Source of the DNA: an uncultured Verrucomicrobiales bacterium
GTDB taxonomy: Bacteria; Verrucomicrobiota; Verrucomicrobiia; Verrucomicrobiales; Akkermansiaceae
Length of the DNA stretch: 64,000 nucleotides
NCBI GenBank assembly: GCA_937928735.1
Contig: CALFVF010000014.1
Location: 1 to 64,000 of the forward strand
Reading direction: 5' to 3'
Shown: positions 1-64,000 of the stretch, one piece after another
Layout of the letters: the number at the start of each line of letters is the position of its first letter
Numbering within the stretch: the stretch's first letter is position 1
The notes under the pieces: generated by a model
What the model saw: only the letters and a program-made list of their open reading frames with translations
The model's database searches: none
What the model was told of the DNA's origin: nothing
Program-made: the position numbers and the translations under genes

Positions 1-440
1 CTACTAGCCTTATTGCGGTGTTTATATCGCCTCTTGGAGTTGATTCGTAGGTGACGGTATAAACGACCTCCCCTCAATTTGTCCAAAGCAAGAAATCGAT
101 AAATGGTCTCATGACTTATGAATACGCCTTCTAGTCTAAGAGCTCCGCTAATTTGCTCGGGACTATGGTTTTGTTTAAGACGACTCACCACTTTTTCTTT
201 CAGAGTACCGACAAGTTTGCGGGGGCGACTATTCTTTAAATAACGGCGCTCTAAAGCCTTTGTCTGGGCCTGTTTAGGACGATAGTTTCGCTGCCCTCTA
301 TTGCGCTTTAATTCTTTGCTTATAGTGGATTGGCTAAAGCCAATAGTGTAGGCGATCTCAGATTGGCTTTTTCCTGCTTTATTCATTCTGTAAATAACGT
401 CACGATCCTCCTTGCGGAGGTGGCGGTAGTGTTCTCTCAT
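1..440 (-). CDS. IS30-family transposase, N-terminal part (runs off left edge)
   Basis: Reading leftwards from an ATG at 440-438, an open frame of 146 codons runs without a stop to the window edge. It starts MREHYRHLRKEDR. It carries an IS30-type helix-turn-helix (about residues 18-42, including GFSQSTISKEL), a basic stretch (RPRKLVGTLKEKVV), and the segment SPEQISGAL followed by SHETIYRF that normally precedes the DDE catalytic domain. The catalytic residues would lie left of the window, so it cannot be said whether the gene is intact. The family is recognised from these N-terminal motifs; IS30 transposases use the helix-turn-helix to bind the terminal inverted repeats. Confidence 0.85.
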   Translation of the reverse strand, partial: MREHYRHLRKEDRDVIYRMNKAGKSQSEIAYTIGFSQSTISKELKRNRGQRNYRPKQAQTKALERRYLKNSRPRKLVGTLKEKVVSRLKQNHSPEQISGALRLEGVFISHETIYRFLALDKLRGGRLYRHLRINSKRRYKHRNKAS

Positions 441-556
441 TGCTTTTTTTGGTTTAAAAACAACGTAGATCAATGCTGTCGCTTCCGCGCTATCTATTAT
501 TCGTTAACATTCTGAATCCACCACTAACTAAAGTAGCGCACTTCCAGTTTGAATCC
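1..556 (-). mobile_element. IS30-family insertion sequence, 5' portion; outer end tentative
   Basis: The transposase reads leftwards, so its upstream end of the element should lie to the right of 440. The segment 533-554, whose complement reads ATTCAAACTGGAAGTGCGCT and continues AC, has the look of an IS30-type terminal inverted repeat at a plausible distance (about 95-115 bp) from the start codon. The partner repeat is outside the window, so the boundary is a guess. A tRNA-Lys gene begins about 270 bp further right. Confidence 0.4.
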
Positions 557-821
557 AAGAGGTCGCTTCGTGCGCTCATATAGTACCCTGGCACCTTAGA
601 AATACAATCATAGCACTCATTTTTTCTAAATTGACGACAAGACAAACGAGGAAAGCATAAGTATCTAAAAAAAAACGTCTTATAACCAACCTTTATTCGC
701 CAAATCAACAAGTCACAAACACCTAAAGAGACGCTAACTAAAAAAAAGACAAAAAGGTTCTTGCGTTCCTCCAGAGAATCCCATATTTCTCCGCCGCCTT
801 GCGGCACCTACCACACAAAAC
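441..821. other. Non-coding stretch between IS30 transposase and tRNA-Lys
   Basis: The left 100 bp probably belongs to the IS30 element (upstream of its transposase). The rest (about 560-821) is AT-rich and shows no convincing gene. A 105-codon frame on the minus strand here has no recognisable features. A short GC hairpin (GCCGC-CTT-GCGGC) lies near 793-806, just before the tRNA. Confidence 0.5.
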
Positions 822-894
822 GCGCAGATAGCTCAGTTGGTAGAGCAGTTGGCTTTTAACCAATTGGTCCTGGGTTCGAGTCCCAGTCTGCGTA
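822..894 (+). tRNA. tRNA-Lys (anticodon UUU)
   Basis: The sequence folds as a standard 73-nt cloverleaf. The acceptor stem GCGCAGA pairs with TCTGCGT, with one G-U pair at position 1. The D-stem is GCTC/GAGC with loop AGTTGGTA. The anticodon stem GTTGG/CCAAT encloses loop CTTTTAA, giving anticodon TTT. The T-arm is CTGGG-TTCGAGT-CCCAG, and the discriminator base is A at 894. The CCA end is not encoded (CTT follows). The anticodon reads AAA/AAG lysine codons. Confidence 0.95.
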
Positions 895-900
895 CTTTAT

Positions 901-937
901 AACCCGCTACAGCCCAAAGGCTTAGCGGGTTTCCTTT
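901..937 (+). terminator. Intrinsic terminator after tRNA-Lys
   Basis: The inverted repeat AACCCGCTA (901-909) and TAGCGGGTT (923-931) closes a 13-nt loop and is followed by a T-rich run (TTTCCTTTT). It lies 6 nt after the tRNA and is the probable end of the tRNA transcript. Confidence 0.8.
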
Positions 938-1349
938 TGTTTGGGGCACAAAAATCGGGTCTCCACCAAAGATAAGGGTTCGCTAGGGTTTATTGTTAAA
1001 ATCTTTTCGACTCTATGTGTTTTGCCCCAGATTATTTTCTTCATTGGTATAAGCTTCAAATTGGGTCAAATTTTACGACTCGTAGAGTTTTTGCTCTTTG
1101 AGATCAAACTTTGGGCAGACAGAGGGGGTGGCTGTCAGTTATTGTGAGCTTTTCATGTGTGTCTGTGGAGAGTTGCTGAGAAGTGGGGAGGTAAGATCGC
1201 CAAGATATATGAACGGGAGAATTATTTCAAAAAATTTTCAAATGCAAATAAAACATATTATTTCGGACTGATTCTTAACAATTTTCGGTGATATTATAAA
1301 AAATGAATTTACTAACTTTGCTTGTTTGTGTAAAAACTCACATCTTAAT

Positions 1350-1377
1350 TTGGCGACAGTCTCTTTTGATACATAAT
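1350..1377 (+). promoter_or_regulatory. Candidate sigma-70-type promoter for the DUF1800 gene
   Basis: TTGGCG (1350-1355) and CATAAT (1372-1377) are 16 bp apart. Transcription from here would start only about 8 nt before the ATG at 1392, giving an almost leaderless mRNA. This fits the absence of a Shine-Dalgarno sequence. It is a pattern match only. Confidence 0.3.
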
Positions 1378-1391
1378 TAACCCTTTTTTTC

Positions 1392-4300
1392 ATGCACGCT
1401 AACAGTCAAAAAAAAATAAAACTTCCTAACTTGGGCTTCCAAAGATTCCATTATGGGTGCCTCGCTTTATCTGTCTTTTGTGGTTTTTCTTCGCTAGCTA
1501 TTGCAAGAACCATTAACTTTACGAGTGGTGAGGGATATGACCCAGGGGATTTGCAAGCTAATGCGGACTGGATGACTAATAATTTCGCACAAGTACAGAA
1601 TACTGGGAACCGTGTTTTAGTGAACGGTTTCACGGATGCTGTGTTTCGCCCAGGTCAACCTCTGAATGCTGGCGATGTCTATACGGCAGAGATAGACTTT
1701 AGCTTCGTAGCAGGTGATAATGCGTCAGTTTCAAATACTCCGAACCGAAGTATTGTGAATGTTTCTTTTTACGCTTTTAATAATCCTACATCAGCTCGCC
1801 TGAAGATAGGTCTGGTAAGGGCCTCTTCACAATTTGTGATTAGTGCTAAGACTGGACCAATTTCCAATGCCAGCTCAGTTGTGTCGTTTACAGGAGGAGA
1901 ACCGAGAATAAGCTCACCTGTGGATGCTGGGCAATTGGGGATTAATAGAAATTCTGATTTACAGTCAGATAATCTTCGCTTGCGTATGACAGCTACCAGA
2001 GGTGTGGGTGAGTCTGAGTGGAGATTAAGAGGGGAGCTTTTTAATCTGACGGCGGGAAATGCGTTACTTAGCACTATCAACCTTTCTGGATTATCGTACA
2101 ACACAGGAGATTGGATACGAGCTGGCTTTGGTAGCGGTCACAACAATGACCAGTCAGGTGTTTCGCAGCGGCTTGTGAGCCGCTTCCGTTTTGATCGTGA
2201 AGATCGTTCCAATGCTGTGGTGGTACCAGCGCCGGTGACTGAATTTGGATCTCAGGATGCGAATGGTAATGGACTACCTGATTTAGCAGAGCTTTTGTCC
2301 CCTCAAATCGCACAGATTCCTACAGATGAAGACTCGGATGGTGATGGGATTTCTAATCTTAATGAAGCTCGTGGAGGAACAGACCCCTTTGATTCTAGTT
2401 CATATTTGCGAAGTAATGGATTTTCACGAGCTGCCTTAACGGGCGATTCCGTGACGTTTTCTTTCGCTAGTGTGCCAGGAGTACGCTATAGAATTGAACA
2501 TTCTGATTCCATTGATGAGGGAACGTGGGAGTCCACTAGAATAAACCGGACTGCCAATAGTCTGGAAATGACAGTTACAATACCATTAGATGATCCGAGT
2601 TTGGATATAGATCCAGATAATTGCTTCTTCCGTGCTCGTATATTGAGGTCGGTAGATTCTGATGGCGATGGCGTTGAAGATAATTTAGAACGCTTTTTAG
2701 GGTTTAATCCCAATGATGCAAATAGTGTAAATAGTGAAGCGGCAGGTGGTGATTTTGCTCAATTTTATAAGCTAATTCAGGGAGCCAGCAGTCAAGCTGG
2801 AGAGTTTAACTCGAGCTCTGCGGGTGTACCTTCTCCTGAGCAGACTAGCCGATTCTTAGCACAAGCATCATTTGGTCCTAGCGAGGATCTTATTCGCTAT
2901 GTTCGTTCTCTGGGTGAAGATGCTTTTAGTAAGTGGATTGATGAGCAATTAGAAGTCGCACCAACTCTGACTGAAGAGTACAGAGACCTTATTGCGGTTA
3001 CTGCACCGGGGGATGTTCTTCCCAGTGGGAGCGGAACTTTTGTCAATCGCTCAGTGCCTTACTATTCGACTCGTTTTGCAGACGTTGAGGTGAGAAACAT
3101 CCAGACTGTCTGGATGAGGCAGGCTCTCTTTGCTCCAGATCGCCTTAGGCAGCGTGTAGCATGGGTGTTAAGCCAGATTCTTGTTGCTAGCAGCGAAAGC
3201 TCAAGACACGGAGCGGCTCAGAGCGTTTACTATGATCTTCTCATTGAACACGCGCTTGGTAATTATGAGGATCTTCTTTTTGAAGTATCTGTGAATCCAT
3301 TGATGGGTCGTTATCTCTCTAGCCTCGGAAACCAAAGATTGGATCTATCTGAAGGACGATTTCCAGATGAAAACTACGCTCGTGAGATCATGCAGTTGTT
3401 TTCTATTGGACTATGGGAGCTGAATTTGGATGGTACAAAGATTCTTGATGCGAGTGGTAATCCTATTCCGACATATGGCAATGAGGACATTGTTCAAGTA
3501 GCAAGAGTTTTTACAGGCCTAGAACTCCAAGGAGGATCTAATTTTAATGTTCGATTAGCGGATCACCCTATGCGAATGATAGATAGTCGCCATGATGATG
3601 GAAATGGACCAGATATAGTTTCTTTCTATGGAGACCGCAGGAAGATATTTTTGCGTAACTTACCGCGTTACACGCCACCTGCTTTACCTCGCTTTACTTC
3701 TGCAAATAACCGCGATGGATTCGATGATATTCGAGATACTGTGAGTATTCTCTTCAATCACCCTAATTGTGCGCCATTTATTTCACGTAACCTGATTCAG
3801 CACTTAGTGACCTCAAATCCGTCTCCAGCCTATGTCGAGCGTGTGGCGCAAGTTTTTGTAGCAGATGATAATGGGGTGAGAGGAAACTTAGGTGCTGTAG
3901 TTAAAGCAATTTTGTTAGATGAAGAGGCCCGTTCTCTTAATTTTCAGTTGACCGATCAGCCCGGTCGCCTGAAAGCACCTATGTTACGACTCACCTCCTT
4001 GGCCTCTGCCTTTGAAGCAGGTGTGGAATCTCAAGCGTTACATGATTTTACAGGTGTACAGTTCTTTGAACATCCTGAACCAAACAATCGTGCTTTTGAG
4101 TCCTTCTTAGAGTTTCCTTTTAACCACCCTTCTGTCTTTAACTTTTATGAACCAGGTTACGCTCATCCAGGAGATATCCGCAACGCAGGCTTGGTGAGTC
4201 CAGAGTTTCAAATCTTAAATTCTCTCACTGCGGTAAATATGCCAAATCAATTCTACGGGTTTATTGATGATCGATTCCACACTGTTTCTCCAGATAGAAC

Positions 4301-4541
4301 AAATCCGCCTACTCCGGATTTCTCGATCAATACGGATGATTACATAGATGATGCGGAAAATGATAGGGACAGATTACTGGATCGATTAAATATTCTACTC
4401 TGTCACGGTCGACTTAGTGCCGCTACGAGAGCTACAATTAAGGCTAGCTTGGATAACTTAGACGGTCGGAATAGTAACCGTATAGCTGAGCAAGCTATTT
4501 ATTTAGTCTTAACTTCGCCCGACGCAGCTATTTTACGCTAA
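1392..4541 (+). CDS. Secreted DUF1800-family protein with Asp-rich calcium-type repeats
   Basis: This is a 1049-aa exported protein. Residues 1-39 form a long signal peptide ending near SLAIA. The N-terminal third is beta-rich and unassigned. Two aspartate-rich stretches (DSDGDGISN near residue 314 and DSDGDGVED near 422) resemble thrombospondin type-3/EF-hand-like calcium-binding repeats. From about residue 482 the sequence matches the DUF1800 pattern (RFLAQASFGPS, then FADENYAREIMQLFSIGLWEL-like text, then the DFSINTDDYID region). DUF1800 genes are typically followed by DUF1501 genes, as here 30 bp downstream. The molecular function of DUF1800 is unknown; cell-surface or periplasmic location is inferred from the signal peptide. 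Confidence 0.85.
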   Translation: MHANSQKKIKLPNLGFQRFHYGCLALSVFCGFSSLAIARTINFTSGEGYDPGDLQANADWMTNNFAQVQNTGNRVLVNGFTDAVFRPGQPLNAGDVYTAEIDFSFVAGDNASVSNTPNRSIVNVSFYAFNNPTSARLKIGLVRASSQFVISAKTGPISNASSVVSFTGGEPRISSPVDAGQLGINRNSDLQSDNLRLRMTATRGVGESEWRLRGELFNLTAGNALLSTINLSGLSYNTGDWIRAGFGSGHNNDQSGVSQRLVSRFRFDREDRSNAVVVPAPVTEFGSQDANGNGLPDLAELLSPQIAQIPTDEDSDGDGISNLNEARGGTDPFDSSSYLRSNGFSRAALTGDSVTFSFASVPGVRYRIEHSDSIDEGTWESTRINRTANSLEMTVTIPLDDPSLDIDPDNCFFRARILRSVDSDGDGVEDNLERFLGFNPNDANSVNSEAAGGDFAQFYKLIQGASSQAGEFNSSSAGVPSPEQTSRFLAQASFGPSEDLIRYVRSLGEDAFSKWIDEQLEVAPTLTEEYRDLIAVTAPGDVLPSGSGTFVNRSVPYYSTRFADVEVRNIQTVWMRQALFAPDRLRQRVAWVLSQILVASSESSRHGAAQSVYYDLLIEHALGNYEDLLFEVSVNPLMGRYLSSLGNQRLDLSEGRFPDENYAREIMQLFSIGLWELNLDGTKILDASGNPIPTYGNEDIVQVARVFTGLELQGGSNFNVRLADHPMRMIDSRHDDGNGPDIVSFYGDRRKIFLRNLPRYTPPALPRFTSANNRDGFDDIRDTVSILFNHPNCAPFISRNLIQHLVTSNPSPAYVERVAQVFVADDNGVRGNLGAVVKAILLDEEARSLNFQLTDQPGRLKAPMLRLTSLASAFEAGVESQALHDFTGVQFFEHPEPNNRAFESFLEFPFNHPSVFNFYEPGYAHPGDIRNAGLVSPEFQILNSLTAVNMPNQFYGFIDDRFHTVSPDRTNPPTPDFSINTDDYIDDAENDRDRLLDRLNILLCHGRLSAATRATIKASLDNLDGRNSNRIAEQAIYLVLTSPDAAILR

Positions 4542-4571
4542 CTTTTAAAACGATAAACCCACTAAAATCTC

Positions 4572-6035
4572 ATGAAACGTCGTAGTTTTTTAAATAAAGG
4601 CAGCCTTGCTGCACTTAGTTCTACTAGTTTAGCAAATATTTTGCTCAACTTAAAGCTTATGTCAAATGCGGTCGCGCAACCTGTGACCAACGACTATAAG
4701 GCACTAGTTTGTGTTTTCCTAGCAGGAGGCAATGATTCCTACAATATGCTGGTGCCAACTTCTGGTGGCGCTAGTTCTGGTGAGTATGGTAACTATGCGA
4801 ACCTTCGCTCGGGCTTAGCTCTGCCATTTCCTGGTACTGGTGGTACTGATGAATTGCTGGAGCTCACTATGAATAACGCGGGAGGAAGATCATTTGGCTT
4901 GCATGGTGCTATGCCTAATTTGAGATCTAGAGTCAATGAAGGCAATGCGACTTTCCTTGCCAATGTAGGCACTCTTGCTGAGCGTGTCTCAGGTGCAGCT
5001 GTTCGCTCAGGTGCAGCAGCAGCAGCAGGGCAACTTCCTCGAGCACTGTTTTCTCATAATGATCAACAAGTGACATGGCAAACAGGTCTGGCTCGTACAG
5101 GTTCTAACACTGGTTGGGGTGGACGTTTGGCAGATAGAGTGATGTCTGTTAATCCGTCCAATGCTGTTTCTATGAATATTTCATTGGCTGGCAATAGGAC
5201 GTTGTTAGTTGGAGATAATGCGATTTCTTACACGATTGGTGAGGGTGGCGCTGAGACCTTGACTGGCTCAGCAAGCTCAAACATCTTTGATGTGGAGCGT
5301 GTGAGAGCAGCGCGAGCTATTGCGGAGGGATCTAATGAGCACCTTCTTATGAACTCTTTTGCTCGTGAGAAACAACTGGCTTTTGATAGTTCAGAAGCGT
5401 TTTCTACGGCCTTTAACAATGTATCTATTAGCGGTAGTGCTGATTTTGGATCGAGTCGTTTTGGTAGAGAACTTAGGGCTGTGGCGAGAACAATCGGTTC
5501 AAGTCGTGCCTTAAATCTTCGTAGACAGATTTTCTTTGTTGAATTAGGTGGCTTTGACCATCATGCCGAATTACCGGGTAATCACAGAAGACTTCTTAGA
5601 GTTTTAGATGAAGGTCTTAGAGGTTTCTGGTCAGCATTAGGAGACCTCGATGCTCAAGAGAACGTCGTTACGTTTACTTGCTCTGATTTCGGCAGAACTT
5701 TACGCTCAAACGGTGGAGGTACAGATCACGCCTGGGGCGGGCACTCTATTGTCATGGGTGGGCCAGTTCGACAGCAGTTAGTGAGTGATGGTATTACTAA
5801 TGGTTCTAGAATTTATGGTCAATATCCTGACCAGAGTGAATTGGCCATTAATTCTGGATTAGATGTTGGCTCTAATGGAAGAATGGTGCCAACGACTTCT
5901 ACGGATGAATATTTCGCAGAGCTTGCACTTTGGTTAGGTCTCCCAAGAAATGAGTTGATTGATGTGCTTCCTAATATTGAAGCATTTTATCAGCCTAGTT
6001 CTGGAGGTTCACCTCTCGGTATGCTGCCAGTATAA
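4572..6035 (+). CDS. DUF1501-family exported protein (sulfatase-like fold)
   Basis: This 487-aa protein starts MKRRSFLNKG, a twin-arginine-type signal, followed by a hydrophobic segment to about residue 36. Recognisable DUF1501 landmarks are VFLAGGNDSYNMLVP (about 49-63), RALFSHNDQQVTWQTG (about 158-173), the FFVELGGFDHHAELPGNH region (about 322-340) and TFTCSDFGRTL...DHAWGGHSIVMGG (about 374-403). DUF1501 belongs to the alkaline phosphatase/sulfatase-like superfamily, and the His/Asp-rich motifs could bind metal. It lies 30 bp after the DUF1800 gene, the usual arrangement, and probably shares its transcript. Substrate unknown. Confidence 0.88.
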   Translation: MKRRSFLNKGSLAALSSTSLANILLNLKLMSNAVAQPVTNDYKALVCVFLAGGNDSYNMLVPTSGGASSGEYGNYANLRSGLALPFPGTGGTDELLELTMNNAGGRSFGLHGAMPNLRSRVNEGNATFLANVGTLAERVSGAAVRSGAAAAAGQLPRALFSHNDQQVTWQTGLARTGSNTGWGGRLADRVMSVNPSNAVSMNISLAGNRTLLVGDNAISYTIGEGGAETLTGSASSNIFDVERVRAARAIAEGSNEHLLMNSFAREKQLAFDSSEAFSTAFNNVSISGSADFGSSRFGRELRAVARTIGSSRALNLRRQIFFVELGGFDHHAELPGNHRRLLRVLDEGLRGFWSALGDLDAQENVVTFTCSDFGRTLRSNGGGTDHAWGGHSIVMGGPVRQQLVSDGITNGSRIYGQYPDQSELAINSGLDVGSNGRMVPTTSTDEYFAELALWLGLPRNELIDVLPNIEAFYQPSSGGSPLGMLPV

Positions 6036-6070
6036 GGTAGGGAAGTACATTTTACTCTAGTGATTTAGCT

Positions 6071-6625
6071 ATGTTGAATGCTCGTGCGTATGCGTGGTTA
6101 GCACTGTTGTGTGGTCTTTTAGTCACCATTTGGTTTTTCTTTAAACCGACAGCTGACAATGCACAGCCTGATGAAAGTGAGCAGAATGGTGATGGGAAGA
6201 TTACTTCTTCTCATCATTCAAAGCTACAAAAACAAGTAGACACCAAAGATTCTCAGAGTGCTTTAGCTCCCGCTCAAGATGAACTAGCGAACTATGGTGA
6301 TACTACGACAAGTGTTGCGGATGATATTCAACTAGTTCAGAATCTCATAGAGGTGTTTCAATACCATTTAAAGTACGATGATGCTCTGCCGACAGCAGGA
6401 AATAAAGAACTAACGGCAGCTATGCTTGGTGACAACCGCTACGAGGACCGATTCATTTCTACGGATTTTGAATTTATCAACGATCAGGGTGAGATTACTG
6501 ATCGCTGGGGCAGTCCTCTGATTTTTCATTTTGAGTCTGCACGTTGTCCTGATATTCGCTCCATAGGCCCTGACAAGACTCCGTGGACGGAAGATGATGT
6601 GGTATTACCCTATACCTTTCGCTAG
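6071..6625 (+). CDS. Membrane-anchored protein with a pseudopilin GspG-like C-terminus
   Basis: This 184-aa protein has one N-terminal membrane segment (about residues 6-25) followed by a charged, Gln/Asp-rich linker. The C-terminal part (about 95-184) contains EITDRWGSPLIFHF and IRSIGPDKTPWTEDDVV. This resembles the calcium-binding end of type II secretion pseudopilins (D.WG.P...., S.G.D...G..DD). The prepilin cleavage motif of a true pseudopilin is not evident, so it is probably a related membrane-tethered domain. It is 35 bp downstream of the DUF1501 gene and likely co-transcribed. Function unknown. Confidence 0.6.
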   Translation: MLNARAYAWLALLCGLLVTIWFFFKPTADNAQPDESEQNGDGKITSSHHSKLQKQVDTKDSQSALAPAQDELANYGDTTTSVADDIQLVQNLIEVFQYHLKYDDALPTAGNKELTAAMLGDNRYEDRFISTDFEFINDQGEITDRWGSPLIFHFESARCPDIRSIGPDKTPWTEDDVVLPYTFR

Positions 6626-6713
6626 GATGGTGTGATAGCTGGTGAGAGGTTGTTTTTATGGGTTACGACTCGATTTAGGGTTGAATTAATGCTCTATTAG
6701 CAGCGTCTTAGCC

Positions 6714-6719
6714 TATAAT
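6714..6719 (+). promoter_or_regulatory. Candidate -10 element (TATAAT) directly before the LolA-like gene
   Basis: A perfect TATAAT ends 9 bp before the ATG at 6729. If used, the transcript would begin at or just before the start codon. No good -35 box is seen at 16-18 bp spacing, so this is weak. Confidence 0.25.
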
Positions 6720-6728
6720 TATATTCCT

Positions 6729-7439
6729 ATGAAACTCTACTGCATTCTTTTACTGTTATTTTCCAGCTTTTCGACTCTCTATGCTGATCAGGCAGCTGAG
6801 ACTATTCTTGCCCATGTGAGGCATGGGGCTATCTTGCAGAATAATGATCTGAGTGGAGATTTAAAAAAGGAGGGTAAGAGGCACCCGATTCATCTCTTCT
6901 TGAGAGAGAATGACATTCAGTTTTTATTTAACGAGGGGAAGAAACAGGATGGATTTCATATGCGCTTAGGAGAGAGCCAGTTCGATTTATTCGAAATCGT
7001 TCAGCGTAAGGTTATTCCAATGCCTGTAGATAAGCTGGATGATCCTATTAAAGGGACGGATGTGACCTATGAAGATCTTGCTATGCAGTTTCTCTATTGG
7101 CCAGATAGTAGTATCGTAGGAGAAGAGAAAGTTAAATCGCAGAACTGCTATAAGATACGTTTAGAGAATCCGGATCAAAAAGCAGGAAAATATAAGATCG
7201 TGTATGCCTGGGTGCACAAGAAGTATAATGCTCTCATGAAGGTGATTGGCTATAATGCGCAGGGCAAGCCTCTGAAGCGCTTTGTGATCTCTGAGCTACA
7301 AAAGTCTGGCGATATGCATACTTTAAAGAAAATGGAGGTAAGCACACTCGAGCCTGACACAAATAAAGTGACAGGAGTGACCTATTTAGAATTTGATAAA
7401 CCTAGACCTGCCAATAAGGCCGAGAAGCCATTGCGCTAG
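6729..7439 (+). CDS. LolA-like outer-membrane lipoprotein-sorting family protein
   Basis: This 236-aa protein has a cleavable signal peptide (residues 1-19, ending TLYA). The body alternates beta-strand patterns, with landmarks DLSGDLKKEGKRHPIHLFLREN (early), KSQNCYKIRLENP (about 138-150), YAWVHKKYNALMKVIGYNAQG (about 163-183) and a closing strand LEVSTLEPDTNKVTGVTYLEFD-like. This is the pattern of the LolA-like beta-barrel family, whose members bind lipids or lipoproteins in the periplasm. The true substrate is unknown. It stands alone between two non-overlapping neighbours on the same strand. Confidence 0.6.
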   Translation: MKLYCILLLLFSSFSTLYADQAAETILAHVRHGAILQNNDLSGDLKKEGKRHPIHLFLRENDIQFLFNEGKKQDGFHMRLGESQFDLFEIVQRKVIPMPVDKLDDPIKGTDVTYEDLAMQFLYWPDSSIVGEEKVKSQNCYKIRLENPDQKAGKYKIVYAWVHKKYNALMKVIGYNAQGKPLKRFVISELQKSGDMHTLKKMEVSTLEPDTNKVTGVTYLEFDKPRPANKAEKPLR

Positions 7440-7491
7440 GTCCAAGAGAGTAGAGTGTACATAATAGCACACTTACCCAGTGGTAGTTAAA

Positions 7492-7908
7492 ATGAAGAAA
7501 TTTCTAATTTCCCTCGGTTCACTACTCCTTGTGTCATGCTTTCCAGCATACCTAGCTGAAACACCGAATGTGAATGTTTCAGTTGTTGATCAGAATACTG
7601 GACTTCCTATCACTAGAGGAAAGATTAAGTATGCCAGTATTCCAGGTTATAATTTCCCGAATACAGAAATGCCTGAAAAGGTTCAATTTACCAGCACTAA
7701 CATTCAAGGTGAAACTACCAAAATAGAAGGTTCAAGGGCATTCGGGGTATTCTGGCCAATGCAGTCTGCCTTGCCAGGCACAATGAAGATCGAGGTTGAA
7801 GTTCCTAATTATGCTCCATACTACAATACGATTAACACAACAACACACGGGGCATTTGGGCCTTTCAGTATTTCAGAGCTTGCTAGACTTAAGCCATTGC
7901 AGCAGTAG
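7492..7908 (+). CDS. Putative lipoprotein with a transthyretin/Cna-B-like beta domain
   Basis: The protein has 138 aa from the ATG at 7492; a GTG at 7480 would add four residues. The signal MKKFLISLGSLLLVSC ends in a lipobox (LVSC), so lipid attachment at Cys16 is expected. The rest reads as one beta-sandwich: VSVVDQNTGLPITRGKI, then a T..T.IQGETT turn, then MKIEVEVPNYAPYY. Such domains occur in carboxypeptidase-regulatory and Cna-B families. No enzyme motif is seen. Function unknown. Confidence 0.6.
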   Translation: MKKFLISLGSLLLVSCFPAYLAETPNVNVSVVDQNTGLPITRGKIKYASIPGYNFPNTEMPEKVQFTSTNIQGETTKIEGSRAFGVFWPMQSALPGTMKIEVEVPNYAPYYNTINTTTHGAFGPFSISELARLKPLQQ

Positions 7909-8142
7909 AAATAAAATCTGTAAATAAGGCAGCGCACCTCAATCCACTATTGTGCCGAGAGTCGAATATTTATTGAGAGGTACAACCTCGAACTTCAAAT
8001 CAAAGTTTGTCTTCTGGTAGTAGATGGGTGGCTTTTCTGGATAGATTTTTTTCGGTTGTAGACTATTTTTTACTGAGAGTAATTTTTTAGCAACTTTTTA
8101 ATATGTGGGGTGTTCTATGATTCTTAAGTATTTTCGATTATT

Positions 8143-9537
8143 ATGAATCAAATTATCATCACTTCAGTATTAGCGTTATCGGTAGGAGGGGCGGCAGGTT
8201 TTCTAGTTGGCCAGTCTCAGCGGGAGAGCGGTCAGGTGTCAGCACCTAGTGGGGCACACTCACATAGAGTCATTCAGCGCTCTGGAGTGTCGGGTGCAAG
8301 GGAAGTGTACTCGCGAGGTAATGAGACAAGAAGAAACTCTTTTCGCTCTAGCAGTGAGGTGTTTCGCCAGGGAACACAGACCTCAAGGGTGGAAGATCTG
8401 ATCACCTTTTACAGTCAACTGGACAGCTATGAACTAGAAGCAGAAGTGGATGCTCTCGCGTCGATGGGAATGCCGGATCGTATGCTGGCGTCTTATTTAC
8501 TCTTTGCAAAATGGGCTGAAGTCGATCCAGTGTCTGCTATGGCGAAGACAGATAGTCTTGGGCGTATGGGTATATTCTCGAAGTCTACGGTGTTGCGCTC
8601 ATGGGCCGCTGTGGATCCGGAGGAAGCGGCTCGCTACTACCAGGGGAATCAAAGTGATTTTTCGACACTGGAAGCTATGGCTGGTGGTAGACGGGGAGGT
8701 GGCATGTCGCCTGTAAGTTCTATTGCCGCAGAATGGTCGAAAGAGAATCCAGATGAAGCGCTTGCATGGGCTTTAGGGCAAGAGGGTAATAATGCAAACA
8801 GAGCACTAGGAGGTCTGTTTGGTGAACTAGTGAAAACAGACCCTGAGAAAGCAAAAGCTCTTTCTAGCTCTCTGGATGCTGAGCACCAGATATCAGCTCA
8901 GCAAGCCATTGCTAGAACTCTAGGCTCAGAGAACTACGAACTCGCTGAGGAGTGGATCAGTTCTCTGCCAGTTGAGCAGCAGGGTGCCGCTAAGTTGACA
9001 GCACTGCGCTCTCTGGCTGCGAGAGAGCCAGGAGAAGCGGCACTGAAGCTAGATGAAATTACTGACGCGAATGAAAAACAAGATCTGATTGCGACGATAG
9101 CCAATGGCTATGCTCGGGGAGATGGTGCAGGAGGGGTTGAGTTTTTAGTGCAAACTGGTGATGTAGAAGCTCTTAGTCGCTCCATCAATGAGCCGATGCG
9201 CTCATGGGTCGCTACAGAGCCGCAGCAAGCGAGAGAATATGTGGTCTCTATGGCAGAAGGGGAAGTCCGTGATGAAACGGTGAGAAGTTATATCGCTGCA
9301 GATCGAACCAATTCGAATTACAAAGAGCAACTCGACTTGGTGACGACGATCCAAGATGACTCAGACCGAGGGGATAGTTTTAATACTGTGATGGGTCGTT
9401 TCCTCAATAGTGATAGAGATGCTGCGAGGCAGTATTTGCTGGAAGATGCCAATATTCCAGAAGACCAGATAGAGGCTGTCATTAATGATGTGCAGCGCTC
9501 AAGTCGAAGAGGTAGAGGGAGATTCCGCCGTAATTAG
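8143..9537 (+). CDS. Exported helical-repeat protein with Arg-rich C-terminus
   Basis: This 464-aa protein begins with a single hydrophobic segment (residues 3-23), either a signal anchor or an uncleaved signal, followed by a polar Ser/Arg/Gln-rich linker. From about residue 90 it is an alpha-helical solenoid with a loosely repeated unit of the form W-x(3)-DP-x-x-A (KWAEVDPVSAMAK, SWAAVDPEEAARY, EWSKENPDEALAWA, VKTDPEKAKAL, REPGEAALKL, VATEPQQAREYV). The last 12 residues are very basic (RRGRGRFRRN). Such repeats suggest a protein-binding scaffold. No known family was recognised beyond general similarity to TPR-like folds. Confidence 0.65.
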   Translation: MNQIIITSVLALSVGGAAGFLVGQSQRESGQVSAPSGAHSHRVIQRSGVSGAREVYSRGNETRRNSFRSSSEVFRQGTQTSRVEDLITFYSQLDSYELEAEVDALASMGMPDRMLASYLLFAKWAEVDPVSAMAKTDSLGRMGIFSKSTVLRSWAAVDPEEAARYYQGNQSDFSTLEAMAGGRRGGGMSPVSSIAAEWSKENPDEALAWALGQEGNNANRALGGLFGELVKTDPEKAKALSSSLDAEHQISAQQAIARTLGSENYELAEEWISSLPVEQQGAAKLTALRSLAAREPGEAALKLDEITDANEKQDLIATIANGYARGDGAGGVEFLVQTGDVEALSRSINEPMRSWVATEPQQAREYVVSMAEGEVRDETVRSYIAADRTNSNYKEQLDLVTTIQDDSDRGDSFNTVMGRFLNSDRDAARQYLLEDANIPEDQIEAVINDVQRSSRRGRGRFRRN

Positions 9538-9608
9538 AGGAACTACAGAAATCCATAGTTTGTCGTGGACGAGGGGTTCTACAAGTAGGAAGCGTTTATT
9601 CTAGCAAC

Positions 9609-9644
9609 AAAAAAAGCGTGTGATCTCAGAGAGAATCACACGCT
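9609..9644 (-). terminator. Intrinsic terminator of the rpoA-rplQ transcript
   Basis: AGCGTGTGAT (9615-9624) and ATCACACGCT (9635-9644) form a perfect 10-bp stem with a 10-nt loop. On the minus strand it is followed by a run of T (complement of 9609-9615). It lies about 70 bp past the rplQ stop codon. The plus-strand side lacks a T run, so it serves the minus strand. Confidence 0.85.
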
Positions 9645-9711
9645 GGAAATGGGAATGTAAAATTCGTGGCTTAGTTTATGGTTAGCGACTCAGTTAGAGT
9701 AGCTTGCCCAC

Positions 9712-10152
9712 TTACTCAGCAGCTTCCGCAGGAGTCGCTTCTGCAGTTTCGGCAGGAGCTGCTTCTTGTGAGCTACCTTCGGCGGGCTGGTCAACCCACT
9801 CAATGATGGCCATAGGAGCTGAGTCAGTGAGGCGTGCACCAAGCTTTGTGATTCGGCAGTAGCCACCTGGGCGGTCTGCATTCACTGGTGCAATTTCATT
9901 GAATAGCTTTTTGGCTGAGCGCTGTGCTAGCTGGTTGCTGCCTAATGTCGCGATTACCTGGCGGCGAGCGTGTAGGTCACCACGCTTGCCAAGTGTGACA
10001 AGTTTCTCAACAAATGGGCGAAGCGCTTTAGCTTTGCCGAGTGTGGTGCGTACGCGACCGTGCTCGATTAAGCTGCTGCTGAGATTTGCCAGTAGTGAGT
10101 GGCGATGTGGTACACTGCGCTGTAGTTTACTAAATTTACGTCGATGTCTCAT
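9712..10152 (-). CDS. rplQ: 50S ribosomal protein L17
   Basis: This 146-aa protein begins MRHRRKFSKLQRSVPHRHSLL, followed by LANLSSSLIEHGRVRTTLGKAKALRPFVEKLVTLGK, the hallmark of L17. It is a structural protein of the large ribosomal subunit near the exit tunnel. After the conserved GGYCRITKLGARLTDSAPMAIIEWV it carries an acidic Ala/Glu-rich tail of about 25 residues that short L17 proteins lack. A purine-rich AAAGGAA sits about 8 nt upstream of the start, one of the few ribosome-binding sites in the window. It follows rpoA by 42 bp, the usual order. Confidence 0.96.
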   Translation of the reverse strand: MRHRRKFSKLQRSVPHRHSLLANLSSSLIEHGRVRTTLGKAKALRPFVEKLVTLGKRGDLHARRQVIATLGSNQLAQRSAKKLFNEIAPVNADRPGGYCRITKLGARLTDSAPMAIIEWVDQPAEGSSQEAAPAETAEATPAEAAE

Positions 10153-10194
10153 CGGGATGTTCCTTTCTTAAGTTAAAATGTTTGATTGATTTGT

Positions 10195-11319
10195 TTAGTC
10201 GTCCTGAAGGTTTTGTGCAATCAGGTCAGCGAGGCCTACTGGTGCTTCTTCTTCCACTCCGAGGCGAGGTGCTTTCACACTAGGCATAGGACCGGTGAGT
10301 AAGGACGGGTCGAAGCTCATACCGAGGCCTAGACCTAGCTCAACGAGCTTGTCCTTGATCTCATTGAGGGACTTCTTACCAAAGTTACGGTACTTGAGCA
10401 TCTCAGCTTCACTCTTCATGGCGAGTTGGCCAACGGAGGTGATATTGGCGTTATTGAGGCAGTTTGCTGCACGTACGGAGAGTTCGATCTCGTTGACAGA
10501 CATGTTGAGAAGCTTCTTGAGCGCTGCGTTTTCTTCACTCTGCTCTTCAGGTGCTGCATCAAATTCAACAGCGTTGTCATCGTAGTTCACGAAGACGTCT
10601 AAGTGATGGCGTAGAATCGCAGAAGCTTGTAGGAGTGCTTCTTGTGGCTCTAGGCGGCCATCTGTCCAGACGTCGAGGATGATTTTATCGTAATCAGTCA
10701 TTTGACCAACACGAGTCGCTTCTACAGCGTACTTCACACGAACAACTGGTGAGAAGATGGAGTCGATAGCGATCACGCCGATAGGCATTTCTGGACGCTT
10801 ATTTTCGTCTCCTGTATTAAACCCGCGGCCAACTTTGATTTCAAATTCACAGTCGAATTTGACCTTGCGGTCGAGTGTGCAGATGATTTGGTCCTTATTG
10901 ACGACTTCATACATGGTGTCGCCTTGAATATCACCTGCGGTGACTACGCCTTCTTTCTCTACTTTGAGTGTGAGGACGCGGCCTTCTTTACCGTGGTGCT
11001 TAAATTTCACCTTCTTGAGGTTAAGAATGATGTCTGTGACATCTTCTACAACACCTGGTAGGCTAGAAAATTCGTGCTGAACACCTGCGATACGCACAGA
11101 TGTGATAGCAGCTCCTTCGAGCGAGGAGAGTAAAACTCTGCGCAGGGAGTTACCAATTGTGTGGCCAAAGCCTCTCTCAAATGGTTCAGCGACAAACTGA
11201 CCGTACGTGTTGCTGGCGGTGTCTTCGTCTTTCGTGAGGCGATTGGGCACCTCGAAACGGTCTAGTAGGATGGACTTGGCATCCTCTTGCTCTTCTGTAT
11301 TTGTAGTATCGTCTGACAT
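10195..11319 (-). CDS. rpoA: DNA-directed RNA polymerase subunit alpha
   Basis: The protein has 374 aa from the ATG at 11319-11317; an ATG 30 bp upstream is also in frame but less likely. The N-terminal assembly domain shows FVAEPFERGFGHTIGNSLRRVLLSSLEG-type text (about residues 41-68). The C-terminal domain (about 275-340) shows IELSVRAANCLNNANI and GKKSLNEIKDKL, the DNA- and activator-binding helices. It has an acidic N-terminal extension of about 25 residues and a short tail after the CTD. It precedes rplQ, but rpsM, rpsK and rpsD, which usually lie directly upstream, are absent. Confidence 0.97.
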   Translation of the reverse strand: MSDDTTNTEEQEDAKSILLDRFEVPNRLTKDEDTASNTYGQFVAEPFERGFGHTIGNSLRRVLLSSLEGAAITSVRIAGVQHEFSSLPGVVEDVTDIILNLKKVKFKHHGKEGRVLTLKVEKEGVVTAGDIQGDTMYEVVNKDQIICTLDRKVKFDCEFEIKVGRGFNTGDENKRPEMPIGVIAIDSIFSPVVRVKYAVEATRVGQMTDYDKIILDVWTDGRLEPQEALLQASAILRHHLDVFVNYDDNAVEFDAAPEEQSEENAALKKLLNMSVNEIELSVRAANCLNNANITSVGQLAMKSEAEMLKYRNFGKKSLNEIKDKLVELGLGLGMSFDPSLLTGPMPSVKAPRLGVEEEAPVGLADLIAQNLQDD

Positions 11320-11740
11320 ATGTCTCTCAATTAGCTGGGTTTCCCTCATGCGAGTGCGGCTAGAATCTCGCAGTAATGCGCTATTTTCTATGCCGTGAGG
11401 ACCAACAGCAGGTTAAATCAACTCGCGGAGGCGCAAGTAATGAGAATTTCACCAAGAATGCAAGAAATTTTCCTTAAATTTATGAGACAGTAGTGTTGGG
11501 GGGTGTCTCTTGATGTTCATTTGGTGAATTGCGAATAAATGAGCAAAAATTTGGATGAATGCTTGGAGGTTTTGATAAATTGCGCTAGCTTTACAGCGTT
11601 GTGAACATGCTGACACATGAGCGTGCTTAGTAACGCAAACAGTGACGTATTTCCCAGCGAGCAATAATGAATAGAGCGAACGATACGAATCTCTCGTGGA
11701 TCTGTAGATCAGGAAACCATCATTCCATTTTGCTAGTCCA
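11320..11740. other. Divergent intergenic region between rpoA and the AI-2E transporter gene
   Basis: These 421 bp separate genes leaving on opposite strands and must hold both promoters. No gene is supported. A 149-codon minus-strand frame (11449-11898) has no protein-like character and overlaps the start of the plus-strand transporter. No ribosomal-protein leader structure could be identified by eye. Confidence 0.5.
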
Positions 11741-12916
11741 ATGAATAACACCCGAAAACGAAAATCACTTCCTTCTGCTAATATCCTTATTGTGTTAGCT
11801 TGCTTGGTGATTTTAGTCGAAGGCTTAAAAGCCTCGGCGGGTTTCTTTGTGCCGATTTTATTAGCGTTTTTCATAGCGACTGTGAGTTTTCCAATCACAA
11901 ATTGGCTCCGTGTTCATGGTGCGCCACGGTTTTTTGCGGTGCTTGTCACAGTACTTGTTGATTTCGCTTTTTTAACAGGGGTGGTTATTTTTGGGTTTAC
12001 GCTTATTAGTCAACTTCAGGAAAAGTGGCACACAGAATATGCTGCTTATTTTAGTAGTTGGGCCACTGAGAACTCGAATCTAGCGGGTGAGCGATTAGAA
12101 TCTTGGGGTGTGCAGGGAGCAAAGGAGAATTTTAATTCGATGGTGAGCGAAAAAGTCGCTGATCTAGATTATATTGCTCTACTTAATATCAGTAAGGACT
12201 TCCTCGGGGAGATAGCTTCGTTTCTGGCGACTTCTTTCATTGTGATTCTCATCACGGTTTTCATGTTAAATGAGGCGCGCATGTTTGCGAGGCGCTTTGA
12301 GGCTGTATTTGAGGCGAGGGGACCTAATTTCCAGCGTCTTATGAGTGCGGCGAGGGATATTCAACGGTACTTAGGAATTAAGACGTTGGTGAGTATTGTC
12401 ACTGGGGTGTTGGCTGGTCTGACATGTAAGCTCATGGACTTGGATTTTGCTCTTTTGTGGGGGATTCTGGCGTTTTGTTTGAACTATATTCCTGCGATTG
12501 GATCCGTTGTTGCGGGGATTCCTCCTGTGATGTTAGCACTCGTGACGGGGGATTCGAGTGATGCTTTATGGGTGGCGACTGGTTATTTGCTGATTAATAT
12601 GTTTTTGGGTAATTTTGTAGAACCTATGATGTTGGGGCGTCGCTTTGGGATGTCTACTCTAGTTGTTTTGCTTTCTGTCTTATTCTGGGGGTGGGTCTGG
12701 GGGCCTGCGGGAATGTTACTTGCTGTGCCGCTGACTATGGTGATTAAGGTAGGCTTGGATAATAGTGAAGATTTCCGCTGGATCTCTATAGCGATTTCAA
12801 AGGAGCAGAAGGGGTCTGCTGTAGATGTGAAAATCATGAAAGAGGGGGTGAAGAAGACTCTTGCAGATGATGATGGTGGCATTGGGGCTCCCAATACCAC
12901 TGACTCGAGCGCGTAA
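11741..12916 (+). CDS. AI-2E family transporter (PerM/TqsA-like membrane protein)
   Basis: This 391-aa polytopic membrane protein has paired hydrophobic segments at about residues 12-50 and 63-90, a soluble central region (about 95-150), then further segments at about 155-180 and 210-340. Family landmarks are FFVPILLAFFIATVSFPITNWL near the N-terminus, YLGIKTLVSIVTGVLAGLTCKLMDLDFALLWGILAFCLNYIPAIGSVVAGIPP (read in parts) and LLAVPLTMVIKVGLD near the end. The family includes autoinducer-2 exporters and Na+/H+ antiporters, so the substrate cannot be assigned. The last 50 residues are soluble. It stands alone, 160 bp before the phosphofructokinase gene. Confidence 0.88.
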   Translation: MNNTRKRKSLPSANILIVLACLVILVEGLKASAGFFVPILLAFFIATVSFPITNWLRVHGAPRFFAVLVTVLVDFAFLTGVVIFGFTLISQLQEKWHTEYAAYFSSWATENSNLAGERLESWGVQGAKENFNSMVSEKVADLDYIALLNISKDFLGEIASFLATSFIVILITVFMLNEARMFARRFEAVFEARGPNFQRLMSAARDIQRYLGIKTLVSIVTGVLAGLTCKLMDLDFALLWGILAFCLNYIPAIGSVVAGIPPVMLALVTGDSSDALWVATGYLLINMFLGNFVEPMMLGRRFGMSTLVVLLSVLFWGWVWGPAGMLLAVPLTMVIKVGLDNSEDFRWISIAISKEQKGSAVDVKIMKEGVKKTLADDDGGIGAPNTTDSSA

Positions 12917-13038
12917 TGCGTATTTCCTAGAAATATCTCATGTCACTTTCGCTGCGAGTGGTCAGTTTTTGCCAGAATATTCTTTGGTGTATGACTTTTT
13001 AGAGAAGACTGTTGTGGAGCATGGTTTTTTTCCATTGA

Positions 13039-13068
13039 TTGCTGGTCATTCCTTGCTCGGTTTATATA
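13039..13068 (+). promoter_or_regulatory. Candidate promoter for the phosphofructokinase gene
   Basis: TTGCTG (13039-13044) and TATATA (13063-13068) are 18 bp apart and end 10 bp before the ATG at 13079. As with other genes here, the predicted transcript start would be almost at the start codon. Pattern match only. Confidence 0.3.
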
Positions 13069-13078
13069 AGTTTTGTGT

Positions 13079-14155
13079 ATGCGAATAGGTATTCTCAATA
13101 GCGGTGGCGATTGTCCTGGTTTGAATGCTGTGATTCATGGAGTTGTGGGGGCTGCCTCAAAGTTAGGCTGGGAAGTCATTGGATTTCGTGATGGCTTTGA
13201 GGGTTTGCTGCCACCTGGAGATTATAGAGTGCTGGATCCTGAGGATACAGTGGGGATTATGAAGCTAGGGGGAACGATTTTGGGCACAACGAATCGTGGA
13301 GATTTCGCCTCAAAAGTGGGAACGCATGACTTATCGGCCATTGCTGATTCTATTGTTGAGAAAGCCAAACGCACGATGGATCAGCTTGAGATTCGCGCTC
13401 TAATCGTGGTTGGTGGAGATGGTTCTCTCTCGACAGCTCTTCATCTCTATCGGGAAGGTTTTCCAGTGATCGGTGTGCCAAAGACTATTGATAATGATTT
13501 GCAGGCTACAGCGATGACTTTTGGTTTTGATAGCGCGGTGAACTGTGTCGTGGATGCTCTGGATCGTGTGCATACGACAGCGATGAGTCATAAGCGTGTG
13601 ATGGTGGTGGAAACAATGGGGAGGAGCGCGGGATGGATTGCCCTCTGGGGAGGAATTGCAGGTGGTGCCAATGTTGTACTCATACCAGAAATCCCATTCT
13701 CTTATGAGAAAGTCGCCCAGTGTATTCTCGATAGAGAATCAAAGGGGTATTTGAGCTCAGTGGTTGTCGTGGCAGAAGGCACACAATTACCAGAAGATGA
13801 GCAGTGTGAACCAGGCGAGCTGAATAGTCATGAAAACCGCTTTGGAGGCGTTGGTGATATGATTGCTGAGAAGATCCAACAACTCACAGGCAAAGAGACA
13901 CGAGCCTGTACTCTAGGCCATTTGCAGCGTGGAGGTGCTCCGACTAGTTTGGACAGGATTCTTGGGATGCGCTTTGGCGTGAAGGCTGTGGAGCTAGCTC
14001 GCGAGGGTGCATTTGGGCAAATGGTGAGCTATGAGGCCTATCATGTTGGCTCTGTCACCATAGAGGAAGCCGTGCACCAAGTCCGTAAAGTCGATCCTCA
14101 AGGAGAGGTCGTGAAGACAGCGCGTGCGGTAGGGATTAGTCTCGGCGATTGTTAA
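13079..14155 (+). CDS. pfkA: 6-phosphofructokinase, probably ATP-dependent
   Basis: The protein has 358 aa from the ATG at 13079, starting MRIGILNSGGDCPGLN; an upstream in-frame TTG adds only two residues. It phosphorylates fructose 6-phosphate in glycolysis. Visible motifs are the N-terminal nucleotide loop SGGDCPGLNA, VVGGDGSLS (Gly115), PKTIDND (Lys135 next to the catalytic Asp-containing segment), MGRSAGWIAL (about residues 178-187) and LGHLQRGGAPTSLDR. By comparison with E. coli PfkA, Gly115 occupies the position that favours ATP, whereas Lys135 occupies the position typical of PPi-type and some actinobacterial ATP enzymes. It is followed 20 bp later by a secreted phosphatase gene that appears unrelated. 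Confidence 0.93.
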   Translation: MRIGILNSGGDCPGLNAVIHGVVGAASKLGWEVIGFRDGFEGLLPPGDYRVLDPEDTVGIMKLGGTILGTTNRGDFASKVGTHDLSAIADSIVEKAKRTMDQLEIRALIVVGGDGSLSTALHLYREGFPVIGVPKTIDNDLQATAMTFGFDSAVNCVVDALDRVHTTAMSHKRVMVVETMGRSAGWIALWGGIAGGANVVLIPEIPFSYEKVAQCILDRESKGYLSSVVVVAEGTQLPEDEQCEPGELNSHENRFGGVGDMIAEKIQQLTGKETRACTLGHLQRGGAPTSLDRILGMRFGVKAVELAREGAFGQMVSYEAYHVGSVTIEEAVHQVRKVDPQGEVVKTARAVGISLGDC

Positions 14156-14174
14156 CTAATAGTTCACTCAAATA

Positions 14175-15458
14175 ATGAAAACCCCAATACAACTTAGATT
14201 GAGCATCGCGCTGATTGGTGTGTGTCTGCTTGCGAGCTTATCGATTTGTTCAGCGAATAGGCCTTGGCAAAGTAATAGTTCTAACACAAGTCTGTTTCGC
14301 CTCGTTTGGTTAGAAAATCCGACCTCAAAGGCGACAATAGGGTGGAGTCAGCCATCCAATGACTCGGCTATACTGTACTATGGAACAGTAGATCATGGTA
14401 GAGAGACCAAGAAGTACAAGCACTCACAAAAAGTCGATAGGCAGCAAAACTATGATGATCTCTATCAGTGTTTTGTTCGTCTCGAGAACTTACAAGCAGA
14501 TAGAGTGTATTACTTCTGTATCGAGGATCAACAAGGAGTGAGTCCACGATTCCAGTTCCAAACTGCACCTTCTAACCCCGAGAGATTTACATTTATAGCG
14601 GGAGGAGACTCTCGAAATTTTAGAGAACCAAGAGTACACGCAAACCAACTCTGTGCACGGCTAAAGCCGCTGTTTGTCGCCTTTACAGGAGATATGATTA
14701 ATCGCTGTAATGCGGCCTCGTGGAAAGCTTGGCTCAGTGATTGGCAGCACACAGTGAGTGAAGACGGCTCCCTCACACCCATTGTACCTCACAGGGGGAA
14801 TCATGAAATTCGTCCAGAGAGTCTGCCTAATTACTTTGATACGAATAAAGATAGCTACTATGCCTTTTCGATAGGTGGTGATTTGTTTCGCTACTACGCA
14901 CTGAATTCAGAAATACCGGCTGGGGGTGATCAGCTGAAATGGTTAGAATATGATCTCGCTCAAAGTTCCAAGAAAGTAACCCACCTCATAGCGGGGTATC
15001 ATAAGCCGATGCGCCCACACGTGAGCGCGAAGCGAGAAGGGAAAAATCCCTACACCTGGGCACCTTATTTTTACCACTATGGTGTTGACCTGGTGATCGA
15101 ATCAGATTCTCACGTGATTAAGCGAACCTATCCCGTTCGGCCTGATTTGGCAGGCGAAGAAGGTTTTGTGATCGCAGAAAAGGAAGACCCTAATGCCACG
15201 GTGTATATTGGAGAAGGCTGCTGGGGAGCCCCTTTGCGCAAAGCCAATGACGCGAAATCATGGACACAAGATGCTGCTTCATTTAATGGATTTGACTGGA
15301 TAGAGGTTTCCCCAAAATCGATCAAAATTAGGACAGTGAAAGTCAAGCATCCAGGTCGCGTGGAAGAACACACGAAACGCTCTGACTACACGGTGCCAAA
15401 CGGGCTTGAACTATGGGCAGCCAAAGGTGGTGAGATGTTAAGACTCAATGCTGATTAG
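14175..15458 (+). CDS. Secreted purple-acid-phosphatase-like metallophosphoesterase
   Basis: This 427-aa protein has a signal peptide (residues 1-27, ending ICSA). Residues about 35-130 form an Ig/fibronectin-like N-terminal domain (WLENPTSKATIGW, LENLQADRVYYF). The catalytic domain shows the ordered metal-ligand motifs GGDSRN, FTGDMINRC, RGNHEI and AGYHKPMRPH. The last motif is SDSHVIKRTYP, where most purple acid phosphatases have GHxHxYxRTxP, so the first His of that pair is Asp here. The family cleaves phosphomonoesters or diesters with a two-metal centre outside the cytoplasm. Start: the ATG at 14175 gives the complete signal peptide. Confidence 0.85.
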   Translation: MKTPIQLRLSIALIGVCLLASLSICSANRPWQSNSSNTSLFRLVWLENPTSKATIGWSQPSNDSAILYYGTVDHGRETKKYKHSQKVDRQQNYDDLYQCFVRLENLQADRVYYFCIEDQQGVSPRFQFQTAPSNPERFTFIAGGDSRNFREPRVHANQLCARLKPLFVAFTGDMINRCNAASWKAWLSDWQHTVSEDGSLTPIVPHRGNHEIRPESLPNYFDTNKDSYYAFSIGGDLFRYYALNSEIPAGGDQLKWLEYDLAQSSKKVTHLIAGYHKPMRPHVSAKREGKNPYTWAPYFYHYGVDLVIESDSHVIKRTYPVRPDLAGEEGFVIAEKEDPNATVYIGEGCWGAPLRKANDAKSWTQDAASFNGFDWIEVSPKSIKIRTVKVKHPGRVEEHTKRSDYTVPNGLELWAAKGGEMLRLNAD

Positions 15459-15895
15459 TGGTGGCGGCTCTGGGATAGAAAACATTTCAAAAACTGATTG
15501 CAGTAGCTGTATTGTGAAGTTGTGTTCTTGAGAAGTGTTATACCAACTCAAAAAACTACCAGGTAGTTTTCCTCATTGATATTATAATGAATGACTTCAG
15601 GGTGCCCGGATGACCTACTTTCGGTGAACAAATGTCTCTATGAGTGAACCAATTCATAAATACACAAAAATAAATCTACAAAATCTACTAAACTCAGACT
15701 GTTCTGAATACCCCGCTGCTTGTGGTGACGTTATTATTGACTGATGCTTTGGTTGTGATAGAAAAATTCATACCAGTTCAAAAACAATCTGTTAGCGTGT
15801 TGATTCTACAAGAAGGTGCTGTCGTGGTTATCCATCTGCATCGATATAATATCAATTCTAACTTTTAGATTAATCTATAATTGTAGCTAGAAAAA
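15459..15895. other. AT-rich intergenic region with two short related motifs
   Basis: No gene is supported in this 437-bp gap. The 16-mer TTATACCAACTCAAAA (15539-15554) also occurs, complemented, inside the small mobile element at 22258-22273. A near copy ATACCAGTTCAAAA lies at 15770-15783. A short palindrome AAAACTA-CCAGG-TAGTTTT (15552-15570) overlaps the first motif but lacks a T run. The gap may hold decayed mobile DNA. Confidence 0.4.
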
Positions 15896-16246
15896 ATGAA
15901 AAAATTCATACAAAACTCTATCTTTGGGATTAAACCTTCGTTCTACTTTCGACAGGTTTTTATTATTTGTGCGTTGTTTGTGCTTCCCGTTGCTGTGTTG
16001 GTTTCTTCTACTGGGGAGGTGTCAAAAGTTATTGGGGCCATTGCTTCTCTAGTTCCCATGGTTCTTCTTTTTCCATATGCGCGAGTTGGCATAAAGTGCA
16101 TTATTGAATATATCCAAGGCGGGAATGTGCTTATCTATAATGTTTTATGGAAGCTTGTTAGCGTGGTGCTGTCAGCGATGTTTTTCTTTGTATTGGCGCC
16201 AATAGGTTTGATTTATCTATACAGGGTGAATACAAGACCAATGTAG
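15896..16246 (+). CDS. Small membrane protein, function unknown
   Basis: This 116-aa, very hydrophobic protein has about three membrane segments (residues 20-38, 45-66 and 85-110) joined by short basic loops. The amphipathic N-terminus MKKFIQNSIFGIKPSFYFRQ may lie on the membrane. No family recognised. It is AT-rich compared with its neighbours and is isolated by 437 bp upstream. It converges with the minus-strand gene that ends 48 bp downstream. Confidence 0.55.
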   Translation: MKKFIQNSIFGIKPSFYFRQVFIICALFVLPVAVLVSSTGEVSKVIGAIASLVPMVLLFPYARVGIKCIIEYIQGGNVLIYNVLWKLVSVVLSAMFFFVLAPIGLIYLYRVNTRPM

Positions 16247-16294
16247 TGTATGTGCTAATTGGGGGTGTTATTAAGCTGTCAGGGGTTGTTTTTG

Positions 16295-17062
16295 TTAGAA
16301 TGTTGGTTTGATGACTGGTAGGGCTGATTCTAAGTGAAGTGTTTTTGGCGGTGAGAGGTAAAATGCTTCGCCTCTTGGTGGGGTGTAGGGGTATTCATAG
16401 ACGAGGGGGGTGGCGCTGAGGTAGACTATGGATTCATCACCGGCTCTTTCAATGATTTCTGCGTGTATTATGGAGGTGAAGTGGGGGGATTTATCGATTT
16501 CTATTCTATCTCCAGGGTGAATTTGGTCAGCGGCGCGTGCGGGGGCATTGGGTAGTATCAGTTCGATGACGACTAGATAGGGTGTGGGCGGGAGGTAGGT
16601 GTCTGGTTGAATGTAGGCTTGTGCTTGGAGTACGATGCCTTCTGTAATCATGTCTTGGCTGGTGAGGGGTCTTGTGGCCATGACTTGGAATTGGCCTCTC
16701 AGATAGGTGTTCAGTATGGTGTCTTTGTAGTTGGTAAGGTAGTTGCGCAGGAGTTGGCTATTGAGCAGTTCTCTTTCTTCGGGGCTTAGGTTGTAGTATT
16801 TGGCGTGGAGGTTTTTGGGGTCTGCACTACTTCCTTTTGGTGCTTCTAGTGCAGAGAATGCGATGATTTCTGGCGCTCTCTGAATTGATTTTAGAAGCTG
16901 GTAGTTTCTGGGTATGTCTGGATGGTTAAAGACATGTAGACAGAATAACCAGCTCGATAAGGCGAGGCAGAAGGCGAGTATATTGGTGAGTGTCCACCAA
17001 AAGAGTGGAGGTTTTTGTTTAAGGAGTCGATCACTCCAGGATTCTTCTTCTTGCCGTGGCAT
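16295..17062 (-). CDS. Membrane-anchored protein of unknown function next to the HesB/IscA gene
   Basis: This 255-aa protein has one membrane segment at about residues 22-44 (WTLTNILAFCLALSSWLFCL) and a large domain beyond it. The domain includes LSPEERELLNSQLLRNYL (about 91-108), a beta-rich middle (VMATRPLTSQDMITEGIVLQAQA) and IHPGDRIEI near residue 188, followed by a second beta stretch. No family was recognised. It starts 8 bp after the stop codon of the HesB/IscA gene and is probably in the same transcript. A periplasmic position of the large domain is inferred from the membrane topology. Confidence 0.65.
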   Translation of the reverse strand: MPRQEEESWSDRLLKQKPPLFWWTLTNILAFCLALSSWLFCLHVFNHPDIPRNYQLLKSIQRAPEIIAFSALEAPKGSSADPKNLHAKYYNLSPEERELLNSQLLRNYLTNYKDTILNTYLRGQFQVMATRPLTSQDMITEGIVLQAQAYIQPDTYLPPTPYLVVIELILPNAPARAADQIHPGDRIEIDKSPHFTSIIHAEIIERAGDESIVYLSATPLVYEYPYTPPRGEAFYLSPPKTLHLESALPVIKPTF

Positions 17063-17070
17063 TAGTTCTG

Positions 17071-17448
17071 TTACTTACAGTCATTGGCTGGGTCATAGGA
17101 GCCTTCTTCTCCTTTTGCCTCAAAGGAGGTGCCACAGCCACAGGAGCGTGCGGCATTGGGGTTGGTGATTTTAAAGCCTGAGTCTGTGAGGTCAAAGTGG
17201 TAGCCGACTTCGCAGCCTTCGAGGTATTCGGTGCTGTCTTTGGCGATGAAGAAGGAGACGCCGTCTTTCTCTATGAGGATGTCCTCTTGCTGCTGCTGGG
17301 TGACTTCCATGGTGTATTGCATTCCTGCGCATCCTCCACGGGTGACTCCTAGGCGCAGGCCTGTACCGGTGGGGGCTTGTTTTTCTGCCAGGAGGCGTTT
17401 GAGTTCTTGCACTGCTTGGGTGGTCAAAGTAATCATCGTACGAGTCAT
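17071..17448 (-). CDS. HesB/IscA-type iron-sulfur cluster assembly accessory protein
   Basis: This 125-aa protein matches the A-type carrier family in length and pattern: LTTQAVQELKRLLAEK (N-terminal helix), LRLGVTRGGCAGMQYTM with the first conserved Cys, DLTDSGFKITNPNAARSCGCGTSF with the C-terminal Cys-x-Cys pair. Three cysteines in such proteins bind iron or an Fe-S cluster and pass it to apo-proteins. A second ATG four codons in (17436) is an alternative start. The short acidic tail after the CGCG motif is typical of bacterial ErpA/IscA relatives; which subtype it is cannot be decided. It is divergent from mutL (66 bp). Confidence 0.92.
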   Translation of the reverse strand: MTRTMITLTTQAVQELKRLLAEKQAPTGTGLRLGVTRGGCAGMQYTMEVTQQQQEDILIEKDGVSFFIAKDSTEYLEGCEVGYHFDLTDSGFKITNPNAARSCGCGTSFEAKGEEGSYDPANDCK

Positions 17449-17514
17449 TGGTTCTTAGATGCAGATTACGGGTGAATTCTGTCAGGTGCCAGTCATTCTT
17501 TTCTCTTTTGTATT

Positions 17515-19464
17515 ATGGCAAAAATTCAAGTTCTTTCTGATGTTCTCGCTAGTCAGGTTGCTGCTGGCGAGGTTGTGGAGCGTCCAGCTTCGGTGGTGAA
17601 GGAGCTCGTGGAGAATAGTATGGATGCTGGTGCCACACACATTGAGGTGGAGATTCTAAAGGGTGGTAAATCATTACTTAAGGTCTCTGATGATGGTGTG
17701 GGTATGCAGCGTGAGGATGCTCTGATGTGCTTGGAGCGTCATGCGACTAGTAAGTTGCATTCTCTGGGGCAGCTTGCTGCTATTTCGACGATGGGCTTTC
17801 GTGGTGAGGCGCTTCCGAGTATTGCGAGTGTTTCGCGGTTTCGCTTAGCGACACGAGAAGCGAATGCTCTGGAGGGATCTGAGGTGATTGTAAGTGGCGG
17901 TGTGGTAAAGAGTGTGGGTTCGGCGGGGATGGCGGCGGGTACGGTGATGGAGGTGAGAGATTTATTTTTCAATGTGCCTGCGCGGCGTAAATTTATGCGG
18001 GCAGATACTACGGAGTCTGCTCATATCGAGCACCAGATTCGGCTGCATGCGCTAGCCACACCACATATTCGCTATACGTTTCGCAAGGACAAGCGTGTGG
18101 TATTTGATCTTGCGGCGAGTGCTGATCAGCGGGTGAGGATTGCAGCTCTAGCGGGTAAAGAGGCTGCGCGAGAGCTTCAGGAAGTCCCACGCTATGAGTA
18201 TGGGGGAATGTCTGTCTTTGGCTATATGTTGCCCAGTGACTATGCTCGAAAGGGGCGTAAGCAACAGTTTGTGTTTCTTAATGGGCGTCCTATTGAGGAT
18301 AGTACGATTAGTCGAGCGATAAGAGATGGCTATAAGGGGTCTTTGGCGGATGCTTTAAATCCAGCTGTGTGGTTGTGGTTAGAAATGGAGCCGGAGCTTG
18401 TAGATGTGAACGTGCACCCAGCGAAGAAGGAGGTGAGGTTCCATAAGCCTATTGAGGTGCGTACTCTTGTTGTGGATGCTGTGCTAGCTGGCTTTGAGAA
18501 AGCCTACGAGAATACGAGGTTGAGAGGTACGCCAAAGATTGTGAGCAAGCTCTCTGGTACTGAGTCGGCTGTTAGTATGCCGGTGACATCGGGGTCTAAG
18601 GTAATCTATGATGAGGCAAGTTGTAGGGGCGATGATGTTGTCGCAGAGGGTTCTGCCAAATACGCGGCTGATCTCAACCAAGCTAGGAGTGATCGGTTAA
18701 CAAATGACCAAGTCGATTTAGTAAAGCAGAGCGGAAGGAGGGAGCCTGGAAAGGCTGAAGTTATTGCTTCTGATGAATCAGAAATGTCAGCTGAAGATAA
18801 GAATCCTCAGAGTATTCAGAGGCCTTTATTGAGCTCTCAGCCCAGTCTCCCTGTCGCAGATACAGCTGAGGGGATGCCTCAGGAAGCTCAACCTCGACTC
18901 ACAGTGCTATGCCCACTTCATCAGCGTTACGTTTTGTTAGAAGGCGAAGAGGGTCTTGTGATGCTGGATCCACGAGCGGCGAAAGAGCGTATCCACTATG
19001 AAGCCTTTCTGAGAGGGGTGGAGTGTGTGGAAATGGAGTCCCAGGGCCTGCTGGTGCCAGAGGTGGTGGACCTCGATGCTCGGGACCTCGATACTGTACT
19101 TCGCCATATAGATCATTTTATACAAGCTGGTATAGAGATCGAGCCGTTTGGTGGTCGTTCAATTCAGATCCGAAGTCTACCTGCTCTACTGAGTGAGAAA
19201 GACCCTCGTGTCTTTCTGCAAGAAGTGGTGGATGAGCTTCATGCGACTCATGGTGCGAAGAAGAGTCGATCTATGGCCTATGAGTTATTTGCTCAGACAT
19301 TATCGAGGCAGGCTACGCGCGCGGATCCATTTCAGTTTTCACAGGCAGACGCGATTTTATCGGCTCTCTTTGAGTGTGATTTACCCTATTGCACACCGGA
19401 TGGTAGCCCGACTTTGATTCAAATCTCTTTAAAGGAAATCCAGCGCAAGTTCCTTAGCAGTTAG
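17515..19464 (+). CDS. mutL: DNA mismatch repair protein MutL, endonuclease motifs degraded
   Basis: This 649-aa protein has an N-terminal GHKL ATPase domain with all motifs: ELVENSMDAGA (catalytic Glu and Mg-binding Asn), DDGVGM, and GFRGEALPSI. The transducer region LNGRPIEDSTISRAI and VDVNVHPAKKEVRFH is complete. A low-complexity linker spans about residues 345-460. The C-terminal dimerisation domain is present, but the metal-binding nuclease motif DQHA(x)2E(x)4E reads DPRAAKERIHYE (Asp485 onward). The usual CPHGRP motif reads CTPDGSP (Cys626 onward), so Gln-His and His are lost. MutL couples mismatch recognition by MutS to strand removal. It is 4 bp upstream of the USP-DUF389 gene. Confidence 0.95.
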   Translation: MAKIQVLSDVLASQVAAGEVVERPASVVKELVENSMDAGATHIEVEILKGGKSLLKVSDDGVGMQREDALMCLERHATSKLHSLGQLAAISTMGFRGEALPSIASVSRFRLATREANALEGSEVIVSGGVVKSVGSAGMAAGTVMEVRDLFFNVPARRKFMRADTTESAHIEHQIRLHALATPHIRYTFRKDKRVVFDLAASADQRVRIAALAGKEAARELQEVPRYEYGGMSVFGYMLPSDYARKGRKQQFVFLNGRPIEDSTISRAIRDGYKGSLADALNPAVWLWLEMEPELVDVNVHPAKKEVRFHKPIEVRTLVVDAVLAGFEKAYENTRLRGTPKIVSKLSGTESAVSMPVTSGSKVIYDEASCRGDDVVAEGSAKYAADLNQARSDRLTNDQVDLVKQSGRREPGKAEVIASDESEMSAEDKNPQSIQRPLLSSQPSLPVADTAEGMPQEAQPRLTVLCPLHQRYVLLEGEEGLVMLDPRAAKERIHYEAFLRGVECVEMESQGLLVPEVVDLDARDLDTVLRHIDHFIQAGIEIEPFGGRSIQIRSLPALLSEKDPRVFLQEVVDELHATHGAKKSRSMAYELFAQTLSRQATRADPFQFSQADAILSALFECDLPYCTPDGSPTLIQISLKEIQRKFLSS

Positions 19465-19468
19465 ATCT

Positions 19469-21283
19469 ATGAGTGTTTTATTGATTATTCGAGACGAGAG
19501 TAAAGCATCCTCGATGCTTCACTGGGGATTGAGCTTCGCGGAGGGTCAGAACACGGGACTGGATGTGCTGTGGTTAGAGGATGGGGACCAAGTGGCTGAG
19601 GTGGAGTGGGAGTCTTGGAGGGAGAGAGCGAAGCCCGAGCATTGGATTCACATCGAAGAGGAGCTAGTCAATTACGATCATGAAGCACTGCCGGTGAGGG
19701 TCTCTCGAGTGGGAACTCTGAGTTACTATAAGACGGTGATCCGTACGGTTAAGGCACTGAAGCCAAGTTTATTGATTGCGGGATTACATAGTGCGGATTC
19801 TATCCAGGTGCATCAGAAATTGGTGTACCAGATTCTTGATGATGTGTTCTGTGCTGTTATTATTCTACGAGCCACTGATGGAGCACTTCCGAATCGCAAA
19901 ATACTTTTACCCTGCGGAGGTGGCCCTCATTCTCGTAAGGCCATCAAGCTGGTGGCGGCGTGTCTTGGGAAGCAGGCGACAGCTCTTTTTGTCGAGCCTG
20001 ATATTGATGAGATTTCTGCTGATGTGGGGGAGGTTCGCTTGCGTAAGATACTCTACCGTGCTGGGGTGGATCCAGATAGTGTGGAGCATAAGGTGGTGGT
20101 TTCCAATAGTGTTTCTCGTGCTGTTGGTCATATTGTTCAGCAGGGTGAGTATGGTCTTATTCTGATAGGGGCTTCTCAGTCCGGGACGATTCGGCGCAAG
20201 CTCTTTGGAACAATTCCTGAGAAAGTCTTGCGCGGAGAAACTGCGATGGATGTGGGTATTATTCGCGGTGAGAGACCTGTGAGGCACCGTATGAGAGAGG
20301 TGTTTGAGCGCTGGTTACACCTTTCAGTTCCACAGCTGCGGCGCAGTGAGCGCGTTGAGTTATTTGGCGAAATTGAGGATAAGGCGAGGTGGTCATTTGA
20401 CTTTGGTGCTCTGATGATCTTAGCGACAAGTATCGCAGGTCTTGGTCTGCTTTCTAATAGTGGGGCTGTTGTGATAGGTGCGATGTTGGTGGCTCCCCTT
20501 ATGATGCCTCTACTGGGTGGAGGCTTAGCGCTCGTACAGGGAAATTGGCCCTTGTGGAAGAAAAGCCAATTTGCTGTGTTGCTGGGCTTTCTCAGCGCCC
20601 TATTCATTGGCTTGTTACTGGGAGTGATTGCTCGTGGCTTAGGCTTACCACTGACAGAAGAGCTCGCTTCTCGTGGAGCACCCACGACTCTAGACTTAGG
20701 TATTGCCTTTATTTCTGGTGTGGCAGCCTCCTACTGCGTGGCGAGGCCTAAGCTCAGTGGGGCACTAGCGGGGGTGGCTATTGCTGCAGCTCTTGTGCCA
20801 CCGATTGCGACAGTTGGTATCTGCCTAACGATGGGATATCATGAGGTGGCAGCTGGAGCGTCATTACTCTTTGGGACAAATGTGGTGGCGATTGTCCTCG
20901 GTGCAGGGGTGTCCTTCTTTTTTGCAGGTGTGAGAGGAAACCAGAATGCCACAGGAGTGTGGTCAAAGCGGATGGGTAGCATTTTTTTAATAGTGCTTAT
21001 TGGTTTAGTGATTCCTTTGTCCTCTGTCTTTATGAAACAGAGAGACTGCCGAGGTCTGGAGTCTAGGTTGGGGGTGGTTCTAGATCAGTATGATGTGTGT
21101 ATTGTTGATGCTCGGCTTAGTGAGTCTAAGGGCAATAGAGCACTGTTGGAGCTCACCCTAGAAGCTCCAGAAGTGATCTCAGCGCAGCGTGTTAGCGAGC
21201 TCGCGCAAGAGGCTCAATTGTATTTAAAGCGAGATGTGCGCTTGGTAGTGAAAACAGTGTTGGTGGCAGAGAGTGGTCAATAG
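19469..21283 (+). CDS. Two universal-stress-protein domains fused to a DUF389 membrane domain
   Basis: This 604-aa protein begins SVLLIIRDESKASSMLHWGL, the entry strand of a universal stress protein (USP) domain (about 1-135). A second USP-like domain (about 145-270) ends with LILIGASQSGTIRRKLFGTIPEKVL, matching the G-x-(ATP loop)-GS-type motif. From about residue 305 the DUF389 domain follows, with FDFGALMILATSIAGLGLL and GAVVIGAMLVAPLMMPLLG and several more membrane segments to about residue 525. The C-terminal 80 residues are soluble. DUF389 proteins are membrane proteins of unknown function; USP domains often bind ATP, so a nucleotide-controlled transporter or channel is an inference. It lies 4 bp after mutL. 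Confidence 0.85.
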   Translation: MSVLLIIRDESKASSMLHWGLSFAEGQNTGLDVLWLEDGDQVAEVEWESWRERAKPEHWIHIEEELVNYDHEALPVRVSRVGTLSYYKTVIRTVKALKPSLLIAGLHSADSIQVHQKLVYQILDDVFCAVIILRATDGALPNRKILLPCGGGPHSRKAIKLVAACLGKQATALFVEPDIDEISADVGEVRLRKILYRAGVDPDSVEHKVVVSNSVSRAVGHIVQQGEYGLILIGASQSGTIRRKLFGTIPEKVLRGETAMDVGIIRGERPVRHRMREVFERWLHLSVPQLRRSERVELFGEIEDKARWSFDFGALMILATSIAGLGLLSNSGAVVIGAMLVAPLMMPLLGGGLALVQGNWPLWKKSQFAVLLGFLSALFIGLLLGVIARGLGLPLTEELASRGAPTTLDLGIAFISGVAASYCVARPKLSGALAGVAIAAALVPPIATVGICLTMGYHEVAAGASLLFGTNVVAIVLGAGVSFFFAGVRGNQNATGVWSKRMGSIFLIVLIGLVIPLSSVFMKQRDCRGLESRLGVVLDQYDVCIVDARLSESKGNRALLELTLEAPEVISAQRVSELAQEAQLYLKRDVRLVVKTVLVAESGQ

Positions 21284-21355
21284 TGGCGGGCTATGATGAG
21301 CTAGGGGTGCTTTGATAGGTCATGGATAAAACTAGGGACGGGAAATGGGGCACGA

Positions 21356-21391
21356 AAAACGGGATAAGCCAGTGTGTGCTCATCCCGTTTT
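21356..21391. terminator. Bidirectional intrinsic terminator
   Basis: AAAACGGGAT (21356-21365) and ATCCCGTTTT (21382-21391) form a perfect 10-bp stem with a 16-nt loop, A-rich on one side and T-rich on the other. It lies between the convergent USP-DUF389 gene (ends 21283) and the AP2-like gene (ends 21431), so it can end both transcripts. Confidence 0.85.
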
Positions 21392-21430
21392 ACTCAGTGA
21401 TCCAGTAAAATGATCTAGTAAATGATTTAC

Positions 21431-21691
21431 TTAAGCGTCTTTAAGGAGTTTACGCGCTTTTTTGATGGTTGTTTGGCTGAGTTTGCCGTTGACTCTGCGA
21501 GAATTGTCCAAGAGATCGGCGAGTGACTTTAGTGTTGTTTCTGCTTCTTTGAGAGCCTTGCGGCCGCCTCCATATTTTTTGTCGGAGAAATACTTAGTGA
21601 AGGTAGTTCCTGTGCGGCTTAGGCATAGTCTCCAGCCCTGGAATGCTGTCGTTTCGTATGTGAAACGTGTGAGATTCTTTTTTGATTTCAT
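21431..21691 (-). CDS. Small AP2/ERF-like DNA-binding domain protein
   Basis: This 86-aa basic protein matches, over residues 8-55, the bacterial AP2-like pattern: three beta strands with GWRLCLSRTGTTFTKYFSD, then KKYGGGRKALKEAETTLKSL as the helix. AP2 domains bind DNA through the strands, and bacterial versions mostly occur in mobile or HNH-endonuclease proteins. Here it stands alone with a short Lys-rich tail, so any role (nucleoid-associated or regulatory) is inference. It is preceded by a 650-bp gap containing a small mobile element. Confidence 0.5.
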   Translation of the reverse strand: MKSKKNLTRFTYETTAFQGWRLCLSRTGTTFTKYFSDKKYGGGRKALKEAETTLKSLADLLDNSRRVNGKLSQTTIKKARKLLKDA

Positions 21692-22343
21692 AGTAGTTGT
21701 TTGCGGGTTTTAGTGTAGTTGGGAAATTACGGATGTGAGTTATTAGGGTTATTGTGTGTGTCTCTCTCTCAAAATTAACTTGTTCATAAAAGTATGAGAA
21801 TAAGTCATCTTACAAGGTTCCTAAGGAAAATGCTAAGAGAAACTACAAATTAGCTATACGCCTTTGTTGATTTTCATCTTTCAAGGTGTCGTACTAATTT
21901 TTGTGAAACTAACCGTTAGCGCGATGATGTCCAGATGTTTTTTGTAAAACATTTTCTTGTAACTGACTTAAACAGAATAGAAGAGGGAGTTTTGTAGTTT
22001 GCTAAAAAGTGTTTGATTAACGCACAGAGTTGAGCAGATACACGTGAATTAAGTGAAAGCAATACTATTTTTATTCTAGAAGAAATTGATTCTCACTCAT
22101 GTTACATGGAAAAAGTAATATCGATTATTTCCTTAAATTATGATTAGAGCATGTGCCTTTGGTGCGACATCACTGTTATTCTCTAGGGCATCTCTGGAAA
22201 CCTGTTTTTGGTAAAAAATGCCGTTAGATTGTTTCAGATCAAGGCAAACACAATCACTTTTGAGTTGGTATAAGGATTGTGGACAACGCAGAGATGGAGC
22301 AATCTGGTCGTATTTTTAGAAACGAGGTTTTTAGAGGTGCCCT
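21692..22343. other. Long AT-rich intergenic region containing MITE copy A
   Basis: This 652-bp region has no supported gene. Its right-hand quarter (22185-22343) is a small inverted-repeat element (listed separately). The remainder (21692-22184) is AT-rich and should hold the promoter of the AP2-like gene. No RNA gene could be recognised by eye. Confidence 0.5.
22185..22343 (-). mobile_element. MITE copy A (159 bp, non-autonomous, 19-bp terminal inverted repeats)
   Basis: The ends are AGGGCATCTCTGGAAACCT (22185-22203) and the complement of AGGGCACCTCTAAAAACCT (22325-22343), 16 of 19 positions identical. The reverse complement aligns end to end with 57694-57855, including a central GATTGTGTTTGCCTTGATCT block and TTTCTAAAAATAC near one end. 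The direct dinucleotide CT flanks both ends (22183-22184 and 22344-22345), a possible target duplication. There is no coding capacity. The right end abuts the stop codon of the MidA-family gene. A weak hairpin with a T run (GCC-TT...GGC-ATTTTTT read on the minus strand, 22245-22213) could end that gene's transcript. Confidence 0.85.
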
Positions 22344-23585
22344 CTAATGTGAAGAATGCGAATGAGAGCATTCTAGCAGTGACTGAAGCTCATCCTGATC
22401 ATGATTAGAATATGTGGCTACTTCAAGAATAAAGAAGCGTGAGCCTAGCATGGTGGGGTGGGTGAGTGTTTGAAATTGGCGGATGGCTTGCCCTTGTTCT
22501 TGTGTGGTGAGTGTTTCGAGTTTGGCTAACCAAGGTTTAGCGTGCTTTGTGAGATATCTGCTTTGTTGCGTGAAGTCTAAGAGCTGATAGCGCGCATGAC
22601 AAAATGCCTTGGCTAATTGTGTGAAGTCAACATGGGCTGTGATATCTTGATCACCAATATGAATGAGAGGGTCTTCTCCCGCGGTGTGCTGGAAGTAAGT
22701 GCGTAGTGTTCCGTTGACCCTGCTAGGGTGGTAGTAGGCAGATGCTGTGTAGCCATAATCTATGGTGATAATGACTCCCTCGATGAGCCGGCTGGTAAGT
22801 TGTGAAGCCCACTCTGTGAGTCCTGGCCTGTATTCAGTGGTGTAGCCTATTGGGAAATTATTTGGAGAATGTTTGTTGAGATCCTGAGTGAATTCAAGGA
22901 GCTCGGAATTAGTGATGTCTTTATGATCCCAGTGAAAAAGATTTGCATTATCTGTAGGTTTTGAGTGTGAGCAAACGACTTTTTGCTGCCAGCCTGCTGA
23001 GGTAAACTCTAGGAGCTGAACGGGAAAGGCGTCAATGAGCTCATTGGAGAGGACGATGCCCCGAAAGGGACTCACTTCTTGTAGTGTTCGGTATTGCTGG
23101 AGTTTCTTGGAATGTTGCTTGGTGGTGGCACGCTGCCGGGCTCTGAGAGGTTCTAAGGGCTCGACTATGTGGTAGAGGCATCTTTCGTAGAATTCAGGAA
23201 AAATTGTGTTTAGTTCATCTAAAATATCATTGGCCAAGTGAGCGGTGTTGGCACCCATTTCTAAAATACCAAATGACTCTGGACAACATTGTCTCTGCCA
23301 TTCTTCGTGAATTCTGTGCGCCAAGATAGAACCGAAGGCTGAGCCCACACTCACGGAGGTGAAAAAGTCACCTTGCTTACCCACCTTTGAGCTCCCCTTC
23401 GTGTAGTAGCCGTGGTGTGGATCATACAAAGCGCTCTGCATGAATTGAGAAAAAGGAATTGGGCCGTGTTTCTCTATCTCATTGAGTATGACTTCTTCTA
23501 AAGGAAGTGTTGCGTCATGGGTGGTTCGTGGGTATGACTGAGAATCGCCATCGCGAGGATCCTCATCTGATGTTATAGAAGTCAT
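22344..23585 (-). CDS. MidA/NDUFAF7-family SAM-dependent methyltransferase
   Basis: The protein has 413 aa from the ATG at 23585-23583. After about 32 polar residues it matches the family start: ILNEIEKHGPIPFSQFMQSALYDPHHGYYTKG. Then come DFFTSVSVGSAFGSILAHRI, the SAM-binding ILEMGANTAHLANDIL (typical ExGxGxG-like loop, with GAN here), GIVLSNELIDAFPVQLLEF and GVIITIDYGYTASAYYHPSRVNGTLRTYFQH (read in parts). In mitochondria NDUFAF7 methylates a complex I subunit arginine; bacterial substrates are unknown. The start codon overlaps, on the opposite strand, the start codon of the penicillin-binding protein gene (CATG, 23583-23586). The frame stays open upstream to 23846 antisense to that gene, so a longer product cannot be excluded. 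The stop TAG touches a MITE. Confidence 0.85.
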   Translation of the reverse strand: MTSITSDEDPRDGDSQSYPRTTHDATLPLEEVILNEIEKHGPIPFSQFMQSALYDPHHGYYTKGSSKVGKQGDFFTSVSVGSAFGSILAHRIHEEWQRQCCPESFGILEMGANTAHLANDILDELNTIFPEFYERCLYHIVEPLEPLRARQRATTKQHSKKLQQYRTLQEVSPFRGIVLSNELIDAFPVQLLEFTSAGWQQKVVCSHSKPTDNANLFHWDHKDITNSELLEFTQDLNKHSPNNFPIGYTTEYRPGLTEWASQLTSRLIEGVIITIDYGYTASAYYHPSRVNGTLRTYFQHTAGEDPLIHIGDQDITAHVDFTQLAKAFCHARYQLLDFTQQSRYLTKHAKPWLAKLETLTTQEQGQAIRQFQTLTHPTMLGSRFFILEVATYSNHDQDELQSLLECSHSHSSH

Positions 23586-26019
23586 GTTTCGGCGCAAATT
23601 TAAGTCCAAGAGAAAGATACGCAAGAAGTCAATTTTGCTGCGTCGTTGGTTTCTTGTCTCTCTGATATTCTGCGGCTGTATTGGACTGTTGTGCTTGTTT
23701 TTGGCGTGGCGTTTTACCGAGAAGCACAGAGAGCGGGCCAAAGAGTACGATCTGACACGAATTAATGACATTGAACTACCTAGCCTTATTTTGGATCGAA
23801 AAGGCTTCGAGGTCGGGCGCATGTTTGTGGAAAACCGCCATGTCATTAGTATTGAGGAAATCCCCCAGAAAATGGTGGATGCACTTGTGGCTGGTGAGGA
23901 TAGCCGATTCTATGACCATGATGGGGTCGACTATATAGGGGTGGCACGTGCCTTCTATTTGAATTTTAAAGCAGGTCGCCAAACTCAGGGAGCGAGTACC
24001 GTGACTCAGCAGCTGGCTCGAAATGCCTTCCCACTCCGTGAAAAGGCACTAGAACTGGGGGAGAGTGGCTATGATCGCAAGATCGTAGAGGCTTTCCTAG
24101 CAAGACGCATTGAGCAGCATTATTCGAAGCACGAGATCTTAGAGTTTTACCTAAATCGCGTGCCTTTTGGCTCTGGTTATTATGGAGTGCGCTCCGCAGC
24201 ATTGGGGTATTTTGGAAAAGAACCCAAGGACTTAGACACCCAGGAGTGTGCTTCACTGGTCGGGTGCATTAAGAACCCTTCGACATTTTCCCCATTAGCT
24301 AGTTTAGAAAATAACAAGAAAGCGCGAGATCACGTGCTAAACCGCATGAGAATTGAGCACATCATTAGCTCAGTGGAATGCGAGCGTCTAAAGGCTCTCC
24401 CTGTCGAGGTGAGTCCAGAGCCGATTCGCCGTGGCACCTCTCACTTTTATGATAAAGTGGCTAACTTTGTAAAAGATAAGGTCGACTCAGAAGTACTTAG
24501 CCGTGGTGATCTGCGTATTTTTACAACAGTGGATCAAAGAGCTCAGAGTGCACTAGAACAAGGTTTGCAGAGCCAGCTCAGCCAAATCGAGAGCCGAGAA
24601 GACTACGCCCACCCGAAGTACTCACAGTACCAAGCTAGTGAGGGCGAGAGGCCGAATTATCTGCAAGGGGCCGCGATGATGATAGACCACACCAATGGAG
24701 AAGTGTTAGGCTATGTCGGAGGGCGTGATTTCTCACACTCTCAGTACGACTTCATACAGAGTGGTAAGCGCCCACTGGGGACAGCATTCTTCCCCTTCGT
24801 CTATGCTTCAGCCATTGAGAATGGCGTGAGTCTCGGTGCTCCACAGATTGATGAGGCGATGGATAACAGAGCAGTGATGGTGGATGGAGTCGAGGGTGTA
24901 CTCGGAGAATGGGGGGCAGAAATTATGCAGCCGAAGTACGAGGGAGTGGTGACCACGCGCCGTGCCTTCGCAGGCTCTAAGGTAGCGGCAACGGTGCGCT
25001 TAGCGAGGCAGCTAGGGCTAGAGAAAGTCAGTGAGACCGCAGTGCGAATGGGAGTGAAGCGCCCCTCGGAGAAATTACTGCCTCGATTTATTGTCGGAGC
25101 AGAAGATGCCTCCCTCAAGGACATGGTGCTGAGCTATTCTGCATTTAGTAATCAAGGTAAGATGCAGAAGGATCTCGTCTGGGTGACGCGAATTGAGCGC
25201 GGTGACGGCACACTCGTCTATCAGCATAGTGGAAAGACATCTCCTGCCAATGTACTCCACGAAACCACAGCGTATCTCATGAACTCACTCATGCGCTCTG
25301 CTCTCAAAGAGGGAACTGGGCAGCGCGTTATCAAGGACTCAGAACTCGCAAGTGACGAGACTCTAGGTGGCTATAATGGCACGACATTTAATTTTAGTAA
25401 TCACTGGTATGTTGGCTCAAATCACCGCATCACCTGTGGTGTCTGGGCGGGATTCTGGGATGGTAATGAGCCCATCTATTCTGCGGCATTTAGTAGCGAC
25501 ACAGTACAGCCCGTTTGGCTCGATGCCATGGAACAAGTCTCAGACCTATACAAAGCAGAAACAAGGACAGCTCCCGAAGCTATCGAAGAAGTGAGAATAT
25601 GCCGCCACTCAGGGAAGAGAGAAACCCCAGACTGCCAGCACTACACTGTAAATAAAGTCACAGGAGAGGAAGTGTACACAAAAACAGGCTATCAGGAGCT
25701 ATTTGTCAAAGGGCTTGCCCCGAGGGAGTTTTGTCCGATCCATGGCTCAGGAGGTATAGTGGACGAGTCTGTTTTTGCCTCCAGTGGTGGATTGATTGGT
25801 GCGCGGGCGAGATCCGTGGCCTCCGTGCAGCCCGCTCGGCCAACGCTTGTTGGTCAAGACCCCTACAATGCCTACAAGCCTGCTTTTGTGAAACGCCAGG
25901 CCAGACCCGAGGCAGCAGAACGTGGTATCGGAGCGATCAATGTCGATCAGCTAGATGAGGTCGACGAAAGTGTACAGATCCGCCTCGAACTCCCCACGAG
26001 AGTGGAGATATTTGACTAA
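23584..26019 (+). CDS. Class A penicillin-binding protein (PBP1A-like) with degraded transpeptidase motifs
   Basis: This 811-aa protein has a very basic N-terminus, a membrane anchor at about residues 23-43 and a GT51 peptidoglycan glycosyltransferase domain at about 60-270. The GT51 motifs are intact: AGEDSRFYDHDGVD (catalytic Glu105), QGASTVTQQLARN, DRKIVEAFLARRIE and LEFYLNRVPFGSGYYGV. The region aligned to the transpeptidase (about 355-660) keeps the framework (VLGYVGGRDFSHSQYDF, WYVG..HRITCGVWAGF). However, SxxK reads T400-A-F-F403, SxN reads S465-K-V467, and KTG reads Y597-N-G599. So it should polymerise glycan strands in the periplasm but not crosslink or bind penicillin covalently. 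The C-terminal 100 residues are a Pro/Arg-rich tail. Confidence 0.9.
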   Translation: MFRRKFKSKRKIRKKSILLRRWFLVSLIFCGCIGLLCLFLAWRFTEKHRERAKEYDLTRINDIELPSLILDRKGFEVGRMFVENRHVISIEEIPQKMVDALVAGEDSRFYDHDGVDYIGVARAFYLNFKAGRQTQGASTVTQQLARNAFPLREKALELGESGYDRKIVEAFLARRIEQHYSKHEILEFYLNRVPFGSGYYGVRSAALGYFGKEPKDLDTQECASLVGCIKNPSTFSPLASLENNKKARDHVLNRMRIEHIISSVECERLKALPVEVSPEPIRRGTSHFYDKVANFVKDKVDSEVLSRGDLRIFTTVDQRAQSALEQGLQSQLSQIESREDYAHPKYSQYQASEGERPNYLQGAAMMIDHTNGEVLGYVGGRDFSHSQYDFIQSGKRPLGTAFFPFVYASAIENGVSLGAPQIDEAMDNRAVMVDGVEGVLGEWGAEIMQPKYEGVVTTRRAFAGSKVAATVRLARQLGLEKVSETAVRMGVKRPSEKLLPRFIVGAEDASLKDMVLSYSAFSNQGKMQKDLVWVTRIERGDGTLVYQHSGKTSPANVLHETTAYLMNSLMRSALKEGTGQRVIKDSELASDETLGGYNGTTFNFSNHWYVGSNHRITCGVWAGFWDGNEPIYSAAFSSDTVQPVWLDAMEQVSDLYKAETRTAPEAIEEVRICRHSGKRETPDCQHYTVNKVTGEEVYTKTGYQELFVKGLAPREFCPIHGSGGIVDESVFASSGGLIGARARSVASVQPARPTLVGQDPYNAYKPAFVKRQARPEAAERGIGAINVDQLDEVDESVQIRLELPTRVEIFD

Positions 26020-26134
26020 AGGGGAGAAGCCTCACTAAGAGCATAGAAAAATTGTTCTTTACTCATAATGACAAAATGACGAAAAAAACAAGGATCTGGA
26101 ACGGTCTGGGGTTGACGATTACAGATAGGTCGCT

Positions 26135-26794
26135 ATGAGTTTCCGCATGCAAAACGACACACCACAGGAGACAGAGCCAGTCGAGGAGGGTTCTGAAGAA
26201 AAGCAGGCGACCACTCAAACTGGAGACTCCAAGTGCGAGGAAAAAACTCTTGAAGAAGTGAATGAAGAAATTGAGCGTGAGCTCGAAGAATTCGCCGAGG
26301 AAGAAAAAAACTCTGAAGAGCAACTCCAGGATGAGCTCACCAAGTGGAAAGACACAGCAGTAAGAGCCATAGCAGACCTAGAAAACTACCGCAAGCGAAT
26401 GGCGCGCGAGAAAGCAGATACGATACGCTTTGGAAATCAGCGCCTCATTGAAGAACTACTCCCAGTTCTCGATAGCTTTGACATGGGAATGATGGCAGCG
26501 GAGCAAGACTCTAGCTCCATGATTTATGTAGGCATGCAAATGGTGCAGAAGCAGATGACAGACTTTTTAACAAGCCAAGGTGTCGAGCCTTTAATTTGCA
26601 ATGCGGGGGACGACTTCGACCCGAATCTCCATGACGCGATGAGCCAGGAAAATAGTGATACTGTAGAAGCTGGTAAAGTTCTTCGAGTGATGCGTAAAGG
26701 CTACAAGATGGGCGAGCGGCTCATTCGCCCAGTCAATGTCGTGGTTTCTCAGGGAATCGCCACAGAAGAAGACGCTTCATCACCAGAAGCATAA
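26135..26794 (+). CDS. grpE: Nucleotide exchange factor GrpE
   Basis: This 219-aa protein has a long acidic Glu-rich N-terminus (about 1-65), a coiled-coil helix, then the conserved core: AIADLENYRKRMAREKADTIRFGNQRLIEELLPVLDSFDMGM (about 80-130) and the C-terminal beta-wing DDFDPNLHDAMSQ...VLRVMRKGYKMGERLIRPVNVVVS (about 160-215). GrpE releases ADP from DnaK. It lies 13 bp before dnaJ and is probably co-transcribed with it. A second in-frame ATG at 26147 is an alternative start. dnaK is not in the window. Confidence 0.95.
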   Translation: MSFRMQNDTPQETEPVEEGSEEKQATTQTGDSKCEEKTLEEVNEEIERELEEFAEEEKNSEEQLQDELTKWKDTAVRAIADLENYRKRMAREKADTIRFGNQRLIEELLPVLDSFDMGMMAAEQDSSSMIYVGMQMVQKQMTDFLTSQGVEPLICNAGDDFDPNLHDAMSQENSDTVEAGKVLRVMRKGYKMGERLIRPVNVVVSQGIATEEDASSPEA

Positions 26795-26806
26795 ACATTG
26801 TCTGCT

Positions 26807-27961
26807 ATGTCTGAGAAAAAAGATTATTATGAAGTACTTGGCGTGTCCAAGGACGTCGAAGCTTCTGCACTCAAAAAGGCCTACCGAAAGCTAGCCATGA
26901 AGTACCACCCAGACAAAAATCCTGGGGATACAGCAGCTGAGGAGACATTTAAGGAAATTGGCGAAGCCTATGAAGTGCTGAGTGATGAGGAAAAGCGAGC
27001 CGCTTACGACCGCTATGGACACCGTGCCTTTGAAGGTGGCATGGGTGGGGGTGGAGGAGGTGGCTTCCATGATGCCTCAGACATATTCTCACAAGTCTTC
27101 GGTGGGGCTTTTGGAGGAGGTGGAGGAGGCTTTGAAGACCTCTTTGGCGGGGGACGCCGCCGTCGTGACCCCTCTGGAAAGACCCGTGGAGCGGATCTCG
27201 AAATGGGTCTAGAAATCACACTCGAAGAAGCAGCCGAAGGCTGTGAGAAAGAACTCAAAATAAATCACGAAGCCAGCTGTAAGACCTGTAGTGGAGCAGG
27301 ATCAAAGAAAAAGGGCGGCGGAATGAAGTCCTGCACAAGCTGTGGTGGACGCGGTGTCATGATGCGCCAGTCCGGCATCTTTGTGCAGCAAACAACATGT
27401 CCCGAATGCCAAGGTAATGGACAAATTATTTCTGATCCATGCGGGGACTGCCATGGCACAGGCACTACAGAGCAAAGCAAACGCATTAAGCTTAAGGTAC
27501 CCGCCGGTGTCGACTCGGGCAATCGTCTGCGCTCCACAGGAAATGGAGACGCGGGCATGCGTGGAGGCCCAGCAGGGGATCTCTACGTTGTACTTAGAGT
27601 GAAAAAGCATGATGTCTTTGAGCGAGATGGCTCTCACCTATACTGCGAATTTCCAGTGCCATTCTCTGTGGCCGCTCTCGGTGGTGAACTCGAAGTGCCG
27701 ACTCTAGAAGGCCCCTCCTCCATTAAAGTACCTGCGGGAACCCAAGGGGGGACAACATTCCGCCTACGGGATAAAGGCATCAAAGACCTCAGTGCTGGGC
27801 GTAAGGGAGACCTACACATCGAGATGCATGTTGAGGTGCCCACGAAGCTGAGCTCTGAGCAAAAAGAAAAACTCAGAGATTTCGCCGAATCGATTGGAGA
27901 GGAAAACTCACCGATGCAGGAAGGTTTCTTTGAGAAGGCGAAGCGCTTCTTTGAATTCTAG
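26807..27961 (+). CDS. dnaJ: Chaperone protein DnaJ
   Basis: The protein has 384 aa from the ATG at 26807. The J domain (residues 1-70) contains [10 protein letters not shown] with the HPD tripeptide that stimulates DnaK. A Gly/Phe-rich segment follows (about 75-115). The zinc domain (about 150-225) has four repeats [24 protein letters not shown] and CGDCHGTG. The C-terminal substrate-binding domain follows, with [12 protein letters not shown] and [10 protein letters not shown]. This is a complete type I DnaJ, acting as DnaK co-chaperone in the cytoplasm. It lies immediately after grpE and 21 bp before rsmE. Confidence 0.97.
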
Positions 27962-27982
27962 AATACGGATTGAATTGGAATT

Positions 27983-28717
27983 ATGAACTCTCTTGCTCGT
28001 TTTTATCTGCCACAGGCTGATTGGAGTGAGAGCGTTCTTGTGCTCAAGGGTGAAGAAGCACACCACTGTGTCCGGGTTTTGAGATTAAAATCGGGAACAC
28101 GTATCGAAGTGTTCGATGGAGTGGGGCAGAGTGCTTGTGGCACCCTGAGTTCTGTGTCCAAAGACCACGTGGAAGTTCAGCTAGAATCCAAACAATACAC
28201 ACCACCACCCTCACTGCGAATTAGCCTCTATCAAGCGATTCCAAAAGGCGGTAATATGGAATGGATCGTGCAGAAGGCAGTTGAGCTGGGAGTGTTAGAA
28301 ATCCAGCCTCTGATCAGTACCCACACAGTGGTCAAACCAGATCAGTTAGAAAAAAAAGCCCAGAAATGGCAAAAAATCGCGCTAGAAGCCTGTAAGCAGT
28401 GCGGACAGAACTGGCTACCACGTGTGCAAACACCCATGAACTATGACCAGTGGCTGACACAATACGAACTTGAAGGCTGCGCTCTCATCGCCGCCCTTGA
28501 TCCTCGTGCAGTTAGCCTCGCGGAAGGCATCGCCCAGTTTCAGCGGACAGGTACCGCCGCTGTCTTAATTGGCCCAGAGGGTGATTTCTCCCAGAAAGAA
28601 TACGACCTCGCGATTGGGCAGGGCTTTCAGCCAGTGAGTTTAGGAGAGATAGTGATGAGAGTGGAAACAGCAACCCTCTACACCCTTAGTGCTCTGAAGT
28701 ATGCGCTAGGCACTTAG
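27983..28717 (+). CDS. rsmE: 16S rRNA m3U1498 methyltransferase RsmE
   Basis: This 244-aa protein starts with a PUA-like domain (LARFYLPQADWSESVLVLKGEEAHHCVRVLRLKSG, read in parts) and continues with a SPOUT methyltransferase domain. Family motifs are IPKGGNMEWIVQKAVELGVLEIQPL, RSV-like HTVVKPDQLEKKAQKWQKIALEACKQCGQNWLPRV, VLIGPEGDFSQKEYDLA and VSLGEIVMRVETATLYTL, the last two forming the knot and SAM site. It methylates U1498 of 16S rRNA. The order grpE-dnaJ-rsmE, with short gaps, suggests one operon; dnaJ next to rsmE is also seen in other phyla. Confidence 0.94.
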   Translation: MNSLARFYLPQADWSESVLVLKGEEAHHCVRVLRLKSGTRIEVFDGVGQSACGTLSSVSKDHVEVQLESKQYTPPPSLRISLYQAIPKGGNMEWIVQKAVELGVLEIQPLISTHTVVKPDQLEKKAQKWQKIALEACKQCGQNWLPRVQTPMNYDQWLTQYELEGCALIAALDPRAVSLAEGIAQFQRTGTAAVLIGPEGDFSQKEYDLAIGQGFQPVSLGEIVMRVETATLYTLSALKYALGT

Positions 28718-28781
28718 TTGAAGTTTTTGATATGTGCAGTTAGCTGATGTTATAGCTGGCTCAAAGCAATGCTCGATTTTA

Positions 28782-29240
28782 TTAGTTCTCTATTTGCTGT
28801 TCAAATATCCTTTTAGTTTCGGTCATCTTTTTAGCTAGATTTGTGTAGGCGTTTTCTAGTGTAGAAACGATGTAAATAATTCTCATCTTTTGGTCATAAG
28901 TTCCAGCACGACGTACTTCCGATACAGTAAGATCATATTCTTTCTGTAAATTTATTAAAACCCGTCTATTTACTCTGCATTTCTGGCAATGTTGTGGACA
29001 TGAACTGATCCAGAAATAGTATGTTTCAAACCAAGTTTTCTGGTCGTTTGCAGTCCATGTGAAGTATTGCAAACAACTAACGCATTTAAATACTGTATCA
29101 AAATACCAGTACCGAGGGTAAACACTGTAATTCTGCTTACTAGGGTCCCCCTTGATTGAGGTGCTGTAATCTTTTTTAATTGAGCCTGAGAATAGGTGAC
29201 CAGGCATACACCGAGGGTCTGTTAGGCCAAAATCTTCCAT
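28782..29240 (-). CDS. Zinc-ribbon domain protein, AT-rich, possibly acquired
   Basis: This 152-aa protein has a central region that reads FKCVSCLQYFTWTANDQKTWFE and, about 20 residues later, SSCPQHCQKCRVNRR. This gives two Cys pairs spaced as in the zf_Tbcl probable zinc-ribbon family (CxxC...Q..W...CxxCR). The rest is polar with a C-terminal helix rich in Lys, Glu and Gln. The gene is clearly richer in A+T than its neighbours, which hints at recent acquisition. Its function is unknown. It converges with rsmE. Confidence 0.5.
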   Translation of the reverse strand: MEDFGLTDPRCMPGHLFSGSIKKDYSTSIKGDPSKQNYSVYPRYWYFDTVFKCVSCLQYFTWTANDQKTWFETYYFWISSCPQHCQKCRVNRRVLINLQKEYDLTVSEVRRAGTYDQKMRIIYIVSTLENAYTNLAKKMTETKRIFEQQIEN

Positions 29241-29338
29241 CAGTATGACCTTAGGTAAGGTGGGTAGTTATTTGAAAGTAAAAGTTGTATTATCTCCGCA
29301 GAATATCCATCACAAATCTTTCCGCCACTGATGAAAGG

Positions 29339-29713
29339 TTAGTGATCAGTCTGATCACTAGACTGTTTTCTTTCCACGTAGTTTTTAAGTTGAGCTGTGA
29401 GTAGAGAGGTAATGGCTGGTTTGAGTGCTTTGAGGACTGCCTCTATGATATAGCCTTTGAGCGAAAAGCCCTTTGTGTGTTTTGTGGTGGGAGGTTGTTT
29501 TTTGCGTTTGAATAGCAATGTGGTGCCTAGACCTGCTGCAACACTGCCTTGGAACCATTTTTTTGGGTTCTTACGAATAGAGTTTTTGAGCTTTTTTGAG
29601 ACATTCACTTGGTCTCTCAATAGTAAATGTGAACCTGTGATAAGGTTGCGCTTTTCTTTGAGGTCTTTGAGAAGCTCTAGCTTTCTTTGTTGGATTTGTT
29701 TTGCGCTAGCCAT
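29339..29713 (-). CDS. YqjK-like small protein, third gene of a YqjD-E-K-like trio
   Basis: This 124-aa basic protein has an N-terminal helix (ASAKQIQQRKLELLKDLKEKRNLITGSHLLLRD) resembling the start of E. coli YqjK in length and pattern. A weak hydrophobic segment follows at about residues 53-67 (WFQGSVAAGLGTTLLF), then a Lys-rich turn and an amphipathic C-terminal helix. It overlaps the upstream holin-like gene by 37 bp, so the two are translationally linked. The assignment rests on position plus weak sequence pattern. Function is unknown also in E. coli. Confidence 0.5.
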   Translation of the reverse strand: MASAKQIQQRKLELLKDLKEKRNLITGSHLLLRDQVNVSKKLKNSIRKNPKKWFQGSVAAGLGTTLLFKRKKQPPTTKHTKGFSLKGYIIEAVLKALKPAITSLLTAQLKNYVERKQSSDQTDH

Positions 29714-30147
29714 TCTTTATCGTTTTGGAGTTCAGCGATGGAGAGAGGGAAAAGTTTCTTTTTAGAGACTTTTGTGAGGCGATCTAAAAAGGAGAGTAAA
29801 ATGATGACGTGCAGAATACAGACCAAGAATGTTAGAAAGATCCATGGTTCACAGAGTTCCCAGAGGCGCCCCATGAGGTCTTGGCTATACTTGTCGAGTA
29901 AACTAGAGCCAAGTCCGATAATGAAGACTATAAATAGGAGATACGCCAAGAGGCCTGTGAAGGCCATTATGGCGATGGAGGTGGCCTTTGTGATGAGGTT
30001 TTGTTTTGCCTCTTGGGCTTCGATGGCGACAAGTTCTTTGCGGCTATTGGCGTAGTCCGCGGCAGATGCCTTGAGCAGGGCAATCGTCTGCTGAATAGAC
30101 GGGTCACTTTCCTCCTGCACGGGTGTTTCTTCTTCTAGTTCAGACAT
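29677..30147 (-). CDS. YqjE-like phage-holin-superfamily membrane protein
   Basis: This 156-aa protein has an acidic N-terminus (1-17), a helix SIQQTIALLKASAADYANSRKELVAIEAQEAKQNL (read in parts), and then two membrane segments at about residues 56-82 and 102-122. The pattern matches the putative actinobacterial holin-X / YqjE family (PF07332-like): a helix that leads into two membrane helices. It follows the DUF883-like gene and overlaps the YqjK-like gene, matching the E. coli yqjD-yqjE-yqjK gene order. A true holin role is not implied. Confidence 0.6.
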   Translation of the reverse strand: MSELEEETPVQEESDPSIQQTIALLKASAADYANSRKELVAIEAQEAKQNLITKATSIAIMAFTGLLAYLLFIVFIIGLGSSLLDKYSQDLMGRLWELCEPWIFLTFLVCILHVIILLSFLDRLTKVSKKKLFPLSIAELQNDKEWLAQNKSNKES

Positions 30148-30255
30148 CCTTGATTATGAGTCAAAAAGCTGACTGCACCCTAGAGTTGTACGGGGGGGTA
30201 ATATTCTAAGTTTTGTGAAGTCAGCTTTGTATTCTGCTGTGATGATTGTATGGAA

Positions 30256-30654
30256 TTATCGGCGTACAATGAGACCGAGTAGAAAGCCGACACCAAGAGC
30301 GCCTAGCACACATTGTGTTGGTTTAGCCCGGACGTAGTCTTCTGCGGAGGTATGGACTTCCTTCGCTTTGATTTTACCTTGGTCCCACTGCTCTTTGCCT
30401 TTTGCTTTAATCACTTGAGCTTTTTCTCCCGCACCTTGCTTGATGACTTGAGCTTTCTCAGAGACATTGGACTTGATGGTTTGAGCTTTTTCAGCTGCTA
30501 CGGTTTTGAGTTTTTGAGCCTTATCTTTAGCCTCTGTGGCGATGGTTTTAGCTTGTTGTGCAGCTGCAGAGCGTAGCTCACTAGGTGCTGTGGTTCTGAG
30601 CTTTAGGCCGTCACCTGGAGGGGGTGTGAGTGGTGGATTGGTTACTTCTTCCAT
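30256..30654 (-). CDS. YqjD/ElaB-like (DUF883) membrane-anchored protein
   Basis: This 132-aa protein has a Pro/Thr-rich N-terminus, then a long Ala/Lys/Gln-rich helix with near-repeats of about 11 residues (KAQTIKSNVSE, KAQVIKQGAGE, KAQVIKAKGKE), an apparent amphipathic coiled coil. It ends with VRAKPTQCVLGALGVGFLLGLIVRR, the single C-terminal membrane anchor and Arg-Arg end typical of the ElaB/YqjD family. E. coli YqjD binds ribosomes at the inner membrane in stationary phase. The three adjacent genes reproduce the yqjD-E-K order. It is probably the first gene of this small operon. Confidence 0.75.
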   Translation of the reverse strand: MEEVTNPPLTPPPGDGLKLRTTAPSELRSAAAQQAKTIATEAKDKAQKLKTVAAEKAQTIKSNVSEKAQVIKQGAGEKAQVIKAKGKEQWDQGKIKAKEVHTSAEDYVRAKPTQCVLGALGVGFLLGLIVRR

Positions 30655-30820
30655 AGTAGTAGGTATTTCTAAGTGTTTGGTGAATGGTTAATGATGGATT
30701 GAGTAGGCCTGCGATACATGATCACTGCCGTCTCTCTGAGTGAAATTATAGACTTCTAAAGCCAAGAGTAAAGTCACCAATAAGGCCTTTTGTAGAAACG
30801 AAGCCTCCGAGTTGATCATG

Positions 30821-30854
30821 GAGCATATGATTGAGATCAGTATGTCATATGCTC
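30821..30854 (-). terminator. Perfect 10-bp hairpin after the metallo-hydrolase gene (no T run)
   Basis: GAGCATATGA (30821-30830) and TCATATGCTC (30845-30854) pair perfectly around a 14-nt loop, 15 bp past the stop codon of the metallo-hydrolase gene. There is no T run on either strand, so it may protect or process the mRNA rather than terminate it alone. Confidence 0.4.
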
Positions 30855-30868
30855 GTTGTGCTCGTTGA

Positions 30869-31483
30869 TTAGATAATTGGGTTAGAGTGCTTTTCTTGGC
30901 CTATGGTTGTGATGGGGCCGTGGCCACTGTAGACTTTCGTTTCGTCGGGCAGTGTGTAGAGGTGCTTGTGAATGCCTTCGTAGAGCTGCTCAAAACTCCC
31001 CCCGGGTAGATCAGTACGACCGCAGGCTCCTGCCATTAGGGTGTCTCCCACAAAGACGCTGCCTAGCGCTGGGGCGTAGAAGCTGATGCTATCCGGGGAG
31101 TGGCCGGGAATGTGAGAAATGTGAAATTCTAGCTCACAGAGTGTGATCTTGGCTGTCTCGTGGAGCAGCTCGTCTGCCTCGAAGGGTGTGACTTGGATGG
31201 GTAGGCCTAACTTCTCTCTGGCTTCTTTCTGGCGAATCAGAGTCTCTGAGTAGGCAGAGTGCATGGAGATGCGAGCACCTGCGCTCTGGAGCGCTTCGAC
31301 ATCTTCGACGTGGTCGAAGTGCTGGTGGGTGAGTAGTAGGTGATTTGGTGTATGACCGAGTGACTGTGCCCACTCGGCTATTCTCGCGGGGGCGTCGATA
31401 GCGATCGAGCCGTGCTCAGTCTCGATGATGTAGCCATTGGTGAAGACATGGCCTCCGGTGTAGGAATGAATGTGTGTGGGCAT
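30869..31483 (-). CDS. MBL-fold metallo-hydrolase (glyoxalase II-like)
   Basis: This 204-aa protein has the metallo-beta-lactamase fold. Metal ligands are visible as LLTHQHFDHVED (HxHxDH), HIPGHSPDSISFY (third His), FVGDTLMAGACGRTDLPGG (bridging Asp) and YSGHGPITTIGQE (last His). This is the ligand set and size of single-domain glyoxalase II-like hydrolases and related thiolesterases or persulfide dioxygenases. The substrate cannot be decided. It follows tmk by about 40 bp on the same strand and may be co-transcribed. Confidence 0.88.
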   Translation of the reverse strand: MPTHIHSYTGGHVFTNGYIIETEHGSIAIDAPARIAEWAQSLGHTPNHLLLTHQHFDHVEDVEALQSAGARISMHSAYSETLIRQKEAREKLGLPIQVTPFEADELLHETAKITLCELEFHISHIPGHSPDSISFYAPALGSVFVGDTLMAGACGRTDLPGGSFEQLYEGIHKHLYTLPDETKVYSGHGPITTIGQEKHSNPII

Positions 31484-31524
31484 GAGATAATCGTGTGAAC
31501 GGTGTGTTTTGGCTTCGGGAGTTG

Positions 31525-32133
31525 TCAGTTCTTGGGGAGACGGTTGAGTGAGAGCTTATATAAGGTCTTGTGGATGTTCATTAGCTCAGGACTGGCATCG
31601 ATGATGAAGCAGTAGGGTTCATTCTGGAGTGAGAGGAATGTCTTGCGGCAGAATGCTAGAGAGTCGCGTGTTTCGAATTCATTAGTGGCTTCCCCTCGCT
31701 TGCCGATGCGCTCGAGCGCTTGGTCAACGGTGAGGTCGAGCACAAAGAGTATATCTGGCTCAGGGGCGAAGGCTTCATTACTCTTGCGAATGACCTCTAC
31801 ATCAAAGCCGATCGCTCCTTGGTAGGCCATATTGGAGAAATAGTAGCGATCAAGAATGACGACTTTCCCCGCAGCGAGAGCAGGTGAGATGACGTCTCTG
31901 AGATGCTGGCGGCGATCTTCTAGAAAGAGCGCAAGTTCTTGCTCTGGTTCAAAGCGGCCTGTTTGCATGCTTTCGCGGAGTTTTTTACCGTGGGGGCCAT
32001 CACTGGGCTGGCGCTCAACGAGGACCTCATAGCCGGCTTGGCTGAGTGCCGCGCCAAGTAGTCTGGCTTGGCTGGACTTTCCGGTGCCATCAATTCCCTC
32101 GATGACAATAAATAACCCCTTATCGTTCTGCAT
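31525..32133 (-). CDS. tmk: Thymidylate kinase
   Basis: This 202-aa protein phosphorylates dTMP to dTDP. Motifs: P-loop FIVIEGIDGTGKSSQARLL (about residues 7-25), ERQPSDGPHGKKLR (the nucleotide-binding DR/ExP region), LFLEDRRQHLRDVISPAL, VILDRYYFSNMAYQGAIG (DRY motif) and LDLTVDQALERIGKRGEATNEFE (the LID segment). Length and motif order are those of bacterial Tmk. It diverges from the CcsA/HemX-like gene, sharing a 142-bp promoter region. Confidence 0.94.
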   Translation of the reverse strand: MQNDKGLFIVIEGIDGTGKSSQARLLGAALSQAGYEVLVERQPSDGPHGKKLRESMQTGRFEPEQELALFLEDRRQHLRDVISPALAAGKVVILDRYYFSNMAYQGAIGFDVEVIRKSNEAFAPEPDILFVLDLTVDQALERIGKRGEATNEFETRDSLAFCRKTFLSLQNEPYCFIIDASPELMNIHKTLYKLSLNRLPKN

Positions 32134-32275
32134 GATACTGGAGGACTTAAACGAGAATGCGGCGAGTAGGAAAGAATCATTTTCATGGAATGCTTAAAAG
32201 AGAAAGAATTCCTAGAGAAACATGGGGAAACTTTGCTTGCATACAGGGGAAATGTAGCGCATTGATGATCTCTAG

Positions 32276-33046
32276 ATGACGGCGGTATCTTTACTCATTT
32301 TAGCATCGTTTTTTACAGGTACTGCCGCAGTGCTTGGGTGGAAAGCGGTGCAATCATGTGAGAAGTACCGCTGGACATGGTTATGGATACTCTGTGCCTT
32401 TGTCTGCCAGAGTTTGGTACTTGGAGAAAGGGGAGCTCTCAGAGGGCAGTGTCCACTGGGAGATTATGGTGAAATTCTTGTTTTTTTAGCGTGGTCACTG
32501 AGTATATTTTACTTCGTCACAGGCCCCGCGTATCGATTGTCTTTATTAGGCCTATTCTCCACACCTGTAGTGACTGGGATGCAGCTGGTGGCCATTCTGC
32601 CAGGAATGATGGAAGTGGCTCCACTCAAGGCTGAGAGTATCGACCCGTGGAATGAGACTCATGCGGCGATGTCAGTACTCTCTTATGGTGCCTTCGCCCT
32701 CGCTTCTGTGGCAGGTGTGATGTTTCTGGTGCTGAATAAAAAGCTCAAAGGCCAGCAGTCGGGCTTAGGTCAGGGGCTTTTTGGCTGCCTACCACCGATT
32801 CGCTCCCTGATTGACTCAGTGGTGCGTCTCACCTGGATCGGCCTTGTACTGCTCTCTGTAGGGATTTATGCGGGCTTTCGTATGGGAGTGGAGGGTAGTG
32901 GCACGCATCTCTGGATAGCGATAGGCGTCTGGTTAGCCTACATCGCCTTACTGGGTATTTGGCACGTTTTTGGGATGACTCCGCGAAAGATGGCGTCCTT
33001 TATGGTGGTATTGTTTGTCCTATCGTTATTGGTTTTCGCGCAATAA
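32276..33046 (+). CDS. CcsA/HemX-like cytochrome c assembly family membrane protein
   Basis: This 256-aa protein has about eight membrane segments. A conserved His sits in WNETHAAMSVLSYGAFALASVAGVMFLV (about residues 122-149), and GVEGSGTHLWIAIGVWLAYIALLGIWHVFG lies near the end (read in parts). These match CcsA-type cytochrome c assembly and HemX proteins. It lies 4 bp before hemA. In Bacillus, HemX sits next to hemA and lowers the HemA level, so the HemX role is at least as likely as cytochrome maturation. The lack of the tryptophan-rich WWD box of full CcsA proteins favours the HemX-like reading. Confidence 0.75.
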   Translation: MTAVSLLILASFFTGTAAVLGWKAVQSCEKYRWTWLWILCAFVCQSLVLGERGALRGQCPLGDYGEILVFLAWSLSIFYFVTGPAYRLSLLGLFSTPVVTGMQLVAILPGMMEVAPLKAESIDPWNETHAAMSVLSYGAFALASVAGVMFLVLNKKLKGQQSGLGQGLFGCLPPIRSLIDSVVRLTWIGLVLLSVGIYAGFRMGVEGSGTHLWIAIGVWLAYIALLGIWHVFGMTPRKMASFMVVLFVLSLLVFAQ

Positions 33047-33050
33047 ATTC

Positions 33051-34070
33051 ATGGAAATTCTCTGTCTAGGTCTTAACCATCATACAGCACCCGTAGAAGT
33101 GAGGGAGCGCTACGCCGTCTCTGGCACTCAACAGGGTACGGTTAGTAAGGAGATGACAAGTATCCGAGGCGTGAATGAAGTCGTTGTACTCTCTACGTGT
33201 AATCGGACTGAGGTTTACGCCGTGGCGGAAGATTTAGAGCAGGCAGCCGAGGAGCTAAAGAGTCACTTAGGTGGTGGCAAAGGTGTCAAAAAGGGAGACG
33301 AAGAGCACTTCTACCTGCGCTACTCACGCGCCGCTGTAGAGCATCTATGCCGTGTGGTGAGTGGTCTGGACTCGATGGTTCTAGGCGAGACTGAGATCTT
33401 TGGCCAGGTCAAGCAAGCCTACCAGCAAGCACTGAGTACCGCGGCCACTGGAGGGATATTAAACCCCCTATTTCAGAAGTCCTTTGGCATCGGCAAGAAA
33501 GTACGCACACAGACTACAATTCAGGTCGGGCAGACATCAGTGGGGAGTGTTGCGGTAGATCTAGCAGAAAAGATTTTTGGTCATTTAAAAAGTAGTAAAG
33601 TGATGATCATTGGTGCTGGTGAAATGAGCCGTGTGACAGCACTGCGCCTACTCGAGCGAGGGGCGAAGAGTATGTTTGTCACTAATCGCTCCTACCAGAG
33701 AGCTCAAGATCTCGCCAAGGAGATGGGCGGGGAGGCCATTCGATTTGATGACTGGGAGAAGTCCCTTGTAGAAGTTGACGTTGTTGTCTCGTCAACAGGG
33801 GCGCCAAAAGCCGTGGTGCATGCGGAGCAGATAGAGAGAGTGCGCCGGAAGCGTAAGTATCGGCCGTTATTTTTTATCGATATTGCAGTCCCTCGTGATG
33901 TGGATCCTGCTGTGGGTGAGATCGAGGAAGTCTATCTCTATGACTTAGACGCCCTACAAAAACTCGCCGAAGAAGGCAAACATCAGCGCAAGAAACAAGT
34001 CGAGGTGTGCCAGAGTATTATTGAGACAGAAGTAGAATCCCTACTTGAGCGCCAAAGGAGTAAATTATGA
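33051..34070 (+). CDS. hemA: Glutamyl-tRNA reductase
   Basis: The protein has 339 aa from the ATG at 33051; an upstream in-frame start would overlap the previous gene. It catalyses the first step of C5 tetrapyrrole synthesis, reducing glutamyl-tRNA to glutamate-1-semialdehyde. Visible motifs: GLNHHTAPVEVRERYAV, VVLSTCNRTEVYAV with the catalytic Cys, SGLDSMVLGETEIFGQVKQAY, and the NADPH loop VMIIGAGEMSRVTAL, then FIDIAVPRDVDP. The C-terminal dimerisation domain is short (total length is below the usual 410-430 aa), so it may be a truncated form. It overlaps hemC by 4 bp (ATGA). Confidence 0.94.
   Translation: MEILCLGLNHHTAPVEVRERYAVSGTQQGTVSKEMTSIRGVNEVVVLSTCNRTEVYAVAEDLEQAAEELKSHLGGGKGVKKGDEEHFYLRYSRAAVEHLCRVVSGLDSMVLGETEIFGQVKQAYQQALSTAATGGILNPLFQKSFGIGKKVRTQTTIQVGQTSVGSVAVDLAEKIFGHLKSSKVMIIGAGEMSRVTALRLLERGAKSMFVTNRSYQRAQDLAKEMGGEAIRFDDWEKSLVEVDVVVSSTGAPKAVVHAEQIERVRRKRKYRPLFFIDIAVPRDVDPAVGEIEEVYLYDLDALQKLAEEGKHQRKKQVEVCQSIIETEVESLLERQRSKL
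34054..34060 (+). promoter_or_regulatory. Clear Shine-Dalgarno sequence of hemC
   Basis: AAAGGAG lies 6 nt before the ATG at 34067 and inside the end of hemA. It is one of very few strong ribosome-binding sites in the window and supports the chosen hemC start. Confidence 0.75.
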
Positions 34071-35002
34071 AGCAGTTAGTTGTTGGAACAAGAGGTAGTG
34101 CTCTCGCACTCGTGCAAGCAGACATGGTGGAGACACTTCTCGCAAAAGCCTTTCCGGGGCGCACGATTACACGTAAAGTCATTACCACCACAGGGGACAG
34201 GAGAGTGGATGTGCCACTGAGCTCTGTGGCGAAGATTGAGGGTGTGATTGATAAAGGTGTTTTCACCAAAGAGTTAGAAGTGGCTCTTGAGAACGGAGAG
34301 ATCGATCTCGCTGTTCATAGTCTAAAGGACGTGCCCACACAGCTGCCAGAAGGCTTTGAAATCGCCAGTGTGTTAGAGAGAGCACCTACCGGTGATATCC
34401 TCATCACCAAACAAACTGGCGGACTAGATGCCCTAAAGAAAGGTGCCAAAGTCGCGACAAGTAGCGTGCGTCGCCAGAAAATGCTTACGTGGATACGGCC
34501 TGACCTAGAGCTCGTTGATATCCGAGGTAACGTGCCAACGCGCCTGAGAAAACTCGCCCAACTAGAGGACTTAGACGGCATTCTACTCGCAGAAGCTGGA
34601 CTACTGCGCCTCGGCTATGATGCCTACGGCGAGATGAAGACCGAAGCAGGGAGTGTCTACGGAGCTCTCATTGACCCGAGCACATTCTTACCTGCTGCGG
34701 GTCAGGGTGCTGTGGGTATCGAGATCCGCAGTGACGATGAGAATACGCGCGAAGCTGTAGAGGCGATCAACCACACAGAAACATTCCAGCGAGTGCGTGC
34801 GGAGAGGGCATTTTTAGATAAACTCAATGCGGGCTGCCACACTCCGGTGGGGGTGAGCACGCACCTATTAGGGGAGAAGCTCATTATGGAGGCGATCGTC
34901 TTTGATGAACAAGGCAAAGGAGAACCTCTAGAAGCTGAAGTGGCTGGCAAACTCACTGAACCCGAAGAAACTGCAAAACTTTTATTTCAACAATTATCAT
35001 GA
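34067..35002 (+). CDS. hemC: Hydroxymethylbilane synthase (porphobilinogen deaminase)
   Basis: This 311-aa enzyme joins four porphobilinogens into hydroxymethylbilane. Motifs: VGTRGSALALVQADMV at the start, KGVFTKELEVALENGEIDLAVHSLKDVPTQLP (read in parts; conserved Lys/Asp), KVATSSVRRQKML, VDIRGNVPTRLRKL, LPAAGQGAVGIE, and ERAFLDKLNAGCHTPVGV with the Cys that carries the dipyrromethane cofactor. It is complete in length. Its start overlaps the hemA stop, and its end overlaps the cobA-hemD start by 4 bp, so these genes are translationally coupled. Confidence 0.96.
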   Translation: MKQLVVGTRGSALALVQADMVETLLAKAFPGRTITRKVITTTGDRRVDVPLSSVAKIEGVIDKGVFTKELEVALENGEIDLAVHSLKDVPTQLPEGFEIASVLERAPTGDILITKQTGGLDALKKGAKVATSSVRRQKMLTWIRPDLELVDIRGNVPTRLRKLAQLEDLDGILLAEAGLLRLGYDAYGEMKTEAGSVYGALIDPSTFLPAAGQGAVGIEIRSDDENTREAVEAINHTETFQRVRAERAFLDKLNAGCHTPVGVSTHLLGEKLIMEAIVFDEQGKGEPLEAEVAGKLTEPEETAKLLFQQLS

Positions 35003-36510
35003 GCAAAGAAGGAATCTGTTATCTCATAGGAGGCGGCCCGGGCGATATAGGACTGGTGACCTTAAAGGCCAAGTCCTGCATCGAGACCGCTGACGTGCTC
35101 GTGTATGATGCACTCAGCAGTGCGGAACTTGTCAACTGGGCTCCTGAGGGCTGTGAGAAAATCTATGGCGGCAAGCGCGCGGATAATCACGCGATCCCTC
35201 AGGGTGAGCTCAACCAGCTCCTGGTTGATAAGGTAAAAGAAGGTAAAAAGGTTGTACGCCTCAAAGGCGGAGATCCAATGATCTTTGGTCGTGGTGGAGA
35301 AGAGGCTGCTGAGCTGGCAGAGGCAGGGGTGCGCTATGAGATTGTGCCAGGTATTTCCTCATCCATTGCAGGTCCTTGTTACGCAGGTATTCCTGTGACC
35401 CACAGAGACCACTGCTCACAACTCACCATTTTCACAGGGCACGAAGACCCAACAAAGGGAGAGTCGAGCCTAGACTACAAGCACCTAGCAGCTACTCCAG
35501 GGACAAAAGTCTTCTTAATGGGAGTGAAGCGCATGCGAGAAATCACCAATGAACTCATCAAGGGAGGGCAAGATCCAGACACTCCCATGGCGCTCACTCG
35601 CTGGGCGACTACTACCAAGCAATCAACAATAGAGGGTACAGTGGCCACGATCGCTGATATCGTGGATCAGACAGGTTTCCGCTCACCAGCAGTCGCTGTG
35701 ATTGGTGATGTGGTGAAAGAGCGCGCTCAGATCAATTGGTTTGAAACCAGACCACTCTGGGGAAAGAAAATTGTCGTCACACGCACGCGCACTCAGGCAG
35801 GAGTGCTCAGTGAGCTGTTAGCCCAAGAGGGTGCCGATGTCTTTGAACTACCCACTATTCGTATCACAGAGCCTGCGGATCGTATGGAATTTGTCGAATC
35901 TGTGGCCGCAGTGCACAAGTATGATTGGTTAGTTTTCACCAGTCCGAATGGTGTGGAGAGATTCTTTGATGCCTTCTTTAAAGCCTATGATGATGCGCGC
36001 AGTATTGGTGGAGCAAAAATCGCGGTTGTCGGGCCAGGAACGGCCAAAAAACTCAAAGAGTACCACCTAGGTGTGGATCTGATGCCAGAAACTTACGTGG
36101 CAGAAGGTCTCGTAGAAGCCTTCAGCAAGAAGGAAGATGTGGAGAATCTCACTATGCTGTGGATACGTGGGAACGACGCACGCCGTACAGTCTATGAGGG
36201 ACTCAATGCCATGGGCGCGATTGTGGATGAGTGTATCGCCTATGAGACGGTGAAGGAAACGGAAGATCCGACAGGAGCTCAAGAGCGCTTCCGCAAGGAG
36301 GGAGCAGATATGGTGACCTTCACGAGTGCTTCCACAGCGGAGAACTTTCATGAGCTAGGCTTACCTTGGCCAGAGCACTGCGTCTCAGCCAGCATGGGGC
36401 CTGTGACCTCAAAGGCGATCGAAGAAACAGTCGGGCATCTAGCGCTCGAAGCGCCAAAGAGCACCATTCCAGATTTCGTCGAAGCTATTGTCGATTACTA
36501 TCAGAAATAA
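34999..36510 (+). CDS. cobA-hemD: Fused uroporphyrinogen-III C-methyltransferase / uroporphyrinogen-III synthase
   Basis: This 503-aa bifunctional protein has an N-terminal half (about 1-245) that is a SUMT-type methyltransferase: LIGGGPGDIGLVTLKAKSCI, VYDALSSAELVNWAP, VRLKGGDPMIFGRGGEEAAEL, VPGISSSIAGPCYAGIPVTHR. It adds two methyls to uroporphyrinogen III on the way to sirohaem or cobalamin. The C-terminal half (about 250-503) matches HemD: KKIVVTRTRTQAGVLSELLAQEGADVFELPTI, DWLVFTSPNGVERF, IAVVGPGTAKKL, FTSASTAENF. It converts hydroxymethylbilane to uroporphyrinogen III. Such fusions are common in clostridia and some other phyla. It is the last gene of the operon. Confidence 0.95.
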   Translation: MSKEGICYLIGGGPGDIGLVTLKAKSCIETADVLVYDALSSAELVNWAPEGCEKIYGGKRADNHAIPQGELNQLLVDKVKEGKKVVRLKGGDPMIFGRGGEEAAELAEAGVRYEIVPGISSSIAGPCYAGIPVTHRDHCSQLTIFTGHEDPTKGESSLDYKHLAATPGTKVFLMGVKRMREITNELIKGGQDPDTPMALTRWATTTKQSTIEGTVATIADIVDQTGFRSPAVAVIGDVVKERAQINWFETRPLWGKKIVVTRTRTQAGVLSELLAQEGADVFELPTIRITEPADRMEFVESVAAVHKYDWLVFTSPNGVERFFDAFFKAYDDARSIGGAKIAVVGPGTAKKLKEYHLGVDLMPETYVAEGLVEAFSKKEDVENLTMLWIRGNDARRTVYEGLNAMGAIVDECIAYETVKETEDPTGAQERFRKEGADMVTFTSASTAENFHELGLPWPEHCVSASMGPVTSKAIEETVGHLALEAPKSTIPDFVEAIVDYYQK

Positions 36511-36595
36511 AACGAAAAATAAATCTGCTAGAATAGTTGGTATTTAATCGATATCTAAACGTATTCTAACATTTTCATTTGATGGATGGAGAATA

Positions 36596-36629
36596 TGATG
36601 TGCTAGAAATGTTTCGATCTAGCGCATCA
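36596..36629 (-). terminator. Hairpin spanning the speB stop codon (no T run)
   Basis: TGATGTGCTAG (36596-36606) and CTAGCGCATCA (36619-36629) pair over 11 bp (one G-T) around a 12-nt loop. The stop codon of speB (36621-36619, TAG) forms part of the stem. The downstream minus-strand sequence has no T run, so this is not a standard intrinsic terminator. Confidence 0.45.
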
Positions 36630-37488
36630 TCAAGAGCCATTCTCTCAATAGCTTCGCCGCAACCACGGAGGAGACTTCACTAGAGTCAAGATCGGGAGCT
36701 AGCTCTACGATATCGAGTCCTACGATTTCTCTGCCATCTAGACATTCTCGTAAATTCTCAAAACAAGCCCAGTCTATTCCCCCGGGCTCGGGTGTTCCTG
36801 TGCCTGAGACGAGCTGAGGGTCAAAGATATCGATATCAAATGTGATATAGATGGGCACTCCTTCATGTTCTGCGAGTTTCTGGCGCAGTGCTTCTGGGTT
36901 CGGTGTGACAAGGCGCTGGTGTTTGCGCATTTCAGTGAATTCCTCGCGAGTACCTGAGCGAATACCGACTTGGAGAAGGCGCTCTGCAGGCAGGAAATCA
37001 AGGGTTCGGCGCATAGCACAGGCGTGGGAATGTGGCGTGCCATTCCATTCTTCCCGCAAGTCAGCATGCGCATCGAACTGCACAACCATGAGGTCTGGGT
37101 GCTTCTCGAACACGGCACGAATAGCACCGGGTGAAATCGAGTGCTCTCCTCCGAGGATAACAGGTTTCGCCCCGGTCTCTAGAATCTCCTGTGTCGCCTC
37201 ATAGAGTGCGTCGATAACAGCCTCTGGAGCACCGTAGGGTATGTCGAGGTTACCGAGATCTGCGAATACTAGGTCTTCTAAATCACGATCTTGGGTCGGG
37301 GAGTAAGTTTCGATCCCATCCTCAGAAACTCTGCGTAAGCCATCTGGGCCACGACGAGTTCCTGGGCGGAAGGAAGTGGTTCCGTCATAGCCGCAGCCGA
37401 GGATAGCTGGCATTCCCTCTCTGAGCTGATCGAAATCAAAGACTGAGGCGCCGATGAAGGGGGCTGAGTTTGAAGGTATGAGTTTCAT
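36619..37488 (-). CDS. speB: Agmatinase / arginase-family ureohydrolase
   Basis: This 289-aa enzyme is expected to hydrolyse agmatine to putrescine and urea with a two-manganese site. All ligands are visible: VILGGEHSISPGAI (His), MVVQFDAHADLREEWNG (Asp-His-Asp) and IYITFDIDIFDPQLVSGTGTPEPGG (Asp-x-Asp, with the GTGTPEPGG loop of the agmatinase group). It starts directly at the nspC stop (0 bp gap) and ends the polyamine cluster. Putrescine made here would feed the carboxyspermidine pathway encoded upstream. The agmatinase reading rests on context and the loop motif; related ureohydrolases remain possible. Confidence 0.9.
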   Translation of the reverse strand: MKLIPSNSAPFIGASVFDFDQLREGMPAILGCGYDGTTSFRPGTRRGPDGLRRVSEDGIETYSPTQDRDLEDLVFADLGNLDIPYGAPEAVIDALYEATQEILETGAKPVILGGEHSISPGAIRAVFEKHPDLMVVQFDAHADLREEWNGTPHSHACAMRRTLDFLPAERLLQVGIRSGTREEFTEMRKHQRLVTPNPEALRQKLAEHEGVPIYITFDIDIFDPQLVSGTGTPEPGGIDWACFENLRECLDGREIVGLDIVELAPDLDSSEVSSVVAAKLLREWLLMMR

Positions 37489-38712
37489 CTAGGATAGGCG
37501 GTTACGATAGGTTTCATAATCAAAGTCTCGAATGAGCTCGATACATCCTTCTTCTCTCATGATGGCGATTTTGGGTAGTTCGACACCATTGAATGTGGTG
37601 TTTTTTACCATTGTATAATGCGCCATGTCTTGGAAGACCAGTTGATCACCGATTTGAAGTGGCAGCTCAAAGCTGTAGTCACCGATCACATCTCCCGCGA
37701 GACAGGTCGGCCCTCCTAAGCGATAGGTGTGTGCCTTTTCATTGGCGAGACCAGCTCCCAGAATATCAGGTCGGTAGGGCATTTCTAAAACATCAGGCAT
37801 GTGCGTGGTGGCTGAGACATCCAGGATAGCAATTTGCATCCCATTTTCCACAATGTCGATCACACTGCCAATCAGTACACCACCTCCCGAGGAAATCGCT
37901 TCACCAGGTTCGAGGTAAATCTGTAGCTGAGGATAGCGTGCTTGGATATGCTTGATGATACTTATGAGAGACTCAACATCGTAGAAATCAGAGGTAATGA
38001 GATGCCCGCCCCCCATATTGAGCCATTTCATGTTCTTTAGGTAAGTATCAAACTTCGCGATCACGTGCTCGAGTGTGCGCTCTAGTGCCTCGGGCCCTTG
38101 TTCACAGAGTGTGTGGAAATGCAGTCCCTCGATTCCTGCAAGGTCATGCTCATTCATGAGATGAGAGAGTACGCCAAAGCGAGATCCAGGGGCACAGGGA
38201 TTATAAATTTCAGCACAGGCTTCTGCGTATTCGGGGTTAATACGAAGACCGGCGGAGACCTTGCGCTGAGAGGTGAGAACTTGCTCACGATAGCGAGTCC
38301 ACTGACTGAGTGAATTAAAGATCAAGTGGTCAGAGATTTGAAGAAGCTCCTCCATTTCCGCAGGTTTATAGGCGGGGGAGAAGACATGCACTTCCTGGCC
38401 GAATTCTTCCGCTCCCAAGCGAGCTTCATGCAGACCACTCGCCGCAGTCCCTGCGAGATAGTTACGAAGAGTGGGGTAGAGGGCGAAGCAGGCGAATGCC
38501 TTTTGCGCGAGCAGAATACGTGCACCAGTTTCATCTTGCACGCGTTTGAGAATCTCGCCGTTGCGGTGAAATGCCGCTTGGTCGAGAATGTAAGCAGGAC
38601 TGTCGAGACTACTTTGTTGAAAGGCAGTGGCAATATCAGTCAGTGGGGTAGGAGTGCGCGGAGAAAAATGAGATGGTGAATCAGGCGTATTACTTTGGAA
38701 ATCTGAAATCAT
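37489..38712 (-). CDS. nspC: Carboxynorspermidine/carboxyspermidine decarboxylase
   Basis: This 407-aa protein belongs to the alanine-racemase-like PLP decarboxylase family. The pyridoxal-binding Lys lies in RILLAQKAFACFALYPTL (about residues 63-80). Further landmarks are ASGLHEARLGAEEF, LRINPEYAEACAEIYNPCAPGSRFG (read in parts), LNMGGGHLITSDFYD, YLEPGEAISSGGGVLIGSVIDIVENG and CLAGDVIGDYSF. It decarboxylates carboxynorspermidine or carboxyspermidine, the last step of the alternative spermidine pathway. It is between the dehydrogenase and speB genes; a 120-bp gap with a hairpin separates it from the dehydrogenase. Confidence 0.93.
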   Translation of the reverse strand: MISDFQSNTPDSPSHFSPRTPTPLTDIATAFQQSSLDSPAYILDQAAFHRNGEILKRVQDETGARILLAQKAFACFALYPTLRNYLAGTAASGLHEARLGAEEFGQEVHVFSPAYKPAEMEELLQISDHLIFNSLSQWTRYREQVLTSQRKVSAGLRINPEYAEACAEIYNPCAPGSRFGVLSHLMNEHDLAGIEGLHFHTLCEQGPEALERTLEHVIAKFDTYLKNMKWLNMGGGHLITSDFYDVESLISIIKHIQARYPQLQIYLEPGEAISSGGGVLIGSVIDIVENGMQIAILDVSATTHMPDVLEMPYRPDILGAGLANEKAHTYRLGGPTCLAGDVIGDYSFELPLQIGDQLVFQDMAHYTMVKNTTFNGVELPKIAIMREEGCIELIRDFDYETYRNRLS

Positions 38713-38801
38713 GAGAAGTCAAAAGAGAAGAATGGAGAATTCCCACCAAGTGGCGAGATAGAGATGGAGGCGGAGGGAGCAAAAGGAGGGCTAGTGCGTG
38801 A

Positions 38802-38838
38802 TAGGCGCAATTCCTAGCTTAGCTAGAGATTGCGCCTA
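38802..38838 (-). terminator. Long hairpin beginning at the dehydrogenase stop codon (no T run)
   Basis: TAGGCGCAAT (38802-38811) and ATTGCGCCTA (38829-38838) form a perfect 10-bp stem. The interior CTAGC/GCTAG can extend it after a short mismatch. On the minus strand the first three stem bases are the TAG stop codon (38838-38836) of the carboxynorspermidine dehydrogenase. No T run follows. It may control read-through into nspC. Confidence 0.5.
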
Positions 38839-40053
38839 CGGTCTCAATTCTTGATCCACTTCAAGGATATGCCAGGGGAGTCCCCAGGCATTGAGATCAT
38901 CCATGAAGGAATCGGGGTCGAGCTGCTCGAGATTCCATACTCCGGGGCGTAGCCATGCTCCAGAGATGAGTTGGCGGGCTCCGATCATAGCGGGAACTCC
39001 TGCGGTATAGCTGATCGCCTGACTCTTCACTTCCGCGAAGCACTCCTGATGATCACAAATATTATAAATGAATTTACTCTCCAGCTCACCAGATTGCTTG
39101 GAAACACCTGTGATAAGACAGCCGATACAGGTTTTGCCCTTAGTGAGGGGGCCTAGTGAGGCTGGATCAGGGAGCACCTTCTGGAGGAACTTCAGGGGCT
39201 GGATCTGCTGGCCTTCGTACTCAATGGGCTCGATAGAGGTCATGCCGATATTTTCAAGGACACTGAGGTGTTTGATGTAGTTATCGGAGAAAGTCATCCA
39301 GAAGCGAATACGCTCCAGTCCAGGGAGGTTGAGAGCGAGGCTTTCGAGCTCCTCGTGATGCAGTAGGTAGATTTTACGAGTACCGATTTCTTCATGTGGA
39401 AATGCGAACTCTGTAGAAATCTCAAGTGGCTTGGTTTTGATCCATTCTCCCTTTTCCCAGTAGAGTCCAGGAGCTGTGATTTCCCTGATATTGATCTCTG
39501 GGTTAAAATTTGTCGCGAAGGGTAGTCCGTGGTCACCTGCATTGGCGTCAATAATATCCACTGTCTTGATTTCGCTAAAAAAGTGCTTTAGAGCATAAGC
39601 ACAAAAGACATTAGTCACCCCTGGATCAAAACCAGATCCTAGAATGGCTGTGAGTCCAGCCTCTTTAAAACGCTCTTGATAGTCCCATTGCCACTTGTAC
39701 TCGAAATGTGGATTCTCAGGAGGTTCGTAATTCGCTGTATCGAGGTAGTGTACACCAGCCTCTAGGCAGGCATCCATCAAGGTCAGATCTTGGTAAGGAA
39801 GTGCGATATTGAGAAGGAGATCAAACTGTTCTTTTTTTAGAAAGGCTGCCGTTTCTGCGACATTGTCGGCATCCACTTGAGCTGTCTTCACCTCGATACC
39901 TGTGGCCTGTTTAATGTCAGCGGCAATAGCATCTGCCTTCTCTAAGGTTCGACTTGCTAGCCAAATTTCTCCAAATGTATCGGCATCTTGTGCGCACTTG
40001 TGCGCGACAACATTTCCAACTCCTCCAGCTCCAATAATGACAGTCTTTTTCAT
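38836..40053 (-). CDS. Carboxynorspermidine/carboxyspermidine dehydrogenase (saccharopine dehydrogenase family)
   Basis: This 405-aa protein has an N-terminal Rossmann motif KTVIIGAGGVGNVVAHKCAQ (about 2-21), then IWLASRTLEKADAIAADI and LNIALPYQDLTLMDACLEAGVHYLDTANYE (read in parts), followed by GLTAILGSGFDPGVTNVFCAYAL. This matches the Lys1-like dehydrogenases that condense putrescine or diaminopropane with aspartate semialdehyde using NADPH. Context supports this over saccharopine dehydrogenase: the next gene encodes the matching decarboxylase. Together with speB the cluster gives putrescine to spermidine (or norspermidine) without S-adenosylmethionine decarboxylase. Confidence 0.88.
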   Translation of the reverse strand: MKKTVIIGAGGVGNVVAHKCAQDADTFGEIWLASRTLEKADAIAADIKQATGIEVKTAQVDADNVAETAAFLKKEQFDLLLNIALPYQDLTLMDACLEAGVHYLDTANYEPPENPHFEYKWQWDYQERFKEAGLTAILGSGFDPGVTNVFCAYALKHFFSEIKTVDIIDANAGDHGLPFATNFNPEINIREITAPGLYWEKGEWIKTKPLEISTEFAFPHEEIGTRKIYLLHHEELESLALNLPGLERIRFWMTFSDNYIKHLSVLENIGMTSIEPIEYEGQQIQPLKFLQKVLPDPASLGPLTKGKTCIGCLITGVSKQSGELESKFIYNICDHQECFAEVKSQAISYTAGVPAMIGARQLISGAWLRPGVWNLEQLDPDSFMDDLNAWGLPWHILEVDQELRP

Positions 40054-40158
40054 CGAACCTTAGTGAGGCGAAGAATTCGCTATTTCTGAATGAAATGTCA
40101 AAACAATTTCATTCAGAGAGCAGGGGAAAGCAGTAGATTTTCAAAAAAATGAACCCCT

Positions 40159-40195
40159 ATCTCTAAGCCCTCTATGCGTGATTGAGTCTAGAGAT
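40159..40195 (-). terminator. Weak terminator candidate at the end of the six-gene operon
   Basis: ATCTCTA (40159-40165) and TAGAGAT (40189-40195) form a 7-bp stem that includes most of the stop codon of the last operon gene. A T-rich stretch follows on the minus strand (complement of about 40143-40152). The loop is long (23 nt), so this is tentative. Confidence 0.3.
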
Positions 40196-41555
40196 CCCCT
40201 ATCGCGAGAGCGTCTTCGTAGATGTGGAACTCTATTGAGGAAAAGGCGTCTAACTGGAATGTCGCTGTTCCGAATGCTTGGTTGTAGCCTGTGATTGTGG
40301 TGGGAGTGATGGAGTGTAGATCCAGTATGACCCATCCACCTGTCTGGAAGCGTGCCAGCACATCATTCGCCTTCATAATGGGGGCATTATTTTTCTTATT
40401 TCTTAAGTCGAGTGAGCGCATTCGCTCTAGTGGAAATTCAATAGGGGTGTGCACTGTTTTGAGTCGAATCAGCTCATCACTGATGGACTCGATTGTGCCG
40501 ATAATTGCGTCACCGTTGCGGAGTAAGATCTTTTCACCCTCTCCCTCAAGGCTCTCAATAGCAGGTTGGCTCTGTGACTTGGGAATGTCCCCATTCCAGC
40601 GGCTCACTTGCAAATTCCGAATACGGGTGAGTGGGGAGTTCTTAGAGATAAGATGAAGCCCGCCACCCATGGAGTCGGGGGTGGGTTTACGATCTTGTTC
40701 AACAAAGATCCTCTGACCGTCGAGAAATAGAGCGAAATTTCCATTTGTCGCGTCCGCGTAGAAATCCACATGTGTCGAGCCTGAACCTCGTAGTTGAGGG
40801 GCACGGCGCATATGCATGATGGAGGTTTCACGTTGATTATGGAATTTGGTCAGCTTTGTGTGATTGCTGCTTAGGGTGAGTTTGTAGCAGTTTTTAGGAT
40901 TGTCATGCTGTGGGTCATTGCTAAAGAGCAGGACTTGCATATCGGGATTGCCAATCCAAGAATAATCAAAGGAAAGAACAGATATGTTAGACATATCAAT
41001 ATGCTTAGCTATATGGCCGTTATTTTCACTACTGAGAGTGCCATTTTTAAATGTCCAAGCAGGCTCATGACCGAGCTGATTCCATTCCTCTAGACTATTA
41101 GGGCCGTAGTAGGTTTGCTTCCCTTTACCATAGACATCCACTGAGGCAATCATTGAGCGTTCTATATCGAGGGTGCCTGCATACCATGTGTGGAGAGAAA
41201 TATGTGTTTCACTAATGTCTGTTAGCTGGCCTCGTAGGAGATCGGCACTGGTCGCCTCATTCTGGCGAAAGAAGCGAGGCTTGATAGAGAGGAGGGTTTC
41301 GTGGAGGTAGTTCTTCTCCTGCTCTCTTTTTCGTGGAATAACGGATAAACTCTGAATGGACTGTGACTGGATGACGATGGGTTTTTCCAGAATTTCTGAG
41401 GCGAGAGTGATGCCGGATTGATCCCAGTTTTGGATGGTGCCACGAAGGTGATCTCCATTGCGGAATTGGAGGTTCACCGTGTTGTTCTCAGCAAGAGAGA
41501 GAGACGCTGGGAAGAATATGGCCAGGGTTAGGATGATGTTAGAGAATGTCTGCAT
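40188..41555 (-). CDS. Exported protein, paralogue 3 of a tandem triplet (repeat / LamG-like / repeat architecture)
   Basis: This 455-aa protein has a signal peptide (residues 1-22, ending SLSLA). It then shows two SH3- or LSm-like beta units (about 28-60, LQFRNGDHLRGTIQNWDQSGI, and about 95-145, ending in WYAGTLDIERSMIASV). A middle domain (about 160-305) reads like a concanavalin/laminin-G sandwich (VSFDYSWIGNPDMQVLLFSND, FALFLDGQRIF, LQVSRWNG). Two more beta units follow (about 330-380, ILLRNGDAIIGTIESISDELI, and the end). The motifs YAG-x-L-x-I, GPNS-x-x-EW and I-x-x-W-x-G are shared with the two genes before it. It lies 2 bp from the previous gene. Family and function not recognised. Confidence 0.75.
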   Translation of the reverse strand: MQTFSNIILTLAIFFPASLSLAENNTVNLQFRNGDHLRGTIQNWDQSGITLASEILEKPIVIQSQSIQSLSVIPRKREQEKNYLHETLLSIKPRFFRQNEATSADLLRGQLTDISETHISLHTWYAGTLDIERSMIASVDVYGKGKQTYYGPNSLEEWNQLGHEPAWTFKNGTLSSENNGHIAKHIDMSNISVLSFDYSWIGNPDMQVLLFSNDPQHDNPKNCYKLTLSSNHTKLTKFHNQRETSIMHMRRAPQLRGSGSTHVDFYADATNGNFALFLDGQRIFVEQDRKPTPDSMGGGLHLISKNSPLTRIRNLQVSRWNGDIPKSQSQPAIESLEGEGEKILLRNGDAIIGTIESISDELIRLKTVHTPIEFPLERMRSLDLRNKKNNAPIMKANDVLARFQTGGWVILDLHSITPTTITGYNQAFGTATFQLDAFSSIEFHIYEDALAIGDL

Positions 41556-41557
41556 AT

Positions 41558-42916
41558 TCAGGGCTTGGGTACAATGTCACGAGTGTGTTGTATCGTGGCA
41601 ATAGAGTTGAGTGTGATTGTTAGGTCTCCAAGAGCTGGGTGTTTGGCCCTTAGTGTTTGGTGTTCTAGACTAATGTCTGAGACAAAGAGCTCACCGGATT
41701 GGTTAAGCTCGATTCTTATGGGAGTTGGTGCTTTTGGAAGAGTCTCTGGGGCGTGGTTTGAGAAAAAGAGCTTATCGAGCTCGCTGGAAGGAACCTGCAT
41801 AGTTTCACTGGCATGGGGGACTTTGAAACTTAAAGAGAGATTCTCACCATCTTGGGGCTGTATGGCTAATGCTTCGCCTGAGAAGGACTGACCATTTTTA
41901 TCATAAACGGAATCTAAGTTCGTGTTAGTGGCGCGCTCTTTTTGGGTGAGAGCATTGATGCCGCTCCACTTTTGAATGGTGATTTCACTCACTTCAACGG
42001 CTCCATTAAAGCGTGGAGTACTCTCAAAAATAATGCCGTCGCCGAGAGGAGTCTTATCGATTCTATCAAGAAAAGTGCCGATCTCTTCGCCGTCAATAAT
42101 GAGCGAAATCTGGCGGTTACTACGGTCTACATTGAGTTGAATATAAGCAGTTTTGTTAGAAAAAGAGTCAGGTCGTCTCTGAATCGCGGCAATACCTTGA
42201 TTACTTCTCGGGGTGACGCGCTTCAGCTCTATACCAGAGGAATCAAAAAAGAGCATGTAGCGATTTTGGCGCTGGAGAATGTTGCGCGAGTCTGTGCAGA
42301 AGTAGAACTTAAATTTTGGTGGGTCTTGCCACGTGAGACGAAAGGAAACACTGAAATTCTCGGGAAGTTCAAAGGATTGGTAGGCAACGGCCTTAGAGCG
42401 TGAGATAAGACTTCCGCTCTGGTAGATCCAGTCATTCATGAATTCCCACTCTTTTGTGCTATTAGGGCCCTGATAGATAGCATCGGGAGATTTTGCGCCA
42501 AAGTTAATCTGAGAGATATGCTTTTTATGGATATCTAATTCACCTGCGTAGGGTGTGGAGACTCTCAGAATGTTTGAGGATAGAGAGAGAATGCGGCAGG
42601 GCAGTTTCTCGCCTGTACGCAGCGTGACATGCTGGGTGATGTTATCATTACTGTCTACTGTAGGGGACAGTAGGACTTGTTGGACAAATTCGCTTTTGAG
42701 CCTGATAGGCTCTGTTGAATTTGGCAGGACAAGTGTAGCATAACCACCTTCTTTAAGAGAATCAATAGACTGAATCTCCCCGCTAAGTTGGCTGTGTCCC
42801 GCTAAATGAAGAGTATCTGCGGGTAGTGGAGAACTCACAGAGAGTAGACAGAGGAGTAAGAGACCTATGTGTTTTAAGGTCATTGTATGTGCATTGTTAT
42901 GAGGGTAAGTCATCAT
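41558..42916 (-). CDS. Exported protein, paralogue 2 of a tandem triplet
   Basis: The protein has 452 aa from the ATG at 42916. This start gives the ATGA overlap with the preceding gene that is used throughout the operon; an ATG five codons upstream or one 11 codons downstream is possible. A signal peptide ends near LPADT (about residue 33). Beta unit pairs, the shared STPYAGELDIHKKHISQI (compare TQYAGTLTI and TWYAGTLDI), GPNSTKEWEF, a laminin-G-like middle with IQLNVDRSNRQISLIIDGEEIG, VSEITIQKWSGI, and a C-terminal beta pair follow in the same order as its neighbours. No catalytic motif seen. Location should be periplasmic or extracellular. Confidence 0.75.
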   Translation of the reverse strand: MMTYPHNNAHTMTLKHIGLLLLCLLSVSSPLPADTLHLAGHSQLSGEIQSIDSLKEGGYATLVLPNSTEPIRLKSEFVQQVLLSPTVDSNDNITQHVTLRTGEKLPCRILSLSSNILRVSTPYAGELDIHKKHISQINFGAKSPDAIYQGPNSTKEWEFMNDWIYQSGSLISRSKAVAYQSFELPENFSVSFRLTWQDPPKFKFYFCTDSRNILQRQNRYMLFFDSSGIELKRVTPRSNQGIAAIQRRPDSFSNKTAYIQLNVDRSNRQISLIIDGEEIGTFLDRIDKTPLGDGIIFESTPRFNGAVEVSEITIQKWSGINALTQKERATNTNLDSVYDKNGQSFSGEALAIQPQDGENLSLSFKVPHASETMQVPSSELDKLFFSNHAPETLPKAPTPIRIELNQSGELFVSDISLEHQTLRAKHPALGDLTITLNSIATIQHTRDIVPKP

Positions 42917-44379
42917 CGTTGAGTGGTCCATGCGTCGAGGGTGAGAAGGGAATCATCAAAGCGTATTTCAGAGAGGTAGCCGCTTTGGATTTCGAGGCGT
43001 CCTAGTGCGGCAGTGTTTAGATGGATGTGTTCTTTTGTGGCAGAGAGCAGAGTGCCTGTGATTTTTCCCTCGCCATAGAATGTTGCGGAGACTTCGGCAG
43101 AACTGAGTTCCTTGAGCGGCACTTGATTGTTCTGGGCAAAGTGAAGTGTTTTGATATCCTGGATAGGGATAGTGTAGTCAGCGTATGAGCCCTTTAAGTG
43201 TAGGGTTTGATCACTCATTGTCGTCTCCGTTCCAGAAAAACGATCCGTGTTATTGTGGAGCAGGACAACATCTAACTCATCGTGGCTGAGGCTAGCGGCA
43301 CTGTCGCGCAGACCCGACCAGTGCTGGATGAGAATATCACTAATTCGGCATAAGTGTCGATTGTTGTAGGTGCTGAAGCCTATGCCATGGTGTTTGAGAA
43401 TCTCCTTATCTGAGATCTGCCAGAGGCTGAGAAATTGCCCATCGATGTGGACTTCTAGAGTCGATTTTTGGCGATCCACTCGCACTTCGATCTGAGAGCC
43501 TAGGGCTTTGATACTCTGGTTTTGCTTAGCAATATGAGGGATTCTTTGCTGCGCAATCGTGCCGTCCTCACGAAGCCAGTATTGGTAGAGCGCGAGTGAA
43601 TTCCCTGAGGTTCGGAGTAGAAGACAGGAGCCGAAGTGAGATAAGATGTGATTGACTTGCTCACTGCGGTGTCTTTGAGCTGTTTCGGGGGGATTGAAAT
43701 CTGCGCAGAGAATTAGAGAGATAGTGGGGTAGCTCTTCGCATAGAGCTCGAAGGTGATGCGGTATTTATCTGGGAGAGTGAGATTGTTTTTCTTTAAAAA
43801 TCCTTTTTTGTTCGTGCTAAACCACGCTGAGCTGAAAAATTCCCAGGGGTGGTCGGCGAGTTCTTCACCTTCGTTGAGCTGTTGTTGCTCGCTGTCGTTG
43901 AGTTCAATCACTTGCCAATCATTCTCCAGAAACGGGCCTTTATAGAGTGTTTTACCAGAGCCTGCGTGAGGCGAGAGTGAGGAGATCGATTCGATAGGAA
44001 TAGTTAGGGTGCCGGCGTATTGTGTAGAGAGTGTGACATGTGTTTTAGTGATAGCTTTTATATCACCTGGAAGGATATCTTGGTTATTGAGCTGAACCCA
44101 GCCTTGATGGTCTAGTGGGAGAGTGGGATGGCCATGATTAAAGAGAATCCTATGCATCTGTTTACTCTCAAACTCGATGGGTGCGAGAGCATCTTCGTGC
44201 TGCCAGGAGATGACTTTGGAATTGAGGGCCCCCTCAAAGACCCCATGGAGATGGTCCCCATTAGAAAAGGTTAGTTGGTCTGGATTTTCTGCAAAACAGA
44301 GTGAACTACCGAATCCGGCGAGTGCGTAGAGAATGAGGCAGAGGCGTTTGGGGAGACGTGTGGGGAGGCAGGGTTTCAT
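42913..44379 (-). CDS. Exported protein, paralogue 1 of a tandem triplet
   Basis: This 488-aa protein has a signal peptide (residues 1-30, ending SLCFA). It has the same order as its two downstream relatives: SNGDHLHGVFEG (first beta unit), LSTQYAGTLTIPIESISSL (second), a GPFLENDWQVIEL segment, a laminin-G-like middle ending in RVDRQKSTLEVHIDGQFLSLWQ and ISDILIQHWSGL, then two C-terminal beta units (TETTMSDQTLHLKGSYADYTIPIQDIKTLHF and GKITGTLLSATKEHIHLNTAALGRLEI, read in parts). It overlaps the upstream gene by 4 bp. The three proteins clearly arose by tandem duplication but are strongly diverged, suggesting different partners or ligands. Confidence 0.75.
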   Translation of the reverse strand: MKPCLPTRLPKRLCLILYALAGFGSSLCFAENPDQLTFSNGDHLHGVFEGALNSKVISWQHEDALAPIEFESKQMHRILFNHGHPTLPLDHQGWVQLNNQDILPGDIKAITKTHVTLSTQYAGTLTIPIESISSLSPHAGSGKTLYKGPFLENDWQVIELNDSEQQQLNEGEELADHPWEFFSSAWFSTNKKGFLKKNNLTLPDKYRITFELYAKSYPTISLILCADFNPPETAQRHRSEQVNHILSHFGSCLLLRTSGNSLALYQYWLREDGTIAQQRIPHIAKQNQSIKALGSQIEVRVDRQKSTLEVHIDGQFLSLWQISDKEILKHHGIGFSTYNNRHLCRISDILIQHWSGLRDSAASLSHDELDVVLLHNNTDRFSGTETTMSDQTLHLKGSYADYTIPIQDIKTLHFAQNNQVPLKELSSAEVSATFYGEGKITGTLLSATKEHIHLNTAALGRLEIQSGYLSEIRFDDSLLTLDAWTTQR

Positions 44380-45395
44380 TTTTCGTAGATGGGCAGAAAC
44401 CTATAGTTGAGGGCGAGTGAGAGTAAATTGGTTGCTGTGGCGTAAGCGGCTCCTCGGTTACTATTCCAGGATCCCGTGGTGTCTTGGGAGGCAGCAAGAA
44501 TACGCGCATTGCGCCTGTTCCACTCCTCCCAGCTCGCCTCATCGGCATGGAAGAGAGCCTGAGACATGTAGTAGCGGAAGTAATTGGGGTAGTGTGAGTC
44601 GAGGGTCTGGATGTTTTCCTTTAGGTGTGAGAGACTGCGTTGGTAGTGTCGCTTGTCCTTTTGCTTCGCGAGTGAATAGCACAGTGAACCTATGGCGGTG
44701 AGGGTGGTTTTTGCGCCTCCGTGGGATGTGTAGCCATACGTCCCACTGATGGAGCGGCATGTGGATAAGTACTTCAGACCTTTTTCAAAGGCACTATCAG
44801 GTACTGGTATGCCAGCATTGCGGGCGCCATAGAGAGCGACGAGTTGGCAGCCAGTTACTGTGGAGTCCGCGTCTTTACTGTCGGGCTTGTAGCGCCAGCC
44901 TCCTCTGGGATTAGTTTTTTGAGCTGTTAGAATGAGGTCGACAGCGTGTTTGAGAGACTCTTCAACACCGTCGATATTTGCCATGCCATAGAGCTCAGCG
45001 AGGGCGAGAGTCGCAAATCCGTGATTGTACATCGAATGTCCAATATAGCCGTTCTCTTTATTCTGATTGGTCATGATGTACTCAGCACACAGGCGAATAT
45101 TTTCAGCATATGGGCCGTGGTTAGGGTCTTCTCCGTAGGCTAGTATTGCGAGTAGGCATAGACCAACCACACCAGGGTCTTGGCCATTGCCGGTGGCCCA
45201 GCTGCCATCACTGGACTGACTCTTCGCGAGATAGCGGATGCCCTGCAAGTACATGTTATCTACCTGGGCGGGGATAGGATCATTACCCCTGCGCAGTATG
45301 TCCTGTGCTTGTAGTGGTGTTAGTAGTGCAAAGACTGGTAGAAATGCCAGTGTGCAATAGAACCAAATACGTGTGTTAGATAGGTGGGTTTTCAT
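44376..45395 (-). CDS. Exported prenyltransferase/squalene-cyclase-like alpha-alpha toroid protein
   Basis: This 339-aa protein has a signal peptide (residues 1-30, ending LQAQ). It is built of QW-type helical repeats: IRYLAKSQSSDGSWATGNGQDPGVVGLCLLAILAYGEDP, MYNHGFATLALAELYG, GGWRYKPDSKDADSTVTGCQLVALYGARNAG and LKYLSTCRSISGTYGYTSHGGAKTTLTAIGSL (read in parts). This is the alpha/alpha-barrel of squalene cyclases and prenyltransferases. The catalytic Asp-rich motifs of true cyclases are not evident and the protein is exported, so it is more likely a binding scaffold. Such proteins are frequent in Planctomycetes and Verrucomicrobia. It overlaps both neighbours by 4 bp. Confidence 0.75.
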   Translation of the reverse strand: MKTHLSNTRIWFYCTLAFLPVFALLTPLQAQDILRRGNDPIPAQVDNMYLQGIRYLAKSQSSDGSWATGNGQDPGVVGLCLLAILAYGEDPNHGPYAENIRLCAEYIMTNQNKENGYIGHSMYNHGFATLALAELYGMANIDGVEESLKHAVDLILTAQKTNPRGGWRYKPDSKDADSTVTGCQLVALYGARNAGIPVPDSAFEKGLKYLSTCRSISGTYGYTSHGGAKTTLTAIGSLCYSLAKQKDKRHYQRSLSHLKENIQTLDSHYPNYFRYYMSQALFHADEASWEEWNRRNARILAASQDTTGSWNSNRGAAYATATNLLSLALNYRFLPIYEK

Positions 45396-46132
45396 TTGCT
45401 GCGCTGTTTCGCTCTCTCCTGTGCACCCTTGTTGTATGCGTCTATGGCCTTGTGAAATTCTTTGGGAAGAGATTCTTTAATCGTGCCACCTGCGGCAGGC
45501 ACTCGGCGCTGCTTCAATCCCTCTGAGGCATCACCTGAGAAGCTCTCAGAGGCCGCGTCGGAATCTCCTTTTTGGCCTTCACCTCCTTTTTGGCCTTCCG
45601 ATTCTTGATCGCCAGGTTTTCCGGGTTTGGAGCCTTGTTGTTCTCCCTTACCCATCATTTGCTTCATCATTTCTAACATGCCATCCATGCTCTGCTGGCC
45701 TTGTTGCTGCTCTTGTTCTCCTTTTTCGCCATCTTTCTTGTCTTTTTTCTGAGAAGATTCTTGCTGTTTCTTCTGAGCTGACTGAAAGATGCGCTCGATA
45801 ATCTCGGTCTCAATGGCGATGGTGTCACCACTTGTGTTTTCCTCCTCTAGGTTATCGATGACTTCCACCATGAGTGTCTCCACCTCTTCGAGAATCTTGA
45901 TGACTTGTTCGCTCGTTTGGCTCTCGATGAGTTCTTGGATATCGGCACTGAGTTCATCTTGTCGATCGGCTAGCTTCAGAATCTGATCAGATAGGTCGAT
46001 CTGCGTTTGTTTCTTTTCTTCCTCGGTGAGAGGTTTTTTCTCTGACCACTGCTCAGGTTCGATAGCGAAAGCTGCCGTGAGGGGGCTGACGAACAAGGTG
46101 AGAGTGAGGTAGAGTTGGAGAGAGTGGTTCAT
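45392..46132 (-). CDS. Exported coiled-coil protein with low-complexity Gln/Gly/Lys tail
   Basis: This 246-aa protein has a signal peptide (residues 1-23, ending AAFA). A highly acidic helical region follows (about 30-120: LSDQILKLADRQDELSADIQELIESQ, VIKILEEVETLMVEVIDNLEEE), likely a coiled coil. Then come Lys/Glu/Gln-rich repeats and MDGMLEMMKQMMGKGEQQ, a Gly/Lys/Gln/Glu-rich disordered segment, and a conserved-looking end (GGTIKESLPKEFHKAIDAYNKGA). The similar coiled-coil and Gln-rich end of the neighbouring 876-aa protein suggests that the two interact. It overlaps both neighbours by 4 bp. Function unknown. Confidence 0.7.
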   Translation of the reverse strand: MNHSLQLYLTLTLFVSPLTAAFAIEPEQWSEKKPLTEEEKKQTQIDLSDQILKLADRQDELSADIQELIESQTSEQVIKILEEVETLMVEVIDNLEEENTSGDTIAIETEIIERIFQSAQKKQQESSQKKDKKDGEKGEQEQQQGQQSMDGMLEMMKQMMGKGEQQGSKPGKPGDQESEGQKGGEGQKGDSDAASESFSGDASEGLKQRRVPAAGGTIKESLPKEFHKAIDAYNKGAQERAKQRSK

Positions 46133-48759
46133 GGTTGGATATCTCTATGGAGTTGCTCTAAGGCTCGAGTTTGGGCTCGTATACCTTGCTCTTGTTGGAT
46201 GAGTTTCATGACTTTGAGCATGAACTCGAAGTTTTGGTTGTTCTGGCTTTGTTGACCACCACCACCACCGCCTTGTCCAGACTGCATGGCATTTTCAAGT
46301 TGCTTGCTCCATTCCTCAAGCTGTTTGGACCAGCGAATCGCTTGGTCAATAGTCAGGTAGGAGTGATTCTGGGTGATCTCTTCTTGGAGAATCTCCATGC
46401 CTTGAGTGATGTTAGACTCAATGATTTGATCAAGTAGCTTCTTATGCTCTTCTTTCTGTGTGCGCGCGTAGAAGTGCGTGAGGTCTTCTTGTATCCATCG
46501 AATATCGGAAGCGGTACGCTCCTGTAGACGAAAGATATTAATGAGATCTCTCTCTACAGCGGGATCTAACTGATCTGTATCGAGGCCAATTAGGGCATTA
46601 ACTTGGCGGATAGTGGAAGTGGCGACATTCTTCTCGTCAGTAGCTGCTCGTCGTAGGCGTGCCACGAAGGTGCTGCCCTCAAAGTTCTTGTTGGCCTCGT
46701 TTGCTTTTTGAACGATGTCTTGCATCTTCTCGACATTTTTTTTCTGCTGCTGAGCACTTTCCTTGATGTCCTGCTTCGTCTTTTCTTGGGCATTGCGCTG
46801 GTCGCGGGCGTCTTTGAGTTTCTCCGCAACTTTTGGCATGTCCTTCTCTGCGAGCTCTTTCATCTCTTGGGCAGAGTCCGCCATTTTCTTGAGTGTCTCA
46901 GGGTCAATCAAATCATTGCGCATCGATTCTTGGAAGAGTTGCTCCATGCGTTTGGTGAGCTGGCTCATCCGCTCGGTGTTTTCTTGCTCTTTGGCTTCTT
47001 GCTCAGCGATGCGTTTTTGGTTGTCTTCTTTCTGGAGGTCTTTGGCTTCGAGGTTATCGAGGCGTTTGGTTTCATCCAGAGAGGTTTGTTCACGGCGAAA
47101 GGTGTCCTCTAAGTCATTGATAATATCATCAAATTTACGCTTTTGGATCTGAGCGTGGTCTTCCTCAGTGACGATGTAGATGGTGGTTGGCTTCGAGTAG
47201 ACTCGCTCTGTGGCTGGATTGTAGTCTTCTGCCCAGGCTCTTAGTTCGAGTTTTTGTGGGGCGATATTGTAGGCAATCGGGCTGAAGTCTATTTCTTCCG
47301 TGAGTTCGGTGCGCTGTGGAGAGCCTTTCGCGAAGGCTTTTTCACCAGTGGAGGGTGTTTGTGCTGAGGGGTCATCGAAGGAGCCTTTCCAGGCGAGGCC
47401 TGTGCTGCGAATCCCATAGTCATCTGAGCTGGTGATGGTGATTTTTGTGAAGTCCTTTGCCAGCATAACGTGACCGTTCTTCACATCTGAGAGATAGGTA
47501 CTTGGGAGTTCATCAGAGATAGGTTCAATGCGTATTTCTCTGGGAGCTGCACCATCGAGATGATGAATATCTTTCCAGTCTAGGAGAATGTCTAAATACT
47601 CTTCTCCCATAGTGAGTGGTTCTGTCTGGAGTTTGTGGCCATTGGTGCGAACAGGAAGGACTTTGGTGCTCACAAGCTTGGTTTCTTCAATGTCTGCTGT
47701 TTGTTCGCTCTGTGGTTCTTTATGAATTAAGAGCTGAGCATTGGCGCTCTGGAGCTCGTTTGTGGAAGTGGAGTGTAGGGAAAATTGGCTGCCTTTGAGG
47801 ACACTGATGACGCCACTGCGCACTTGGCTCTTCTGGTCGGCTCGCTCCAGATAGTCGGGAAGTTTGAGGTGGGCTGAGATGCTCTCTAGCGCGGGGCGCA
47901 GCATGGGAAGAATGGTGAGGGAGTCGACATCATCGCCAGCTTTGAGTTGTATTTTCTTGCGAGCTTGTTGCGCAGGGAACTCAAAGATAAATATTCCATC
48001 TTGAGTCTCGCTGCGTATCCAGGGTTGAGAGGAAAGTCTCGCGTAGGCAGAGCCTGGGTCTTTGCTGTCTTTTTCTAGAGGGATACGGAGCTGGAAGCTT
48101 TCTCCATATGGGACAGGGTAGGGCTGGGGGAGTGCAGAGAGGTCGAGTTTTGTCGCTGTGTAGCGCGGTGTGTCAGAGAGAGGGAGTAGCCAGCGAGCCA
48201 TCGAATTCTTAGCGGCTTCTGGATAAGTGAAAAACAAACTCGCTGCTAGTGCTAGACACCCAGCAAGTACGAGAGCTGCTTTACCGTGCCAGGAGTGGGG
48301 CAGAGCTTCTGAGAGGTTTTTGCCCTGTACATCTTTGGCGACAGTGCGCATGGCGGCACCTCGCAGACCTTCACTGAGGGAGGTTTCGCTCTCACTCTGG
48401 TGGCGTAATTCGACGATACCTAGTAGGCGGTCGCCGAGACGTGGGTATTTCTTGGAAATGAGGGAGGCTAATTGCTGCTCCTTCTTGTGCTTAAAGATCC
48501 AGCGGTTAATCCAGATGGGGGCAAAGACGGCAAAGACAGACATGCCCACTAAGAATAGGATCAGGCGCACAGCAGGTGGCGTGTCCCAAACACGATCAAG
48601 ACCGAATAGTATAAGTGCTGTCACAATCCAGCCGATGATTCCAGAGAGAATGGCTTCTGTGAGCTTGATTCTCCATAGTTTCTTGCGGAATTCTTCCAGT
48701 TGCTTTTGTAGCTCTGGTGGCAAATCCACGTGATAAGAGTTTTTTTGTGATTTTGGCAT
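46129..48759 (-). CDS. Large membrane protein, DUF4175-like, with coiled-coil periplasmic part
   Basis: This 876-aa protein is the first gene of the six-gene operon. Membrane segments are at about residues 35-57, 66-88 and 162-184, giving two N-terminal hairpin helices and a third after a cytoplasmic loop with RLGDRLLGIVELRHQ. The region from 185 to about 560 is beta-rich (repeated Ig-like pattern, ending ELRAWAEDYNPATERVYSKPTTIYIV). From about 575 to 740 it is a long charged coiled coil (EQENTERMSQLTKRMEQLFQESM), and the end is Gln/Gly-rich with LMKVMKLIQQEQGIRAQTRALEQL-type text. General layout resembles DUF4175-type proteins. It would project a long rod outside the membrane. Function unknown. 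Confidence 0.7.
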   Translation of the reverse strand: MPKSQKNSYHVDLPPELQKQLEEFRKKLWRIKLTEAILSGIIGWIVTALILFGLDRVWDTPPAVRLILFLVGMSVFAVFAPIWINRWIFKHKKEQQLASLISKKYPRLGDRLLGIVELRHQSESETSLSEGLRGAAMRTVAKDVQGKNLSEALPHSWHGKAALVLAGCLALAASLFFTYPEAAKNSMARWLLPLSDTPRYTATKLDLSALPQPYPVPYGESFQLRIPLEKDSKDPGSAYARLSSQPWIRSETQDGIFIFEFPAQQARKKIQLKAGDDVDSLTILPMLRPALESISAHLKLPDYLERADQKSQVRSGVISVLKGSQFSLHSTSTNELQSANAQLLIHKEPQSEQTADIEETKLVSTKVLPVRTNGHKLQTEPLTMGEEYLDILLDWKDIHHLDGAAPREIRIEPISDELPSTYLSDVKNGHVMLAKDFTKITITSSDDYGIRSTGLAWKGSFDDPSAQTPSTGEKAFAKGSPQRTELTEEIDFSPIAYNIAPQKLELRAWAEDYNPATERVYSKPTTIYIVTEEDHAQIQKRKFDDIINDLEDTFRREQTSLDETKRLDNLEAKDLQKEDNQKRIAEQEAKEQENTERMSQLTKRMEQLFQESMRNDLIDPETLKKMADSAQEMKELAEKDMPKVAEKLKDARDQRNAQEKTKQDIKESAQQQKKNVEKMQDIVQKANEANKNFEGSTFVARLRRAATDEKNVATSTIRQVNALIGLDTDQLDPAVERDLINIFRLQERTASDIRWIQEDLTHFYARTQKEEHKKLLDQIIESNITQGMEILQEEITQNHSYLTIDQAIRWSKQLEEWSKQLENAMQSGQGGGGGGQQSQNNQNFEFMLKVMKLIQQEQGIRAQTRALEQLHRDIQP

Positions 48760-49051
48760 GGAATGGAGTGAGAGAAGAAATCGAGAAGTTCTTGAGAGAG
48801 TCTGTCGAGTCTACATCATTGTAACCTACTCTCATTTGTTATTCTGGCTACGATATTCTATCTGAGAATCTTCCCTAGATTTTGTCTCTTTTCCAGCTGA
48901 AATAGCGTGGAGGGACAGAAAAGGTGAGATTTGGCCTGTTTTGCCCATTTTCAAGTGATTCTAAGGAGTAAAGATGACTCTGAATAGCACTAGAATGCGC
49001 AAATAGATATAGGCTGTGGTCATTTGGTGAGCCACCACTGGGTGCTTTGGT
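48760..49051. other. Intergenic region upstream of the six-gene operon
   Basis: In these 292 bp no gene is supported. The part next to 48759 must hold the operon promoter (minus strand). A TACAAT-like sequence is present on the minus strand near 48822, but no matching -35 box was seen. No hairpin terminator for an upstream gene was identified. Confidence 0.4.
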
Positions 49052-49504
49052 CTAGCGTTTGTGGTTATTGAGCGCCTGCTCGAACCAATTAGTCTGGAGC
49101 TCTGAGCTAGAATCTTGCTTTGGGAGAGAATTCTGTGAGGTGCTGCGTGTATTCCACCAGATGAGACTCGCTCCTTGTGTGTGCTTGTCTTTCACATAAC
49201 GTCCTTGATATTGCTCTGCCATCTGGCGCATGAGAGCGATCGCTCTGGGAGCTATGACAGCCTGCCCTGTGGTGGAGCCATAGCCGTGGATGATTTTCAC
49301 GCCCTTGCGCCCTGCGTGCAGAGAGCTATCGATTGCCTGGAGGAGCTTCGAGCGTGCCTCCTCCCAGGTCTCACCTTGGTGGGCAATATCGATTTCTAGT
49401 AGACCCGCCTGACCTGTCGAACTCGAACTGGATTCGCCACATTTTGGACAAACACTATTCGCAGTCGCTAAGTTCGGGAAGTCACAATGGCAGCACTGGT
49501 ACAT
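49052..49504 (-). CDS. Zinc-ribbon plus Smr-domain protein
   Basis: This 150-aa protein has residues 1-24 forming a zinc ribbon (YQCCHCDFPN, VCPKCGESS; two Cys pairs). Residues about 36-105 match a Smr domain: LEIDIAHQGETWEEARSKLLQAI and GVKIIHGYGSTTGQAVIAPRAI, with the HGxG loop; the usual LDLHG of Smr is altered (IDIAHQG). Smr domains nick or bind branched nucleic acids and occur in MutS2 and RNA-quality proteins. The zinc ribbon suggests nucleic acid binding. It is separated by 50 bp from the RibD-C gene on the same strand. Confidence 0.7.
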   Translation of the reverse strand: MYQCCHCDFPNLATANSVCPKCGESSSSSTGQAGLLEIDIAHQGETWEEARSKLLQAIDSSLHAGRKGVKIIHGYGSTTGQAVIAPRAIALMRQMAEQYQGRYVKDKHTQGASLIWWNTRSTSQNSLPKQDSSSELQTNWFEQALNNHKR

Positions 49505-49554
49505 AGCAGAATCTAATAGCTGTGAATGATGCAGAGGTCCTTACGCAGTGACCT

Positions 49555-50217
49555 TTACGCAGAGGCTTTTTGGTAGGTGAGAAAGCATTCACCATCACTG
49601 GTCGGCTCGAAATGGCTGAGGATGAAGTGCTGACTTGTGGCTAAGTAATCACCGATTTGACCAGTGAGTGTGGGTGCCTCTTTCCCACCAAAGAGTGTGT
49701 GAGCGGCCAATGTAAGATGAAGTTCATCGAGGAGGTCGAGCGCGAGTAGACTCTTTAGTAGCATGCCACCTCCTTCGCAGTGGAGCGTTTTTACTCCGTG
49801 TTGATCTTCTAGGTGGTGGAGAAAGGCAGGGAGGGAGCCAGAATAATGCTGGAGAGTTGTTACTCTTGTTAGAGAGTTGTTTGTCGTATCCGTCATGCCT
49901 GTTCTCTCAGTCGGTGTTTTTGCCTCTGTGTGGCAGAGAAGAATCAGCCCACCTTGTGATTGCAAAATAGGGTGATCAGAAGGAATGGGACTGGAGCGGC
50001 TAACGATACAGCGCAGTGGCTGCTGGGACTGGTCAGGCACGCGCATTGTCATGGTATCTGCTAGGAGTGTACCTCTGCCGACGAGTAGGGCGTCTTTGTC
50101 TTTCCGCAGCTCAAGGAGACGTTGTGAATCTCGCTGAGAGGTGAATCTCGCGGGAGTGTAGCTACGAGTCGAGATTTTAGCATCCGCACTCATAGCAATG
50201 TTTGCGGAAATATACAT
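49555..50217 (-). CDS. RibD C-terminal-type reductase (DHFR-like fold)
   Basis: This 220-aa protein matches the C-terminal reductase domain of RibD: ISANIAMSADAKISTRSYTPARFTSQRDSQRLLELRKDKDALLVGRGTLLADTMTMRV (read in parts) and VKTLHCEGGGMLLKSLLALDLLDELHLTLAAHTLFGGKEAPTL near the end. RibD reductase converts 5-amino-6-(ribosylamino)uracil phosphate using NADPH in riboflavin synthesis, but stand-alone domains also act on other pterin-like substrates. No deaminase domain is attached. It starts 3 bp after the M23 peptidase stop codon, so the two are probably co-transcribed. Confidence 0.82.
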   Translation of the reverse strand: MYISANIAMSADAKISTRSYTPARFTSQRDSQRLLELRKDKDALLVGRGTLLADTMTMRVPDQSQQPLRCIVSRSSPIPSDHPILQSQGGLILLCHTEAKTPTERTGMTDTTNNSLTRVTTLQHYSGSLPAFLHHLEDQHGVKTLHCEGGGMLLKSLLALDLLDELHLTLAAHTLFGGKEAPTLTGQIGDYLATSQHFILSHFEPTSDGECFLTYQKASA

Positions 50218-50220
50218 GGC

Positions 50221-51255
50221 CTAAAAATGCCCTGTGAGTAGCTCAATAAAGCGCTTGCCGCGCGTTGTTAGGCTGGCGCGGGTGCCAGAGCCTGTGAGGA
50301 TGCCCTTGGTGTGGTAGGAGTGATTGGATTGAGTGGCTTTGATGGCCGTGACTGTCGCTTTACTGACAGATCGCTGACTAGGGATCACAGCAAGTGGGAA
50401 GCCTGAGCTCGCAAAGCTGATTTCCCAAGACTGAGGGGCTGTCTTTGGAGTGTGCTTGAGCAGCCACGGGTATCTCTTTGTGATGTCTAACTGACCTTTC
50501 GAGGGGACTGTAATTTTATAGTGAACAGGGACATTTTGGAGGAAATCTGTGAGTTCGATACGAGGGTTCTTGTTATGCCTCAGATAGAGTTCTGCGATAT
50601 TGAGTCCTGCGAGGTTAATGCCATTGTTCGTGCCATGGTAATTCGCACTACCAAAGTGCTTATCATGCCAGGCCCCGTAGCGCTCAGAGAGTTTGATATT
50701 GAGCTCTAAGTGGAGGTGGGCACGTGTGCGATCAAGCCCCACTCCTGTGTAGCCGAGTTTACCAATCGGGGTGCCAGGTTTGACAGAAGCACCGACCTTT
50801 ATACTCACATCACTGAGGTGGGCGTAGAGACTGTAGAACGCGCCTGCATCCCAGTTATGCTCGATCACCACGTATTTGCCGTAGTTACTGTGGCCAGAAG
50901 TCGTGTTACAGTGGACGACTTTCCCGTGTGAGATGGCGTGCACGATGTCGAGCGGGCGCCCTGCTTTGTCACGTTTGACTGGAGCGATATCGATGCCTTC
51001 GTGGAATTTTGTGGCGATGACACCATCTTGGGTGCGGCGCAGAGTGCGGACAAATCCATATTGACCAGCCGTCCATGGTTTTGAGGTCTTACCCTCAAAG
51101 GTGCGATGGCAGTACATGTAGAACTTTTCAGGATTCTTGCTAAAAATAGCATCATTGACAGTGGGGAGCTGGAGGGCAATGGGCGCTGCATGGTTGATAC
51201 TCGAGGTGAATATGAAGGCAGTAGAGTAGGCAAATAAAAGGCGAAGATATTTCAC
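50221..51255 (-). CDS. M23-family (lysostaphin-like) peptidase, exported
   Basis: This 344-aa protein has a signal peptide (residues 1-23, ending NHAA). The M23 catalytic domain occupies about residues 75-215: HEGIDIAPVKRDKAGRPLDIVHAISHGKVVHC (first His and Asp ligands), SNYGKYVVIEHNWDAGAFYSLYAHLSDV (catalytic His in YAHL) and RTRAHLHLELNIKLSERYG (HLHLE). All zinc and catalytic residues are present, so it should cleave peptidoglycan crosslinks in the periplasm, or activate an amidase. A C-terminal beta-rich region of about 110 residues follows, of unknown role. It precedes the RibD-C gene. Confidence 0.9.
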   Translation of the reverse strand: MKYLRLLFAYSTAFIFTSSINHAAPIALQLPTVNDAIFSKNPEKFYMYCHRTFEGKTSKPWTAGQYGFVRTLRRTQDGVIATKFHEGIDIAPVKRDKAGRPLDIVHAISHGKVVHCNTTSGHSNYGKYVVIEHNWDAGAFYSLYAHLSDVSIKVGASVKPGTPIGKLGYTGVGLDRTRAHLHLELNIKLSERYGAWHDKHFGSANYHGTNNGINLAGLNIAELYLRHNKNPRIELTDFLQNVPVHYKITVPSKGQLDITKRYPWLLKHTPKTAPQSWEISFASSGFPLAVIPSQRSVSKATVTAIKATQSNHSYHTKGILTGSGTRASLTTRGKRFIELLTGHF

Positions 51256-51333
51256 GGCGAGAGATGGTGAGAGCTCTAAGAAAAGGCGTGTTAAGAAAAG
51301 AGATATGCAGATAAGGGAAAAGGAGAATGGCGC

Positions 51334-51855
51334 TTAGTTCCTCTTCGCCGCTTTTTTTTCTGCTTTGATTCGCTTTTTCCAATCCTTACTACTTTCCCCG
51401 ATTTTGGGGATTGTTTGGTTAAGCGTCTGCACTTCCTGAAGTGTTACATCTCTCCAGATGCAGATCTTATCATCGGGGTTTGTGCGGTCGATACGAATCA
51501 TATCCACGATGCGGCCATTGACGAGAGCGAGAAGGTATTTCTCACGGTTGAGATTCGTCAGGTTTTTAAAACGGTTTGCGACCACTGGCTTTAGTTGTAA
51601 GAGTACGCCATAGCTACCAGGATCATCGGGTGATGCGAAGGCATTGGCATTGCTAAAATCCTTTGTATGCAGGATAGGGGATTTTTCAAAGACCTTGGGC
51701 CCGAGAGAGGTTTCTTGGCGAAATGTGAGTTCTTTTGAGGAGAGCCCCGTCGTCTCTACGTGGAAAGAAACGGACAATGGGGGTGTTTTTTTCCCGTTCG
51801 CCAAAAGCGTGGAGCAAAAGGTGCTTAAAAGTATGAATAGGAACGTAAATCTCAT
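51334..51855 (-). CDS. Exported protein resembling the SecD P1-head subdomain
   Basis: The protein has 173 aa from the ATG at 51855; an ATG 10 codons upstream is also in frame, but MRFTFLFILLSTFCSTLLANG gives a clean signal peptide. The body reads VSFHVETTG, then SPDDPGSYGVLLQLKPVVANRFKNLTNLNREKYLLALVNGRIVDMIRI (read in parts), then VTLQEVQTLNQTI. The order of an ASYG-strand, a helix with F-x-x-LT, a beta hairpin LALVNGRIVDMI and a following short strand-helix resembles the P1 head of SecD/SecDF. There are no membrane segments and no SecD core. It ends in a Lys-rich tail. Position 78 bp upstream of the M23 gene suggests a cell-wall or export role. Confidence 0.55.
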   Translation of the reverse strand: MRFTFLFILLSTFCSTLLANGKKTPPLSVSFHVETTGLSSKELTFRQETSLGPKVFEKSPILHTKDFSNANAFASPDDPGSYGVLLQLKPVVANRFKNLTNLNREKYLLALVNGRIVDMIRIDRTNPDDKICIWRDVTLQEVQTLNQTIPKIGESSKDWKKRIKAEKKAAKRN

Positions 51856-51893
51856 GCCAAAAGCATGACATATCCGTAGAGACAAGGAAGAAA

Positions 51894-51925
51894 AAAGGCT
51901 CTGATCTCAGTGAATCAAAGCCTTT
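51894..51925 (-). terminator. Intrinsic terminator after the oxidoreductase gene
   Basis: AAAGGCTCTGAT (51894-51905) and ATCAAAGCCTTT (51914-51925) pair over 12 positions with one mismatch and an 8-nt loop. On the minus strand a TTTTTTCTTCC run follows. It lies 27 bp after the stop codon of the Gfo/Idh/MocA gene. Confidence 0.8.
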
Positions 51926-51952
51926 GAGAAAAAGAGAAGTGGAGTGCTCTCC

Positions 51953-53110
51953 CTAGGACTCTAGGCTAGTCCACGCCGCATTGTTTTTTGAAGAGGCGAC
52001 TACTGCCTCAATAAAGGCCATGCCGCGCACCCCATCATCAATTGTTGGGTAATCGAGAATGATTTCACAAGGTTCACTACCATCTAGCTGGCAGCGAATG
52101 TGGTTTGTGAAATTCCGGTAAACATTCGCGAATGCCTCAAGATAGCCCTCTGGGTGACCAGCGGGTGTGCGTGTATTGGCAGTGGCGATTTCACTGAGGT
52201 AGCCACTTCCCGTACGAATGATTTCTATGGGTTTATCAAGCCATTTGGCAAGGAGAGTGTTTGGCTCTGTCTGGTGCCACTCAAGGCCACCTTTTTCACC
52301 ATACACGCGGATATTGAGATTGTTTTCTTCTCCCACAGAAATCTGGGAAGCATGCAGAATGCCCTTAGCTCCACCCTCAAAGCGGAGAAGAACATTACCA
52401 TCATCATCCAGCAAGCGGCCGTCTACAAAGGCTGTGAGATCAGCGGCAAGCTCCTTAATCTCGAGGCCCGTCACGTATTCGGCAAGGTTCTCAGCATGTG
52501 TGCCGATATCACCGATACAGCCAGCGGCACCAGACTTCGTGGGATCTGTGCGCCAAGCAGCCTGCTTCTGATCATCACCCTCTAACTTAGTGGCGAGCCA
52601 GCCCTGCGGATACTCGACGACAACTTTACGAACTTGGCCAATTTTTCCAGCACGAATCATCTCACGAGCTTCCTTGATCATCGGGTAGCCAGGATAATTG
52701 TGAGTGAGGCCATAGAGACGGCCAGATTTCTCAACGATTTCTTTAAGTTCTTTGGCCTCTGCAAGGTCAAAGGTTGCCGGCTTATCAGAGAGAACGTGGA
52801 AGCCTGCCTCAAGAGCTGCTTTGGCAGCTGGGAAGTGAACATGATTCGGGGTGACGATTGCCACGAAGTCCATGCGCTCACCTTCTGGGAGGGCCGCTTC
52901 CTTCTCGACCATCTCAGCATACGTGCCATAGCAGCGCTCTGCTGGTAGGAAGAAATCTGCCCCTGAGTCCTTGGAGCGCTGTGGGTCTGAGGAGAATGCC
53001 CCACAGACGAGTTCGATCTGCTGGTCGATAGCCGCCGCCATACGGTGAACTGCCCCAATGAAGGCACCACGGCCTCCGCCGATCATGCCCATGCGAATTT
53101 TTCTGCTCAT
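51953..53110 (-). CDS. Gfo/Idh/MocA-family NAD(P)-dependent oxidoreductase
   Basis: This 385-aa protein has the N-terminal nucleotide loop RMGMIGGGRGAFIGAVHRMAA and then VAIVTPNHVHFPAAKAALEAGFHVLSDKPATF with the catalytic Lys of the DKP motif (about residues 98-108). IGDIGTHAENLAEYVTGL carries the conserved Asp and His. The C-terminal beta-sheet domain is complete. Such enzymes oxidise or epimerise sugars and inositols. It is the last gene of a run with a sugar isomerase and a sugar kinase (gaps about 50 and 24 bp) and very likely works on the same substrate. The exact substrate is not readable from the sequence. Confidence 0.9.
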   Translation of the reverse strand: MSRKIRMGMIGGGRGAFIGAVHRMAAAIDQQIELVCGAFSSDPQRSKDSGADFFLPAERCYGTYAEMVEKEAALPEGERMDFVAIVTPNHVHFPAAKAALEAGFHVLSDKPATFDLAEAKELKEIVEKSGRLYGLTHNYPGYPMIKEAREMIRAGKIGQVRKVVVEYPQGWLATKLEGDDQKQAAWRTDPTKSGAAGCIGDIGTHAENLAEYVTGLEIKELAADLTAFVDGRLLDDDGNVLLRFEGGAKGILHASQISVGEENNLNIRVYGEKGGLEWHQTEPNTLLAKWLDKPIEIIRTGSGYLSEIATANTRTPAGHPEGYLEAFANVYRNFTNHIRCQLDGSEPCEIILDYPTIDDGVRGMAFIEAVVASSKNNAAWTSLES

Positions 53111-53158
53111 AATGATATATGTTAGAATAGTTAAAACTGTAAAAGAAACGGGGCGTGA

Positions 53159-54196
53159 TTACTGATTCTCTGTGTCAAAGGCGGAGTCAAAGAGACCGTC
53201 AGAGTTACGAGGGAAATCGTATTTACGGACATTGGCACAAGACTCTGCCGCACCGTGGAAGCGGTTCATGCGGGCATCTTCCCATTCGACAGAGAGTGGG
53301 CCTTCGTAGCCACCGTCATTGAGAGCTACAATGATTTCCTCAAAGTTAATGTCACCACGTCCCACAGAGCGGAAGTCCCAGTTGCGGCGTGGATCAGCAA
53401 ACTCCGTGTGACCACCAAAGACGCCGACACTGCCATCACCGTGCCCCCACCAGACATCCTTCATGTGTACGTGGAAGATTCGATCCACAAAGCGCTTAAT
53501 AAAGAGAACGTAGTCCACACTCTGATAACCAAGGTGTGAAGGGTCGTAGTTAAAGCCGAAGCGCTTATGATGACCGATAGCCTCAAGTGCGCGCTCGGTA
53601 GAGGCGATATCAAAAGCGATTTCAGTCGGATGCACCTCAAGGGCGAAGTTCACATTCTCTTCTTCAAAGACATTAAGAATCGGTGCGAAGCGTTTCGCGA
53701 AATCATCAAAACCAGCCTGGAGGTATTCTTGAGAAGTCGGTGGGAAAGAATAAAGAGCATGCCAGATAGAGGAACCCGTAAAGCCATTCACGACAGCTGG
53801 GAATGCGTGCTGACCACCGGGGCGAGCATTCATGAACTTACGGCAGGCGCGAGCTGCATTCGCCATGTGCGTGGCAGCGCGCTCACTGACACCCTCAGGC
53901 TCACCATCGCCCCAGACACTGGATGGGAGAATCGCCTTGTGGCGGTCGTCCACATTATCGCAGATCGCTTGGCCCACGAGGTGGTTAGAAATGGCGTAGC
54001 AGTCGAGGCCGTGTGCTGTGATTTGCGCCCATTTGTTTGTGACATAGTTATCGTCATTGAGTGCCGCATCGACATCGAAGTGATCTCCCCAGCAGGCGAG
54101 TTCGACTCCATCATAGCCCATTTCTTTGACTTTTGGCAGGAGCTCATCGAGGGACAGGTCAGCCCATTGTCCCGTGAATAGTGTAACAGGTCTCAT
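53159..54196 (-). CDS. Sugar phosphate isomerase/epimerase (xylose-isomerase-like TIM barrel)
   Basis: This 345-aa protein reads as a TIM barrel of the AP-endonuclease-2/xylose isomerase-like family. The start is [29 protein letters not shown]. The four metal ligands can be placed: FALEVHPTE (Glu), [11 protein letters not shown] (Asp/His), [12 protein letters not shown] (His) and [15 protein letters not shown] (Glu). It probably interconverts ketose and aldose forms, or epimerises, a sugar or inositol derivative. It is 24 bp after the kinase gene and 48 bp before the oxidoreductase gene. Confidence 0.88.
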
Positions 54197-54219
54197 AGTG
54201 TATGTGTTCTATCGTTTAG

Positions 54220-55725
54220 TTATTGAAAATGAAGTTTTGTCGTAAGTTTATGAGCGAGAGCATTGTATGTGATGACAGTTTCCTGCTGGGGGAGGACAGC
54301 CTCGCCTTGTGGTTGGCAAAATAGTTCAAAAAGCTCCGTAAAGCCACAACCTTGTGCGTGAGCCGCGCGAATAGCTGCTCCCAGAGCCGCAGAATTCGAG
54401 GTGCCTATGCGCGCCACCTTAGCCTGAAAGACATTGGCAATAGTCTGGCAGACACCAGCACTGACAGAGAGCCCCCCTGTCACGAGTATTGTATCAGGGA
54501 TCTCACCATGCCAATGAGTGAGCTCTCGCATGTTTAGAAACTGCCCATCGAGTAGGCCGCGCACAGTTGTTTGGCTTTGATCAAGAGCCGGTGACTGAGG
54601 CGTGATCTCAGTCTCAAAGAAAGGTAGATCTGGGGTGTCCTCGGGTGTGGGGATCTCAAGGGCGCGGCGGTCAAATTCTTGCCAAGAAATACCTAATTGC
54701 TGCTTCAGCGCCTCACAGGCTAAAGCGCCGTTTTTAAAGCAAGTTAGGCTCATGTAGCCGCCAGCTGGATTCCCAAAGAGATGACCATAGCCCAGTGGGT
54801 CAGTGATACGGTCACGCTGTGCGGCAAATAAGGTGTAGCTGGTGCCTAGGCTAATCACCCATTTGCTCGGGCGCGCCGCCCCCATGCCGACAAGACTGCA
54901 GCAATTATCACCCGACCAGATGACACTCTGAGTGTCAGGGGCAAAGCCATATTTCTCAACGAAGTATGGAGAAATCTGGCCTGAAATCTGGTTACTCGGG
55001 GCGAGAGGAGGGAGTTTCCCAAGAAGACCCCAAGTCGTGGCCTCAGCCATGTAGGGATCCCACCTGAGAGTGACTAGATTCATCAAGTTCATACCAGCAC
55101 CATCACCATAATCAATGGCAGAAGAGCGACCAGAGATCACAGAGGCCATAAATGAGCTCACCAGATGCACCACAGAAGTGGCTTTCCAGTTCGCTGGGAA
55201 TTGCTTAGCGTGCTTGCGAATCTGGGCAGCAGAAAATCTCGGTGTAATCACAGAGCCTGTGCGCGCGTCCACAGCATTATCACCACCAGCCGCTTGGGCG
55301 ATCTCTGAGCATTCTACTAGCGTAGAAGCATCTAGCCAAATGGGGGATACTGGGCGTGAGAGAGAGCTCGCAAGCTGTTCTTTGAGAGAGTACTCAGGAT
55401 TTAAGTGAGAGAGTTTAGAATGAAAAGACTCATTGAGGTACACTGTCGCATGCTGCTGACCAGAGCCCGATATAGCGCGAATCTTATGCAGTGGGACACC
55501 CGCTTCCTTCATTCGGGCGAACAGCAGATCAAGAGCCTCCAGCCACATGAGTGGGTCAGAGAAGAACTCATCAGGCTCAGTGCCTCGGACAAAGCCGTGA
55601 TCTGTCTGGTAGTGGGGGAGATCGTCAGCAAAACGAACTCGAGACTCATGCACGATCTCACCTGAATCAGTATGAATGATCAGAGCAGAGAGGCTCTGGG
55701 TCGAACAATCGAGACCGAGGTACAT
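54220..55725 (-). CDS. FGGY-family carbohydrate kinase (xylulokinase-like)
   Basis: The protein has 501 aa from the ATG at 55725, starting MYLGLDCSTQSLSALIIHTD; seven extra codons upstream are unlikely. The FGGY ATPase pattern is complete: GLDCSTQSLSA phosphate loop, GSGQQHATVYL (substrate loop), SGDNCCSLVGMGAARPSKWVISLGTSYTLFA (read in parts), and VTGGLSVSAGVCQTIANVFQAKVAR with SAALGAAIRAA (adenosine motif). It phosphorylates a sugar, probably a ketose such as xylulose, feeding the isomerase and dehydrogenase encoded downstream. A strong terminator hairpin ends about 20 bp upstream of its start codon, so expression may depend on read-through. Confidence 0.9.
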   Translation of the reverse strand: MYLGLDCSTQSLSALIIHTDSGEIVHESRVRFADDLPHYQTDHGFVRGTEPDEFFSDPLMWLEALDLLFARMKEAGVPLHKIRAISGSGQQHATVYLNESFHSKLSHLNPEYSLKEQLASSLSRPVSPIWLDASTLVECSEIAQAAGGDNAVDARTGSVITPRFSAAQIRKHAKQFPANWKATSVVHLVSSFMASVISGRSSAIDYGDGAGMNLMNLVTLRWDPYMAEATTWGLLGKLPPLAPSNQISGQISPYFVEKYGFAPDTQSVIWSGDNCCSLVGMGAARPSKWVISLGTSYTLFAAQRDRITDPLGYGHLFGNPAGGYMSLTCFKNGALACEALKQQLGISWQEFDRRALEIPTPEDTPDLPFFETEITPQSPALDQSQTTVRGLLDGQFLNMRELTHWHGEIPDTILVTGGLSVSAGVCQTIANVFQAKVARIGTSNSAALGAAIRAAHAQGCGFTELFELFCQPQGEAVLPQQETVITYNALAHKLTTKLHFQ

Positions 55726-55744
55726 GCGAGTAGAGTCAAAAAGC

Positions 55745-55776
55745 AAAGAGCCTGCTAGCGGACTAGCAGGCTCTTT
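55745..55776 (-). terminator. Strong terminator between the MFS and kinase genes
   Basis: AAAGAGCCTGCTAG (55745-55758) and CTAGCAGGCTCTTT (55763-55776) form a perfect 14-bp stem with loop CGGA. On the minus strand it is followed by a T-rich stretch (TTTGCTTTTTG, complement of about 55734-55744). It ends the MFS gene (stop at 55790) only about 20 bp before the kinase start, so any kinase transcript from the MFS promoter must read through it. Confidence 0.9.
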
Positions 55777-55789
55777 GATCCATCAGAAA

Positions 55790-57499
55790 TTAGTCATCCT
55801 GACCAAGAACCACAGGCTTATAGCCGCCCTTGGCCTTGAAGTAGAAGATGATCAGCAAGAAGGAGATACCCATCACAGTAGGCAGAAGAGCAGCTACTTT
55901 AAGAGTCTTACGACCAGTGTTTTGAATATTCACTGTTAGGTCGACACCTTCCTTCGTCTTGATCTCATCAAGTTTAGCCTCAGCGAGTGCTTTCTGAGCG
56001 GCACCGACTTTTTCGCGGTCTTCCTTAGTAGGTTCATCTGGAAGGGCTGTTTGTGCCTTCATTTCCTTACCTTTTTCAGTCAGAAGAGAGTCGTCGAGAA
56101 GAAGTGCATCAGACTTCACAGAGTCATACTTCACACCGAAGAAGCTCTTATTTGGTAGAGCGTAGACGGGAACTTCTTTCTTGGTCTCGCTATCAAGTTC
56201 GACTTTCGCGTAGAGAGCAGGAGCTTCTTCTTTAATGAGGCTGGTGTTGTAGTTATCAGCGACAACTCCGAGGAATGGCACCCCGAAGATACCCACTGTG
56301 AGTAGACCCATAGCAGACACTGTATTGAGTGTCATAGCACCACCCTTAGGGAATTGCTCAGAAGTGAATCCGAGAACTGTCGGCCAGTAGAATGTCTGAC
56401 CGATACCGTAGAGCACGAAGGCTAAGAAGATGAGAATACCAGAGACTTCTGAGAGGAGGAAAAGACCAGCAATCGAGAAGAGGGAACTCACAAGTAGGAG
56501 AGTTGGAGGCGACATGAAGCGAAGTGGAATACCGGCAAAGAAGCGCAGTGACATCATGATGAATGAGGAGAGAACAATCGCCCAACCTGAATTAATACCG
56601 TACTCAGCAGTTAATACTGGCTGCATGAGCTTTTGGATCCAACCATCTGTAGCGATCTCAGCAGTAGCGAGTGGAATCATGATGAGGCAGAGAATAAAGA
56701 AGAGAGGCTTTCCTGCGGCCTTGAGACCAATACCTGCAATAATACCAACCACGGCACCGACACCACCACTAATGAGAAGCTGATTTTTGCCTTCGAATGT
56801 CCCGCCTTCTGCGAAGAGGCCAGTTTGATTACTGAGTTCGTAGAATAGGAAAGTCGTCGCTAAGAAGATACTAAGGCCTCCGAATTCGCGTAGCATTTCG
56901 ACATAGGAAACATTGTTTTCTACACGCTCATCCTGTGGGATGTGCTTTGCGATGATGAAGCCAAGGCCAAAGACAGCTGCAGCAATGGCGGTCATAATAA
57001 AGGCATCACGATACTCGATACTTTCAAAAGCTAAGCAAATAGAGGCACCAATCACGATACCAGCAGGCCAAGAAGCGTGTAGGATATTGAGCATCTTACT
57101 CTTATCCTTTTTGTACATGGTAGCACAGAGAGGGTTAATGCAGGCCTCAATAATTCCGTGAGCGAAACCAGCCATGAGGAAAGAGTTTATGAGCTCTCCC
57201 TGCGATGTAGATACCATCGTTAGGATCGATCCACCAACGAGTAGTCCGGAAGCGATGAGCATGGAGACCTTGTGTCCTATTTTATCCACAATAAGACTGA
57301 AGAGAATCATACCAACTGCAATTGGCCATAGAGCTGAACCAAAAATCACACCGGCAGCTTCGCCATCGATATTAAATTCTACTGACCAAGTACCAATATT
57401 GAGTACGCGGACACCAAAGCCAATACCACATGCCATGAGTGCAATGAAGCTGGACCAAAAGAGGATGTTTTTCTCTTTGTTTGATATTTGTGTTTCCAT
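55790..57499 (-). CDS. MFS-superfamily (sugar) transporter with a large insertion before the last helix
   Basis: This 569-aa protein has about twelve membrane segments; LWPIAVGMILFSLIVDKIGHKVSML (residues about 55-80, DKIG loop) is the MFS signature. Helices continue to about residue 410 (TVGIFGVPFLGVVADNYN). A hydrophilic stretch of about 110 residues (about 415-527: VELDSETKKEVPVYALPNKSF and EPTKEDREKVGAAQKALAEAKLDEIKTK) then separates them from a final helix (TLKVAALLPTVMGISFLLIIFYF). Insertions of this length there are unusual. Substrate should be a sugar, from its position upstream of the kinase. It has its own terminator. Confidence 0.88.
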   Translation of the reverse strand: METQISNKEKNILFWSSFIALMACGIGFGVRVLNIGTWSVEFNIDGEAAGVIFGSALWPIAVGMILFSLIVDKIGHKVSMLIASGLLVGGSILTMVSTSQGELINSFLMAGFAHGIIEACINPLCATMYKKDKSKMLNILHASWPAGIVIGASICLAFESIEYRDAFIMTAIAAAVFGLGFIIAKHIPQDERVENNVSYVEMLREFGGLSIFLATTFLFYELSNQTGLFAEGGTFEGKNQLLISGGVGAVVGIIAGIGLKAAGKPLFFILCLIMIPLATAEIATDGWIQKLMQPVLTAEYGINSGWAIVLSSFIMMSLRFFAGIPLRFMSPPTLLLVSSLFSIAGLFLLSEVSGILIFLAFVLYGIGQTFYWPTVLGFTSEQFPKGGAMTLNTVSAMGLLTVGIFGVPFLGVVADNYNTSLIKEEAPALYAKVELDSETKKEVPVYALPNKSFFGVKYDSVKSDALLLDDSLLTEKGKEMKAQTALPDEPTKEDREKVGAAQKALAEAKLDEIKTKEGVDLTVNIQNTGRKTLKVAALLPTVMGISFLLIIFYFKAKGGYKPVVLGQDD

Positions 57500-57993
57500 G
57501 ATTCGTTATTATTTAGACTAGGCTCAAGTACCCACTCTACGAGAGAGTGATAAAAATGAGGCTTGAGGAGGTAAACAGAATCTCTAGGGATCACAACGAA
57601 AAAAACATCTGTTCTACTTGCTGGAAGAATTCACATGCTCCCGCAGAGGGGGGAGGTGTTTTTTCATAAAACTTTTGTTTGTTTTCGGATTTAAGGACAC
57701 CTCCGGTAACCTCATTTCTAAAAATACCACCGATTTTCTTCATCTCTGTGTAGTCCACAATTTTTATGAATCCATTCAAAAAAGATTGTGTTTGCCTTGA
57801 TCTGAAAAAAATCTGAAGGCATTTTTTATCGAAAGCAGGTTACCGGAGGTGCCCTTATAGCAGAGATTCTCGTTTTTTAGGCTGTGCTGTTTTCTGATTC
57901 ATTAGCGTGAGAAGCATTTCACGAATGTCTTTGTACCTGTTGTATTCTGTGAGTCTGACTTGCTTTCCTAGCGGAAGTCGTCAGTAGTTTCTC
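57500..57993. other. Divergent intergenic region with MITE copy B
   Basis: In these 494 bp no gene is supported. The region lies between the divergent MFS and inositol-monophosphatase-family genes, so both promoters should be here. The middle third (57694-57855) is a small inverted-repeat element (listed separately). The 140 bp before 57994 are AT-rich with no motif that could be assigned. Confidence 0.5.
57694..57855 (+). mobile_element. MITE copy B (162 bp, non-autonomous, 19-bp terminal inverted repeats)
   Basis: The ends are AGGACACCTCCGGTAACCT (57694-57712) and the complement of AGGGCACCTCCGGTAACCT (57837-57855), differing at one position. The body aligns end to end with the reverse complement of 22185-22343 (about four-fifths identical by eye), including TTTCTAAAAATAC, TCATCTCTG and GATTGTGTTTGCCTTGATCT. 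The dinucleotide TA flanks both ends (57692-57693 and 57856-57857). Inside, GCCTT (57794-57798), AAGGC (57816-57820) and the T run 57822-57827 form a terminator-like hairpin pointing toward the gene at 57994. There is no coding capacity. Confidence 0.88.
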
Positions 57994-58791
57994 ATGACTT
58001 TGGAGATTCTCTCAGAATGTGAGGCATTGGTAAAAAAGGTGGGTGCGTTTCAGCTCGAGTATTTTCGACAAATGCCAGAGGGCACTGTGGACTTAAAGGC
58101 GGCGCGCGAGACTGTTTCTTTTGTGGATGTCGAGTCTGAGCAAATCCTTCTCAAGGGCTTGGGGGGCTTAGTCGAGGGAGCTGGTTTCTATGGAGAGGAG
58201 AGCGGGAAGCAGGGGTCGCAAGACCTCGTCTGGATCATTGACCCTCTAGATGGCACGACTAATTTCCTCCGCGGCCTCGACCAGTACTCGATATCACTGG
58301 CACTTGTAGAGCATGGGGTTCCGAAGCTTGGCGTGGTGCTAAAGCCAGCCACTGGGGAAATGTTTTCAGCACTCAAGGGGCATGGTGTGCGGCACAACGG
58401 TGAGGTGAAGGCGCTACAGAACCGAGAGCTGAAGGCCTCTGAGGTGCTTTACGGGACAGGATTCCCGTATCGCTCTGAAGATATTGCCGAGAAATTCTTC
58501 CAGACGGCGCCGAAAGTTCTCGCGCTAGGGCTTGGTATTCGCCGCTTTGGCAGTGCGGCACTGGATGTCAGCTATTTGAGTATGGGCTGGTTTGGTGGGT
58601 TTTGGGAAACGGATCTCAAACCCTATGATATTGCGGCAGGATTATTATTTTTAGCTGAGAATGAGATACCTGTGACCAATGAAAAGGGTGAGCCCTTTGA
58701 TATGTTTAGAGACAGGCTCTTTATTGCGGGACTTCCGAGAGTTCACCCAGAGTTACTCGCTGTCGTTTCTGAGGGATATGGCGTATTATAA
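57994..58791 (+). CDS. Inositol-monophosphatase-family phosphatase
   Basis: This 265-aa protein shows the family metal sites in order: AGFYGEESGKQG (Glu pair, about residues 63-74), LVWIIDPLDGTTNFLRGLDQYSIS (DPLDGTTN, about 79-102) and FWETDLKPYDIAAGLLFLAE (W-x-D-like second site, about 205-224). The enzyme removes phosphate from inositol phosphate, from 3'-phosphoadenosine phosphates or from histidinol phosphate; the sequence alone does not say which. It converges with the SulP gene, whose end is 20 bp away. No ribosome-binding site is seen before ATG 57994. Confidence 0.9.
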   Translation: MTLEILSECEALVKKVGAFQLEYFRQMPEGTVDLKAARETVSFVDVESEQILLKGLGGLVEGAGFYGEESGKQGSQDLVWIIDPLDGTTNFLRGLDQYSISLALVEHGVPKLGVVLKPATGEMFSALKGHGVRHNGEVKALQNRELKASEVLYGTGFPYRSEDIAEKFFQTAPKVLALGLGIRRFGSAALDVSYLSMGWFGGFWETDLKPYDIAAGLLFLAENEIPVTNEKGEPFDMFRDRLFIAGLPRVHPELLAVVSEGYGVL

Positions 58792-58811
58792 AGGGGGAGT
58801 TTTCATCTCAC

Positions 58812-60674
58812 TCAGGCTTTCTTCTCCTGATTCGGATCATAATAGATTTTAATATCCGCTTCTTCCGTTCCTAGTAGGTGCTGTGCTCGGATTAGAGCAT
58901 CTCTGGTGGAGAGGTTAGGATTCGAGGGGGAGTAGATGAAGAGATTGGTTTCGCCTTCTTCTCGTCGGCAGCCCTGCTGAATCACATCGAGAGTACCTGA
59001 GGCTTTGAGGACTTTGTAAAGGTCTCTGGTGGCACCACTCACTAGTACGTGTCTGCCGGTTTTTCGCATGAACTCCACCAGATCTTCCATGGCCATGACA
59101 CTGGTGGCGTCGAGGTGGCGGGCGTTTTTGAGCCTGAGAATAATGACCTTGAGATTCGGGTCATTCGCTGTGAGCTGGACTTGGCTGCGGAAGAGATCAG
59201 CCGCGCCAAAGAAGAGCTCCCCCTCGACATGCACGATAGATATGGCGGGGTTCGCACGGTGGTCTTTTTTGGCGAGTTCTCGCAGTGTTCCCTCGTCATT
59301 CATCTCATACTCGACGAGATGCGGGCGAGAGGCCTTGCGCAAGAAGAGAGTGATAGAGAGTGCGACACCTAGGAAAATCGCGTAGTCGAGACGAGTCATT
59401 AATAAAGTCGCCAAGAAGGTGACTATAATCACTATGGCATCATCCTTGGTGGAATAGAGACAGATGCGAATATTGTGCCGATTTACAAGTGAAATAGCGA
59501 TGCCTACCACCAGACCTGCGAGAGCAGATTTAGGGATGTTAGAGACAATGGGAAAACTCAGTAGTAAGAGAAAGCCAGCGATACAGAATAGAGCATTGAG
59601 AATCGAGGCGACAGAGGTTCTTGCTCCAGATTCAAAGTTGAGTGCGGAGCGTGTGAGAGAGCCTGAGGCGGGCATCGGGCAGAGAAATGAGCTACAAAGA
59701 TTCGCCAGACCGAGGGCAAACATATCTTGGTTCCCATCTGGGCGGTCTCCTGATCGGCTAGAGAGGTTCTTAGCCATGACGGTATTCTCCAGTGAGGCCA
59801 AAAATGTGATAGAAAAGGCGACACCTAACAACAAGGTGAAAGAAGAGAGCGTGAATGTCGGAAGTGCGGGTGTGATCGCCTCAGCGCTGAAGGTCTGAAA
59901 CATATCTAGTGTGGCAAAGCTCTCAGAAAACGAACGAAGCGCCAGAGCGATCAGTGAGGAGAGGGCGAGAGTGATGGAGAAGGCAGGAATGGCTGGGAGT
60001 TTTTTTTGTAAAAAAAGATAGGTGGCGAGAGTCCCTAGTCCAAGTAGGATGGGTGGCCACTGATAGTCGCGCCAGAGGGTGCCGAGTTTCTGAATGGTGA
60101 TGAAGAAATTCCTCGGCGCATCAGTGGCATTGAGTGCTGAGGTGAGCTCTGAGCTAACGCCAAGGATATGCTTAAACTGTCCTGTCATGATGAGAAAGGC
60201 AGCACCTGTTAGATAGCCGACAAGAACTGAGCGGCTGACATACTGGATCAGGTCAGCACACTTCAGATAGGCTCCAACGATGGAAAACACACCCACCATA
60301 AAGACAAGGACGGGGATCAGGCTGAGCTTGGTGGCGACATCAATTTCTGGATGCACATTAAAAAAAGAAAACAGCATGAAGGCCGTCGCATTGGTGGGCC
60401 CCAGAATCGTGTGCTTCGAGCTAGAGAAAATGGGGGCAATCAGAGCGGCAATGATTGAGCAAATTATACCGTAGTAGATAGGCAGATCGGCAATGGCGGC
60501 ATAAGCCATGCCCTGAGGAAGGGCGAGGAGGGCGACATTGAGAGCCGCACGGAAGTCATAGCGAGCGTCTTTGAGGGAGTAGTGGCGCAGCGTCTCGCCT
60601 AGTGGGAAGAGTTGGGGTTGATTTTCACGGAATAACTGCTGAAGACTACGGAGTATCTTGCGTGAATAGTTCAT
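58812..60674 (-). CDS. SulP-family anion transporter with STAS domain
   Basis: This 620-aa protein has the N-terminal signature FRAALNVALLALPQGMAYAAIADLPIYYGI (about residues 40-69), followed by about ten more membrane segments. Family motifs are TNATAFMLFSFF, ENTVMAKNLSSRSGDRPDGNQDMFALGLANLCSSFLCPMPASGSLTRSALNFESGARTSVASI (read in parts) and SALAGLVVGIAISLV. The C-terminal STAS domain (about 480-590) has VHVEGELFFGAADLF and VIILRLKNARHLDATSVMAMEDLVEFMRKTGRHVLVSGA. It transports sulfate, bicarbonate or another anion; substrate cannot be read. It starts 14 bp after the LptF/LptG gene ends. Confidence 0.92.
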   Translation of the reverse strand: MNYSRKILRSLQQLFRENQPQLFPLGETLRHYSLKDARYDFRAALNVALLALPQGMAYAAIADLPIYYGIICSIIAALIAPIFSSSKHTILGPTNATAFMLFSFFNVHPEIDVATKLSLIPVLVFMVGVFSIVGAYLKCADLIQYVSRSVLVGYLTGAAFLIMTGQFKHILGVSSELTSALNATDAPRNFFITIQKLGTLWRDYQWPPILLGLGTLATYLFLQKKLPAIPAFSITLALSSLIALALRSFSESFATLDMFQTFSAEAITPALPTFTLSSFTLLLGVAFSITFLASLENTVMAKNLSSRSGDRPDGNQDMFALGLANLCSSFLCPMPASGSLTRSALNFESGARTSVASILNALFCIAGFLLLLSFPIVSNIPKSALAGLVVGIAISLVNRHNIRICLYSTKDDAIVIIVTFLATLLMTRLDYAIFLGVALSITLFLRKASRPHLVEYEMNDEGTLRELAKKDHRANPAISIVHVEGELFFGAADLFRSQVQLTANDPNLKVIILRLKNARHLDATSVMAMEDLVEFMRKTGRHVLVSGATRDLYKVLKASGTLDVIQQGCRREEGETNLFIYSPSNPNLSTRDALIRAQHLLGTEEADIKIYYDPNQEKKA

Positions 60675-60688
60675 GAAGAGTGGGGTGA

Positions 60689-61783
60689 TTATTTAGAGCG
60701 TGCTCGATAAAACAGCCAGCTTCCTAAAATAAGGGCGACAATATTAGGCAGCCAGAATAAAATGTCTGCGGTGTGGCCAGGGTCATTGCGAAACTCATCT
60801 CCTAGAGTGTGCAGGACGAAGTAAGCGATAGCGATACCCATACTCAGTGCGAAGCCCATGGAGGACTCCTTACGCCTGGCGCTAATACCGAGAGGAATAC
60901 CGACGAGAGCTAGTGCTAGCGGGGCGAAGGCCACGGAGTGGCGCCGAGAGAGCTCGTGACGGTACTTAGGAATATCATCTTCGGGGATTTCACCAGCCTT
61001 GAGTGCTTGGTGGATCTCCATGTCGGTGTAGGTGTTTGGCTTAAGGCGTCTTTTCTTTTCCTCTGCGAAGTTAAAGACGAGGGGTTCAAGGGCGTCCGCG
61101 CGTGCCATAGAGCGTGATTGGTCATCCGCTGTCTCGATGCGGGCTCCTTTGAGCTTCAGGCGAAGTTGGTTGGTTTTTCGATCTACAAAGAGTTTGGCCT
61201 CTTTAGCGTAGAGATAAGTGTCAGGGTAGTTGAGGTCGTCGCCTTTACCCTTTGTGTGAATATGCAGGCCTTTGATGAGATCACCTTCACGCTCCTCAAT
61301 GTAGAGCATTTTGCCCTTAAAGTGAGTGGAGGCGACACCTGGGGTGAGGAGTTTGTTAGGGTCAGAGCGGACGAGTTCGTAGAGTGTTTTCTTTAGCTTT
61401 GACTTGGATCGAGGAACAGTGTCGACATTGAGCAGGAGACTAATGCAAGAAAGCATAAAGCCGAGCACGAGCACTGGGAAGGCGATACGCAGGAGCGAGC
61501 GGCCAGACATGCGGATGGCCACGAGTTCATTATCACTGGAGAGTCTACCAAATGTCAGTAAGACGGCGACAAGAAATCCCCAGGGGATGGTGAACATCAA
61601 GGAGAAGGGAATGACATTGAAGATAAACTGGATGACAAGACCATAGGATGGATTCTGCCCAAGAAACAGAGGTCGTACCTCCTTAAACACGGTTCCTAGT
61701 AAGAAAACGCCACAGAGAACAGCAATCGCAAATAATGTAGTGCCAATAACTTGCTTGGCTATGTAGCGATCAATGATTCCCAT
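60689..61783 (-). CDS. LptF/LptG-family permease (lipopolysaccharide export)
   Basis: This 364-aa protein has membrane segments at about residues 12-35, 56-80, 100-120 and three more near 280-360, with a beta-rich periplasmic part between (about 125-270: KGLHIHTKGKGDD, LRLKLKGARIETAD). Landmarks are IDRYIAKQVIGTTLFAIAVL, FTIPWGFLVAVLLTFGRLSSDNELVAIRMSG and FAPLALALVGIPLGISARRKESSMGFALSMGIAIAY (read in parts), the coupling-helix region contacting LptB. It is part of the LPS transport ABC complex. Only one such permease is seen here; its partner must be elsewhere. It begins the two-gene transcript with SulP. Confidence 0.9.
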   Translation of the reverse strand: MGIIDRYIAKQVIGTTLFAIAVLCGVFLLGTVFKEVRPLFLGQNPSYGLVIQFIFNVIPFSLMFTIPWGFLVAVLLTFGRLSSDNELVAIRMSGRSLLRIAFPVLVLGFMLSCISLLLNVDTVPRSKSKLKKTLYELVRSDPNKLLTPGVASTHFKGKMLYIEEREGDLIKGLHIHTKGKGDDLNYPDTYLYAKEAKLFVDRKTNQLRLKLKGARIETADDQSRSMARADALEPLVFNFAEEKKRRLKPNTYTDMEIHQALKAGEIPEDDIPKYRHELSRRHSVAFAPLALALVGIPLGISARRKESSMGFALSMGIAIAYFVLHTLGDEFRNDPGHTADILFWLPNIVALILGSWLFYRARSK

Positions 61784-61950
61784 TTTCTGACCAATGTTGC
61801 ACCTTAGGATGCTGCCCCTGAGAGGTAATGTCGAGAGTATTGCTAAGAATATTTCGTGTTTCTGAAGTATTCTATTCAGGGTGTCTCTAGTGCCCTCAAT
61901 TAGCGACTAAGGTATTGCCGAAGCCACTGGCTCTACTTAGGCTGTGCGCT

Positions 61951-62556
61951 ATGGAGATTATTCCACCAGAGGTCTTGCTAGGTGCCTACGCAGAAGGGAT
62001 TTTCCCGATGGTTGAGGACGATGAGCTATTGTGGTTTTCGCCCCAGCTTCGAGGTGTGATTCCTGTGGATGAGGACTTCCATGTGCCTACGAGCCTAAAG
62101 AAAACACTGCGAAAAATAGAGCAAAAGGACTCCTATAGTCTCAGGCAGAATACCGCATTTCGTGAGGTGATAGGGGCCTGTGGTGAACGGGAAGAAACCT
62201 GGATAGCGCCTCTCATTGTGGAGAGTTACTGCCATTTATTTGATCTTGGTTTTGGCCATAGCTTTGAGGTGTGGGATTCTGATGGCTTGCAAGGTGGACT
62301 GTACGGTATTCGCTTAGGTGGAGCGTTTTTTGGAGAAAGCATGTTTAGCCGAAAGAAAGACACGTCTAAGATCGCTCTGGTCTCGCTGGTGGAGTGGATG
62401 AGAGAGCAGGGTATGGTGCTACTGGATACTCAGTGGATGACGGAGCATTTACGCCAGTTTGGTGGGATGGAGCTCCCTCGTGAGCGCTATCTAGAGCGAT
62501 TGCAGGCGGCTCTGGGTGCAGATTTCGACGTCGCTAAAGAAGGTCAGGATACATGA
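61951..62556 (+). CDS. aat: Leucyl/phenylalanyl-tRNA-protein transferase
   Basis: The protein has 201 aa from the ATG at 61951; a non-ATG start 12 codons upstream is unlikely. Its motifs are IPPEVLLGAYAEGIFPMVEDDELLWFSPQLRGVIP (N-terminal), the conserved GGLYGIRLGGAFFGESMFSRKKDTSKIALVSLVEWMREQGMVLLDTQWMTEHLRQFGG (read in parts), and a short C-terminal helix. It transfers Leu or Phe to N-terminal Arg or Lys of proteins, marking them for ClpS-ClpAP (N-end rule). It converges with miaA (75 bp gap). Confidence 0.93.
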   Translation: MEIIPPEVLLGAYAEGIFPMVEDDELLWFSPQLRGVIPVDEDFHVPTSLKKTLRKIEQKDSYSLRQNTAFREVIGACGEREETWIAPLIVESYCHLFDLGFGHSFEVWDSDGLQGGLYGIRLGGAFFGESMFSRKKDTSKIALVSLVEWMREQGMVLLDTQWMTEHLRQFGGMELPRERYLERLQAALGADFDVAKEGQDT

Positions 62557-62631
62557 GGAAGTATCAGGGTGCATGAGGAAGGAAGTACTACGGCGAGAAT
62601 AGTCGCCGCGAAATAGCCGCTGGCTTGATTT

Positions 62632-63561
62632 CTAGCGGAGGCGGAGCTCGGCATGGAGCTGAGTCTGGGGCATAGGATGATCAGGGTCGAGCTTAGTGAG
62701 CCACGCTTCTTTCTGGAACCAAGTGCGCTGCCGCTTCGCGTATTGGCAGGTCGCAAAGAAGATCTTGTCCCTGAGGGCTGTGAGTTCAAGCTCACCACTG
62801 AGGTGCGCGCGGATTTCTCGCAGTCCTATGGCTCTCTCACATGTTGTGGAGACATTTTCTAACTGACTGACTTCCTCGATCACACCAGTGTGGAGCATCT
62901 GGTCTGTGCGCTGTCCGATACGCTCTCGTAGAAGCTCTCTGTCCCATTCTAGGACAATGCCTCGGAGATGTTTCTCCTGCTCAAGGGAGGTTTGTTTCCA
63001 CTCCGTCTTGATCGAGGACATGGGACGCTGCGCAAGTAGGCAGATCTCAAGGGCACGAATCACATAGCGGCGGTTTTGTAGATTTGTCATCTTCGCCCCC
63101 TTGGGATCGAGGTCAGTGAATTGAGCGACGAGTTCTATGTCAGATTTGGTTTCTAGCTCCTCCCTGAGAGCAGGATCACTGGCGGGCACAGGAGAAGGGC
63201 CATGGCTGAGGAATTTAAGATACATTCCTGATCCGCCGACAAGAATAGGTAATTTTCCACGAGACTGGATTTCTTCAATTCTCTCCAGAGCCATTTCACG
63301 GTGACTCTGAGCGTCGTGTTCTTGGCTTGGGGGCAGAACAGAGAAGAGATGATGGGGCAGAGACTGGCGCTCAACTAGACTCGGAGCAGCGCTTAGAATC
63401 TCTATGTCTTGGTAGATCTGGTAGGCATCGAGATTGATGATTTCCCCTTCAAAATCTCTCGCTAATTGTAGCGAAAGTGCTGTTTTGCCAGAAGCAGTCG
63501 GGCCACAGACGTAGAGAGGGCGCAGAGAGCCAGTTGTGTCAATTGAGGTGGATGTGCTCAA
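62632..63561 (-). CDS. miaA: tRNA dimethylallyltransferase
   Basis: The protein adds a dimethylallyl group to A37 of tRNAs reading U-starting codons. Motifs: P-loop PLYVCGPTASGKTALSLQLA, GEIINLDAYQIYQDIEILSAAPS (DxxQ substrate recognition), PHHLFSVL, LPILVGGSGMYLKFL, LQNRRYVIRALEI, TGVIEEVSQL and FFATCQYAKRQRTWFQKE. The ORF is open from an ATG at 63624, which would overlap the upstream gene by 61 bp. A TTG at 63561 lies 2 bp after that gene's stop and leaves a normal-length N-terminus, so it is preferred here (309 aa). A start at 63624 would add 21 residues. Confidence 0.92.
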   Translation of the reverse strand: MSTSTSIDTTGSLRPLYVCGPTASGKTALSLQLARDFEGEIINLDAYQIYQDIEILSAAPSLVERQSLPHHLFSVLPPSQEHDAQSHREMALERIEEIQSRGKLPILVGGSGMYLKFLSHGPSPVPASDPALREELETKSDIELVAQFTDLDPKGAKMTNLQNRRYVIRALEICLLAQRPMSSIKTEWKQTSLEQEKHLRGIVLEWDRELLRERIGQRTDQMLHTGVIEEVSQLENVSTTCERAIGLREIRAHLSGELELTALRDKIFFATCQYAKRQRTWFQKEAWLTKLDPDHPMPQTQLHAELRLR

Positions 63562-63563
63562 AA

Positions 63564-63992
63564 TTAGCGAAAAATATGGAAACGAACTAAGAGAGCGCCC
63601 AGTAAAATACCAGCGAATTGGCACATATTTTTCTCAAGCGGCTCAAGTAATTGGATCTCAGCGATGAGATCACTGACAATATGGCTCAGATGTGAGAACC
63701 CAAGAGCAAAGAGAATCGCGATGATGACGGGGCCTAGGCTGGAATTAAGACGTCGTTGATAGCGGTGGTGAATCAGCCCTAGCTGACTCTGCCAACCTAA
63801 CCAAGTGGCACTGACACCATAGAGGATAGCACTAAGGTGGGGTAGCGTGAGTAGACTGGAAGCTGAGTGAGAGGCAGAAATAGGGAGATCTAGGAGGGTG
63901 AATACTCGGACTAATGCGTGAGTGAGAGCGCATGTAGTGAGTAGTAAGACCATACTGGAGCGGAAATAGAGCGTCTGATGCACTAGAATCAA
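63564..63992 (-). CDS. Small membrane protein upstream of miaA, function unknown
   Basis: This 142-aa protein has about four membrane segments (residues 12-34, 47-65, 85-104 and 120-139), the last ending LLGALLVRFHIFR. No family recognised. The start ATG at 63992-63990 is 8 bp from the window edge, so an upstream start cannot be excluded. It directly precedes miaA and is likely co-transcribed with it. Confidence 0.55.
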   Translation of the reverse strand: MILVHQTLYFRSSMVLLLTTCALTHALVRVFTLLDLPISASHSASSLLTLPHLSAILYGVSATWLGWQSQLGLIHHRYQRRLNSSLGPVIIAILFALGFSHLSHIVSDLIAEIQLLEPLEKNMCQFAGILLGALLVRFHIFR

Positions 63993-64000
63993 ACATGTGG

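Follow-up and report, generated by a model that had tools for sequence, protein, structure and literature searches.

ERIC, Correia/NEMIS and RUP are palindromic repeats with ends like those of miniature inverted-repeat transposable elements (MITEs), and RUP and Correia are associated with TA duplications. Their sequences differ from that of the family described here. RUP and NEMIS are themselves named as MITEs in the accessible text of PMC3733652. Judged from the parts of the literature available, the nearest published relative of the present family is MITEPsy1 of Pseudomonas syringae pv. phaseolicola, a 100-nt element with 6 copies in strain 1448A that has been seen to transpose (PMC3189936, partial text). 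Its 18-nt inverted repeats have ends nearly identical to those of ISPsy2, a member of the IS5 family, and its insertion duplicates 4 nt at CTAG or YTAA (same text of PMC3189936). The present family shares with MITEPsy1, as described in that text, its non-autonomous nature, the IS5-type ends, the class of transposase and the 4-nt duplication. It differs in its sequence, its length of 157–160 bp, its occurrence at at least 41 places in one genome and in several genera, and its long hairpin.

MITEAba12 of Acinetobacter resembles the family in its nearly fixed length, its presence in many species and its link to an insertion sequence (IS) through ends and duplication length; it differs in having a 9-bp duplication without sequence trend, a length of 111–114 bp and a parent, ISAba12, with other ends (accessible text of PMC6382973). 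MITECca01 of Cardinium is likewise an abundant MITE tied to a recognised IS, there about 240 bp long, and differs in its parent, which belongs to the IS982 family and is present alongside it as intact copies (same genome; PMC9769881, text available in part). No paper describing an element of this kind came to light in the openly accessible portion of the literature on Verrucomicrobia, and a word search of the available text of a 2024 review of prokaryotic MITEs found no occurrence of “Verrucomicrob-” (PMC10969869).

The two repeats considered here lie in a window of 64,000 nucleotides, the whole stretch of DNA analysed, which belongs to an assembly of 2.65 Mb in 40 contigs that is 93.9% complete (the own genome, G000). 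It is highly probable that they are copies of a non-autonomous DNA transposon of the IS5 kind, in other words a MITE, and the family is a new one of a known kind in Verrucomicrobiales. It offers a system in which to ask whether the siting at stop codons is due to the target motif or to the survival of those copies, and for what reason a long hairpin is retained by a transposon.

Borders, ends and target duplication

The reverse complement of positions 22185–22343 aligns end to end with 57694–57855. In a search of the own genome the two copies are 80% identical over their whole length (E = 1.3e-33), which bears out the preliminary description of two related full-length copies. That account also held that neither copy has an open frame, and the longest stop-free stretches, 43 codons in copy 1 and 48 in copy 2, are indeed too short for a transposase. 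Frames started by ATG reach just 33 and 34 codons, so that the window copies have no space for a transposase gene. The lengths first given, 159 and 162 bp, stand as two copies of about 160 bp but overshoot either border by one base, because the outermost A/T belongs to the target duplication; the true lengths are 157 and 160 bp (Table 1). The 19-bp terminal inverted repeats are confirmed as inverted ends and shortened, the best repeat being the outer ~18 bases, with a palindrome that extends further inwards. The border is seen most plainly at locus L002, where TAAC stands on both sides of GG...CC. The family has the features that define a MITE: it is short and without a transposase gene, it has terminal inverted repeats, and it occurs as many dispersed copies with target duplications.

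Table 1. Coordinates of the two element copies, their ends, flanking duplications and the adjoining gene in the window.
Feature	Position	Strand	Remark
MITE copy 1, 157 bp	22186..22342	-	80% identical to copy 2; scores 159.9 bits with model R1, for whose construction copy 1 was among the copies used
MITE copy 2, 160 bp	57695..57854	+	98–99% identical to three other own-genome copies
Left terminal inverted repeat of copy 2, GGACACCTCCGGTAACCT	57695..57712	+	end type as in IS5 elements
Right terminal inverted repeat of copy 2, GGGCACCTCCGGTAACCT read inwards	57837..57854	-	end type as in IS5 elements
Left target duplication TCTA of copy 1	22182..22185	.	exact 4-bp direct repeat with 22343–22346
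Right target duplication TCTA of copy 1	22343..22346	.	the adjoining gene has its TAG stop at 22344–22346 (minus strand)
Left target duplication TTAA of copy 2	57691..57694	.	differs at one base from the right-hand TTAT
Right target duplication TTAT of copy 2	57855..57858	.	one mismatch to TTAA on the left
Gene of Methyltransf_28 protein	22344..23846	-	stop codon within the target duplication of copy 1

Flanks were tabulated for 85 elements, whole or fragmentary, of the own genome and of relatives, with omission of four copies cut by contig ends (L010, L013, L015, L016). Rows without GG..CC ends, 21 in number, were excluded from the count of duplications, and two of them (L039 and L152) also carry an exact repeat. 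Among the 64 clean-ended copies, 37 have an exact 4-bp flanking repeat and 27 do not; in 500 shuffles, with partners dealt at random, the count averaged 8.8 and never exceeded 17. For other lengths, the same copies show an abutting exact repeat of 2 bp in 2 cases, of 3 bp in 1, of 5 bp in 2 and of 6 bp in none. The first base of the exact duplication is T in 37 of 37, and the words are TTAA (15), TAAA (9), TAGA (5), TATA and TTGA (2 each), and TTTA, TAAC, TGAA and TCAA (1 each), so the target duplication is mostly T[T/A][A/G]A. The direct dinucleotides CT and TA that had been described as flanking the copies were not borne out, as the duplication is of 4 bp, TCTA/TCTA at copy 1 and TTAA/TTAT at copy 2. 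A 2-bp duplication of any sequence was considered and dropped on the evidence of L002 and the flank table.

That the commonest flank is TTAA (15 of the 37 exact duplications) would suit a MITE of another class with a TA duplication, namely IS630/Tc1-mariner, but the duplication is 4 bp long and includes TAGA, TAAA, TTGA, TCAA, TGAA and TAAC, and the examined elements with matching ends carry IS5 transposases. Membership of that class is very improbable.

Copies, spread and an unoccupied site

Further copies, for which the preliminary description had proposed a search of the genome and its relatives, were found in both. Copy 2 matches the own genome 48 times at E ≤ 0.001. Reduced by hand for 4 reverse-strand self-matches of palindromic copies and 3 second pieces, these matches correspond to at least 41 places, full-length and partial, which is a lower bound as 40 of 54 first-look candidates were scored. 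Contigs C18, C20, C23 and C26 begin or end within a copy, and the family thereby explains four contig ends of the assembly. The near-identity of copy 2 to three other copies (Table 1) speaks for recent spread in the own genome, and by this measure copy 2 is probably young.

The usual length is near 160 bp, with 59 of the 85 tabulated copies at 157–162 bp. Shorter forms with similar ends also occur, several of 72–77 bp and some of 112–124 bp. Forms of 74–76 bp with the same kind of ends lie at L056:605-682, L066:2131-2206 and L155:508-585, the first two with exact 4-bp duplications, and are perhaps a second size class of MITE.

A nucleotide search of the same-genus genomes gave a match in 0 of 11. 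Model R1 detected a diverged subfamily in one of them, G004, and a search with a G004 copy gave at least 19 places in that genome. In a sample of the order, the family is present at E ≤ 0.01 in 14 of 386 genomes, counting the own genome, although G068, G114, G222 and G342 reach just E 0.001–0.01; G012 has 6 copies that cover most or all of the length. Within the order the element is not confined to one family (it occurs in f1, and in f2 through locus L078), by either age or transfer. A sample of the phylum (387 genomes, 198 genera), which contained none of the other order-sample carriers that score at E ≤ 0.001, gave one genome at that threshold, the own genome. A pattern scan of genome contigs returned 6 stretches, of which 4 belong to the family: one from Roseibacillus and three from a single MAG, one of the three being an isolated end. 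The stretches from Corynebacterium and Methanolobus showed no further resemblance by eye. The 20-base end pattern had no match in viral contigs, and copy 2 had none in phage and plasmid records. At L148 and L149 (G291, contigs C104 and C111, 217–378) the left-adjoining bases are shared and the right differ, perhaps through recombination between copies or through a repeat that carries the element.

Empty sites in relatives had been proposed as a second check, and one was found at a single locus, away from both window copies. In G004, copy L087 sits between tsaD and an OmpA-domain gene. In G008, G006 and G009, of the same genus, these two genes adjoin without the element, their matched parts lying 21, 43 and 55 bases apart, respectively. 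This site is not base-exact, as the spacers differ between species. For window copy 2, a search with 2.15 kb in 12 genus genomes gave no empty site; its flanking genes lie apart in all five other genus genomes that match both (G002, G004, G005, G006, G009), some of these matches being short. The neighbour gene of window copy 1 has homologs in 12 of 12 genus genomes, own included, and inspection by eye gave no empty site there, the 60 bases past the neighbour's stop looking different in 11 relatives.

IS5-family elements with matching ends

Mobilisation is very likely the work of a DDE transposase of the IS5 family, an assignment drawn from IS5 elements of related genomes that share the MITE ends. 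The DDE transposase that the preliminary description supposed to act unseen can thus be given a family name on the basis of shared ends, and the full IS with the same ends that it proposed to look for exists in relatives, with remnants only in the own genome. A pattern search for MITE ends in nine carriers led to a 1.31-kb element of G291 (contig 118, bases 4–1315), whose matching ends enclose an unbroken frame of 357 residues. NCBIfam NF033581 identifies this frame as a transposase of the IS5 family (258.9 bits, cut-off 140), and it contains DDE_Tnp_1 and DUF772 domains; no solved structure matches it by sequence. By NF033581 the transposases of L094/L114 and of L116 (G343) are IS5, and at L116 both ends are present. 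Of 260 family genomes, 34 contain relatives of the transposase at E ≤ 1e-10. Such an enzyme would bind the GGRCACCTCYGG.. ends, excise or copy the element, and join it to 4-bp staggered cuts.

In a scan of 34 IS loci, ends that depart from the degenerate consensus by no more than one mismatch were counted at 14 distinct places, with a chance expectation, by our own arithmetic, below 0.1 in the 192,224 bases scanned. Five of the 34 loci have no end at ≤3 mismatches, including L118 and L119 with nearly complete genes. Two IS ends in same-genus G001 (L206, L222) read GGGCACTTCTGGAAACC and agree at all of 17 bases with MITE ends in the own genome, for example C1:9944-9961. A TNNA word adjoins 6 of the 14 good ends. 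In G009, L205 is an internally deleted IS of 807 bp between ends that have 2 and 3 mismatches, and TAAA borders it left and right. The flanks of L120 are unequal (TTCA and TTTT), L114 is cut by its contig end, and the 34 loci held no intact IS with equal 4-bp flanks on both sides.

Three of the four G004 MITEs in A3 start with GGGAACYTCTGG, as do IS ends in G009 and G288. Other MITEs start with GGGCACC.., as do IS ends in G291, G343 and G362. It is only suggestive, from this likeness of sequence, that MITE end variants follow IS subgroups, and the types are not clean: G288 also holds the other type (L117), and the MITEs of G283 are mixed. In genome G009 the IS5 transposase gives 15 matches (pieces) and the MITE none; G004, with its at least 19 MITE places, has no transposase match at E ≤ 1e-10. 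More distant IS5 elements, L124 and L125 in g3 genomes, have ends like GGCACCTCTAAAAAC and adjoin repeats such as GATTTACGA; these elements may target a repeat.

An intact transposase of the IS5 kind was not found in the own genome, which gave 2 matches, both remnant-like. The first, on C26, is a transposase fragment that contains 6 stops and lies close to a matching end; it is possibly a fossil of the supplier. At G000:C26:37759-38809 (L110:1760-2809) the decayed IS5-type fragment adjoins a remnant of an IS3-type transposase. The second match is a 530-aa frame on C27 with a weak match to the IS5 model. The supplier in this genome has probably been lost, has decayed or is missing from the assembly, whose 93.9% completeness and four contigs ending inside copies mean that its absence is not proven.

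Stop codons and the hairpin

At nine of 45 hand-chosen loci with readable flanks (21 of the 41 own-genome places and 24 from other genomes), a gene stop codon lies within the four bases bordering the element, with ORFs called mechanically. Control words of the same kinds, intergenic or stop-holding and drawn from the locus flanks, contain a stop in 53 of 1223 cases (4.3%; binomial P = 1.2e-4). A cruder control from the window alone counts 29 stop-bearing vs 452 intergenic target words (29 of 481, 6.0%). A copy inside a gene can create a false gene end at the duplication; seven of the nine stop-bordering genes look complete (window copy 1, L044, L045, L017, L034, L084, L093), and the remaining two have a weak match (L002) or no family (L075). 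The bordering four bases are unmatched across the element in L045 and L084, and three of the four match in L093. The protein encoded beside window copy 1, which is presumably MidA-like, shows no visible C-terminal truncation, as its matches to 11 same-genus homologs reach residues 476–498 of 500. Since the target motif overlaps stop codons, an insertion might duplicate the stop and spare the gene. The enrichment reflects either targeting or survival, between which the genomes cannot tell.

The fold of copy 2 spans the whole element and has 61 symmetric pairs (z −8.3 as RNA, −6.5 as DNA). Copy 1 folds less well, with 30 of 48 pairs symmetric and a z of −6.0 (−4.35 as DNA). At least 40 symmetric pairs are present in 32 of 40 copies from 12 genomes, copy 1 being among the eight below, and for seven copies the z of the fold does not go below −2 (L051, L020, L022, L146, L151, L092, L080). 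The consensus fold of the 40 divergent copies comprises the outer 13 pairs only; the full hairpin is visible in single copies and in a closer set, A2, of 18 copies from two genomes aligned without structure.

Being short, palindromic and often intergenic, the family could recall REP/REPIN-type palindromes moved by a RAYT (Y1) transposase, and REPs of the GTAG kind have been reported from O. terrae, a verrucomicrobium (accessible text of PMC3733652). The same partial text gives REPs as 20–40 bp and tagged at one end by GTAG or CGTC, whereas the elements here are 157–160 bp long with GGRCACC ends. A repeat of ~160 bp with a target duplication and ends common to DDE elements leaves the REP reading with next to no credence.

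The repeats could also now be kept mainly as functional RNA or DNA hairpins, at mRNA 3' ends or as regulators, with transposition as their origin only. The end-to-end fold of 32 of the 40 copies in 12 genomes is in keeping with such a role, yet it is lost in the diverged L020, L022, L051, L146 and L092 (z −0.8 to −1.8) and partial in copy 1. The paired changes between G000 and G012 and the enrichment at stop codons point the same way as the fold; against them stand the absence of the element from one conserved place in sister species, the lack of any Rfam family matching either copy, and the lack of a terminator-like or promoter-like pattern within copy 2. On balance such a role is improbable, and the repeats are read as a MITE.

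Applied to A2, the fold of copy 2 pairs 85.3% of cells. Cells changed on both sides number 65, vs 26.9 in shuffles and at most 17 with partners slid. The values for cells paired, both-side cells and covariation score were each reached by 0 of 500 shuffles. Two of the five measures are weak: both-side changed pairs number 19 vs a mean of 15.2 (reached by 14 of 500 shuffles), and further pair types 45 vs 42.7 (88 of 500). Much of the covariation in A2 rests on one split, G000 vs G012. Across subfamilies, too, the picture of paired change is mixed. Many copies would form one long hairpin whose arms may have changed together in some subfamilies, with selection on the hairpin or arm-to-arm copying as possible causes.

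A bolder form of the MITE explanation, unlikely but deserving mention, makes the element a “safe-landing” hairpin parasite, in which docking at T[TA][AG]A rebuilds stop codons and the hairpin is actively kept symmetrical across genera. Such an element could multiply in gene-dense genomes without breaking genes. Its symmetry would arise from recopying of one arm (template switching, snap-back strand) or from a need for the hairpin in mobility or mRNA-end protection. The odds of this reading are lowered by the 72 ordered comparisons among nine subfamily representatives, as changed pairs stay paired above slid controls in 30 and not in 42 (one tie counted as not; two shares with different denominators). 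Between certain subfamilies, changes on both sides exceed one-sided ones, as from G332 to G012 (11 vs 0).
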